NCBI GenBank assembly: GCA_001275005.1
Contig: JWZX01002628.1
Coordinates: forward strand, 1-42,899
Direction: 5' to 3'
Length of the DNA stretch: 42,899 bases
Source of the DNA: Chrysochromulina tobinii
Taxonomy: Eukaryota > Haptophyta > Prymnesiales > Chrysochromulinaceae
Shown: in pieces, positions 1 through 42,899 of the stretch
How positions within the stretch are numbered: position 1 is the first letter of the stretch
Layout: the number at the start of each line of letters is the position of its first letter
Position numbers and translations under genes: made by a program
The notes under the pieces: generated by a model
Databases searched by the model: none
What the model saw: only the letters and a program-made list of their open reading frames with translations
Told to the model about the DNA's origin: nothing

Positions 1-463
1 GCCAGCAGCCGTGTCGCGTCGATACCCATCCGCATAGCAACCGCACGTGCCGCCGTGGCCGATACCCGACGTAGGCGGTCGTGGTCTGCACAGACTGCAC
101 GCTGCATGCACGCTAACCGGGCGGCCGTCCGCCACGCCTGGCCTCCCATACAAAGCCAGGGGTTACTCCCCGCCCCCCCCCTACACATGCCTCCGATTGC
201 GATCGCCAGCTGCTGACCAAGGGCAAGACGACGTGTCGGGATCAGGTCCAGGCAGCGGCGTCGCCGAGTTAGCCAGCGTCGTCTCTGTTGGAGAGTAGCG
301 AGCGCCGAAGACATAGCACTTCCCCAAGGCCGATTAGGCCGTTGCCCTACATGAATCCATCCCACACCGCGGATGAAGGTGCGCCCATGCTGTGGTACGC
401 TTGCCGCCGCCCCAAAGTAACGAGCAGATGCCGGGGACCACTCGTAGTCAGAGCGCGGATCAT
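1..463. other. Left edge, no supported gene
   Basis: Several short open frames exist on the plus strand, but none has a recognisable domain, a coherent composition or a partner exon. A C-rich run lies near 172-181. I see no promoter or RNA gene I can defend. The minus-strand gene that ends at 464 has its stop here, so the leftmost bases may hold its 3' untranslated region. Confidence 0.5.
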
Positions 464-2515
464 TTACTTTTTCGCCGGTGGTGCCGGCGAGGTGTCGCGG
501 CTGGCTTCCGAGCTTGTGCCTGCCGGGGTACGGGCGTGGGGTCGCTTTTTGTTGTTTGCCTCCCGACACTCGGCGCGAAGGCGCGAGAGGTAATCGGTGG
601 CTGCCTGCAGGCGAAGTTCGGGTGTAGATACGAGGTTCGCTAAGTTCGCGCGAATCTCTGGGTCCAGAAGGACACTGGTAGGGGCGAGGCGACGGAGCCC
701 CTTGAGGGCCACGTCGATGTGCCCAAAGACCTCTCCGAGGGTAGCAGAGAGAGGCGCGTACGGCGCGGGGGTAAGGTCGGTGCTCATCGCTTGCGCGGTG
801 GGGGGTACCTGGGACCCTGAATCGACATCCCCAGCAGGGGGTTTTTCCGAAGCCGCGGCTTCGAGCCTGTCTCGTTCCATCTGCATGAGTGGGCCGAGGC
901 TCTCGAGGCGAGTAGCTGTCTGTTCGAAGCGGGCCTCGAAGGCAGCTTGCGAGGTAGCGTTGGACATAGGGGCTTCGGCCGGGGCGCCAGACGAGGCGAC
1001 GGTCTCGAGACTGTTCGTCTCGGCGAGCATCTCTTCGGCCAGGGCCGGTGGTTGCACTGGTGAGGGTGCGGAGCCACCAGCGTGGGCGGGTATGGTTGGG
1101 TCGGGCGCAAGGGCGGGTACGGCTGGGTCGGGCGCAGAGGGTGGCTCCGAGGAGGACGATGGCGCCGAGGACCCACTCGGGCCAGCCCGGGCGGATGTGG
1201 CAGGGTGGGGCTCGGGGGCGCCTTTTCCTTTGCCAAAAAGCGGGGTGGTAACTGTGCCAGCAATGCTGAAGGTCGTCTCCGTCAGGGGACGAGAGTGGCC
1301 GATAGAGCATGGGAAGCGAGCAATACCCCCCCGATCGGGGTGGGCACATCCTTTGGTGATGCGACAGGTATAATCGAGTTTGCCTTGTAGTTTGTACTTG
1401 ACTGCAAAAGGGCAGATCTGATCGATCGGCACACCACACTCGCGGGCAAACTCTTTTTCTTGCGCCAGGAAGCGCTCGCCGTTGGTACCCATGGTCGATT
1501 CGAGCAGGAAGTTTGCGCGTTCGATACCAGTCTGGAGGATAGCCTCGCGCGAGCGGCTGGAGCCAAGGCCACGGGAAGAACGTCCTCCACGATCGGGAGA
1601 CGACCGGCCAGGAGATGTCGGTGGGAGCGTAGGGTCGCGGGCCGCGTGGCCGGGAGCGTCGAGGTCGACAAATCCGGCCGCGATGCGGGTGACCATGCAC
1701 TCTTTTTCGCGGTCGTAGCGCCAGCCCGGCATGGAGAGAGCAGAGTGCTGGCGTGCACCACGTAAGGGTGCAAACGAGATTGGGTGTGGCGAGAGGTCGA
1801 CCGTGCGAACGCCAGACTGGAAGAAGCCACGTCCAACACGCATGAGGCCGTTCGCTGGAGGGTTGAGCTTGCCAACAAACCAGACACCAACAGCTGTGAT
1901 GCGTTTCGGACCAGATCCAGTGACGCGTGGCGTCATAAGAGTGGCCAAAGGCTCGGCGAGTTCGATGGTTTGGTCGGGCGTTGCGAGGCGGAAGCCCTCG
2001 CGGGTGCAGGTGGCCAGCTCGGCCAGGTGCTTCTCCTTGTCTGTGGTCATCGAGATGATGCCCCATTCGCGAATGATCAGAAGGGTTGAAGGTCGTCGCG
2101 GTGCGCCACCGCGGCCGACAGGGGTGCTCGCCGGAGCGAGTGCGCGTTGGATGGCCTCTTGGTCTTCCTCGCGAAAAACTTGGAATAAAACTTGCTTCGT
2201 CACTTTTTCCCCCGAAACTTGGGTGTCCTGGATGGTGAGTGCCTCTTGGAGTGTTGCAAAGACCAGTATTTTGTTCGTATCTTCCATGGTAGGATATTGT
2301 GTGAGGAGGCTCGGGAAGCGATCCGATTCCGCAAAGACGAACTGGGCAAAGAAAGCTGGCATTCCACCCATCTGTGCGCGGAGTTCGATGGTATCCAGGA
2401 GCTGGAGCATGGCTGGTTCGGACAGAGAAGAGTTGGGGATGATCCGTAGGACTGGAGGCTCTTGGTCCATCACGGAAGCAGTGTCTTCCATCGCGGATGA
2501 CTCGTCGGACGCCAT
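464..2515 (-). CDS. Unknown 683-aa protein with Cys/His cluster and Pro/Ala-rich tail
   Basis: This is one uninterrupted frame. The track-level start is a GTG at 2530; the first ATG, giving MASDESSAMEDT, is at 2515 and is preferred. The N-terminal third is acidic to mixed and looks globular. The middle (about residues 300-335) is Ser/Arg/Pro-rich. At about residues 380-425 there is a C/H-rich stretch (CGVPIDQICPF, then CRITKGC, then CSIGH) that could bind zinc. It is followed by a long Pro/Ala/Ser tail and a basic C-terminus ending PAPPAKK. A C/H cluster plus disordered arms could suit a nucleic-acid-binding or Gag-like role, but no zinc-knuckle spacing is met and no polymerase ORF is adjacent. 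I do not recognise the family. It may be a mobile-element ORF or an ordinary lineage-specific gene. Confidence 0.6.
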   Translation of the reverse strand: MASDESSAMEDTASVMDQEPPVLRIIPNSSLSEPAMLQLLDTIELRAQMGGMPAFFAQFVFAESDRFPSLLTQYPTMEDTNKILVFATLQEALTIQDTQVSGEKVTKQVLFQVFREEDQEAIQRALAPASTPVGRGGAPRRPSTLLIIREWGIISMTTDKEKHLAELATCTREGFRLATPDQTIELAEPLATLMTPRVTGSGPKRITAVGVWFVGKLNPPANGLMRVGRGFFQSGVRTVDLSPHPISFAPLRGARQHSALSMPGWRYDREKECMVTRIAAGFVDLDAPGHAARDPTLPPTSPGRSSPDRGGRSSRGLGSSRSREAILQTGIERANFLLESTMGTNGERFLAQEKEFARECGVPIDQICPFAVKYKLQGKLDYTCRITKGCAHPDRGGIARFPCSIGHSRPLTETTFSIAGTVTTPLFGKGKGAPEPHPATSARAGPSGSSAPSSSSEPPSAPDPAVPALAPDPTIPAHAGGSAPSPVQPPALAEEMLAETNSLETVASSGAPAEAPMSNATSQAAFEARFEQTATRLESLGPLMQMERDRLEAAASEKPPAGDVDSGSQVPPTAQAMSTDLTPAPYAPLSATLGEVFGHIDVALKGLRRLAPTSVLLDPEIRANLANLVSTPELRLQAATDYLSRLRAECREANNKKRPHARTPAGTSSEASRDTSPAPPAKK

Positions 2516-3143
2516 CGGGTACCTGGGCACATAGTGGGGGCCAGAAAGGAGTGCACAGGAGCAAGGGGGTCCGTAGATGAGTCCAAAGGATCAACAGCTG
2601 CACCCCCTCAGGGCAGCGGTGTCCTTGAAGAAAGGGTGGGGCAAGGGCCAAAGGGATCACGACAGGGCGTGGGCGCAATACGTGGGGTCGGGTGGTGAGT
2701 GTGGGCTGTGTGGGTGGGTGCTGGGGGGGATGGCTAGGGATGATGAGAGAGCCCAATGAGTAGGGTGCCATCTGAAACAAGGTGAGCCAAAGGAGATGGC
2801 CTGGAGCTCGAGGTGTGGCCCTCCGAGGGTTGCCAGGCCGGCGGGGACCAAAATCTTGTAGCATGTGGGGCAGAAGATCTGGCGCAAATTTGAAGGCGCT
2901 GTTGAAGGTGTGAGTTAAATATGCCCACCTGGAAGTGTCCTAGGCGTCAAAGTAGCTGCAGACAGCCCGTGTGGTCGCCGCGAGCGTCACCGACAGCACG
3001 AGGTCGAAAAAGAACGGAGACGCCCCAAAAAAACAGGCCTCGATCTGCACCCACACCGATGAAATGTCGAATTCGGAGAAAAGTCAACCCAGAGATATCA
3101 AGAGATTGCACTCCTCAAAAACAGTCTCCGGTCTGAGAGTGTG
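2516..3143. other. Intergenic region between divergent genes
   Basis: This 628-base gap separates the start of the minus-strand 683-aa gene from the start of the plus-strand EXECUTER-like gene, so promoters of both are expected here. The minus strand of 2657-2928 has short open frames rich in Pro and His, probably an untranslated leader or chance. G-rich runs with GTGGG/GGGTG motifs lie around 2690-2735. No TATA box or other defined element is convincing. Confidence 0.4.
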
Positions 3144-4229
3144 ATGGCGGTCGCCCTCGCCAGCTTGGCCTTCCTCGTGGCGTCGGCGATCGGGTACTCG
3201 CCGTGGGGGGCGACGCGATTAGCAGCAGCAGCAGCACGGACGTGCCCCTCATCCCGCACCCGCGTCATGCGGCTAAACGCGGCCGACGAGAGCTCATTCG
3301 AAGGAGCGATCGCCTCCTTCGCTCCACGGCAGGACCTGCCGAGCGTGCGCGGACAGCTTGCGAAATTGCAGGAGCAGCTGAATAATGCCGTCGAGGATGA
3401 GGAGTACGTGCTCGCCGCGATGCTGCGCGATGACCTCCAGGAGCTCAAGAGCAAGGACCCCGCAGCGATGGCGGTGGCTGTGCGTGCGGAGATGAACGAG
3501 CATGTGGCGTGCGAGCGGTACGACGAGGCTGCGCTTTGCCGCGATCAGCTGATGGTGCTGCGCCGCTTCCTGCCGCAGTACCAGCTCGCTGGCTTGTGGA
3601 AGGGTGCGCGCCGCTCGCCATCGCCATGAGGCGCCCCATACCGAGCTGCGGTCGTCCCGCGTCTTGCAAAAAGCGCTCAAATCCGAGCGTCCCACCGCCT
3701 CTGACCCGCGCCCATCCCACCCCCCGTTCCTCCGCAGGGGAACTACCCCAACCACGGCGAGGAGATGGTACGGGTGCATTATGCTGGCGACACGCTCTAC
3801 GCGACCAAAGTCACCGGCGATGAGCACGTGCCCGCGGGGGAGGTGACCTTCCGAGCGGATCTGGCCGCACCCTTGGATGCGGCCGCCCGCAGCGGCGCAG
3901 ACGCAGACGTGCGTGTCGAGGTGCTCTCGATCTCCTCTGCCGGAGGTCACGAGCCTCGTGAGGTCGAGCAGATCCGAGGGGAGGGTCGCATCGCTGCGCG
4001 TGGCTTTCGGCATCCACATTACGTGCCCGGCCAACTCTTCTTGATGGACGACGACGTGATTGGGTTTTTGTGGCTCCCGATCGGAACGTTTGTTGTCTTC
4101 TCCCGGGTGGCGGAGGACGAGGAAATGTCGACGGAGCACTCGGCCGCCGCCGCCGCCGCGCTCGGCCTCTCTTCCGGCGAGGAGTTCGACATGTCCGACT
4201 TTGCACCTGAGAAGGGCGGCGACCTGTAG
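3144..4229 (+). CDS. EXECUTER-like plastid protein (UVR + DUF3506), two exons
   Basis: Exons 3144-3605 and 3738-4229 give 317 aa. The first about 40 residues (MAVALASLAFLVASAIGYSP then a basic/Ala stretch) look like a signal plus transit peptide. Residues about 60-145 hold two UVR-type helical repeats (QLAKLQEQLNNAVEDEEYV and a second ERYDEAALCRDQL). After GLWKG the second exon supplies a DUF3506/cyclin-D1-binding-type domain, recognised by VHYAGDTLYATKVTGDEHVP and AGEVTFRADL. In plants, EXECUTER1/2 combine UVR and DUF3506 and mediate singlet-oxygen signalling from chloroplasts; DUF3506 also occurs in FBXO31 F-box proteins. No F-box is visible, and the UVR plus targeting leader favours an EXECUTER-like role. 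It is shorter than plant EXECUTERs. The C-terminal tail after FVVFSRV is acidic and Ala-rich. A light-harvesting protein gene lies about 11 kb away. Confidence 0.75.
3606..3737 (+). other. Intron with probable GC-AG boundaries
   Basis: Reading exon 1 into GLWKG and exon 2 from GNYPNHGEEM keeps the DUF3506 domain in frame only if exon 1 ends at 3605 and exon 2 starts at 3738. This gives a GC donor (3606-3607) and a CAG acceptor after a C/T-rich tract. The nearby GT at 3604 would break the frame with this acceptor. The intron is 132 nt and contains an in-frame stop (3627-3629). GC donors are known to be common in some haptophytes. Confidence 0.6.
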
Positions 4230-4729
4230 GATTGCGAGTCTAAATAGGGGCGCCCGCTCATGGACATGTGACCCTCGCTCGCTATACCCTGTATCCCGAG
4301 AGTTGCCATGCTGTCGATGATCATCTGATGAGAGGCCTGTATGGGAGCGGCTTCAGTCCCTACGTAGCATGTGGTCGTGCGATGTGTGCGAGATGTCTAG
4401 GCCGGACGTGTGCGCGCTGCGCGGGCGGCGGGGCGTGCGGACTTCGTTCTTCCTTGGATCCGTTCACGCCATTTAAACGAGATCGAGACAGACAAATATC
4501 GTTGCGCACGGCAGTATTGCAGTACTTACCCCGCGTATTAGCTATTACCTCAGTCTAAGCTCTCTCGTACGCTCGCGACGTAAAGCTGGTAAACTCGACT
4601 TCATGCCCACGCATGCGTCAGAACCCGGTCATGCCGCTTGCCGGCGTGCTACTACACAGGGTTCAACCCTGTACCTGCACGTCGGCGTACAAAGTAATAG
4701 AGCAGCTGGCTGACTGGCAAGTATACGAT
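4230..4729. other. Gene-free convergent gap with a 17-bp palindrome
   Basis: The two flanking genes end toward each other here, so this should hold both 3' untranslated regions. At 4656-4672 there is a perfect inverted repeat (8-bp arms ACAGGGTT / AACCCTGT around one C). The GTTCAAC core superficially recalls a tRNA T-loop, but no cloverleaf can be drawn around it. It could be a 3'-end hairpin. Nothing else is recognisable. Confidence 0.4.
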
Positions 4730-7700
4730 TCAATAACGCCTGCTGCTCAGTAAAGAACTTACTCCGTTGAGTCCCGCGCGTATGGAATCTCCAAAATTGC
4801 TCGGGATAGATGGTGGGATGGGTGGCGGACTCAGTGGCGGATCCGATCCCCACTTGTTGTGCGGATTGGCTGGGCCCATCGTCATCCAATCCTCAACCTT
4901 CCTTGTGAAGCCTGCTGCAACGCCTTCGTCATATGTGTAGCCCATCTTCTTGCAATCGGAAGGCAGGAGTCCACCGATCTTGGCTTGCTGGCATGTTGTG
5001 CCGGACGCCTTGATGAGTTGCAGCTTCTCCTCTAGCGACCCTTTTCCATAGATCACCGCGACCACCTGCCGATCCAGGCCACATTCCATGCATTGCGCAG
5101 CGGAGAAGCCCGCGGACCTGAGCTCCAAAATGGAGCACGGGGCAGCCAAAAATTCGAGTGCACTGAAGCCCCCCTTCTTGAGCTCGGCGGTAGTGTAGCC
5201 AGGATGGCATTCCCTCAGAAGGTCCCTGAGCGCGTACCCGCCGAGCCGCATCTCCTCCGCCGTGTAGCCGACGCTCTTGAGTGTGTTTGCGTCAAAGGCC
5301 GGCGCGCCATTTGGGAGTCTCGTGAGTTTGAGGTCTTTCGCAGGGAAGCCGGCCTCGCGAAGCTCGAAGGGTTCATAGAAGCCTTCCCGTCGCCCGAAGG
5401 GGCCGAGTGGTCCTTCGACTAGGAGCTCCTTGACGGTGCGGCCGTCCACGGCCTCGGCGATCCTCTTCTTGAAGCCGGCTGCCTTGAGCTCCTCCTCCGA
5501 GAAGCCAACTTCCTTGAGCTCTTTCGCAAGGAACCCGCCGATCTTGAGCTCCTTCACCAAGCAGCCCTCGGCCTTGAGCAGTGCCAGATTGTACCCTATG
5601 GCCTTGAGCTCTTCGACCGAGACGCCGCCCCTCAAGAGCTCCGTTGGCCGATAGCCGACAGCCTTGAGCTCAGCGGGAGACCAGCCCACCAAGAGCTCCT
5701 TGGCTGTGAACCCTTCAGCCTTCAGCTGCACAGCCGTGAACCCATGCTCTCTGAGCTCCTTGGGCGAGATTTTGGCGGCTTTCAGGTCAGCCGCGATGTA
5801 TCCACACTCCTTGAGCTCCGGAATGGTGAATCCACCTGCCTTCAGGTCTCCTGCGGTGTACCCGACCGCCTTGAGCGTGCTGGCTTTGAACCCGACGCTC
5901 CGTAGGTCGGCCCCGCTGAATCCTGCGCCGAAGAGCTGCTCAGCCCCAAAGCCCGCCGCTTCAAGCTCCTTCACGGGGAAGCCCACCTCCTTGAGCTCCT
6001 TGCATTTGATACCGCTGTTCTTAAGCTCCTTGGGCATGAAGCCAGCCTCCTTGAGATCACGCAGAAAGAGGACGTCGAACTGGGCGGAGCCGTTGATTTC
6101 CTTGGCAGTGAAGCCCTCACGCTTGAGGTCCTCGAGCTTGAAACCTAACTTCCTCAGACGCTGTGCCGAAACACCGCTCTCCTTGAACTCGCAGGCTGTG
6201 AAGCCCACCTCCTTGAGCCGCTCGTCGGAGAAGCCAGCCTCTTGCAGTTGCTGCACCACGAAGTAGGCTGCCTTGAGCTGTGCTAGAGAGAAGCCCACCT
6301 CTTTCAGGTTGGTGGCGGTGAAGCCCGCTACTCGGAGCTCGAGTGCGGAGAAGTTGCAAGCCTTGAGCACGCCTGCGGTAAAGCCACCCTTCCCGAGCTC
6401 TTCCGCCGAAAAGCCCGCGGTCTTCAGCTGCTCGGCCGAATAGCCCGACTCCCGGAGGTCGCTAATGCTCTGGCCGTTGGTGACTTCGATGAGCCAAGCG
6501 TCGAAGCCCGCGGTCCGCAGGTCCTCTTCCGTGTAGCCAACGGCCCGGAGCGCCCTTGCCGTGTAGCTCCCCTTGAGCTCAGCAGCTTTGAATCCCGCCG
6601 CGCGCAGATCTTTGGCCGAGAAGCCTGCGTCGTAAAGAGCGGCTGCCGTGCGCTTCCCGTTCCGCATCTCTTGCACCAGCCGCTTGTCGAAGCCGGCCTT
6701 CTCCATCTCAAGGGAGTCGAACCCGCCGTCCATGAGCTCAAGGGCGCCATACTTTTCCGTCCGCAACCGGGCTGCAGTGTATCCAGCCGCCCTCAGCTCT
6801 GCAATAGAGGCACCCGACTCCTTCATCTTGGTGAGTGACGTACCCACGCCTTTCAGTTGAGCGATGGTGAAGCCCGCGGCTTGTAATTCCTCGACAGAGT
6901 AACCGCCGTTGTGCAGCTCATCCAGCGTGAAGCCGACCACAAGCATATTCGGCACGGCGTGCCCCGCCTCTCGCAACTCCCGCGCCAGGTACCCTGCCTC
7001 CCTCAGCAGCTCTAACGCGAAAGCACTCGTCGCCTCGGTGGCGTTGTAGCCTGCCAGCTTGACCTTCGATTGATTGTAGCCTCCGTCGCGCATCTCGACT
7101 GCTGTGTAGCCTGCAATGCGCATGTCTCCGAGCCTGTATTCCGCCTTGCGGCACTGCGACACCGTGAAGCCAACTTTGCGAAGCTGAGTGGCAGAAAACT
7201 CCGCCTCCTTCAGGTCCGTTGAAGAATACGTCGCCTCTCTCAGCTCCGCCAGCGTGTAGCGAGCGGCCTTGAGCTCGACGGCAGTGAAGGTGCCTTGACG
7301 CATCTCCGTCGCACTGTATCCAAAAGGCTTCAGCTGCTCCGCAGTGATAGCACCTTCTCGCATCTCCTTGAGTGAGTACCCCAGCTCTCTCACCGTCTTC
7401 ACATCCACTCCGAGAGCCTCCTTGAGCTCAGCCACTGTGAAGCATCCTTCTCGAAGCTGCGCGAGCGAGATGTTGCCGCTGTGAAGCTCGCGGGCGCCAA
7501 AGCCGACGCCACGGAGTACCTCCACGCTCAAGAGACTGAGCACATGCGCACGTCGTGCATGGCCCTCGACGATCACGTGTTTCAGATGCTGCTCCCAAGC
7601 GCTTCTCGTGACTCGTTTGGTGACGAGCACGTCCTGGATGTACCGGACAATGCGCTCGCCCGCATGCCGACTGCTCTCATCGACCGTGGTCTGGCTCCGA

Positions 7701-10057
7701 TTGACCCGCAATAACTCGGCCATCAGCATGATCTCATCGTGCCACGGGCCGCCAGGCAGCTTGAAGAACTCCATCGCACGTAGTGCCTTCAGCGCCACTT
7801 TGCCCCCTGCCCGGATCTGGTCGACGGGTAATGCGCACTTGGTCAAGTCCGAGATGAAAAGCTGCTTCAAGGAGATGAGAGCAATTGGGTTGGTGGCCAT
7901 CGCGTTGATCAACGGCGCGCCGCTCGAGTCTTCTTCACTCCACTGGAGCCCGCTCTGAGCAAGGTTGAGGCGCCACAGACTCTTGTTTTCCTCGAGGGCA
8001 TTAATCAGCGGAGAGATCTCGCCCTTATCAAGCTTGTACATACACGTCCACTCGCTGATCGCGCCCTTCTTGAGCGCGTCAAGGGGCAAGCCCCCACCGA
8101 CGTTCCACAGCTGCCAGACCTTCATCGGGATGCTGATGCCCGCCGCATTGGACTGTTCTACCATCTCAAGCCACGTCTTGAGCGTCGCGAGAGTCGAGAT
8201 CGTAATGGACTGAGGTAGCAGCTGGGCAAAGTCGAGCATTGCCAGGTCGGTGGGCCGAGCAGTTCCCTCATGAACGCGACCCATGACGCTCACGAGGATA
8301 TACGACTGCAGCAGGCACTGCGGCAAGCTTTCGATGAAGATCTCGGCGATGACGCGAGTCGCCTTGTACGCCGGAATGAAGGTCTTGAGCCACTCGGGAA
8401 GAGGCAGCACTGCCAAAAGACCAAACGGCTCGAGGAACATCATCATGTCGAGCAGCAGCGACCCGAAAGGGAACCCACCCCATAGATAGGCCTTATAGAT
8501 GGGACTATCCGCACCAAAGGTAGTCAGAAGGTAAGGGAGAACTCGAATGTAGATGACCGCGAATTGCGCCACAAGGAAGAAAAGAGACATATGCCCCCAC
8601 GTAGTGTTGCCAGACTTGTAGAGCAGCATCAGTACTTGCACATCCGAGATGACGTCGGCAAAGTAGACTGACACTGTCACGAGGCCGTTCGCAGTGTTCG
8701 ACAGCGCCTGCGCCAGCTCGCTCTTCACAGCGGCCTTCTTCTTGGCCGACGATTCACTTTGATCACCACTTCCAGCGTTGACCATGACCTTCTCCAGTTC
8801 AGCGCGTCGTCCTTTCAGAGCCTCGAGCTGAGCCTCAAGCTCCATGGTGACCTTGACGCGCAACTTGATCTCAAGCTCTTCGACCCTGTTGGCCACCTTG
8901 TACAACTGCATCTTCAATTCCTGCGCGCTCAGCACCGAATGATCCTCTTCGGCGCTCTCATCCAGCGCCTGGTAGCTCCCGCGCATTCGTCGGCGCTCAA
9001 ACCAGTCCATCATGTCCTTCCAGTAGAGAGCGACTAAGCCCAGTGCGAACGCCACACCTAAGTCAACTGCCAGATATGCTTCTGGCTCGGCCAGAGCAAA
9101 GGTATTGAATTCAATCTTGGCTTCCTGTGACCATGTTGGCTGTGAAGGCGGAGGAGGAGGCGCAACGAGACTGGGGTCGGCGAAGTGGGCGCGGAGCTGC
9201 TTCGCACTCCAGTTGAAGATCATGCTGGACGGGATCGACAGCATGATAAGGAGAGGCAGGTACGTGTCGAGGAACTCCATGGCAAATACTCCAACCTCCC
9301 GCGCCGAAGGTAGGGCATCAAAGCACGACCCTTTCTTGTCCACAGTGTCTGAAGTCGAGCCCATCTCCAGATCGCCTTCCCTTTTCTTCTTGCGCGGGCT
9401 TGTGCTGCGCCCCACGATCTGTGCCTGCTTCTGAGGCGGTGAACCATCGCCAGCAGGCAGTGGAGACCCACCAGGCCGGTGGGAAGATGAGCCATCCAAC
9501 AAGGCCGATCGAGCCGACATGAAAGGCGCTGCCAAGTTAGCGGGGAGCTGCGCAAGCACTGCCATGAGGTCCTGATCGATCTTGAGTTGCCGCATTGTGA
9601 ATGCGGCGACGCGGCGCAGCCGCATGGTTTCGCTCACCTTCTGCTCCTTGCTGGGTGCCTGACCTCGTTTCTTGATTTCGTACCACAAGCCCATCGTCTC
9701 TTTGAGCTTCGCCGTATCCTCTGTGGCTTTCTCGCAGGCACGCATCATCAGCCGGAACTCAAATGGGTCGATCTCACCATCGCCATCCTCATCGGCATCC
9801 GCCATCATTTGGTCGATGACCTTAGCCTCCAGAGGCTTGCCGTAGAGCTGTCGCATGGCAAACTCAAGCTCCTTGCGTGAGATCTTGCCGCTCCCGTCTC
9901 CGTCGAGCTCTTTGAATTTCTTATCGAGTGTCTCTCTCGACGTTTTCGGGCTCGACGGTGCGCTCGACTGTGGTGTGGCTGTCAAACTCCTGGTCTGGTT
10001 CTTGCTGCTTATGTCCAACTGGCCACCTCTTGTCCACCTGGCAGAGGCGGCGGCCAT
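4730..10057 (-). CDS. Giant EF-hand / XKR-like membrane / decapeptide-repeat protein
   Basis: One frame of 1775 aa starts at ATG 10057 (an in-frame GTG at 10084 is also open). Residues 52-63 (DGDGSGKISRKE) and 89-100 (DEDGDGEIDPFE) are two canonical EF-hand loops, so calcium binding is expected. About six hydrophobic spans lie near residues 256-281, 328-346, 456-481, 489-511, 532-553 and 568-592, with a coiled coil at about 377-425 between the second and third. The span containing EIFIESLPQCLLQSYIL carries the E-xx-PQ-xxLQ signature seen in XK-related (scramblase-type) proteins; this match is by eye only. Leucine-rich segments follow at about 680-760. Residues about 860-1655 are a near-continuous array of 10-residue units of the form GF[TS]AxELKxA. 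The C-terminus is Pro-rich. I infer a calcium-regulated membrane protein with a large repeat scaffold. No intron is apparent, although the gene is over 5 kb. Confidence 0.75.
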   Translation of the reverse strand: MAAASARWTRGGQLDISSKNQTRSLTATPQSSAPSSPKTSRETLDKKFKELDGDGSGKISRKELEFAMRQLYGKPLEAKVIDQMMADADEDGDGEIDPFEFRLMMRACEKATEDTAKLKETMGLWYEIKKRGQAPSKEQKVSETMRLRRVAAFTMRQLKIDQDLMAVLAQLPANLAAPFMSARSALLDGSSSHRPGGSPLPAGDGSPPQKQAQIVGRSTSPRKKKREGDLEMGSTSDTVDKKGSCFDALPSAREVGVFAMEFLDTYLPLLIMLSIPSSMIFNWSAKQLRAHFADPSLVAPPPPPSQPTWSQEAKIEFNTFALAEPEAYLAVDLGVAFALGLVALYWKDMMDWFERRRMRGSYQALDESAEEDHSVLSAQELKMQLYKVANRVEELEIKLRVKVTMELEAQLEALKGRRAELEKVMVNAGSGDQSESSAKKKAAVKSELAQALSNTANGLVTVSVYFADVISDVQVLMLLYKSGNTTWGHMSLFFLVAQFAVIYIRVLPYLLTTFGADSPIYKAYLWGGFPFGSLLLDMMMFLEPFGLLAVLPLPEWLKTFIPAYKATRVIAEIFIESLPQCLLQSYILVSVMGRVHEGTARPTDLAMLDFAQLLPQSITISTLATLKTWLEMVEQSNAAGISIPMKVWQLWNVGGGLPLDALKKGAISEWTCMYKLDKGEISPLINALEENKSLWRLNLAQSGLQWSEEDSSGAPLINAMATNPIALISLKQLFISDLTKCALPVDQIRAGGKVALKALRAMEFFKLPGGPWHDEIMLMAELLRVNRSQTTVDESSRHAGERIVRYIQDVLVTKRVTRSAWEQHLKHVIVEGHARRAHVLSLLSVEVLRGVGFGARELHSGNISLAQLREGCFTVAELKEALGVDVKTVRELGYSLKEMREGAITAEQLKPFGYSATEMRQGTFTAVELKAARYTLAELREATYSSTDLKEAEFSATQLRKVGFTVSQCRKAEYRLGDMRIAGYTAVEMRDGGYNQSKVKLAGYNATEATSAFALELLREAGYLARELREAGHAVPNMLVVGFTLDELHNGGYSVEELQAAGFTIAQLKGVGTSLTKMKESGASIAELRAAGYTAARLRTEKYGALELMDGGFDSLEMEKAGFDKRLVQEMRNGKRTAAALYDAGFSAKDLRAAGFKAAELKGSYTARALRAVGYTEEDLRTAGFDAWLIEVTNGQSISDLRESGYSAEQLKTAGFSAEELGKGGFTAGVLKACNFSALELRVAGFTATNLKEVGFSLAQLKAAYFVVQQLQEAGFSDERLKEVGFTACEFKESGVSAQRLRKLGFKLEDLKREGFTAKEINGSAQFDVLFLRDLKEAGFMPKELKNSGIKCKELKEVGFPVKELEAAGFGAEQLFGAGFSGADLRSVGFKASTLKAVGYTAGDLKAGGFTIPELKECGYIAADLKAAKISPKELREHGFTAVQLKAEGFTAKELLVGWSPAELKAVGYRPTELLRGGVSVEELKAIGYNLALLKAEGCLVKELKIGGFLAKELKEVGFSEEELKAAGFKKRIAEAVDGRTVKELLVEGPLGPFGRREGFYEPFELREAGFPAKDLKLTRLPNGAPAFDANTLKSVGYTAEEMRLGGYALRDLLRECHPGYTTAELKKGGFSALEFLAAPCSILELRSAGFSAAQCMECGLDRQVVAVIYGKGSLEEKLQLIKASGTTCQQAKIGGLLPSDCKKMGYTYDEGVAAGFTRKVEDWMTMGPANPHNKWGSDPPLSPPPIPPSIPSNFGDSIRAGLNGVSSLLSSRRY
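5090..7480 (-). repeat. 30-bp coding repeat array (10-aa units, about 70-80 copies)
   Basis: Within the giant minus-strand gene, the DNA repeats with a 30-nt period, encoding G-[F/Y]-[T/S]-A-x-E-L-K-x-A. Phe/Tyr at unit position 2 and Leu at position 7 are five residues apart with small residues two before each, so the pattern could be read as a diverged pentapeptide repeat (right-handed beta helix). Equally it could form short helices joined by GF turns. Copies are diverged at the DNA level, so the array is old rather than a fresh expansion. A few units are irregular (for example around residues 990-1010 and 1170-1190). Confidence 0.8.
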
Positions 10058-10265
10058 GCCCGCCCGCCTCCGCTCGCGACACACGACCTCGCACTACGAT
10101 TCTTTTTGGAACCATTTTTGTGCATGTTTCAGAAGTTTCAGATTGTGTGAAAGTACTGTACATGTACTTTCTGAACTGTCAGAATAAACGAAGACGCTCA
10201 CGTTTTGTCTTGAATCTTTAGATCACAGAAACGATCGTTTGCGTGCATGCAACCGAGAAGGTCAA
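10058..10265. promoter_or_regulatory. Shared divergent promoter interval
   Basis: These 208 bases separate the ATG of the giant EF-hand gene (minus) from the ATG of the small plus-strand gene, so both promoters must lie here or overlap. The stretch about 10095-10215 is clearly less GC-rich than its surroundings. No TATA box is convincing. This call rests on gene arrangement only. Confidence 0.4.
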
Positions 10266-10730
10266 ATGTCGTCCAGCTTCACGCCCTTGTTAACCATGCA
10301 GGACGAGCTCGAGGCGTGGCTAGTGGCCTGCCCGCTCGATGCCAAGCAGCTCAACTACAGTGTGACCAAAGCCGGAAACGGCAACTTGCGCATCCAGATT
10401 GGTGGCATCTGGGAGTACATGAAGCAGCCGCCGCTGGGTGTCCTCGGCAGTTCACCAGTTCCATCCCCGCGGGGACCGCTGTCGCCCTCGTGGGCTCCAC
10501 CGGGTATGCTCCCGACTGCACCATTCTCAGCTGCCGCGCTGCCGCTCTCCAAAGACCCGGCCCACATTCGGCGCGCTATGAAGAAGGCGGCACTCCGCGA
10601 CCACGCTGCTTCGGCCATTTCACCGAGGCTCGCGGGCATTGCTGACGATCATTCGGCGGACAGCGAAGAGGACGACGGCGACGAATCGTGGTCGGTCAAG
10701 GCCGAGTCGGGCAACAGCCATGAGATGTGA
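10266..10730 (+). CDS. Small unknown protein, 154 aa, acidic tail
   Basis: The ATG at 10266 begins MSSSFTPLLTMQDELEAWL; a TTG 27 nt upstream is also in frame. The N-terminal about 55 residues (through GGIWEYMKQPP) look folded and hydrophobic-patterned. The rest is Pro/Ser/Ala-rich, with an RRAMKKAALRDHA helix and an acidic run DSEEDDGDES near the end. There is no signal peptide, membrane span or known motif. It is divergent from the giant EF-hand gene with about 200 nt between starts, which hints at co-expression but no more. Function unknown. Confidence 0.5.
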   Translation: MSSSFTPLLTMQDELEAWLVACPLDAKQLNYSVTKAGNGNLRIQIGGIWEYMKQPPLGVLGSSPVPSPRGPLSPSWAPPGMLPTAPFSAAALPLSKDPAHIRRAMKKAALRDHAASAISPRLAGIADDHSADSEEDDGDESWSVKAESGNSHEM

Positions 10731-11268
10731 GACGCCGAGTCGCGCCATGTGACGCTGGTCGACCTGACGCTAGTAGACAGGTGCATCCTGCTTTCCTGCA
10801 TGCTTTCCATGGCGCAGACGCGTGGGGCTGGATGCAAGGCTGGATGCCGAGTTGGCGGACGTTCGAGGCTAAACTATGTGCACAAGCGCGCTGCCAATGC
10901 GCGCTGCTCTGCCTCGCTGCCTGAAGCTTCCCGCGGACGGAGATACATGTATCATTAACATGTATCATGCATGCGTATTCGAACGAATGCATGATCTGCC
11001 CTTGTGACGTTTGCAGCTGTACAGCTGAGGAGAGTCCACGGACAGATGCTGATGGATTCAGATGAATGATTGATTGTGTCGTCCTTGAACGCGGCTCAGT
11101 GCTGTAACTCGGAACGGGAGCAGAAGAGCTCCTTAGGTCAAGTGATGCGATCCCCTACTGTAGCTCGTGACCCCCCCCTGATCGCTCGGTCCGGTCACTT
11201 ACCATAAATGGTAGACCCGCACCCCGAGACATCCGCCTGTGTGAGACGGCCTCTGTGCGGCTACGAGA
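10731..11268. other. Intergenic gap with hairpin near 10964-10995
   Basis: This stretch separates two plus-strand genes. At 10964-10995 a bulged inverted repeat (ATTCG-AA-CGAAT inside TCATGC/GCATGA arms) sits next to two overlapping ATACATGTAT / ACATGTAT motifs, and may belong to the 3' end of the upstream gene. The remainder should hold the promoter of the mannosyltransferase gene. No other element is recognised. Confidence 0.4.
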
Positions 11269-13845
11269 ATGCGGTGCGTTCGTCGTGGCACCGACAGCTT
11301 TCCGCAGCCGCTCTACGGAGAGGAGACTCCGCCTACGCCGATCACCGCCGACGAAAAGTATGCAAAGCGTGCAGGCCACGAATTGCACGCGATTCCATCG
11401 ATGTGCGACAGTGGAACGATGGATCCGACGAGTGCTGACACGCGCACGATGGCGTTGCTGCTCGGTGCCGGCTTTTTGACGCGCTTTTATGGCCTGAACT
11501 GGCCACCGCAGGTGGTCTTTGACGAGGTCCATTTCGGCAAATTTATTAGTGGCTACATCACGGGCCGGTACTTTTTCGACATCCACCCACCCCTCGGCAA
11601 GCTGCTCATTGCGGCGGTCGCCTGGTGGTCGGGGTACGACGGCACACAGCCCTTTGAGACGATTGGCGAGCACTACCACCCGCATGTCGACATCTTCATG
11701 CTGCGTGCGCTGCCGGCAACCTTCGGAGCCGCGCTGCCGCCGCTCATGTACGCCCTGGCGCGGGAGCTCGGCTGCTCGCGCACCGCTGCGACGCTTGTGG
11801 GCGGCCTGGTGCTGCTCGACGGTGCGATGCTCGTCGAGTCGCGTCTCCTGCTCACCGATAGCTCCCTCTTCTTTTGGGATTCTCTGCAGCTCCTGACAGC
11901 CCTCCGAGCTTCAGCGGCACCGCGCGGCACCGCAGCGTTTCACGCGCAGCTCGCGCTGACGGGACTTGCAATCGGCGCGGCAGTGTCGACGAAATGGACC
12001 GCGCTTGCCAACATGGGCGTCGTTGGCCTCGATTCGATCCACTCCCTTCTCAAGACCATGCATGCATCCGTCCACCGGCTGCAAGGGCAGCCACAGCAGC
12101 CACAGCCGTCACAGCCGCCACAGCCGCCACAGCCGCCACAGCCGCCACAGCCGCCACAGCCGCCACAGCAGCGGCACGAGCTCCCACATTCACAGCAACA
12201 ACATTCACAGCAATGGCACGATTGGTCGCCGCCCTCGTCGCCGCCGCTGACGTCGCCGCCTCAGCAGCGGGTGGCAACCAACGGCCCTATGGCAACCAAC
12301 GACCCCAATATGGCAACCAACGACCCAAATATGGCAGCCAACGACCTCGAGGCCCACAACCCGGAGGCTATCAGAGGGCGGCGCAGCCCGGAGCTCGTCC
12401 GCGACGGTAGTAGTTTGGTGGCAGTTGCCTGGGCGAACGGGCGTGGCGGCGGCTGCTCGCGCGTGCCTGCGGTGCTGCACCGACGCGTGCTACAAGCGAC
12501 CCCTCCGCGCCTGGGTGCTCTGATGGTAGCGCTGCAGCCAGTAGCATCCGAGTTTGGTGCTCGCTTTGTGTGGCTGTTGCTGCTGCCCTCGGCGGTCTAC
12601 CTCACTTGCATGGCGTTACACATTAAGCTGCTACCGTACGTGGGCCGCGGCGATAACTTCCACGATCGGCACTTTCGCTGCCGGCTGCTCCTTCTGCCCC
12701 GCGCCGGTGCCGGCGCCGCCGCCGAGACGCAGAGTCTACTCGCAGTGCCGCCGCCTGGGTGCGTCGCCGTAGGCTGCGACGCGTGTGCCGAAGTGACGCC
12801 TCTCAGCCTATGGCAGGCGATTATCTCTCTGAACAAACTCATGTTCACGGCGAATGCGAACATCAAGAGATCGCACGCCTTTGGCTCAGGCTGGAGGATG
12901 TGGCCACTGGCCTCCAAACCTGTGTTTTATTGGACGCTCAACACGCCGCACTTTTCGAGGCTCCGCTGGTGCCGCATCTACATGGCCGCCAACCCACTTG
13001 TCTGGTACGTGGGGCTCTTCCTGATGACCTCTGATGACCTCTGATGACCTCTGATGACCTCTGATGACCTCTGATGACCTCTGATCGCCTCCCTCATCAG
13101 GTACGTGGGGCTCGCGGGGATCGTGCTGCTGGCGCTCGTGCTCGCTTTCCTTGGAGCTCGCGGCCTCCTCCGCTCCGCCTATAGATGGGTACGCTGGAAG
13201 GACTCACGATCACGAGACAGGGCGCTCTCTGTCCTCCCACTGGCAGCGGCTGCGGCCAGCCATGCCGGTGCTCAGCACGGCGCTATCACGGGACCACGTC
13301 TGAGGAGAATCTCGGAGGAGAGTGACGAAACACATCTGAGGAGAATCTCGGAGGAGAAAGACGGAGGCCATCCGGAGCTCGGCCAGCGAGGATCTATCGA
13401 GGCTACTGTGGTGACGGCACCCTCATTGGCCTCGCCGTCGTGGCCGGCGTCAACGGCTCCAACGGCTCCAACGGCTCCAACGGCTCCAACGGCTCCTAGT
13501 CCTCTTGAAGTGCAGCTGCGCCACGGCTGGTTGCTGTTGGCCGGCCACGCCCTCGCGTGGCTGCCCTTTGCCGCCGTCGACCGCGTCGCCTTTCTGTACC
13601 ATTACATCCCCGCTCTGCTCTTCTCTCTACTGGCCGCCGGTCTCGTCTTCGATGTGCTCACGCAGCGAGCAGCCGCCTTCGCCCTTCCGCGAGGCTTCAC
13701 GGGGCGCGACCTCGCCGCTGCGCTGCTCCTCACACTTGCCCTCGCCAGCTTTCTTTATTTTATGCCCCTCTACCTTGGCTGGCCAATCGAACCGGGCGAT
13801 GGCGTCCACCGCATGCGTCGTCTAGATGTGTGGAGCGAGTCGTAG
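11269..13845 (+). CDS. Protein O-mannosyltransferase (PMT, GT39), two exons
   Basis: Exons 11269-13004 and 13101-13845 encode 826 aa. PMTs move mannose from dolichyl-phosphate-mannose to Ser/Thr of proteins entering the ER lumen. The diagnostic first luminal loop is present: VVFDEVHFGKFI with the catalytic Asp-Glu pair (D85, E86), then FFDIHPPLGKLLIA. Multiple hydrophobic spans follow, then LHIKLLPYVGRGDNF (the conserved GDNF-type loop) and the C-terminal four-span region (FGSGWRMWPLASKPVFYW to LYFMPLYLGWPIEPGDG). Two oddities stand out. The loop after VSTKWTAL carries an insertion of about 150 residues rich in Pro/Gln and Asn. The MIR domains usual in eukaryotic PMTs are not visible between the GDNF loop and the C-terminal region. 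The last exon also has Thr-Ala-Pro repeats (APTAPTAPT). The family call is firm; the missing MIR could reflect an unspliced or misread segment. Confidence 0.9.
12115..12168 (+). repeat. 9-bp coding microsatellite (CCGCCACAG)x6
   Basis: Six perfect copies of CCGCCACAG encode Pro-Pro-Gln repeats in the mannosyltransferase loop insertion, with related imperfect copies on either side. A 24-nt and then a 21-nt period follow further downstream (about 12290-12340) and encode Met-Ala-Thr-Asn-Asp units. The insertion is therefore expanding by slippage and lies in a loop that tolerates length change. Confidence 0.85.
13005..13100 (+). other. Introner-like intron in the PMT gene (10-bp units)
   Basis: A GT-AG intron of 96 nt joins NPLVW to YVGLAGIVLL in frame. 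It starts GTACGTGGGGCTC, an exact 13-nt copy of the start of exon 2 (13101-13113). The core is six perfect CTGATGACCT units (13021-13080), then one variant CTGATCGCCT, and it ends CCCTCATCAG. The end CTGATGA/TCATCAG pair is a 7-bp inverted repeat. The GT31 gene intron has the same core and the same 3' end. Confidence 0.9.
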
Positions 13846-14002
13846 CGCTTCAAAGCAGGTTGTCTCGCGATAGGCCTACTGGACTTCCACACGAATTTCA
13901 CCTGTTGACGAAACTCCAAATGCCTAATTCGTCGAGGACGCGACTTCCGAAATCCGATTTCGTTCAAAAGATTTCGTCGATCGTGTGCACTCCTTGATCA
14001 GA

Positions 14003-14811
14003 ATGATGCTCTTTGCTCCACTGCTCGTCATCGCGATGACTTTGCCGAGGACAGTCTACCTCTGCTACCCAGGCGGCATCATTTCTCCCGCGCCGCCCGC
14101 GCCCGCAAAGGCGATGAGCAAGGCTGTGCTCGAGGTCTTTGGCTGTGCTGAGCCGCAGTCCGTGCGCATCCAGCGCGACCTCACCGATCGATGGCGCTCA
14201 CAGTACGAGCAGCAGCGATACAGCTTCGCGTCAACAACCGTGTACCATCGCCGTGCGCCAGCCGCAAAAATGAATCAAGTTCCCAGCCGCACGCGCGAAA
14301 GCGGGGATTACATCCTCGACGGCGTTCTCGAGTGCATCCTCGGGGCAACATCGGAGGATGCTATCCAGGTGAGCTTGTCCAGGCCGCATTCGCGTGGCGC
14401 GGACGTCTGATTTCGTACGCAGTACTAAATACCTACCTCGTTTGCCTCCCATTCCAGACGTGCGTCCTGGCGGCCGACGAAGTTCTGGATGACTTGGAGC
14501 TCGAGGAGGTTGAGAGCCCGCTGTCAGCGCTCGTAAAGCTGCAGTGCCGCCTTCAATGCAAGCACGACGTGTTGGCGGCGCTGAATGCTCAGCTCGTCGA
14601 ACGGCAAAACGTGATTTTCTTTGGACCGGCGATGGCGCGCCGGCTGGCTCAGGCTCAGGCTCGCCTTGTGCAGCGCGCTCGGTCGCTCGGGGCGGAAGGC
14701 GAGAGCTACATTCTCCGCACCTACGTGCGTACATTTGCGACAATCCAGACGGAAATCTTGAGAAGGCGAGCAGCGTTTGCACGTGCAACGAAGATAGGAG
14801 ACTCTGTTTGA
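14003..14811 (+). CDS. Unknown small secreted/membrane protein, two exons
   Basis: Exons 14003-14368 and 14458-14811 give 239 aa (GTG at 13985 is also in frame). Residues 2-17 are hydrophobic (MLFAPLLVIAMTLPRT), consistent with a signal peptide or N-terminal anchor. The rest is mostly helical. The exon junction is ...SEDAIQ to TCVLAADEVLDDLELEEV..., and several Cys (CRLQC, FGC, LEC) could form disulphides. The C-terminal half (ERQNVIFFGPAMARRLAQAQ) is amphipathic. I do not recognise a family. It lies 157 nt after the PMT stop on the same strand. Confidence 0.6.
14369..14457 (+). other. Conventional GT-AG intron with branch-point-like TACTAAA
   Basis: The donor is CAG|GTGAGC and the acceptor TTCCAG|AC, with length 89 nt and phase 0. 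A TACTAAA motif at 14423-14429 lies 28 nt before the acceptor and resembles a branch point. The intron shows no exon-derived duplication, so it serves as a contrast to the introner-like introns in this window. Confidence 0.8.
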
Positions 14812-15303
14812 ATTTGGTTTGAATACTTGTGTGTGCATGGTGTTCTTGGGTGCTCGGCTGGCGCGTCAGCAGTCAAGATCAGGGGGCACGATGTCCGGAC
14901 CGGACCATGGACTATCGAGTATCGTGCATGGTGCAGGCGGACAGGATGAGTCATCAAATCGGCGCGTGCGCCAGGTCGCCCTCGCACAGCCGCGTGCGCA
15001 CGTCGCCCTCCGCGTCCGACGGCAGCAGACGGCCGATGAGCACGCCTCCAGGCCTCGTGCACCCTCGCTTCCTTGTCTGAGGTCGCCAACATGTCGCCAA
15101 GGGGAGAGGTTCCATGCAATCAAAACAGCCCCGCAGGGCTACCGGTAATCACAGTCCACACCTCGAGACCTCGACACATCCTCACGTTCACGTTCACGGT
15201 AGTTTCCTCGAACTGTCTATACACACCGGTGATGCTCGTGTCGTTTAGGGCGCGGGTGTCGGGCAAGCATGAGCTTATCGCGCAGCAGCGCGCCGCCGTC
15301 AGG
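14812..15303. other. Upstream region of the light-harvesting gene
   Basis: No independent gene is supported here. It probably holds the promoter and the missing targeting exon of the light-harvesting gene. In-frame upstream ATGs are at 15091 and 15232. A possible acceptor TCGTTTAG at 15241-15248 could join an unseen upstream exon coding for the plastid-targeting leader. Confidence 0.35.
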
Positions 15304-15852
15304 ATGTCAGATGCATTCTGCTACGGTCTTCCTGGAGCAATTGCACCCCTTGGCCAGTGGGATCCAGCGAAATTACTTGAGGACAGACCCGAATCGGAGG
15401 TGTTCCGTTGGCGAGAGTCTGAACTGCAGCACGGACGCATTGCGATGATGGCGTCTGTCGGATTTCTGGTGAAGGAAATCTTCCATCCGCTCGGCGAAAA
15501 TCTCCCGGTGATGGAACAGATCCGACATCTACCGGATATGCTTCTGTTCGCCATACCGACGGTCGTTGGCTTCGCTGAGACGGCGAGAAGCCAGAGGTGG
15601 ACTGGCAACGAGGTGATTCGGAACGTGATCCCGCGGACCCGAGAACAGTACCTGGGCTACGTGCCGGGTGAGATTGGGTACTACCCGGGCGATCTCGCGT
15701 TCGACCCACTCCGATTGGCTCCCGAGGACTTAACGGAGTTCCGTGACATGCAGGAGAAGGAACTGGCGCACTGCCGATTGGCGATGCTCGCTGCCGCAGG
15801 CTTTGTGGCGCAGGAAGCGGTCACGGGCGTGACATGGAGTGTATGGTTCTGA
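15304..15852 (+). CDS. Light-harvesting chlorophyll-binding protein (FCP/LHC type)
   Basis: The mature-like part is 182 aa from ATG 15304. It begins SDAFCYGLPGAIAPLGQWDP, typical of haptophyte/stramenopile FCP-type antenna proteins of the thylakoid. Helix 1 carries FRWRESELQHGRIAMMAS, the E-xx-HGR-xAM pigment-binding motif. Helix 3 carries KELAHCRLAMLAAAGF, where the usual N-G/H-G before R is H-C. A middle hydrophobic span (MLLFAIPTVVGFAETA) would be helix 2. The frame stays open upstream to ATGs at 15091 and 15232, and RAAVRM just before SDAF looks like the end of a transit peptide. No clean signal peptide is visible, so the true first exon is unresolved. The gene is convergent with the minus-strand gene ending at 16254. 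Confidence 0.85.
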   Translation: MSDAFCYGLPGAIAPLGQWDPAKLLEDRPESEVFRWRESELQHGRIAMMASVGFLVKEIFHPLGENLPVMEQIRHLPDMLLFAIPTVVGFAETARSQRWTGNEVIRNVIPRTREQYLGYVPGEIGYYPGDLAFDPLRLAPEDLTEFRDMQEKELAHCRLAMLAAAGFVAQEAVTGVTWSVWF

Positions 15853-16253
15853 CATGGCAGCTGGATAGTGCTCGAGTGTAGAGTTATCGACGGTACTTTG
15901 GTCAGTACGTTTCAAGTTATTACGTCGACGTCCTGTCGCCCCGTCTCGCGTCCGCGCAACCGTGAACGGGAACTGCGCCCAAAAAGGCGCGCCTCCGTCG
16001 GCTCGCGGGACGCGGCGGCTCTCGGTCACGTCTCGCTCTCGACGAGGCGAAAGGGCGCCGCGCGACCGCGCCGTCCGCCGAGCGCGCGCTGCACACGCAG
16101 CGGTGTGGTCCCACGCAGCATCGTTTTCATGGTGCCGTTCTACGATGCGCCCCTTAGAGCTCAGTTGCCACTTCATGAGTGCCCGCCGCGGCCAGAGTGC
16201 TGGGCCAATCAGCAACCTCTGAGCTGCCCATAGTCCGTCTGTCAGGCCGTCTC
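15853..16253. other. Convergent gap, no supported gene
   Basis: The light-harvesting gene (plus) and the Pro-rich membrane protein gene (minus) end toward each other, so this should hold two 3' untranslated regions. Arg-rich open frames are present on both strands, but their composition is that of GC-rich noise. No repeat or RNA gene is seen. Confidence 0.4.
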
Positions 16254-18167
16254 TCAACTCTTCTTAACGACCGTGCCGATGATGCCACCTCGCTTCCCTG
16301 GCGCACTCATAGCGGCGGCCACCCGCTGTCGCTCACGCTCCAGAAAGTTGTTTGGGTCGGCAGCGGCAGCAGCACTCATAGCGGCGGCCACCCGCTGTCG
16401 CTCACGCTCCAGAAAGTTGTCTGGGTCGGCAGCGGCAGCAGCGGGCATCGTGGCGGGCGTGTGCGCTGCCGACGGTTCCGAGGCTGCGTTGGGCGCCATA
16501 TTGAGCGCCACCATCTGGGCATCCTCCTTGGGCACCGCCATGGGCGCCGTATTGGGCACCGCCTTGGGCTCCTGTGCCTTTATCTTCTTCGCAGCGGAGC
16601 TCAGCCGAGCGGGTGAGCCAAGCCGCGGAGAGATGTACGCAGCCATCGCTTTCCCTCGATTCAGCATCTTGCCAACGGTAGAAGGGGATGCGTCTGCCGA
16701 TGCTGGCGTGGCCGCCGCAGCCGCAGCCGCCGCAGCCAGTGTCGCGTTCGGGCTGGCCGCCTCCGGCTGGTACGCGAGTGGGGTGCGACCGGCGTAGGGG
16801 GACTTGCTGCCGGGCGTGAGGTGCGGCGAGCCGAGTGGCATCGCCAGGATCTGCGCGGCGTAGTCGTAGTGTTGTGATTCGAGGTGCGGCTCGGCTTTGG
16901 TGGGCGACGGTACGCGCACTTTTCGGTTGGTCGCGATCTCGTTGGGTGGCGACAAATTGGGGTAGAATGGGATGGCCGCCTTGATCTGCAGATGAAGACC
17001 ACCGAGAACACCCTCCTCCAAGTCTGCATCCCGCGCGGCCTCGCGCGCGCGTTGGGCCTTGCGATACTCGTTGACACGCTGCGCCGCCTCGTGCCGAGCT
17101 TGTCGAAATGCTTTCTCGACCATCGCCTGCGCCAAGGCCATACGAGCTATCATCTCGCGCTGTGCTTCGAGATCTGCTTCCTGCTGCTGCTGAAGCATCA
17201 GCAGCTGCGCGGGCGTCATTGTGCCTTGTGCGGCTCGCATCGAATTGCGATGTTGGACTTCCATCGCCTTTGCTTGCGCCGTCGCGGCCGCTGTCTTGGC
17301 ACGCGCCTCGTTGCGCTCACGTTCCCTGTCTTTCATGGGATTGGCCTTCGTGTCCCAAGCCGCTCTTTGGCTCGTGGCTTGAGAGCCGAAGAAGCCGCCG
17401 ATGAAGGCGCTGATGCCGCCGAAAAAGCCGCTGAAGCAAGGGCAGAAGGCGCCGCCACCAGCGCTCTTCAGCTTCGGCGCCTCGCTTTCCCTCAACTGCT
17501 TCTTGCGCTCCTTATCGAGCAACTCTTTGCTGTTCGGCTTCAAGCTGGGCGGGTCGTGGAGCGGAAAGTACCCGTTTATTCTTGGCCAGCACGCGATGAT
17601 GCCGCAGCATGCAAGCAAGATGCTGAGGGCTGCGATGGCGATGAGCGGCACCATGCCAGGATGCTCATCGAGGAACGACTTCACCGGAGTGCGGTCATAC
17701 AGTGCGTCAGCACGCGCCAATATCTCGCTCGCCGCACCGGCCACAGGGATCTTCTCGGTGAGTGAATCCCGCGCCTCATCCAAATCCAAGTTTTCAGCAG
17801 TGGCCTTTGCATTGGCTGCCACCTCGGCTGCTGCTGCCGCCGCCGCCTTGGCTGCTGCCGACGCCTTCTCGGCAGCCGCCTTGGCCGAATCCATGGCGTC
17901 GGAAGCGGTCACGACCCACAGCGGTGGCGGCAGCGACGGTGGCGGCGACGGTGACTCCAACGGCGGTGGCGGTGGCGGCGGCGGCGGTGGCGGTGGTGGC
18001 GAGAGTGGCAACGGCGAGGGTGGAGGCGGTGGCGGCGGTGGCGGCGGTGGCGGCGGTGGCGGCGGTGGAGGCGGCGCTGGCGATAGCAGGGAGGTGATCT
18101 CCTCCTCTGCCTGCTCAGATGCCATCCCAAGGCTCAAGAGGAGTAGTAAGGTGACGATAACGCGCAT
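16254..18167 (-). CDS. Pro-rich single-pass membrane protein with coiled-coil tail
   Basis: ATG 18167 opens directly with a signal peptide (MRVIVTLLLLLSLGMASEQA); a TTG 81 nt upstream is open but less likely. The 637-aa protein then has a Pro/Ser tract of about 60 residues resembling hydroxyproline-rich wall proteins, an Ala-rich helix (about 100-140), and a transmembrane span at about residues 178-196 (VPLIAIAALSILLACCGIIA). After it come a Cys/Gly-rich juxtamembrane segment and a long Glu/Arg/Ala coiled coil (about 290-400). The C-terminus is low-complexity and ends with two copies of a 23-residue unit containing DNFLERERQRVAAAMS. The layout suggests a wall- or surface-linked type I membrane protein. 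No known family is recognised. Confidence 0.65.
   Translation of the reverse strand: MRVIVTLLLLLSLGMASEQAEEEITSLLSPAPPPPPPPPPPPPPPPPPPPSPLPLSPPPPPPPPPPPPPLESPSPPPSLPPPLWVVTASDAMDSAKAAAEKASAAAKAAAAAAAEVAANAKATAENLDLDEARDSLTEKIPVAGAASEILARADALYDRTPVKSFLDEHPGMVPLIAIAALSILLACCGIIACWPRINGYFPLHDPPSLKPNSKELLDKERKKQLRESEAPKLKSAGGGAFCPCFSGFFGGISAFIGGFFGSQATSQRAAWDTKANPMKDRERERNEARAKTAAATAQAKAMEVQHRNSMRAAQGTMTPAQLLMLQQQQEADLEAQREMIARMALAQAMVEKAFRQARHEAAQRVNEYRKAQRAREAARDADLEEGVLGGLHLQIKAAIPFYPNLSPPNEIATNRKVRVPSPTKAEPHLESQHYDYAAQILAMPLGSPHLTPGSKSPYAGRTPLAYQPEAASPNATLAAAAAAAAATPASADASPSTVGKMLNRGKAMAAYISPRLGSPARLSSAAKKIKAQEPKAVPNTAPMAVPKEDAQMVALNMAPNAASEPSAAHTPATMPAAAAADPDNFLERERQRVAAAMSAAAAADPNNFLERERQRVAAAMSAPGKRGGIIGTVVKKS
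16304..16441 (-). repeat. 69-bp tandem duplication, two copies
   Basis: Two adjacent 69-bp units (16304-16372 and 16373-16441) are almost identical and encode two 23-residue copies at the C-terminus of the Pro-rich membrane protein (NNFLERERQR versus DNFLERERQR). The unit length is a multiple of three, so the frame is kept. High identity suggests a recent duplication. Confidence 0.9.
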
Positions 18168-18456
18168 CCCTTCCGTTGACGATGGCGAGCTTGAACAGGG
18201 CGCGTCGGCCGCCTTCGAGAGGACGCTCGTGCCAAAGTTCAAATCCAATTCGGACTTTCCCGAAAAGGAAGATGAATGAATTCATCCCGGATCACTTAAG
18301 ACTGGAATTGCGACTGCACGCTACATGACGCTACGACTGGTGGCGGCGCGCAGCGTGGGCGCGTTCGGTACCTCGACTCCCCTCCCATCGATTCCGGCGA
18401 GAAGCGTCGCGCTGTCCATGGTGCTGTCGGTGCTGGACGGTGTGGTCGGTGCTGTC

Positions 18457-19752
18457 TCAACATCCCGAGCTCTCGTCATCGTCGGATTCTAGCTCGGACA
18501 CGCCGCCGCCACCACCACCTCCTTCGACGGCTGCGGCAGAAGCTAGCGCGGGAGGAGGCAGAGCTTTGGTCTTCGGGCCAGCTCCCTCGGCCCCAGCGAC
18601 GGCTGAGCTGCAAATCTCGGCGCCTGTTCGTAACCACTCGCCCATGGCTTTCTGCCACTTCTCGACGGCCAGGCGTGCCACCCGGTCGGCTTCGCTCTCC
18701 GCTCCGCCTACCCTGGCGGTCTGGTATCGGGTGGGGGGGGAGCCTTCAGGGGGGGGCGAGCCTGCCCGGGCGGTCTGGGTACCCACCGAGGAGGACGAGG
18801 CTGCCGCCGTGCCCGCCGGCAAGGGCGTCGTCGTGGGCGGGGTACCCACCGAGGAGGACAAGGCTGCCGCCGCGCCCGAGGCGGCGCCTGTGGCGCACGG
18901 TGCGCCACCTGGGTCGGCGCCCACGACGGCGCCCACGTCGGCGGGCGAGGCGGGCGCGGCGGAGGCGGTGGAGGCGGTGGAGGCGGTGGAGGCGCTCGCG
19001 CCCATGACGGAGGTGACGAGCTCACGCAGCGCCACAATCTGCGACTCGAGATCGCCTTGGCGGGTGCGCATCCGATCATTCTCAACGCCGAGGGCGTCGA
19101 CGGAGCGTCGCAAGCGCACGACCTGCTCATCCGAGGTCTGCACTGTCTTGAGCAAGCCCTCCTTCTCGCGCTCGAGCAGGAAGAGGCGCTTCTGGTTGAC
19201 CGAGAGCTGCTCCTTGAGCCCCTTGACCGCCTTTTCCCACTTCCCTTCAGCGGTCTCCTGGGCAAGCCGTACCTCATCTGCGACGATCTGGAAGTTCATC
19301 GACGACGAGAGCATGTCGGCGCGCACCTCCTCGAAGCGCTTCTCGAAGTGCTTTGCGTACGCCTTGTCGAGCGCACTCAGGATGTGCAGCAGCACGCGCT
19401 CCTCGTCGTCGCCGGCCGAGCTAATGCGGTACACGAGGCGTGAGCGCCCCTCGAGAGGCAGTGCTGGCGTTGTGCAGGTAAAGTTGAGCTTCTCCGCATC
19501 GAAGCGCATCGGGAAGCGCGTCAGGAAGGCGTCGCGCAGCAGTTCCTGCCCGATGTCGTCAGCGGTACGCCAGGCCGTATGGCGTGGCAGTGAGAAGGTG
19601 ATCTTTGGGGTCACCAACACGGTCAGATAGCCATCGGTCTCGGGCGGTGGTGGTGCTGGTGGCAGTGATGGCTGCGCGGCGGGTTGCTGCGACGGTGGCG
19701 ATCGGGTCACCGCCGTCTCGCTCGCCTTATTACTGCGCTCGTGGTGCAGCAT
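18457..19752 (-). CDS. Unknown coiled-coil protein, 431 aa
   Basis: ATG 19752 begins MLHHERSNKASET; a TTG at 19797 is also open. Residues about 45-165 look globular (GYLTVLVTPKITFSLPRHT through RLVYRISSAGDDEERVL). Residues about 150-250 form a coiled coil (EKRFEEVRADML, GKWEKAVKGLKEQLSVNQKR, VVRLRRSVDALGVENDRM). The remaining third is Ala/Ser/Thr/Pro-rich with two related SSSVGT segments, a helix (ADRVARLAVEKWQKAMGEW), and an acidic end (ELESDDDESS). There is no membrane span. The fold order (globular head, coiled coil, disordered tail) would suit a cytoskeletal or structural protein, but the family is not recognised. Confidence 0.6.
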   Translation of the reverse strand: MLHHERSNKASETAVTRSPPSQQPAAQPSLPPAPPPPETDGYLTVLVTPKITFSLPRHTAWRTADDIGQELLRDAFLTRFPMRFDAEKLNFTCTTPALPLEGRSRLVYRISSAGDDEERVLLHILSALDKAYAKHFEKRFEEVRADMLSSSMNFQIVADEVRLAQETAEGKWEKAVKGLKEQLSVNQKRLFLLEREKEGLLKTVQTSDEQVVRLRRSVDALGVENDRMRTRQGDLESQIVALRELVTSVMGASASTASTASTASAAPASPADVGAVVGADPGGAPCATGAASGAAAALSSSVGTPPTTTPLPAGTAAASSSSVGTQTARAGSPPPEGSPPTRYQTARVGGAESEADRVARLAVEKWQKAMGEWLRTGAEICSSAVAGAEGAGPKTKALPPPALASAAAVEGGGGGGGVSELESDDDESSGC

Positions 19753-20360
19753 CAGTTTTGCTCCGCAAGTGATCAGCAGCGCCTTCCTCGGCGCCAAGAC
19801 CGGCGAGAACGCGCGGCGAGCGTCACGGCCAGTTTCACGGCCCCTCGGCCTCGCGACGTGTGAAGGTTAAGTCAAGTCAAGTCAAGTCTCGGCTTGTGTA
19901 GGACTCGGCTGACGGCGTGAAGACATGTGAAGACAACTTAAACACTCACTCACTCACCCACTCGTCACTCACTCACTCACACCGCGGGAAACCGCAAAAG
20001 TAAGTAGAGTCTCATCGCATCGCCCGCGACCATGTTGCATGTACGACAGCTTTGCCTCTCCCTCAGTTACCCTCGGTCACCCTCTGACATGTCCACCGCT
20101 TGGGGCCCATTTCAACGGCTGGCGTTCCTCAACTCAGCGAGCACGGCTTCTTCCCATCCAATGCCGACACGCCTTCAGCAACCAAACGATCATGCAACTG
20201 TTCCGCGGCCCGCCGCTCCGCGCGCCTCCTTGCACGCTTGCTGCTTGAGCCGCGCCTCTCGTCCTCTGAGCGACTCGATGATTCTCCCTCCTTGTCCTCC
20301 TCCTCCGATTCATCAGTAGGTGGACCAGCGAAGTCACCTGGGTTCGGGAGAGGATTCGGG
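19753..20360. other. Gene-free region with simple repeats and half of a duplicated segment
   Basis: It contains an AAGTC tandem run (about 19869-19888), a CACT/ACTC run (about 19941-19980), and the left copy of a direct repeat described separately. The minus strand of 20129-20364 holds a 78-codon open frame starting ATG just inside the end of the amine oxidase gene, but its coding status is doubtful. Confidence 0.5.
20045..20215 (+). repeat. Left copy of a diverged direct duplication flanking the amine oxidase gene
   Basis: Aligned by eye with about 22134-22286. The best block is TCCAAtGCcGACaCGCCTTC followed by AGCAACCAAACG, then ACTGTTCCGC. Identity over about 100 nt is roughly three quarters or more. 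The left copy has one extra base around 20118-20126, which shifts the frame relative to the right copy; the right copy lies in the start of an apparently intact gene. The left copy is therefore probably a broken remnant. Confidence 0.7.
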
Positions 20361-21941
20361 TCAATCATCCTCCTCCTCCTCGGAGTCTGCAGCAGGTGCA
20401 CCTCGTGAGTTCGCCACGACGGCGCGCGCCGCTTGCTGGCCAGTCTGGAAGGCGCCGTGGACAGTCCCTCTGTATGCCGCCGACGTGTGCTCGCCTGCAA
20501 AGAAGAGTCTCCCTTCCACAGCGCTTCCGAACGCAGCCGAGATGGTGTCTTTGGACGTACCTACGGCGCAGTACGTGTACGCGCCCTTGGCATGAGGATC
20601 GGCGCGCCATTCCGAGCGAATCATATGAGGCATCTCCTCCGGGACCGTTACGTCATCATTCGAGTCGAAGATCGTCATTAGGTTCGTCCGGATCGCCTCC
20701 CAAACGGCGGCGTCGCTCATCTTCTCTGCCATATCAGCCGCCGAGCCCAATGCAAACGTCATGAGCACAGGTTTGTCCGACAGCGCATGCACGTTGAGGA
20801 AGTAGGTGAAGAGGCCGCGGTCCGGCTCCCCCGCCTGGGCGAGGCCGTAATAGTGCGTGCCTTCCGGCCACCAGACCGTTGGAAACAGGAGGGCGACTTT
20901 GACGACATTGCCGAAACCGAGCGCGCGGATGCCCTCGGCCGTTACACGTGGGAGGTCTGGGCGGAAGGTGACCGCGGAGCGCGGGTCGGAGCTCTTGAGC
21001 ACTCCGAGGGGGATCGTGATGATCGCGTAATCCGCCTGGTACACGAGGCCGTCGTCTGCGTTCGTGAGCTTCACACCCGACTCGTCGTACGCGACCTCAC
21101 GGATGCGCTTGCCGTACTGGACCGCGAGGGGCTTCCGGCTACCAGGCGCCACCGCGGTCACCTTGACTTTGTTTGAGCCGTCGTTGAGCTTGACGGCGCC
21201 GCTCTGCAGGGCCTCGTACATTGTCTTGTAGCCCTTTGCCCAGACGACCTCGCTACCCTCGTACTCCTCGTCATCAAACCCAGACCAGGCGGACAGCTGG
21301 CTGGCTGGGCCAGCGGTGTTGAACTCGGCGCCGGTGGCGAGGTGGTACTGGAAGAGCGCCGAGTCGCGAGTCTGGCCCGATTCCGACCGGCCCGAGAGCA
21401 TCTGCCAAATCGACTTGTCGGTCTCGGCATCTTCCGCCTTCTCCTGTGCTTGCTCGAGCATCGACTCGTACGCGTCGAACTTGTCATCGTCGGGGGTCTT
21501 GCCGGTGTCGCAGAGGACAACCTCGGACGAGTCATCGTCTGTTTGCACGAGACCGCCGCCCTCAGTCTGGCCCAGGGCCTTCGCGATCTTGGTGATCGGA
21601 TGCTCCGGACAGCTCCCGTGGATCCAGCTCGCACCCATGTCGGTCGGCGCTCCCAGAGCGTCGGCGGCGTTCCAGGCCGCGGGCGCCTCAGACACCAGCG
21701 TCCACGTGCGGCCGCCAATCCGATTCCGTGCTTCGAGCACCGTCAGCTCGAGGGGTCCTCCGTTCTTGGAGCTATCCCAGGTGTCGACTAGCGTGCGTGC
21801 CGCGGCGAGACCTGATGTGCCTGCACCGATGACGACGACTCTGACCGCGCGTGCGCCAGATGCCATCTCACTGGTCGGCACGCTACGAATCGTAGGCTCC
21901 TCCTCGACTGCAGCGGCCGGCTCCGAGGCAGCGCACCCCAT
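20361..21941 (-). CDS. FAD-dependent polyamine/amine oxidase with acylation-type N-terminus
   Basis: A single exon of 526 aa starts at ATG 21941 (GTG at 21953 is also in frame). The dinucleotide-binding GxGxxG is at residues 39-44 (VVVIGAGTSGLAAARTL), followed by the FAD-ribose ELTVLEARNRIGGRTW segment and the substrate-side MGASWIHGS. The C-terminal FAD motif is FFAGEHTSAAYRGTVHGAF. These features match the flavin amine oxidase family, nearest in look to plant/animal polyamine and spermine oxidases, which oxidise polyamines to aminoaldehydes and release hydrogen peroxide. The N-terminus MGCAASEP has Gly2 and Cys3 suited to myristoylation and palmitoylation, so membrane attachment is possible; an upstream start would remove that. 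An acidic tail EEEEDD ends the protein. The family is firm; the substrate is not determined. Confidence 0.9.
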   Translation of the reverse strand: MGCAASEPAAAVEEEPTIRSVPTSEMASGARAVRVVVIGAGTSGLAAARTLVDTWDSSKNGGPLELTVLEARNRIGGRTWTLVSEAPAAWNAADALGAPTDMGASWIHGSCPEHPITKIAKALGQTEGGGLVQTDDDSSEVVLCDTGKTPDDDKFDAYESMLEQAQEKAEDAETDKSIWQMLSGRSESGQTRDSALFQYHLATGAEFNTAGPASQLSAWSGFDDEEYEGSEVVWAKGYKTMYEALQSGAVKLNDGSNKVKVTAVAPGSRKPLAVQYGKRIREVAYDESGVKLTNADDGLVYQADYAIITIPLGVLKSSDPRSAVTFRPDLPRVTAEGIRALGFGNVVKVALLFPTVWWPEGTHYYGLAQAGEPDRGLFTYFLNVHALSDKPVLMTFALGSAADMAEKMSDAAVWEAIRTNLMTIFDSNDDVTVPEEMPHMIRSEWRADPHAKGAYTYCAVGTSKDTISAAFGSAVEGRLFFAGEHTSAAYRGTVHGAFQTGQQAARAVVANSRGAPAADSEEEEDD

Positions 21942-22122
21942 TTTACAAGTCACTGGCCCCGGTTATTTTAATATTAGCACAAGCTTAGATCTATTCGGGT
22001 AATTAATCAGCTGCACTCGCGGAATCGAAAACAATCAGCAACTCAATCAGCATCTAAAAACATTTCCCCCCGCCGGATCGCCACGCCCCCCGCCCGCATG
22101 CAACTTTCGTTGAAAAACTTTC

Positions 22123-23667
22123 ATGTCCGCGTGCGCAGCTTGCCCCTCAAGCTCATCCCTCGTGACGACATCCCTCGGCGCCTATTTCAACGCTTGCCTT
22201 GCTAAACTCGGCAAGCACGTCGTCTTCACATCCAACGCAGACGCGCCTTCAGCAACCAAACGCACTCGCAACTGTTCCGCTGAGCATCACATAGAAGTGC
22301 GGGCGCTTCCTGAGGCTGCGAAATGCGGCAGTGAGATGCGGCGGCGACGAACGCAGTTGCTGCTAAACATGGTTGGCCGTGAACGCGTCTGCCAAGATGT
22401 GCTCAACTTTCGCAGCAATGGACCCGAGGATGCCAGACTCCTGCCATTAACACAAAGGCGAGCCCTCATCATCTTTGTTGACTTTGCTGAAAGCGGAGCC
22501 GCATCTCCGGCGCTACCATATCACCGCCAAATCCATGTGCGCACGCTGTACGTCGACGACGACATCACGGAACGCGCACTCTCCTCAGCCGGACCCGCGA
22601 GCTCGCTGCCACGCGCCTCCCTTGGGCCCGTGCAGCACCTACAGCCGTCTTCACCTGCGTTGCTGAACCTCTCGGCGATTGAGAAGAATTGGGTACCTTT
22701 CACCGTAGCTTCCAGTGCCCGGCAGAGCCACGGAGACGAGCACAGCTCGCCCATCTACCTGAAGCAGTGGCTCGACGACGGGCACGGCCGCACTGTCACG
22801 CTTCGGCTCGACCTGCGGACTGGCGTCCTGCTTGACCGTTGGGATGCGCCACCGATTGGGGATGCAATTGGAACAGGAGGTGCGCTTCGCTTGTAGGGCC
22901 TGGCTTGGGCGCGCCCTGGGCGCCCGCCGCATGCAAGCTCTCACCACGGCACCCTCTCCCCAGGTACGCTTGGGCGCGCTATGGGCGCCGCGGCGCATGC
23001 CGATGTGTCAGGCGGCACTCCAGCGCTGCAGCTGAACGAGACACATATGCTCGCGGTCGGGCACACGATGACGTGGAGCTGCAACAGGGACGATGTGCGG
23101 CGCAAGGGACCGGCCGCTCGGGCCCGGTGCAAACGTCGGCACCGATGGCGCTCGTACGCTATGTTCGCGTACACGTTCAGCACGGAGCCGCCCTTTGGTC
23201 TCTTCGCGACGAGTCGTGAATTCCGGCTCCGCCTCCCTGATGCAACTTCTGCGGTGCCGACGCTCGAACATGACGCCGTTCATCACGAGCGGAGAGCCGC
23301 CTCTTCCGACTCGTCCCACTCTCACACACTTGGCCACTTCTCAACCGCCCACCCCGCGGGCAGCTCGTCCAATCTCCCGCGCGATCTCCCACATCTCCCC
23401 GGCGATCTCCCAGACGGTCTGCTGCTGCCACCCGCACCCGTCCGAGCAGTGCACGAAAAGCCGCGTGGGGCAGAGGGCAAGATTCAGTTCCCAATCGGAC
23501 TGATGTGGACGATGCCAGAGAACCCCAAAACGAGTAGAGCTCGGCGATGCGTGACGTTGTCCTGGGGGCATGACGACCGCGAGTCGTTCGTGAGCGTGGT
23601 GCCCCTGGACGCACTCCTGGGCGCGGGCTTGCGCTGGGTCGCGCTGAAGGGGGCTGTGGGAAACTGA
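22123..23667 (+). CDS. Unknown 486-aa protein, two exons
   Basis: Exons 22123-22879 and 22964-23667 join in frame (phase 1) as ...DAIGTGG to TLGRAMGAAAHAD. The first about 55 residues (YFNACLAKLGKHVVFTSNAD...) lie in a segment whose diverged copy sits on the other side of the amine oxidase gene. Residues about 110-145 (RRALIIFVDFAESG and HVRTLYVDDDITE) and about 220-250 (KQWLDDGHGRTVTLRLDLRT) look like beta-rich globular segments. In exon 2, PPFGLFATSREFRLRLPDAT, KIQFPIGLMWTMPENP and CVTLSWGHDDRESFVSVVPL also look like beta strands of a secreted or enzymatic domain (the last block is typical of carbohydrate-active or similar beta-sandwich proteins, but this is only an impression). No signal peptide. 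Family not recognised. Confidence 0.6.
22134..22286 (+). repeat. Right copy of the direct duplication flanking the amine oxidase gene
   Basis: This is the partner of about 20045-20215, offset by about 2.1 kb. Here the segment is in frame with the plus-strand gene starting at 22123. In the best aligned 60 nt the differences fall at codon positions 1 and 3 and none at position 2 in the plus frame. This fits plus-strand coding better than the opposite strand, where differences would fall at positions 2 and 3. Confidence 0.65.
22880..22963 (+). other. Intron that begins with a diverged copy of its downstream exon
   Basis: This GT-AG intron is 84 nt. Its first bases GTGCGCTTCG resemble the start of exon 2, GTACGCTTGG. 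Further in, GCTTGGGCGCGC, TGGGCGCC and CGCATGC recur in the same order in intron (about 22902-22935) and exon (about 22968-23000). The acceptor is CTCTCCCCAG|GTACG. It lacks the CTGATGACCT core of the other two exon-copying introns. Confidence 0.75.
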
Positions 23668-23738
23668 ATTTGTGAAGGTTTCATCGAGCGAAAAAACTTG
23701 AAACATATTTGGAACCACGCGCGCACACGCTCGGCCAC

Positions 23739-24653
23739 ATGCTCGCCGGCGTCGCCCGGAGCGGCAGCGGCGCCTGGCAGGGAGGTTCGCTTGGAACGTC
23801 GCCGCCGAAGCCGATAAGGCCTCCGTCTCCCGAGGTGCTTGCAAAGCCTCCCGTTCAGTTTCCTTCGAGCAATTTTTCTGTAGATTACAGCGTGCAATCG
23901 CCGGACAGCCCCTTCAAAGCTTTGCTGGATCATGGCGAACCTAAAGTCGTGGTGTCCTTCCCGCAGGGCTTCTCTGGCTCGGCCATGGAGCGCTACCCCT
24001 CTGGCGAGGCGTACGTTGGCTATTATGCGGACGCACGGCGCCATGGGCGTGGAGTGTTTTTGGATCCCGAGGGCGGCACGCTTCTCTCGTCTTTTGAGGT
24101 TGGGAAGCCGATCCTTGAGGGAACGCGTGTGCTCGCCGACCCACGATCCGAGCAGCTGGTTGCCGCGGTGCGCACGTACGAAGGGAAGCCTGACGGGCTG
24201 ATCACACTTGACGAAGCCGGAGCTATCGCCAAGAACGTTGGGCTGCCGATGCCGAAGAAGCACACGTCGCTGGCGTGCACACCATCACCAAAATCCAAGC
24301 GGTCACCCAAATCAGCTGGGTCGCCTTCTTCAGGGGGTGACTTCCTCGCAAGGCTAGCAGCCGTGGATGGCTCTCCGTACAACAAACAGGCCTCCAGCTC
24401 TGCTGACGACGCTTCCGACCTGGACTGGGTGGCCGGCGTGCAATTCCCGTCACTCCCAGAGCCAGTTGAGGAGATCGCGGAGTGGCAATCGGCCTGGGAC
24501 GACCCCGAGCTCCTCGAGCGACAGCAGCGTGAGAAGGACTTGATGGTCTTCAAGGAGGGGAACAAGAAGAGGCATAAGGTGAAAAAGACGGAGACGCTGG
24601 CCGCTGGCTCGAAGCCCAGAAACAAGTCCTATAACTATGCGTCGGGCAGCTAA
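23739..24653 (+). CDS. MORN-motif protein, 304 aa
   Basis: ATG 23739 (MLAGVARSGSGAWQGG); a TTG 30 nt upstream is open. Residues about 85-110 include MERYPSGEAYVGYYADARRH then GRGVF, the YxG-x-Y-x-G...G.G-x pattern of MORN repeats, which often bind membranes or scaffold proteins. Only one clear and perhaps a second partial repeat is seen. Flanks are Pro/Ser-rich, with SPKSKRSPKSAGSP (a basic, phosphorylatable stretch) and a basic C-terminal half-coil (EREKDL... KKRHKVKKTE). No signal or membrane span. Likely a cytosolic scaffold; partner unknown. Confidence 0.65.
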   Translation: MLAGVARSGSGAWQGGSLGTSPPKPIRPPSPEVLAKPPVQFPSSNFSVDYSVQSPDSPFKALLDHGEPKVVVSFPQGFSGSAMERYPSGEAYVGYYADARRHGRGVFLDPEGGTLLSSFEVGKPILEGTRVLADPRSEQLVAAVRTYEGKPDGLITLDEAGAIAKNVGLPMPKKHTSLACTPSPKSKRSPKSAGSPSSGGDFLARLAAVDGSPYNKQASSSADDASDLDWVAGVQFPSLPEPVEEIAEWQSAWDDPELLERQQREKDLMVFKEGNKKRHKVKKTETLAAGSKPRNKSYNYASGS

Positions 24654-24810
24654 GCCTGCCAGGTGTTGTGTCGTGGAGCTTGCGAGCGAGGGGCTTGTGA
24701 GCGAATGCAACGGACCCTCGCCCGCAAGGGGGCTTGCAAACGAGGCTTGCGATCGAGGGACCTGCGAGCGAATGCTGATCAGGATGCCGAGGCTGACGGC
24801 ATGCAGGCTG

Positions 24811-24945
24811 AATGCATGCTGAGGCGTCAGTCTGCCCAATGCATGCTGAGGCGTCAGTCTGCCCAATGCATACTGAGACGTCAGTCTGCCCAATGCATGC
24901 TGAGACGTCAGTCTGCCCAATGCATGCTGAGGCGTCAGTCTGCCC
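24811..24945 (+). repeat. 27-bp minisatellite, five units
   Basis: Five head-to-tail units of 27 bp (24811-24837, 24838-24864, 24865-24891, 24892-24918, 24919-24945) start AATGCATGCTGAGGCGTCAG and end TCTGCCC. The third unit has GCATACTGAGAC and the fourth GCATGCTGAGAC; the others are identical. Because 27 is a multiple of three, it creates open frames on both strands; these are judged to be artefacts. Confidence 0.95.
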
Positions 24946-25230
24946 AAGAGCCTTTCAGCTGCTGCTAGCCATACTGTACACGAGCTATTAGCCATTAGAT
25001 GCCTTGCGGTGTCGACACAGTGGGTGTGCGGTGCGAGTGTGTGTACATGAGTTTCGTGTTGACATGGTTTCGTGCTCGGCTGTGCGTCCCGGGTCCGCTC
25101 GCCCGTACGGCCGTACCTCGCCGGCACTCGAGAATACCCCGCGGCCCGCGCGCGCGGCGCGTACGGCGTCGGGCGGTACCGGGCCGGGCGGAACGTACTT
25201 ATCTACTCGTTGCGAGCCCTGGCTGTCACC

Positions 25231-25490
25231 GAGCTGTCGAGCTGTCGAGGCTCCGTCGAGGCGCTGTCGAGGCGCTGTCGAGTCGACTGTCGAGGCGCTG
25301 TCGAGGCGCTGTCGAGGCCTTGCCTGTCGAGCCTGTCGAGCCTGTCGAGCTCCTGTCGAGTAGCTGTGTCGAGGCTGTCGAGGCTGACTGCAGGTGCCTG
25401 GGTGTCGAGCTGTCGTGTCGAGTAGCTGTCGAGTTTCTCTGTCGAGGCTGTCGAGTTTATATACACTGTCGAGTGTGCTGTCGAGCTCGA
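25231..25490 (+). repeat. CTGTCGAG-rich cluster 1
   Basis: About two dozen TCGAG words, mostly as CTGTCGAG spaced by 0-10 bases, with a locally regular GGCGCTGTCGA period. The array is too irregular for a classical satellite. All copies have the same orientation as those in cluster 2. Confidence 0.85.
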
Positions 25491-25636
25491 GCCTGACATG
25501 TAGCTTTGCTATTTTGCATGAAGCACTCTGACTCTCACAGCAGTAGGCCTATAGAGGACCCACACATAAACCACCAACCAAACTATAGTTCAAACGGATA
25601 AAGAACGCTCGGGCTCGGAGATCAGGACCCGTCACA

Positions 25637-25731
25637 CCCTAACCCCTAACCCCTAACCCCTACATAGCCACAGGTTTCTTTACTGTTATACTGTAATACC
25701 CACCCTAAACCCCTACCTAGCCACTGGTTTC
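25637..25731 (+). repeat. Telomere-like CCCTAA/CCCCTAA runs, two neighbouring units
   Basis: CCCTAA-CCCCTAA-CCCCTAA-CCCC at 25637-25660 is followed by TACATAGCCACAGGTTTC. A second copy at 25703-25731 reads CCCTAAACCCCTACC then TAGCCACTGGTTTC, so the telomere-like motif and its flank form a diverged two-copy repeat. It is too short and too far inside the window for a chromosome end. Confidence 0.7.
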
Positions 25732-25981
25732 AAGACCAGAAAATGCAATCTTGATGCAATTCTAAGGAGAATTAGGTCAAAAAGAGCACGAAAGAGCACA
25801 AACGTGGAACGTTAGTGGAACGAAAGGTCCACCAGAACATCCATCATCCAGCCACCAAGTTGTGTAGTTGAGCAGTGGGTCCATCAACCTTCACCCTGAA
25901 GGAGTGGGGCTCTAACCTGGCTTCTCTCAGCTAGTGCTTGTAGATCCCAGTCTTAGACCTCGTGTTACCTCGTTAACCTCG

Positions 25982-26148
25982 TGTCGAGGTCTGTCGAGGT
26001 CTGTCGAGCTGTCGAGCTGTCGAGCTTGACACCTTGACGCACAGGCACATGGAGTCACGAGTAGCTCTGTCGAGTAACTGTCGAGTAGCTTTGACTTCTA
26101 GCTGTCGAGTAACTCTAACTGTCGAGTTTCCTGTCGAGTTGTCGAGGC
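25982..26148 (+). repeat. CTGTCGAG-rich cluster 2
   Basis: Roughly a dozen TCGAG words, again mainly CTGTCGAG, in the same orientation as cluster 1. Just outside the two clusters lie GAGCCCTGGC (25214-25223) and its exact inverse GCCAGGGCTC (26147-26156). Confidence 0.8.
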
Positions 26149-26861
26149 CAGGGCTCAATGCGAATGATGTATTATCGAATATGACGTGACTTGACTTGAC
26201 TTTGACACTTCGTCTTCGACTTCGTGACTCGTTGGTGTGCGCACTGCCGGGTTGTGTATGTCTTGGGTGTCGAATAATAATCTTTGGCTATGTGAATGAA
26301 TGAACGAAGCGAGTTTGTCAGGGGTGTGAACGGGTGTTGCTCTTCATGTGTGCACGATTTCGCTCGTACGTGCTTGTGTATGAATTCTCGATTGCGTGGT
26401 ACAAGTGTTGTACTTGTGTTGTGAATTTTTCGAACGTATGTTGTGGTGTAAATGACCCTTCACATGTTGCGCGATTGCGTTTGGATTGCGTTCTTGGTTC
26501 TACGTGTTGGTGTGTCGCCGAATCTCTCTTTTTTTGGCTACTTCTCCGCTCTCCGTCTGCATGTGTCTCATTTCGATGGTCCTTCGCAGCATCTCGCTCT
26601 TGAGTCTTGTTGTGAATGCTGTTTACGTGTGGTGGGGGTCCAGGGGTCCCCGAGCTACAATTGCCGAGCTAGTAGTAACCGCATCCGTATGTACGGTTGT
26701 ACGCCGGTCCGGTGTCTTGGGTGTCGAATTGTTATCTTGGCTGTACTTTGCCTGTGAATTCATGTATTGTATTGTATTGTTTTCACGGCGATGCTGCTTA
26801 CCGGCACCGGTACGTGAAGTGTCTGTTCATATGAATTCATTCATGAGTCTCGGCGCGCGGC

Positions 26862-28514
26862 ATGAGTTCCAGCTGGGCAGACGCGGAGGAAACCGAGGGG
26901 GAGGCAAGTTCGCCGGCGCCCACGCCGCCACCACCACCGTCAACTTCCACGCGACCTCCCGAAATCAGAGAAAGGAACTGTAGCGGATCTGTAGGGACCC
27001 AGCCATCAACGCCTCGTCGATCTGACACGATAGATGACATTGTGGCGGCCGCGGCCGCGATCGGGTTCGATGCCGGCGCATCCCGTTTCGGTGCACCCCG
27101 CTTTACAGCAGGCGCTTCCCGCTTTTGTGGGGGATCCCGTGACATGCCCGAGCACGACCGCACGAGCCACTTGAGCAACTATTCGATGCCCTCGAGCAGC
27201 TATCGGCACAATCCCAAGGCAGCCCCCGCGCGCTTTGGATCCGCGGGACGTAACAAGCACCGCCCGCTTGAAAAGGATGAAGACGTGCGCGGTGGCAGGC
27301 GGCTCGATGAGGACGGGATGGTGTATGACATGGGCGGCGGCGTATGCACCTACTTTCAGGACCGCATGCGCCAGTACCCATTTGCGACGGGCGCGGCCGG
27401 GCTTTCACTGCTGCGCCGGCTGCTCGTCGTCAACCGACGCGTCTTCGCGCTGTCCGACGCACGCGTGCTTGCGACGGACGACCCACGCCGGACGGCGCGC
27501 GAGGGCGAGTACCTGTACGTGGAGAAGCCGTCGCAGCGCTCGGCGCCAAAGGGCGCCGGGGTGGGGACTTGGAGCGACGAGGAGTACGCTCACCCGGGGC
27601 TTCAGGCGCTCTACCTTCGTCTCAAGTCGTTCCAGCGCTTCACCGAGAGCTGGGCCCTCTACGAGCGCGCCGCCGCGCTAGGCATCTTCGACCCTTGGGT
27701 GCGGCCCGCCGGTGTTCACGTCTCCGCCGAAGGAGCCACCCAAGGAGCCACCGCCCAAGGAGCCACCGCCCAAGGAGCCACCGCCCAAGGAGCCTCCGCC
27801 GAAGGCGCTACCGACGATAAGCTCGCAGCCGATGGCTGTACCAGCGCGGAGTCCGTCGGTGCGCGCTCTGCCAGTGGCGAGCGCTGTGGCGAGCGCCCAT
27901 TGGAGCGTCCCAAGCTGTGCGTGGCCTCGCTGGGAGGTGGGCCTGGCTACGAGCTGCTCGCACTCGCTTGGTATCTGCGCGAGCTCGCCACCAAGCGTGG
28001 CGTGCGCCCGCCGCGCCTCGACCTGGTGAGCCTCGACTTGCAGCCGTCGTGGGATCCTTTCGTTCGGGCGCTGCCGGAGCCGATGGGGGGCGAAAGCGAG
28101 AGCGAGCACGCCATGGAGGGTGCTGACACTACCTACCGTTTCGCACAGTGGGACATTAAGGCGGGCGTGGGCGCGTGCGAGGCGGCGGGCAGCGCGATCG
28201 ACCTGTGCCTGATCTCAAATGTGCTCGTCTACTGCACCGACGAACCGAGCGCGCACGTACTCACTTCGCTGCTTCAAAGTGGCGTGCGCGCCATCTTGGT
28301 CAACGAGCGGAACGGAGAGCAAAGGATGGTGGGCATGGTCCAAAAGCGCGGCGTCGTCGTGTGCAAGCTGCTTGACCAGAGTTCCGCCGCCGGCAGGGAC
28401 GACCGGCAGCTCCTCTTCTTGCCCGAGGGTACGCCCGCGCCCCCCCCCGTGCCACGTGACCTCGAGCACACCTTCCCAAACGTGCCCTACGAGGAAGCGA
28501 AGAAGGGCTCATGA
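26862..28514 (+). CDS. SAM-dependent methyltransferase-fold protein
   Basis: A single exon of 550 aa. After a disordered N-terminus (about 1-140), residues about 145-260 are folded (MVYDMGGGVCTYFQDRMR, GLQALYLRLKSFQRFTESWA). A 15-bp repeat then inserts GATAQ units (about 290-315). The second half carries the class I methyltransferase pattern: CVASLGGGPGYELLAL (glycine loop for S-adenosylmethionine, about 355-370), LDLVSLDLQPSWDP (acidic strand 2), YRFAQWDIK (adenine-side), and IDLCLISNVLVYC (motif IV strand). The substrate cannot be told; there is no signal peptide and no membrane span. The inserted repeat sits between the N-terminal helical part and the catalytic core, so probably in a loop. 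Confidence 0.75.
   Translation: MSSSWADAEETEGEASSPAPTPPPPPSTSTRPPEIRERNCSGSVGTQPSTPRRSDTIDDIVAAAAAIGFDAGASRFGAPRFTAGASRFCGGSRDMPEHDRTSHLSNYSMPSSSYRHNPKAAPARFGSAGRNKHRPLEKDEDVRGGRRLDEDGMVYDMGGGVCTYFQDRMRQYPFATGAAGLSLLRRLLVVNRRVFALSDARVLATDDPRRTAREGEYLYVEKPSQRSAPKGAGVGTWSDEEYAHPGLQALYLRLKSFQRFTESWALYERAAALGIFDPWVRPAGVHVSAEGATQGATAQGATAQGATAQGASAEGATDDKLAADGCTSAESVGARSASGERCGERPLERPKLCVASLGGGPGYELLALAWYLRELATKRGVRPPRLDLVSLDLQPSWDPFVRALPEPMGGESESEHAMEGADTTYRFAQWDIKAGVGACEAAGSAIDLCLISNVLVYCTDEPSAHVLTSLLQSGVRAILVNERNGEQRMVGMVQKRGVVVCKLLDQSSAAGRDDRQLLFLPEGTPAPPPVPRDLEHTFPNVPYEEAKKGS
27731..27805 (+). repeat. 15-bp coding repeat (Gly-Ala-Thr-Ala-Gln)
   Basis: About five units of GGAGCCACCGCCCAA encode GATAQ in the methyltransferase-like protein, the edge copies varying (GATQ, GASAE). 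The unit is a multiple of three and the copies are nearly identical, so it is a recent in-frame expansion. Confidence 0.85.
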
Positions 28515-28747
28515 CGCACGTCGATTGACCGCTATTGAACCGCTTCTTCCGCGCCTTGCGTGCCGTGCAGAGTGATTTTTTATCAGTTTTGTTGGGAAAT
28601 TTAGCTGTTCTCTACTGTACCGTATGCGCGGTACGCAACAAGGGCGAAAGACCACGTAACAATGAGGCGCGTACTGAGTACCGTGATACTCGTCAGGTGG
28701 ACGGCGTTACGCTGGCGGGCACATCAAACAGTAGCCGGGTCCAAAGT

Positions 28748-29311
28748 TTACACCGGCCAGCTCACGAATGGAATCACATACTCGCCCTCGAGTTGGGGCT
28801 CTTTTTGCTGCACGTCAGGCGATGCCCAAAACTCTTCCGCATTGCCGCCAAAGATGTCGCCGAGCGACATGCCTCGCTGCATACGCAAGGAGGCCTCGAG
28901 GGCTTCCTCATAACGAGCACGGAGCTCGGCTGCAACGACCTCACCTCCAAGCATGTCGATGATGGCCTTGGGAAAGACTGGCGCCTCGACGCCTCCTGGC
29001 AAGAGCGGAAGACGGCCTTCCTCGTCCGACGGGCCAACAAAACGCAACCCTTCAAACTCGCCGGCTCCTGTCAGCAACTCTGGACACTGAACAACATCGC
29101 CGGGCTCAACCTCGCCTTGGGCGCCGACGAGCAGCCAGTGCCTTCGAAAGCGGGAATAGTCGTCGGCGTGATCGTCGTGCGCCGGCAGGCGGAGCACGAT
29201 CAGGCGAGCAGCAGCACGAGTCGGCGTTTTTTCGCCGCCGCGTGCGCGCAACAACGCGCGGTGAGAAGTTATCGCGCTTTGTGTGAACAAAATTCTTTTT
29301 GTCCGAACCAC
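28748..29311 (-). CDS. Unknown protein, about 160-187 aa, 5' end unresolved
   Basis: The frame has no suitable upstream ATG; it opens at GTG 29311. The well-behaved part runs from about RLIVLRLPAHDDHADDYSRF (just after a basic/Ala run) through HWLLVGAQGEVEPGDVVQCP, LRFVGPSDEEGRLPLLPGG, and a helix AELRARYEEALEASLRMQRG, to EYVIPFVSWPV at the stop. The protein is acidic and looks folded. A first exon probably lies upstream (possible acceptor after CACACAAAG near 29275), but the interval to the next gene is only about 235 nt. Family not recognised. Confidence 0.45.
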   Translation of the reverse strand: MVRTKRILFTQSAITSHRALLRARGGEKTPTRAAARLIVLRLPAHDDHADDYSRFRRHWLLVGAQGEVEPGDVVQCPELLTGAGEFEGLRFVGPSDEEGRLPLLPGGVEAPVFPKAIIDMLGGEVVAAELRARYEEALEASLRMQRGMSLGDIFGGNAEEFWASPDVQQKEPQLEGEYVIPFVSWPV

Positions 29312-29547
29312 GATCGATGATGCGTCTCTAGTGCGTCTCTCGAGACCCCGAGATGTCCTATGTCGGCGCGGTCTCGAGCATATGGTCTCGAGAGTCGAGT
29401 GGTGCCATAAGCCATAATAATGATAAAAATGACGGTATTAAATACTACTGAGCCGTAACTCGAAGGCTTGAGCCTTGGCGCTGCCTCTCGGGATGTCTAG
29501 AGATACCACGCCCCGGTCGAGCCTCGTCATCGCCAAAGGGTCATGGC

Positions 29548-30522
29548 TTAATCTTCATCAATCCCCCTTGCAGGACTGGAAAAGGCCCGCATCATCGAAG
29601 GGCGGCCAGGGGCCAGGGGGCGCGTCGGGGTCAACGCCTGGGCGGTGCGAGCGGCGGCGACTGCAGCGGGATCGAGAGGGGCCACACGAAGCAGATCGAG
29701 GGACTTGGAGAGGCCACTCGCCTCGCGCATCCTCTTCAGCCTCGTCGAGCGATGCTGCACCTCCATGCGCCACTGCGCCTGCAAGAACTCGCGCCGATCG
29801 TTGCCCTGCAACAGCTCGCGCAGCTCGAGCTGATGGGCCACCATGCGCCTCTTCCATACTTCGAGTGGGCGCACGTGCTTGTGCAGCCGCGCCAAGTGCT
29901 GCTCCTCCGCCTCGAATTCCGCATCAGGAGAGAGTGGGGCCGCGATGGCCTCCGATGCAGCCTCGTCCTCTTCCTCCTCCTCTTCCTCCTCCTCCTCCTC
30001 GGGTTCGGTGGGGAGTGCGTCGGGGGCAGCTACGGGTACAAGGTGCACAAGCTGTTCTGGCAGATCTACACACTCGACGCGGAGTTCGAGGAGTGCCCGA
30101 CGCTCCTTGCGCGTCACTGGTCTGCTTAGCTGGAGGAGGCGTGTGCGATCGCCACGGCTGTCGAAAGTAGGGCCTTCTGGTGATGGCGGCCCTTTGCTCG
30201 CATCGGCAATGGGCGATAAGGGCTCCCGAGAAGGCCTCACGCGGCTCAGTGGCCGAGCAGATGGCGTCATCAAACGCAGCGCCGTGCATCCATGGGGAAG
30301 CGGCTGCAAGAAATCACGTTTCCTAGACTTGGTCAGACCGACGCCTCTTGTAGCTACTTCCTTGGCTGCCACCATCTTTGCGGCGTGCACCAGCGCCTCA
30401 AGGTCATCTTCCGCCTTTGCTCGGCCTGCGCCTGCCTGAACTGCGAAAATGCGAGAGATGCTGCGACCGGCTCGAAATGGCGTCGATGTCCGTGAGTCCC
30501 ACGATGTTTGCCAAGCTTGCAT
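29548..30522 (-). CDS. Unknown acidic/basic helical protein, 324 aa
   Basis: ATG 30522 to stop at 29548. N-terminal 130 residues are basic and Ser/Pro-rich. A folded-looking core (RTRLLQLSRPVTRKERRALL, LRVECVDLPEQLVHLVPVAA) precedes a poly-Glu run of about a dozen residues, then a long helix/coiled coil (EEQHLARLHKHVRPLEVWKR, RMVAHQLELRELLQ, WRMEVQHRSTRLKRMREA). No signal or membrane segment. The arrangement suits a cytoskeletal or nuclear protein but no family is recognised. Confidence 0.5.
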   Translation of the reverse strand: MQAWQTSWDSRTSTPFRAGRSISRIFAVQAGAGRAKAEDDLEALVHAAKMVAAKEVATRGVGLTKSRKRDFLQPLPHGCTALRLMTPSARPLSRVRPSREPLSPIADASKGPPSPEGPTFDSRGDRTRLLQLSRPVTRKERRALLELRVECVDLPEQLVHLVPVAAPDALPTEPEEEEEEEEEEEDEAASEAIAAPLSPDAEFEAEEQHLARLHKHVRPLEVWKRRMVAHQLELRELLQGNDRREFLQAQWRMEVQHRSTRLKRMREASGLSKSLDLLRVAPLDPAAVAAARTAQALTPTRPLAPGRPSMMRAFSSPARGIDED

Positions 30523-32022
30523 GGCTCTCTCTCTCTGCGTGCACTCTCTGCGTGTTTCGACCGAGGATGGCGGTAGTCGGTCAACTTGTTGGTCGGTGCG
30601 GTGGGTTCACCACAGGCGGGGTCAGCAGCTTACGACGCTTTCGCCGAGCCTCTTTTCGGAAGCGTGATGAAACGTTTGGGCTCACTGGCCCGCCATGGTG
30701 TGAATGTATGTGTGTGAATGTGAATGTGTGTCTGTGTGACTTCTGACACTGGTCTACCTCACATGTCCACACAGTGTCAATTAAACAGAAATGAGACTGA
30801 TATGAGATTTGTCTTCGCGTGCGCATGCGTGCAGACGCTGGCGCCCATGGTTGAGCGTTGACCCCTCGTCGGTCGTCGCGGCTTCGTTGCTCCCCCTCGG
30901 TAAGACGGTAAGGGCTAAGATCCATTGCTTAGGGCCCTTACGCCTTAGCGGTTTGGACCGTTTTGGAGATTTTGGTGTTCGTATTACTTATAAGACCTCG
31001 CAACCCGTCGCGTAGAGGCTCCTACGTCCTCACTCCTCTACTCCGTTGGTAGTCGGCTAGAGTACGTGACGGTGACCTCCCTCGACGTGCTCGCGACCCG
31101 CCAAGGCGACCACGGTATTGATATTGATTGTCAAGACTATAGACTTGAAAAAACTCGAACTGTGGAGGATCTGAGTGATACACTGAGTGTGTTCTTCTAT
31201 CTTCATCCGACGCAACGGCCACTACACGCCATACATATCTACGATTTTGTGCGGCACACATCGCCAGTTCGCCACAGACGAGACTCGTGCGTCCGTCGTC
31301 GCCTTTTCGTTTCTCGTGCGTCTCGTCGACCGCTTAACCCAACGTTTCTTGTTATGCCATTTTCGCCGCGGCACTCGTAGCCGCACGTTGCCTCTCGCAC
31401 GTTGCGCCATCGCCGCCTTGCAGCACCGCGCCTTGACCAGCCTGTGGCCCTCCTCGTCACAGCCCGTCGTCTTGGAGGGCCCTGTGGGGAGGAGTATACA
31501 GCAGCACAGGCATGGCCGTGCGAACCACCCCGTTTCCCGCACCACTCCCTGGCAGGGCAGGGAAGCAGGCAACGCGGGAGCTTCCCCGCATACCTTTCTG
31601 GCAGCGTTGCTGCCGAAGGGGCATCTCCCTAGAAGTTGAGAATCCCAGTCGGGTGAGAGCTCTCCCACCAACGTTGCTCGTCACTCCATTTTGATCTTCA
31701 CAGCATGGGGTGGGACGGGGGCGGCCACGAGGCGGGGACGCGAGGAGTGGGAGGCGCACACGCGCGTAGCTATGCGTCGCTTGGAAGCCAAGAATCGTCA
31801 CCGAAGCACGCAAAAAGAGCGCCCGGCGCGGAGAGTCGGAAAGAAGAGAGAGGAACCATCATCTCATCGGCATGGTGCCGTGACCCTCCGCTGCGCGCAA
31901 CGGCAGAGGTGACGTCGTGGAGGACTCAGGCGAAAGGGGCGGGAAGGGTATCGGGGAGGGAGCTCGCCGCGAGGTTCAGGCGCGCGCTATCCCAGCGGCG
32001 GCACGCATGCGCACACGCCCCA
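30523..32022. other. 1.5-kb region without supported gene
   Basis: It holds a TG-rich simple-sequence stretch (about 30695-30740) and a moderately AT-richer interval (about 30740-31210). Several frames of 100-170 codons occur on both strands around 31200-32200, mainly rich in Arg and without domains, and none forms a coherent gene by itself. A small exon of an intron-rich gene could be hidden here. Confidence 0.4.
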
Positions 32023-32901
32023 CTACACGAGGGCACATGGCGATCCGGGCGGGCAGAGCGGACCGTCGGTCGGCTCTCTAATTATCCCGACTGGGACCCC
32101 ATCATACACGATCGTCATGGTTCCGTACTCGTCGAGCCAGTCCAGGTGCTCCACATCTGCGGCGCTCGAGGCCGCTGCCAGGAGAAAGGAACCGTGTTGC
32201 ACGAGACCAGTGCACGGTGAGAATGGGTTGGGGCAGCGGGCGAGGGAGGGGGCGCGCAGCGAGAAGCTCCTAGCGCATGGCCGCTTGCAAACGCCCCCAC
32301 GCCCTCGGCGGGCCCTTCCCCCCCACCCTCTCCAGCCTCCCCGGCGGTTCAGGATCGCAGCCTCGGCTGAAGTCAGCGGCGTGAGCGGTGTCCTTCGCGC
32401 CGGCTTCTTCGATTTGGGGACGAACCAGCACTGCAGATGGTTGTTCTTCGTTCGCAGGCGCGTGATGGGCCATGGTGACGACATCAGCGCAGCGCGGCGC
32501 AGACGACCTCTGCGCTTGGATTCACTGGGTCCAACCTCCTCGGTCTGCTGCTGCTGTGAAACACAACGCGGCGCAATTCTAGTTTCTTCTCCGTTCACAC
32601 ACGATAATTTTGCGAGATCCTCATTTTTGTTGTCCTTTCTCCTTCGTGACACAGGTCCTTTGTGCCCCCCGAGGGGGGAGTGCAGATTCCGTCCCCCGGA
32701 GTGGGTGGGGGAGGGGCGGGGGGCGAGGGTGCAGGCTTGGTGCAGGCGGGGGCGAGACTCGGACACGCGCGCGCGCGCTCCCGCCGGAGGCGTTTGAGGA
32801 TTGCGCGCGAGTCGAGGCAGTCGTGGACGACGAGTGGTCAGTGGAGTGAGCGCGGGGGGACGTCCGCGACATGTACTGACTGACATCTCGACACTCAACA
32901 C
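32023..32901 (-). CDS. Possible gene, last exon perhaps 32023-32180; structure uncertain
   Basis: The frame is open for 292 codons, but much of it is low-complexity. Two parts look protein-like: RLRTKNNHLQCWFVPKSKK (basic, around 32400-32460) and the C-terminal HLDWLDEYGTMTIVYDGVPV then GIIREPTDG (32050-32145). A plausible acceptor, TTTCTCCTGGCAG, lies at about 32175-32187. That would make the last exon short and put an intron across the Gly/Arg-rich middle. I cannot choose a structure from sequence alone. Function unknown. Confidence 0.25.
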   Translation of the reverse strand: MLSVEMSVSTCRGRPPALTPLTTRRPRLPRLARNPQTPPAGARARVSESRPRLHQACTLAPRPSPTHSGGRNLHSPLGGHKGPVSRRRKDNKNEDLAKLSCVNGEETRIAPRCVSQQQQTEEVGPSESKRRGRLRRAALMSSPWPITRLRTKNNHLQCWFVPKSKKPARRTPLTPLTSAEAAILNRRGGWRGWGGRARRGRGGVCKRPCARSFSLRAPSLARCPNPFSPCTGLVQHGSFLLAAASSAADVEHLDWLDEYGTMTIVYDGVPVGIIREPTDGPLCPPGSPCALV

Positions 32902-33107
32902 ACCGCACCCGACACACTACCTAAAAAACCTCGCGCTGGACAAGAAAGACAGCTGGATCAACCCGGGAACCGGGTCGGAACCGGGGGGTCCGGGATACCG
33001 AAGTACGGATACACATCAGAACACTCTCCGCCCGAGTTCACCCGAGACATTTGCCCCGAAACTCCGCCCGGTGCGCGCGGTGACCGAGGTAAGATAACGG
33101 TGAGACG

Positions 33108-34148
33108 TCAGTACTTCACTCCGCCAGGCGTTGTATACGGCACGGATTGCTGACGGACGTGGTCAGCCGTCCGATTTCGGGCAAGACGAGGACCTCGGAG
33201 CGATCCGCCGGACGCGAGGATGGCCTGCTCCCATAGATACCCTTGGTCTGGTTCTGCATCGGCTACGTCGCTCGACGCGTGCTCCCCGTGCACGCGACGC
33301 GTGAGCTCTTGGCGCAGCACCTCATTCTCGAGCCGGAGCTTCACAAACCCCTCGCTGAGCATCTCGTGCTCCTCGGCCAGCGAGTGCAGCGCCTCGGAGC
33401 CGCGGATCACGTCGTCGCGCAGCTGGGCAATCTCGAGGCTGAGCGACGAGCGCACGCTATCAAAGGTGCTCACAGCCTCCTCGATATCGGCGTCATGCTG
33501 GGCGGCCCGCACCTCTAGGCCCTCCGTGTACGCCTGGCGCTCGGCGGCCTCCTCGAGTGCAGATTCGTTGGTGAGCTTTGCGGCCAACACCTCGGCCCAT
33601 GCCTTGTCTCGGTCCGCTTCGACCTGCAGCAGCTCGGATGCCAGCATCGTGCGCAACGCCTCGCCTGCGGCGCGTGCCTCGTCGAGGTCATGCGCAAAGG
33701 TCATGCGTGCCTCGTCCGACGCGTGCACCACTAGGGCGGCAGACGCACAGTCCTCGAGAGTGGCCGCCGCTGACAGCAGGCCGCCTACGGCCACGAGGCA
33801 GCGCTCTATAGTCACCTGTTGCATGATGTCCCGCTCGTCGTACTTGCGGCCAAAAGGCCCGCCGTCCTTGACTTCAGCCTTGAGCAAGCGCGCCAAGACT
33901 GCGAGCTCTCTCTGTGCCTCGGCCCTCGCAGGAGTGTTGGCCGTGACCGCCTCCTGCAGCTTGTACCAGGTCCACTCAGCGGCATCCGCTTCGGATGAAA
34001 GCCGCCTCACCATCAACGATCTCGGAGACTTCTTCGACTTCGTGCGAGAAGCCGCTTTGGGACTGGAGCGGGGCGAGAGAGAAGGGTCCCTTCGCTTCGC
34101 TTCGCTGTTCTCGGTCCATCCTGTGGCTGATTGCCGCCGGCTCGCCAT
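33108..34148 (-). CDS. Unknown coiled-coil protein, 346 aa
   Basis: ATG 34148 (MASRRQSATGWTEN); a TTG 12 nt upstream is open. The N-terminal 50 residues are basic and Ser-rich. The rest is nearly all helical with heptad-like Leu/Ala spacing: ARAEAQRELAVLARLLKAEV, ALRTMLASELLQVEADRDKA, AQHDADIEEAVSTFDSVRSS, and a final coil VKLRLENEVLRQELTRRVHG. No membrane span. The likely role is structural or scaffold; the family is not recognised. Confidence 0.6.
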   Translation of the reverse strand: MASRRQSATGWTENSEAKRRDPSLSPRSSPKAASRTKSKKSPRSLMVRRLSSEADAAEWTWYKLQEAVTANTPARAEAQRELAVLARLLKAEVKDGGPFGRKYDERDIMQQVTIERCLVAVGGLLSAAATLEDCASAALVVHASDEARMTFAHDLDEARAAGEALRTMLASELLQVEADRDKAWAEVLAAKLTNESALEEAAERQAYTEGLEVRAAQHDADIEEAVSTFDSVRSSLSLEIAQLRDDVIRGSEALHSLAEEHEMLSEGFVKLRLENEVLRQELTRRVHGEHASSDVADAEPDQGYLWEQAILASGGSLRGPRLARNRTADHVRQQSVPYTTPGGVKY

Positions 34149-34849
34149 TGAGGTCCACAAGCGTCACAAACTGCGAGGAAACGTGTGTTCGGACGTTACG
34201 AAAGAAGCACTCGGACGAAACGCACACGAAAACGGTGCGCCGCCGGCTTGCATGCAACCTTCGCAACCTCGACCTAGAAATACCGTACGTGTGAACAGCG
34301 GGAAACACATTTCAATGCACACGCACACCTCGGGTGTCGCGTGTGTCGCGTTAACGATCACACACACGAGACGATCTGGTTCCTGGAGGCACTCCGGATC
34401 GTCGAGCGCGTGTCAAATCTCAGAGGTCGTCCCCTGGCGCCTGGGACCTGCACCCAGGGCACAAACGAAGGAGTCTCACAGGAGACAGGAGGAGGAGTCC
34501 ATTAGTTCAGCCGAGGCTTGGAGTCAGAGAGGTGCCCAGAGGTGCCCAAGAGGCATCTGTGGACTCGCCCGGCGCTCAACATGGCGCTCAATTTGCGCCC
34601 ACGCCATAGGCGGCCGCGGATCGATCGGCGCGCGGCGCCTTTGGTAAAGTGGGCGATGCATTCTGCCCGCCCCAACTTTACGAGCGCAGCCCATCGCGAG
34701 GAGCGTCTCAATGAAGAGCGTCTCGGGCGCGCCGCAATGGACGGGGCGGGGGGGGAGCGCGGGGCATTGCAAAGCAGGCGGCGTCGTGTCGGGCGTCGCG
34801 AGGGCAGAGCGCGCGCAGGTGCAAGCAGCGCGGGCGTACCCTGATTCGA
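34149..34849. other. Intergenic region with no supported gene
   Basis: It lies between the 5' end of the coiled-coil gene and the 3' end of the truncated GT31 copy, both on minus, so it should contain the coiled-coil gene's promoter. A 10-bp duplication AGAGGTGCCC occurs twice at about 34529-34548. Nothing else is defined. Confidence 0.4.
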
Positions 34850-35520
34850 TCATCTGTTGCTCGACGATACCCCTGCCGCCTCCGGCCGCTCCTTTCGCCG
34901 CCGCCTCCTCCCGCCGCCGCCGCGGCCGCCGCCTCCTTTGGCCGCCGTGGCCGCCGCGCGTTGCCCACGCCGCTCGCGCCTCGCGCCGGGGGGCCTCCTC
35001 TTGGGCGCTCCATTGCGATAGACCTGCTGCTCGCACCGCTCGTGCTCGTATGGCGTCGTCTCGGGCTGCATATGCTCCCACGCAAACGAAAAGGCCGCCG
35101 GCCCCTTGAGGTTATGCACGAGCACCGAGCTGTTCGCAGGCGGCCGGTACGTGGCGCCGCCCCGCCGCTTGCGCTCCCCCTGCGGATGGCATGCAATGTC
35201 ATGCACGAGGGGCCCGATGTCGATGTAGTGCACCGTGCGAGGCGCTCGCGACACCATGTACCCGGTGCTCGTATCCTCAAACTTTTGCCATTGGAGCGTC
35301 TCGTGCTCCGGACCGGCGGCGTCGGCCACCCACTGGGTCACCTCGGCAGAGGTTGCGACGTGCTGGAGGAGGGCGGCGGAGAAGAAGTAGCCCGCGCCAG
35401 TGCCGTAGGGAAAAGGCAGCACCGCGCCGCGCGTGTCGCAGCTCTCCACATAGCCGGGCGTGCTGGGAGTACCGAAACTGGAGCCAAAGTTGTTGAGGGC
35501 CGCCGAGAGGTCCCACCCAA
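34850..35520 (-). pseudogene. 5'-truncated tandem copy of the GT31 glycosyltransferase
   Basis: The open part encodes about 220 residues that align with the C-terminal half of the neighbouring GT31 gene: FGWDLSAALNNFGSSFGTPS here versus FGWGVGAALVNYGATFGKPC there, then FPYGTGAGYFFSAALLQHVA, WQKFEDTSTGY and VHNLKG. A TAA lies directly before FGWD, no acceptor AG is seen at that point, and the DxD-type KIDDD region is absent, so it cannot be a complete enzyme. The copy keeps a long open frame, which suggests a recent truncation or use of an unseen 5' exon. It has no intron where the neighbour has one (junction at 35329/35330, within TQ-W-V-AD). The C-terminal tail is Arg/Gly-rich. Confidence 0.7.
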
Positions 35521-35605
35521 ATTATAAACGCTTCGCACGAGTGCGCGCTTCACAGTGCGCTGCGCAGTGCCCTGCTGTGGCGCGATTGAATCCGGTTTGG
35601 AGTGC

Positions 35606-35719
35606 CATATTAGGTTGCGCTTTTGTGCGGGTTTCGTCGCGCCCATATTAGGTTGCGCTTTTGTGCGGGTTTCGTCGCGCCCATATTAGGTTGCGCTTTT
35701 GTGCGGGTTTCGTCGCGCC
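35606..35719 (+). repeat. 38-bp tandem repeat, three copies, between the GT31 copies
   Basis: Three perfect or near-perfect 38-bp units (35606-35643, 35644-35681, 35682-35719) begin CATATTAGGTTGCGCTTTTG and end GTCGCGCC. They overlap the stop codon of the full GT31 gene (35686-35688) and sit about 85 nt from the truncation point of the partial copy, so they mark or formed near the duplication breakpoint. Confidence 0.95.
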
Positions 35720-37598
35720 CAGTCAGCGCCCGTGCGCCTTCGGCCGCGACCCCTGCCGCGGCCGCTGCCACCCTCGGCAAGCGGCGTGGTGGCCTCGGCA
35801 GCGCTTGCCGGAAGCGAGGCCGCCTCTAGTCGAGGTCGTTTCCTGCCAAGGCCACCCCTGCTTTTGTAGGCTTCCTCGTGATTGCTGCTCAGTCGGCCGC
35901 GGCGGCGGATGCGCGTGCCTCCGTCGCGTGCGCACTGCTCGTGATCATAAAGCGTAGCCCCCTGGCCCATGGCGTGCGACGCATAGTGGAAGCCGCCGTG
36001 CTTGAGGTTATGCACGAACAGGGTCAGGTTACAGGGCGGGCGGTAGAGGCCGCCTCCCTTGGCCTTGAGTGCACCGTTTTTATGGCACACGAAGTCGTGT
36101 ACCCAGCGTCCGACATTGACGTACAGGATAGTGAACGGCGCGTAGCTGAGCCAGTAACCAGTAGAGGTATCCTCAAACTTCTGCCACTGGATCGCGTCGC
36201 GCGTGGGGCCGGCCGCTTGGCGTACCTGATGAGGGAGGTCACCAGAGGCCATCAGAGGTCATCAGAGGCCGAGCTCGGCGTACCTGATGAGGGAGGCCAT
36301 CAGAGGTCATCAGAGGGGCCAGCCGCTTGGCGTACCCAGTTGATCACGGCCGCGTCGGTGGCCACCCATCGCAGCGTCGCCGCGCTGAAGACATAGGCCG
36401 CACCCGTGCCGTACGGGAACGGCGGTACGGCACCGAGCTTGTCGCACGGCGGGAAGTAGCTAGGGCACGGGAACGAGGAGCACGGCTTTCCAAACGTGGC
36501 GCCGTAGTTCACGAGCGCGGCCCCCACACCCCATCCGAAGCCACATCGGTCGTTGCGCACACCCGTACTGCGCGCCTGCGGCACCACTCCAGCCCAATTG
36601 ATGGCCCCTATGAAGAGGTGTTCCTTACAACGGAGCTGTGCTCCGAGCGCCACGAGCAGCGCAAGGTTGGGCGCAGTGTCATCGTCAATCTTGCCCACAT
36701 ACGGCACGTGCGGCAGCATGCGCGCCGCGTGCTGGAAGAATGCGTACTGCTTGAACGTCGGCATGCCGCGGCCCAGTCGTGTGAAGTTGGAGTAGGCCGT
36801 CTTCGCTGTAATGAGCGCACGTGTCTCGGGCACATCGAGCAGGAGCAGGTCAGCATGCGCGCCCTGCTCCGCGATGAGCGCGGCCGTCTCATCGGCGGGG
36901 CCGTGCGCGGAGAGCAAGAAGCACGCGGCGACGCTGCGCCCGTAGGCAGCATGCGCCATCCACGACGTCCGCGCAGCATCGCGCCGTCCGCTGCCTGGCG
37001 ACAGCGCCGTCGTCGGCAGGCCGAGCAGGATGAGCAGCCCGTCGTCGAGCGAGCGCGAGGATGAGCCGCACCGAAGCGTACCGCGCGGCAGCCGCGTGAG
37101 AGCGCCGGCGCTGGCCTCGCGCAGCCGCGTCCGCAGCAAATCGCTGTCGGCCAGCGGTGCAACGAGACGAGTCGACGTCGTCCCACGAAGTGCGCTCGAG
37201 GTGAAGCTTTCGCCAGGTCCGTCAATGTCCGCAGGCAGAGCCACAGTGCGCTCTGAAGTGGACGTTCGATGATCGAAAGCTGCGCATTTGGGAAGCTTTC
37301 GCTGAGCGTGTGCCGCAGCGTCAAGTGAGAAGTCCTCGCCTCGCATGGGACCGTTGAGGTCAACGGACGGGTAGCGGCGCGAGAGCGCCTGCGAGAAGCA
37401 GCCCTTGTAGTCGCGGTTCGGGCACAGCGCTAGGAGCAGAGACACGTTGACGTTCTCACCCATGGGCACATTCGGCAGCTCGCGCAGCGGGCGGTCGCGA
37501 GGGTGTGCCATGGGCACACCAGCTCGAGGTTTGACGCGAAGGGTCAGCAGTGTGAAAGAATGGATGGAAAGAAGGGCGGCCAACAGCGCGAGAGCCAC
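35686..37598 (-). CDS. GT31-type (beta-3-galactosyltransferase-like) Golgi glycosyltransferase
   Basis: Exons 36336-37598 and 35686-36225 give 600 aa from a GTG at 37598. No ATG precedes the hydrophobic anchor; the frame is open back to TAG at about 37634, so a short 5' exon is likely. The first about 18 residues (ALALLAALLSIHSFTLLTL) form a type II signal anchor. The DxD-like metal/sugar-nucleotide site is YVGKIDDD at residues 305-307. FPYGTGAAYVFSA matches the GT31 YP-x-Y-x-x-G-x-G-Y motif, and FEDTSTG (E439-D440) matches the EDV-x-x-G motif. Such enzymes add galactose or N-acetylhexosamine in beta-1,3 linkage to secretory glycans. The C-terminus after CARDGG is basic and its stop falls in the 38-bp repeat. 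A truncated copy follows 3' and a PC-esterase gene is divergent 5'. Confidence 0.8.
36226..36335 (-). other. Introner-like intron in the GT31 gene, internally duplicated
   Basis: Phase 0 between Trp and Val (INW|VRQAAGP). Minus-strand reading: it starts GTACGCCAAGCGGC..., a 21-nt near-exact copy (one mismatch) of the start of exon 2. This is followed by CTGATGACCTCTGATGGCCT + CCCTCATCAG. A second full unit then begins GTACGCCGAG and ends CTGATGGCCTCTGGTGACCT + CCCTCATCAG just before exon 2. The first unit alone is a complete potential intron. The core and 3' end match the PMT intron at 13005-13100 (19 of 20 nt over the last two units). Confidence 0.9.
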
Positions 37599-37826
37599 AA
37601 GCGGCGCCCGTCTCAGCGCCTCAAAAAACTAGTACCGGTACTGTACTGTACTTTCCTAATGAAGCACATTTTGAAACGCGTCACAGTGAGCGCGCAACGC
37701 GTCGCACCCATAACACAGCGCAAGCGTGTTGGAGGCCCTGCAAGAGCGGCACTCTCCGTCACAGAAAAAAGTTGGGCACCTGGTCAATCGAATTGACTCG
37801 CCCGTCATCGTTCGAAAAAAAGAAGC
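37599..37826. promoter_or_regulatory. Shared divergent promoter interval of GT31 and PC-esterase genes
   Basis: These 228 bases lie between two divergent genes that likely act in the secretory pathway. They include a GTACTGTACTGTA/TACCGGTACTG stretch (about 37632-37651) and a homopurine AAAAAAAGAAG run near the plus-strand ATG. If short 5' exons exist for either gene, they also lie here. The call rests on arrangement. Confidence 0.35.
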
Positions 37827-39221
37827 ATGTCCTGTTCAAGCTCCGTGTTCGACTCTGCCGGACAGTGGATGCCTTCGTCGCAGGCTGATCACTTTGCAGG
37901 CTGGACGTGCCCATTGTGGGCAAGCAGCAAGCATGGATGTGCTACTGAACTGAACCGTACTCTTGCACGCCGGTGGAAGGTCGCGGGCTGTCGAGAGCGC
38001 AGTGCAATCGATGTGCTCACGCAGATTGGAGCACGCCATCGCGCCATTTTCTTCGTCGGAGATAGCCAGATGCCGGATCTGCAGGAGGCTTTTGTTTGTC
38101 GCGCTCTTGCGGAAGCGGGGCGGCAGGGCACGCCTGCCAGGCTGGTGAACCTCCGGCTTCAACCGCCATGGCACACGGAGATTTGCACCCATAGGCGCAA
38201 CAACGTTACCGGCAATGTAACGGTGACCGTTCGCGCGGATCCGTCCGAATGTTGGTGCGACGAGATTTTCGTCAGTGGGCTCAACCTGGTCGCTTGTTAC
38301 GTTCGTGCCAACACTCATGTCGCAGATGTCGCGACGGACCTTGTCTCATCAGGGATTGCACGCGCAGGCACTGATGCCATCGTGATGAACGAGGGACTCT
38401 GGCACCCGAACACTGCGGGGAATGTGGGCTATCTTTCCGAGCTACTCGCGATCATGCAAGCACCCGGGCCCTTGCGTGATGGTGGCGTGCAGCTCGTGTG
38501 GCGGGAACTCTCGCCTCAGCACTTTGATATGGCTGGTGGCTGGTTCAAGCCGTGGAAGTCTATGTCATGGTCGCGCCGCTGCGTGCCCAACAGAGAAAAG
38601 CGCCATGTGGTGCGCGAGTCTTTGCTTCATCAGCTTGACAAGCATATGCCCGTCGTCTTTATTTGGAACATGACCGTTTCGCGGTGGGACAACCATCTCG
38701 ATCATATTAGACAGACTTACCAGACGGTGGCACAGCTGGCCAAAAACTCCGCCACGGGCGTGCTGGCTGGCAGCAGCAGGTTAGGCCCTGCCGCAGACTG
38801 CAGCCACTATTGCCAACCATCGGGCGTGCTGGAGGCGTGGGTCGACGCACTGCTCAACGCGCTCTGGGGGCACCCAGTTGGCGCACGGCGAGTTGGAAGG
38901 ATTGGCGCGTGGCACGGCCTAGGCGCATCGCCAGGACCGTCAACGCACTGGCAGCTTGCTGGCGACCTGCACGGCAATCACAGCTCGCAACTTGGTTCTT
39001 GTGCGTTGCTTGAGCCCGTGCGGTCTTGCACGGAATTTTCGACGAGTCCTCGTGCGTGCGTGTCGAAGCGTATCGATGGGACGCTGGTCCCCTGCGAGTA
39101 TGAGCCCTCACGTCGGGTCGACTCGAAAGCCACCATCGCGGCGTGCCGTAAAGCACGCCAGGCCTCCGACCTGTGTACTGCGTTGCAGGGCATTCATCTG
39201 CTGGTGAATCGAACGGCTTAA
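37827..39221 (+). CDS. PC-esterase / TBL-like O-acyltransferase-type protein
   Basis: A single exon of 464 aa. The GDS motif (FFVGDSQMPDL, G78-D79-S80) and the late D-x-x-H motif (DCSHYCQPSG, D324-C325-S326-H327) are the hallmarks of the PC-esterase/trichome-birefringence-like fold, which acetylates wall polysaccharides or otherwise acylates glycans; the catalytic triad would be S80/D324/H327. Other conserved-looking blocks are VRANTHVADV, IVMNEGLWHPNTAGN and VQLVWRELSPQHF. There are several N-glycosylation sequons (NVTG, NVTV, NHSS, NMTV). No signal peptide is visible after ATG 37827, so a short upstream exon is suspected, since family members are normally anchored in the Golgi. The C-terminal Cys-rich part (CALLEPVRSC, CVSK, PCEYEP) may form a lectin-like appendage. 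Confidence 0.8.
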   Translation: MSCSSSVFDSAGQWMPSSQADHFAGWTCPLWASSKHGCATELNRTLARRWKVAGCRERSAIDVLTQIGARHRAIFFVGDSQMPDLQEAFVCRALAEAGRQGTPARLVNLRLQPPWHTEICTHRRNNVTGNVTVTVRADPSECWCDEIFVSGLNLVACYVRANTHVADVATDLVSSGIARAGTDAIVMNEGLWHPNTAGNVGYLSELLAIMQAPGPLRDGGVQLVWRELSPQHFDMAGGWFKPWKSMSWSRRCVPNREKRHVVRESLLHQLDKHMPVVFIWNMTVSRWDNHLDHIRQTYQTVAQLAKNSATGVLAGSSRLGPAADCSHYCQPSGVLEAWVDALLNALWGHPVGARRVGRIGAWHGLGASPGPSTHWQLAGDLHGNHSSQLGSCALLEPVRSCTEFSTSPRACVSKRIDGTLVPCEYEPSRRVDSKATIAACRKARQASDLCTALQGIHLLVNRTA

Positions 39222-40057
39222 TCTTTATCGAGAGTGAATGAGTGATGTGAAAAATACGCTCTTCGACTCGCTATAGACGCTATAGTATGCATGAGTACTC
39301 ACCCTAGATTGTCACTAGAGCCGCGGCTCCTGTCCTGCCCCTGCAAGCTCTATTAATCCGCCTACCGCGGTCGGTACGGTCGGATAAATATTCGCTGTAC
39401 GGTACCCATGACGGTACCCGAGTATCCATGATGTCGCTATCTCAAACGCGCATCGTCGGCGCCAGACCCTCTCTTGTACCGTACAGCCGTAAACTGTGTC
39501 TCGTTGGTGCGCGGCGGGAGAACGAACGGTCGTGCTCTCACGGATACTTCATACGCTTTCTTGCTCAAGACTCTTGAAGCGAACTGACTGTTGTTGTATC
39601 TTGTAAGGTGGAGATGTTCCGCGCCGTACGTGCTCTCGCCATTGCTGAGGACCATGCCCCCCATCATCAGGTCAAGCGCCGTCAATGCCCCCCATCATCA
39701 GGGCAAGCGCCGTCACACGTGCACAGAGGCGGCGTGGCTGTGGCCCCTGCTCAGCACAGCAGGCGGCCCTCTCCGATCATTCGTCTGCGCCTCCGTATGC
39801 GCTGCCACCCTCTCGCGCGTATACCCGAGGAACGGCACTCTTTGGCGTGCCGAGACGGCGCGAGCGCTCGTCCCGGACGGTGGCGCGAGTACGCCCGCCG
39901 CATCGGAGGATGCAACATCGAGCGTCGTGACAGTTGGCACGCGATTCGGCACGACCTCGGACCTTGAGCGGCTGGAGCGTGGCATGTCGACGCTCGGCAC
40001 AGCCCCCCCCCTCGGATATTGCAGCGCCTGTGTGAGACGCGTCGCTTCCGCGCTTGC
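39222..40057. other. Convergent gap, no firm gene, 31-bp repeat inside
   Basis: It separates the stop of the PC-esterase gene from the stop of the Pro-rich/IQ protein gene. On the minus strand 39437-39685, a frame of about 80 codons (VLSNGESTYGAEHLHLTRYN and onward) is protein-like and could be a last exon, but it has an in-frame stop just upstream and no clear partner. Other frames are long only because the sequence is GC-rich. Confidence 0.35.
39654..39715 (+). repeat. 31-bp direct tandem repeat, two copies
   Basis: 39654-39684 and 39685-39715 differ at one base (AGGTCAAG versus AGGGCAAG) and contain CCCCCCATCATCAGG. The ATCATCAG core recalls the 3' end of the introner-like introns, but the CTGATGACCT units are absent and no splice context is evident. 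Confidence 0.85.
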
Positions 40058-42899
40058 TCAGTGTGGGGCTACGGCGGATGGCTGCTGGTTGGACTCTCGA
40101 GCTGCCGGCACACGAGGCGCTCGCCGACGAGCCCACTGTCGGCGGTGTGAACGCATCGCCCGCGGCAAAGGGGGCTCGTCTGTCGGCAGTGGCGCCCATC
40201 GTTGTGGTGGTGGTGGTGGCTGTGATGGCACGGCTGCTGCTTCTCTTGGGCGCTGAACACGATGTTCGGGTGGTGGGAGACGCTGGGCCTGAGGCATCGT
40301 GCTCGTCACATCGGCATGCGGCAAGTCAGGGCGCGCCGACGCCCGATGGAGGTCCACCGACGACCTTCGAAGCTCATGGACGCCTCCGTGACTGGAGAGC
40401 ATGCGCGACGGTGGTGAGTGTACATCAGATGAGCGGAAGGTCGTAGCCGCGGGGCTCCAAGCTGGCTGGACTGCTGGCTGGACTGCTGGCTCTGGTTCGA
40501 TAAACCACGCGACAACGAACCAGTGGCGGCCGCTTGCAATGTCGTGGAGCGCTTCCAATGTCACGGTGTTCACGATCATGATGTGGACACGGCCGTGTTC
40601 GTGCGCTTGCTCAAGGGTGCGCTGGAAGTACGCATGCCATTGGTTGAATGAACCTGGGCCAGCGAGCCACGATGGATCGGTATTTGGCGCGTCGGGGTTG
40701 TGGAGGGTGACGAGCTTTTGAACTTCGGCCGTCTCCAGAAATTGGCCGATTGACGTATCGCGAGTGTGACCGAGCTCGACGTTTCGATCGGCGACGTATT
40801 GCTTTTGGTTTGGGATTTGCGCGCTGGCCATGTCCATCATTGTGAATTTGAGGCCCTCGCGGCGGAGGGAGCACGCCCACGCTGCACTCAGGTAGCCACT
40901 CGCGTTTGGGAGCTGGGCCTTGTTGAAGAGGGTGGTGGGGGTGAGGCCAGCAGACGCCATGCAATCGGCCGACTCGCGAGAGCCGCTGCTCGACATGAAA
41001 TCCATGACAATGAAGCGACCAGCCCGCTGTGGCAGCGTTCTTGAGCTGCCGGCACGCGAGGCGCTCGCCGACGAGCCCACTGTCGGCGGTGTGAACGCAT
41101 CGCCCGCGGGAAAGGGGGCCAGTCTGTCGGCAAAGGGGGGCAGTGGGCTCCAACCCGGACTGCTGCTGAACGATCGGCCAGAGGCCCCCTGGCTACTTGG
41201 CGAGCGATAGGATTGACTCTTGTACGTGAGGAGCTGCCCCCTCAACTCGCGGAGCAACGGCAGAGCTCTGGAAGGCGAAGGTCGCGCGTTGGGCCGAGGA
41301 CGACCGGCCAGCGCAGCGAGGCGCAGCCGGCAAAGCAATGTGTGTTTGAGTCGCCTCGGGGGCGTCGCAGGGACGATCCTCAGCAAGACAAGCGACCGCC
41401 ACAAAACCTGCCAGAGACCCACAGCCACCTCGCGCAGCGGCGCATCGGCTGGCGCCTCAGGTGGCGCTTCGAGCACAGCGTCTGCCATCGCTCGCCAACG
41501 GATGACGAGGTGCTGCAGCCGTTGACCGCGGCGGCTCATCCTCAGCCAATGAGCACGTACGCGCCGGTACACCGAATCGCCGCGCGACCGGCGCAATCGG
41601 TGCGCCTCAAGCCACCGACGCGCGTGTGTTTGAACAACCGACTCCGCGAGCGAGCGCATGTGGGCAAGCTTGGCCTCTACTGCGCGCCCGCGTACGGCTC
41701 GCCTGTGCGCGGTCATGCGCACTCCCCTTTGCAGAGTGGTCGCCGCCCTCGCCGCCCGCTCCAGGCGCGCCGCCTTCAACGTGGCGGCCAAATCACGCTT
41801 CATCTTGCGCACCTGCAGCGTGCGGCGCACAAGGGCCTGTAACCGCGTCGCCGCCGCCTCGCGTTCCTCCGCTGCGGCGTACGCCCGCTTCCGTGTCCGC
41901 TTCGCCAGCAAGGAGCGTGCACTCGCTTGCAGCGACACTGCCGCCGTCGTCTCCTGCGCCGCACGTTGCGCCATCTGCGCCTTGCGCTGCTGCTCGATGT
42001 TACGGCAGCGTCGGCGGATCAAGCACCACAGCAGCATGGATCCGAAGAAGGCCAACGCGAGCAGTACGAAGAAGAGAATGTCGGGAAGCGGCGGCGGCAG
42101 CCCGAAAGGGCAGTTTTCAAAGACGAGGCACGAGGGGGGAGTGGGCGAAGGTAACGCGAGCAGCTGCGACGTCTGCCGCATCACCACCGCACTCGTAAAC
42201 GGGCCCTCGAGAGCGTCCACAGTGAGCACGGACGTGCCGGTGTAGTGAACCCCGATAGCGGCAGAGAGGCTTTGGGGGGTCTGCGCCGCCAGCACAACGT
42301 CGTAGTTTGTTGCCACGGTGCGGTTGGGCGCGAAGACGACGGCTGTGGCACGCACGGAGGCTGGCTCCACCCTTAAAGTCACCATCAGAGGGGCGGTACC
42401 ATCGCTTTGAAGGATGCCGAGAAGAGCCGCTACTCCTTTTCGAAGGGCAAGCCGCTCAGAGTCGCCAAATTGCTCGACAGTCAACGACTGGAGCAGCATG
42501 ACAATATAGACGTCGTAACCTTCGTAAGCACGCCCTGGCGGTGCGGGTGGCCAAGAGGGTGGCGAAGGAGGTGTCTGGAAGGGCGAGGCAGGTGGGCTCG
42601 ATGAGGACGGTGGTGGCTGCAGCGGCGGCGGCGGCGGCGGTTGGAAAGTCAGCGGAGATAACAGAAAAGGACTGCCCAGCGGTGGCGGATGGTGTGGAGG
42701 CAGCGACGGGGGCGACGGGGGTGCTGAGGGTGGCGGTGAGGGTGGAGGTGGCGACGGCGGCGGCGAGGGCAGCGGTGGCGAGGGCGGCGGCAGCGAGGGA
42801 GGTGATGGCAACGGCGGTGGCGGCGAGGGCGGCGGCGGCGAGGGTGGCGGCGGCGAGGGCGGGGGCAAGGGCGGCGGCGAGGGTGGCGGCGGCGAGGGT
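40058..42899 (-). CDS. Pro-rich, SEA-like, single-pass, IQ-motif protein with extra C-terminal domain (cut at right edge)
   Basis: The frame is open to the right edge of the window, so the N-terminus is missing. Reading from about 42868: a long SPPPP/PPPSPP tract like algal hydroxyproline-rich wall proteins; a domain of about 130 residues with SEA-like strand pattern (YDVYIVMLLQSLTVEQF to FTSAVVMRQTSQLL); a transmembrane span at about 259-281 (ILFFVLLALAFFGSMLLW); then basic IQ-type repeats (VSLQASARSLLAKRTRKRAY, TRLQALVRRTLQVRKM, TTLQRGVRMTAHRRAV) that may bind calmodulin. From about residue 620 a separate, more conserved-looking domain appears, starting MDFMSSSG and including QWHAYFQRTLEQAHEHGRVH and RHWFVVAWFIEPE; a HW pair recalls cysteine-peptidase folds but no catalytic Cys context is clear. 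The joint contains a 90-bp repeat and may instead hide an intron or the start of a second gene. The far C-terminus is low-complexity. Confidence 0.6.
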   Translation of the reverse strand, partial: PSPPPPSPPPLPPPSPPPPSPPPPSPPPPLPSPPSLPPPSPPLPSPPPSPPPPSPPPSAPPSPPSLPPHHPPPLGSPFLLSPLTFQPPPPPPLQPPPSSSSPPASPFQTPPSPPSWPPAPPGRAYEGYDVYIVMLLQSLTVEQFGDSERLALRKGVAALLGILQSDGTAPLMVTLRVEPASVRATAVVFAPNRTVATNYDVVLAAQTPQSLSAAIGVHYTGTSVLTVDALEGPFTSAVVMRQTSQLLALPSPTPPSCLVFENCPFGLPPPLPDILFFVLLALAFFGSMLLWCLIRRRCRNIEQQRKAQMAQRAAQETTAAVSLQASARSLLAKRTRKRAYAAAEEREAAATRLQALVRRTLQVRKMKRDLAATLKAARLERAARAATTLQRGVRMTAHRRAVRGRAVEAKLAHMRSLAESVVQTHARRWLEAHRLRRSRGDSVYRRVRAHWLRMSRRGQRLQHLVIRWRAMADAVLEAPPEAPADAPLREVAVGLWQVLWRSLVLLRIVPATPPRRLKHTLLCRLRLAALAGRPRPNARPSPSRALPLLRELRGQLLTYKSQSYRSPSSQGASGRSFSSSPGWSPLPPFADRLAPFPAGDAFTPPTVGSSASASRAGSSRTLPQRAGRFIVMDFMSSSGSRESADCMASAGLTPTTLFNKAQLPNASGYLSAAWACSLRREGLKFTMMDMASAQIPNQKQYVADRNVELGHTRDTSIGQFLETAEVQKLVTLHNPDAPNTDPSWLAGPGSFNQWHAYFQRTLEQAHEHGRVHIMIVNTVTLEALHDIASGRHWFVVAWFIEPEPAVQPAVQPAWSPAATTFRSSDVHSPPSRMLSSHGGVHELRRSSVDLHRASARPDLPHADVTSTMPQAQRLPPPEHRVQRPREAAAVPSQPPPPPQRWAPLPTDEPPLPRAMRSHRRQWARRRAPRVPAARESNQQPSAVAPH
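40099..40188 (-). repeat. 90-bp direct repeat, copy B
   Basis: Identical to 41043-41132 at 86 of 90 positions with no gaps (offset 944). It lies in the low-complexity 3' portion of the minus-strand gene; because 944 is not a multiple of three, it is read in a different frame there than copy A. Confidence 0.9.
41043..41132 (-). repeat. 90-bp direct repeat, copy A
   Basis: Partner of 40099-40188. On the minus strand it begins TGCCGACAG and ends TGCCGGCAGCTC, so the unit is itself bounded by near-direct repeats. In the main frame it encodes FPAGDAFTPPTVGSSASAS, and it sits exactly between the IQ region and the C-terminal domain, with a good CTGCCACAG acceptor-like site just downstream (about 41029-41037). 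Confidence 0.9.

What the first reader, a model, noticed from the sequence alone, without database searches (positions are those of the whole stretch)
13005..13100. Introns of two unrelated genes share the same repeat core and 3' end: an introner-like element
Seen directly: the PMT intron is GTACGTGGGGCTC..., then six CTGATGACCT units, CTGATCGCCT and CCCTCATCAG. The GT31 intron (36226-36335, minus) is GTACGCC..., CTGATGACCT, CTGATGGCCT, CCCTCATCAG, with that block present twice. The terminal 20 nt agree at 19 positions. The host genes are unrelated, so common descent of the host DNA cannot explain it. Known families of introners (reported in Micromonas, Aureococcus, dinoflagellates and other algae) generate many introns from copies of one sequence. 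Inference: this window holds two members of such a family, with a CTGATGA/TCATCAG terminal inverted repeat.
Basis: partly seen in the sequence, partly recalled or inferred. Interest (0 to 1): 0.9.

Follow-up and report, generated by a model that had tools for sequence, protein, structure and literature searches.

The report
Self-spreading splice-acceptor repeat makes introns
A short repeat that carries the downstream half of an intron has been copied into very many places in an uncultured alga, and at most studied sites a duplicated piece of the host gene supplies the upstream half, so that a new intron can form without damaging the protein.

Summary
The two introns are real and belong to a very large family. 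CTGATNNCCTCCCTCATCAG occurs 950 times exactly, and 5445 times with up to 3 mismatches, in the 53 Mb host genome (reversed control 0 and 11). Aligned relatives' proteins run without a gap across both window introns. In the sample, 136 of 227 copies have such a duplication anchored at CAG| (2.4% in controls). It varies from 10 to 44 bp and usually starts GT or GC. [quoted passage not shown] Only the element's 3' end is fixed; terminal inverted repeats and short fixed duplications, as in DNA-transposon introners, are absent. Neighbouring copies are more alike than distant ones, and both junctions show some microhomology. I favour copying by template switching in DNA repair; RNA-primed insertion is the main rival. 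The published introner survey's stated filters would probably discard such a family. No RNA-seq was available.

The parts
11269..13004 (+). PMT (protein O-mannosyltransferase) exon before the introner
   Evidence: Pfam PF02366, PF16192; intron phase 2, frame restored on splicing
13005..13100 (+). introner in PMT, 96 nt, GT...AG
   Evidence: the 7 aligned relatives other than the intron-reading conspecific run without insertion across the junction
13005..13017 (+). host duplication copy 1 (GTACGTGGGGCTC), supplies the 5' splice site
   Evidence: identical to 13101-13113
13018..13100 (+). inserted body: tandem CTGAT units (branch-point-like), pyrimidine stretch, CCCTCATCAG 3' splice site
13101..13113 (+). 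host duplication copy 2, start of the next PMT exon (exon runs to 13845)
36226..36335 (-). introner in GT31, 110 nt, two units in tandem
   Evidence: 21 of 21 aligned relatives run gaplessly across the junction
36315..36335 (-). host duplication copy 1, 5' splice site GTACG
   Evidence: 20 of 21 identical to 36205-36225
36284..36314 (-). first inserted body, ending CTGATGGCCTCCCTCATCAG
36267..36283 (-). internal, diverged copy of the host duplication (GTACGCCGAGCTCGGCC)
36226..36266 (-). second inserted body, ending CTGGTGACCTCCCTCATCAG
36205..36225 (-). host duplication copy 2, start of the next GT31 exon (exon open to about 35689)
36336..37598 (-). GT31 galactosyltransferase exon before the introner
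   Evidence: Pfam PF01762

Best explanation
These are members of a large intron-making family in a haptophyte alga related to Chrysochromulina. Each element is a portable acceptor cassette: one or more about 10-nt units with a branch-point-like CTGAT, a pyrimidine stretch, and a fixed 3' end CCCTCATCAG. It typically sits between two copies of a 10-44 bp piece of the host exon that usually begins GT or GC. The first copy gives the 5' splice site and becomes intron; the second stays exon, so splicing restores the coding sequence. I infer that copies spread by template switching in DNA repair. A growing strand leaves the exon at a short match to the repeat, copies an existing introner, often a nearby one, through CAG|GT, and re-anneals to the exon at a matching GTNNN a little upstream; repeating the loop gives arrays. 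Shown: the anatomy, copy number, duplications, protein-level splicing at several sites, local similarity. Inferred: the branch-point role of CTGAT and the copying route.
For: Copy number against reversed control: 950 v 0 exact, 1670 v 1 for the last 13 nt, 5445 v 11 at up to 3 mismatches. Followed by G in 1484 of 1670 and by GT in 1139 of 1670. Duplication anchored at CAG|: 136 of 227 copies (102 of the 180 not chosen by exon sequence), null 2.4%; 43 exact ones are 10-44 bp, median 20. Proteins continuous across junctions: PMT 7 of 7 aligned relatives, GT31 21 of 21 aligned of 73 found, FtsZ against a solved bacterial FtsZ, Pfam domains across 6 of 10 junction proteins and 1 of 8 new loci (VPS13_N). 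Locality: same-strand sites under 500 bp apart are at least 80% identical in 17 of 38 pairs, against 8.3% of 7461 pairs between contigs. 5' junction microhomology: 1.16 nt against 0.53 (sd 0.09) in 42 of 78 junctions. 3' junction: within-contig pairs with bodies at least 85% identical share 5 or more exon-start bases in 10 of 29, against 1.8 expected genome-wide (0 of 2000 shuffles) and 6.7 within contig (56 of 2000), while exon positions 13-40 are unrelated. Arrays: 14 of 127 sites have 2 or 3 units.
Against: No RNA-seq. Pairs in the locality and exon-start tests are not independent: the 10 pairs come from six contigs, and one of them (L040) matches in repeat sequence after CAG, not exon (one search list). 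Between contigs the exon-start effect is weak (30 of 331 against 20.1 expected, 150 of 2000 shuffles). Likeness does not fall smoothly with distance (same strand, 2-5 kb: 10 of 40) and 5 of 25 opposite-strand pairs are also alike. With only local donors the 5' microhomology test is tiny (14 pairs, 7 recipients, 8 pairs from one array contig), and pooled over all 476 distant pairs it vanishes (0.37 v 0.43), though not per recipient (1.18 v 0.36). 91 of 227 copies show no duplication above threshold. Duplications starting with neither GT nor GC exist, so exon restoration is not universal. No empty allele was seen at DNA level. A cDNA route could leave the same scars.
Confidence: 0.55

Rival explanations
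1. RNA route: intron-derived or SINE-like RNA ending ...CCCTCATCAG is reverse-transcribed at a nicked target (target-primed reverse transcription), giving a fixed 3' end, variable 5' truncation and target duplications of variable length.
For: Fixed 3' end, many different 5' starts, variable duplications and 5'-junction microhomology are also what L1-type insertion gives (recalled). Strong bias to G and GT after CAG.
Against: Local likeness of copies and shared exon-start bases beyond CAG between near-identical local pairs are not expected from a trans-acting RNA that ends at CAG. Some insertions with clean duplications start with bases other than GY. Duplications to 44 bp are long for this route (recalled).
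Confidence: 0.25
2. Non-autonomous DNA transposon (MITE-type introner) moved by a transposase.
For: Flanking duplication and one splice site co-opted from it, as in published introners (PMC9860276, passages).
Against: Duplication length varies 10-44 bp instead of a short one of 3-9 bp; 5' end of the insert not fixed; no terminal inverted repeat, only 2 of 87 inserts start CTGATGA.
Confidence: 0.07
3. Excised intron inserted whole by reverse splicing, as proposed for Micromonas introners (PMC3879977, passages).
For: Sits at spliceable sites in the genes that could be checked.
Against: A reverse-spliced intron would bring the donor's 5' end. Here the 5' part of the intron matches its own downstream exon (136 of 227).
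Confidence: 0.03
4. Plain tandem duplication of exon AGGT segments, with the repeat core arising by convergence on splicing signals or local minisatellite growth.
For: Exon duplication and AG|GT junctions fit the tandem-duplication model (PMC3443670, passages); the units look like branch-point and acceptor signals.
Against: The same 13-nt end exists 1670 times against 1 in the control and bodies are shared between unrelated genes, so sequence was copied between loci.
Confidence: 0.05
5. Staggered double-strand breaks repaired by end joining with captured filler made of abundant repeat DNA, without template switching from a neighbour.
For: Daphnia new introns carry 4-12 bp repeats of this kind (PMC4202315, passages).
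Against: Needs a recurrent filler always ending at CAG|, and does not predict local likeness.
Confidence: 0.05

Closest known systems
Introners / introner elements (Micromonas, Aureococcus, Symbiodinium; Gozashti et al. 2022, PMC9860276)
   Same: Many introns made from copies of one sequence in unrelated genes; one splice site carried by the element and the other taken from the target duplication (as in their Symbiodinium example, Fig. 2B legend).
   Different: Their text gives 3-9 bp duplications and TIRs in 72 of 177 families; similarity must reach both intron ends. Here the duplication is 10-44 bp and variable, there is no terminal inverted repeat, the body is a minisatellite, and copies are locally alike.
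Chrysochromulina sp. introner family 5 (TARA_PON_109_MAG_00232; Fig. 2C of PMC9860276)
   Same: Related alga.
   Different: 4 bp duplication, carries the 5' splice site and co-opts the 3' one: the reverse of the family here (figure legend read).
New introns of Daphnia pulex (PMC4202315)
   Same: Direct repeat of the adjacent exon's terminal bases at the far intron end; repair-based origin proposed (passages).
   Different: 33 such repeats of 4-12 bp, in a study of 90 new introns; no shared family sequence, as I recall.
Intron gain by tandem duplication of AGGT exon segments (reviewed in PMC3443670)
   Same: Exon segment duplicated; AG|GT used at both ends; mRNA unchanged (passages).
   Different: There the intron interior is only the duplicated exon; here a shared foreign body lies between the copies.
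Amoebophrya introners (PMC7789003) and fungal stwintrons (PMC12403724)
   Same: Multiplying introns; DSB-based insertion proposed for stwintrons (passages).
   Different: Amoebophrya: 3-5 nt direct repeats with 8-20 nt inverted repeats in non-canonical introns. Stwintrons: no target duplication.

Membership tests
Introner in the broad sense (intron-making element) | Many similar introns in genes without homology to each other | tested here: met
   950 exact / 5445 near copies; checked hosts include PMT, GT31, asparaginase, GH3, UCH, FtsZ, VPS13. Only a small share of all copies was checked for being in a gene
Introner in the broad sense (intron-making element) | Inserted into exons, coding sequence restored by splicing | tested here: met
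   Host duplication 136 of 227; protein continuity at the sites that homology could test. At protein level only; exceptions
Introner in the broad sense (intron-making element) | Efficient splicing in RNA | not testable with these tools
   No RNA-seq held
[quoted passage not shown]
   Where a duplication is seen, the 5' 10-44 nt are host-specific; only the 3' end is shared
DNA-transposon (MITE-type) introner | Short target duplication (3-9 bp in PMC9860276) | tested here: not met
   43 exact duplications, 10-44 bp, median 20; shorter ones would fall under the score threshold
DNA-transposon (MITE-type) introner | Terminal inverted repeats | tested here: not met
   2 of 87 inserts begin CTGATGA; inverted pair lies inside the last 20 nt
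Reverse-splicing introner | No target duplication; whole intron moved | tested here: not met
   Duplication in 136 of 227
Target-primed retroelement (SINE/LINE-like) | Fixed 3' end, 5' truncation, variable target duplication | tested here: met
   shared with the template-switch reading; copies were collected by their 3' end, so its fixity is partly by choice
Target-primed retroelement (SINE/LINE-like) | Partner reverse-transcriptase element with the same 3' end | not tested
   No search made
Microhomology-mediated template-switch insertion | Microhomology at both junctions and nearby donor | tested here: inconclusive
   Present in aggregate, undecided when restricted to local donors at the 5' side

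The most novel reading that the evidence does not exclude
Introns here multiply without any transposase or dedicated enzyme: a splice-acceptor minisatellite is copied from neighbouring introns into exons by microhomology-driven template switching. Each insertion plants a new CAG|GT junction that can prime the next, so the spliceosome's own signals make the repeat self-propagating. This would be an intron-gain route distinct from DNA transposition, reverse splicing and simple exon duplication, and one that survey filters against repetitive introns would hide in other genomes.
Probability: 0.42. Interest if true: 0.9.

Novelty: new variant of a known kind. Interest (0 to 1): 0.78.

Why it matters
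How introns arise in bursts is a long-standing open question. Here a family of thousands of copies carries readable insertion scars (both copies of the duplicated exon, still identical in 43 of the 94 copies used), so the mutational step can be read directly. The architecture shows that a 3' half-intron can spread if the target supplies GT or GC. The main published survey requires similarity at both intron ends and removed families rich in short repeats (PMC9860276, passages), so relatives of this family may be overlooked elsewhere.

Tried and rejected
Reading-frame openness as proof of splicing was rejected: 47 of 61 spliced joins are open for 90 nt on both sides, but so are 41 and 45 of 61 frame-shifted joins and 45 of 61 antisense ones, so one search's 48 of 59 is not used as evidence. 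The codon-usage frame test was weak: only 34 of 63 introns scored as coding in the sense direction on both sides; of these 26 kept frame when spliced and 13 when retained, and no case reached the high-confidence class.

Spread in viruses or bacteria: 1 exact hit in viral contigs and 6 in the prokaryote collection; none is followed by GT or sits in a tandem array, and I read them as chance.

Terminal-inverted-repeat reading rejected. Strict GT-specific target cutting rejected because clean duplications starting with other bases exist. Three loci among the 24 isolated non-GY copies (L028, L105, L108) have their first GT 12 nt into the duplication; noticed by eye, not tested. Target sites resemble 5' splice sites (GTRCG 38% of 92 GT sites against 7% background), but the native intron consensus is unknown, so selection and targeting could not be separated.

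Sampling limits: the 180 copies not chosen by exon sequence lie on 55 contigs, all but the window between C1 and C249 of 2253; part of those places were taken from a list that required GT after CAG, so GT shares in the sample are inflated and the genome-wide 1139 of 1670 is the figure to use. The 47 copies from L076-L103, which bring 25 further contigs, were chosen by exon-start patterns and were left out of the exon-start and locality tests, but they are in the 227 and. Copies without enough flank were dropped before counting. Of 37 further junction proteins listed, I chose 8 loci by eye for Pfam.

Papers: PMC9860276 read in passages and the first part of the text; PMC7789003, PMC3443670, PMC8469720, PMC4202315, PMC12403724, PMC3879977 in passages. 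Searches for a paper describing this family or mechanism. I saw none in the listings, several of which showed only the top rows (e.g. 30 of 67 papers). Supplementary tables could not be read, so whether this genome is among the 175 surveyed is unknown.

Full report
What was checked. In PMT the intron 13005-13100 starts GTACGTGGGGCTC, has TTC, six CTGATGACCT, one CTGATCGCCT, and ends CCCTCATCAG; the next exon starts GTACGTGGGGCTC again. In GT31 (minus, 36226-36335) the intron starts GTACGCCAAGCGGCTGGCCCC and the next exon starts GTACGCCAAGCGGCCGGCCCC; between them lie two repeat bodies separated by a diverged copy of the same host segment. The last 20 nt of the two introns agree at 17 positions; 19 holds for the inner GT31 block.

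Family size. In the window's own genome (53,154,812 bases, 2253 contigs) the exact pattern CTGATNNCCTCCCTCATCAG occurs 950 times and its reversed control 0 times; up to three mismatches gives 5445 against 11; the last 13 bases give 1670 against 1. Of those 1670, 1484 are followed by G and 1139 by GT. The window itself has 3 copies against 0.02 expected. These count motif copies; arrays count more than once.

Host. The window's amine oxidase is 99% identical to an unnamed metagenome protein cluster, 70% to Chrysochromulina tobinii and 69% to the Chrysochromulina 'Chrpa1' set; GT31 relatives include Prymnesium parvum. So I infer an uncultured prymnesiophyte haptophyte. A JGI protein (98% identical, cluster of 37 sequences) reads from PMT into the same intron and ends at the same residue as the retained reading, so the intron is not an artefact of this one assembly.

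Splicing at protein level. PMT: of 8 proteins found, the 7 other than that intron-reading one continue across the junction without an insertion (e.g. P0121 FVWYVALAG against LVWYVGLAG). GT31: 21 of 21 aligned relatives (the best 21 of 73 found) run gaplessly through INW|VRQAAGP, three of them with a transcriptome source label. FtsZ on contig C107 has a three-unit array between FADV and RAVM; with it removed the protein aligns through that point without a gap to a solved FtsZ (2vam, B. subtilis by recall). Pfam domains cross 6 of 10 junction proteins: Exo_endo_phos (24.4 bits, just under its 24.5 cut-off), Asparaginase_C, Glyco_hydro_3_C, Fn3-like, UCH and ADH_zinc_N. The other four had no domain or one beside the junction. 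In one search one of 8 new loci had a crossing domain (VPS13_N, 41 bits, under its cut-off of 80). Retained readings hit stops in both window genes. Mere openness of frames proved useless as a test in this GC-rich genome.

Anatomy in the sample. From 227 copies with flanks on 80 contigs, 136 have a direct duplication of the sequence that follows CAG, anchored at its first base, in the 230 nt upstream; random pairing between contigs gives 2.4%. Among the 180 copies not chosen by exon sequence it is 102. Of the 94 that begin GT or GC and are shorter than 48 nt, 43 are still perfect, 10 to 44 bp long (median 20). The base before the first copy is G in 69 of 94. Hence intron = host copy 1 (with the 5' splice site) + body + CAG, and exon = host copy 2. 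Insert starts are scattered (87 inserts) while the 3' end is fixed, partly because copies were collected by that end. The units CTGATNN.. look like repeated branch-point signals (CTRAY, recalled) followed by a pyrimidine stretch and CAG; this is a reading of the sequence, not a test. 14 of 127 sites carry two or three units.

Not every insertion is tidy. Of those 180 copies, 34 are not followed by GT or GC; 10 of these lie inside or just before a GY-bounded unit, and 24 are isolated, several with clean duplications beginning with other bases. So insertion is not limited to GY. Selection for spliceable sites, or microhomology with donor CAG|GT, must explain the excess. Exon starts GTRCG are 38% of 92 GT sites against 7% background.

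How it spreads. Bodies near each other are more alike: same-strand sites under 500 bp apart are at least 80% identical over 40 nt in 17 of 38 pairs, against 8.3% of 7461 pairs between contigs. The fall with distance is not smooth (8 of 27, 4 of 24, 10 of 40 and 2 of 11 in the next four classes), and 5 of 25 opposite-strand pairs are also alike. On contig C172 three sites within about 850 bp share one body flavour, each with its own host segment, two of them as two-unit arrays; all start GTGCGC, and the two arrays' host segments end in GCTC, which also occurs in the third body. Among 29 within-contig pairs with bodies at least 85% identical, 10 share five or more exon-start bases, against 1.8 in genome-wide shuffles (0 of 2000) and 6.7 in within-contig shuffles (56 of 2000), while exon positions 13-40 show only background identity of 0.26. 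Between contigs the same effect is weak (30 of 331 against 20.1; 150 of 2000). At the 5' junction the end of the host copy matches the repeat context by 1.16 nt on average, against 0.53 (sd 0.09) when shuffled, in 42 of 78 junctions. Against: the 10 pairs come from six contigs and one matches in repeat rather than exon sequence, and the 5' test with local donors only is too small to decide. Together they favour copying by template switching from a nearby introner that includes the first bases of the donor's exon, with RNA-primed insertion as the chief rival. Theta-mediated end joining is a known source of templated insertions (paper listings) and is one candidate pathway; nothing here shows it.

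Comparison with what is known. Published introners have 3-9 bp target duplications and sometimes inverted ends, and in some the 5' splice site comes from the duplication, as here (PMC9860276). The Chrysochromulina family shown there works the other way round, with 4 bp duplications. Daphnia new introns have 4-12 bp repeats, Amoebophrya 3-5 nt, stwintrons none. That survey demanded similarity at both intron ends and removed families with many short repeats by hand, so this family would probably have been excluded. I did not see it described in the listings of nine library searches, which cover open-licence papers only and in several cases showed the top rows only.

Verdict. It works like an introner but fails the operational definition (similarity at both ends) and the DNA-transposon features, so I file it as a new variant: an acceptor-only introner with long, variable host duplications.

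Noticed in passing
window 4733-10084 (-): Long gene with EF-hands and 14 decapeptide-repeat stretches (Pfam PF25296, E 3.9e-205).
   Followed up: no
window 25637-25662: Short CCCTAAC (telomere-like) run in an interior stretch rich in TGTCGAG-type repeats (25233-26026).
   Followed up: no
window 35605-35721: Perfect 38-bp unit repeated 3.1 times at the end of the GT31 gene.
   Followed up: no
window 24811-24947: 27-bp unit repeated 5.1 times at 96%.
   Followed up: no
window 12090-12346 and 13451-13496: Coding minisatellites in PMT linkers; the near-identical protein P0122 lacks the first one.
   Followed up: partly
L028, L105, L108: Introner duplications that do not start with GT/GC but have their first GT 12 nt in, which would add four codons on splicing.
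   Followed up: partly
L040 (contig C127): Array of CTGATTGCCTCCCTCATCAGG units spaced 21 nt, the body alone repeated with no host segment between units.
   Followed up: no
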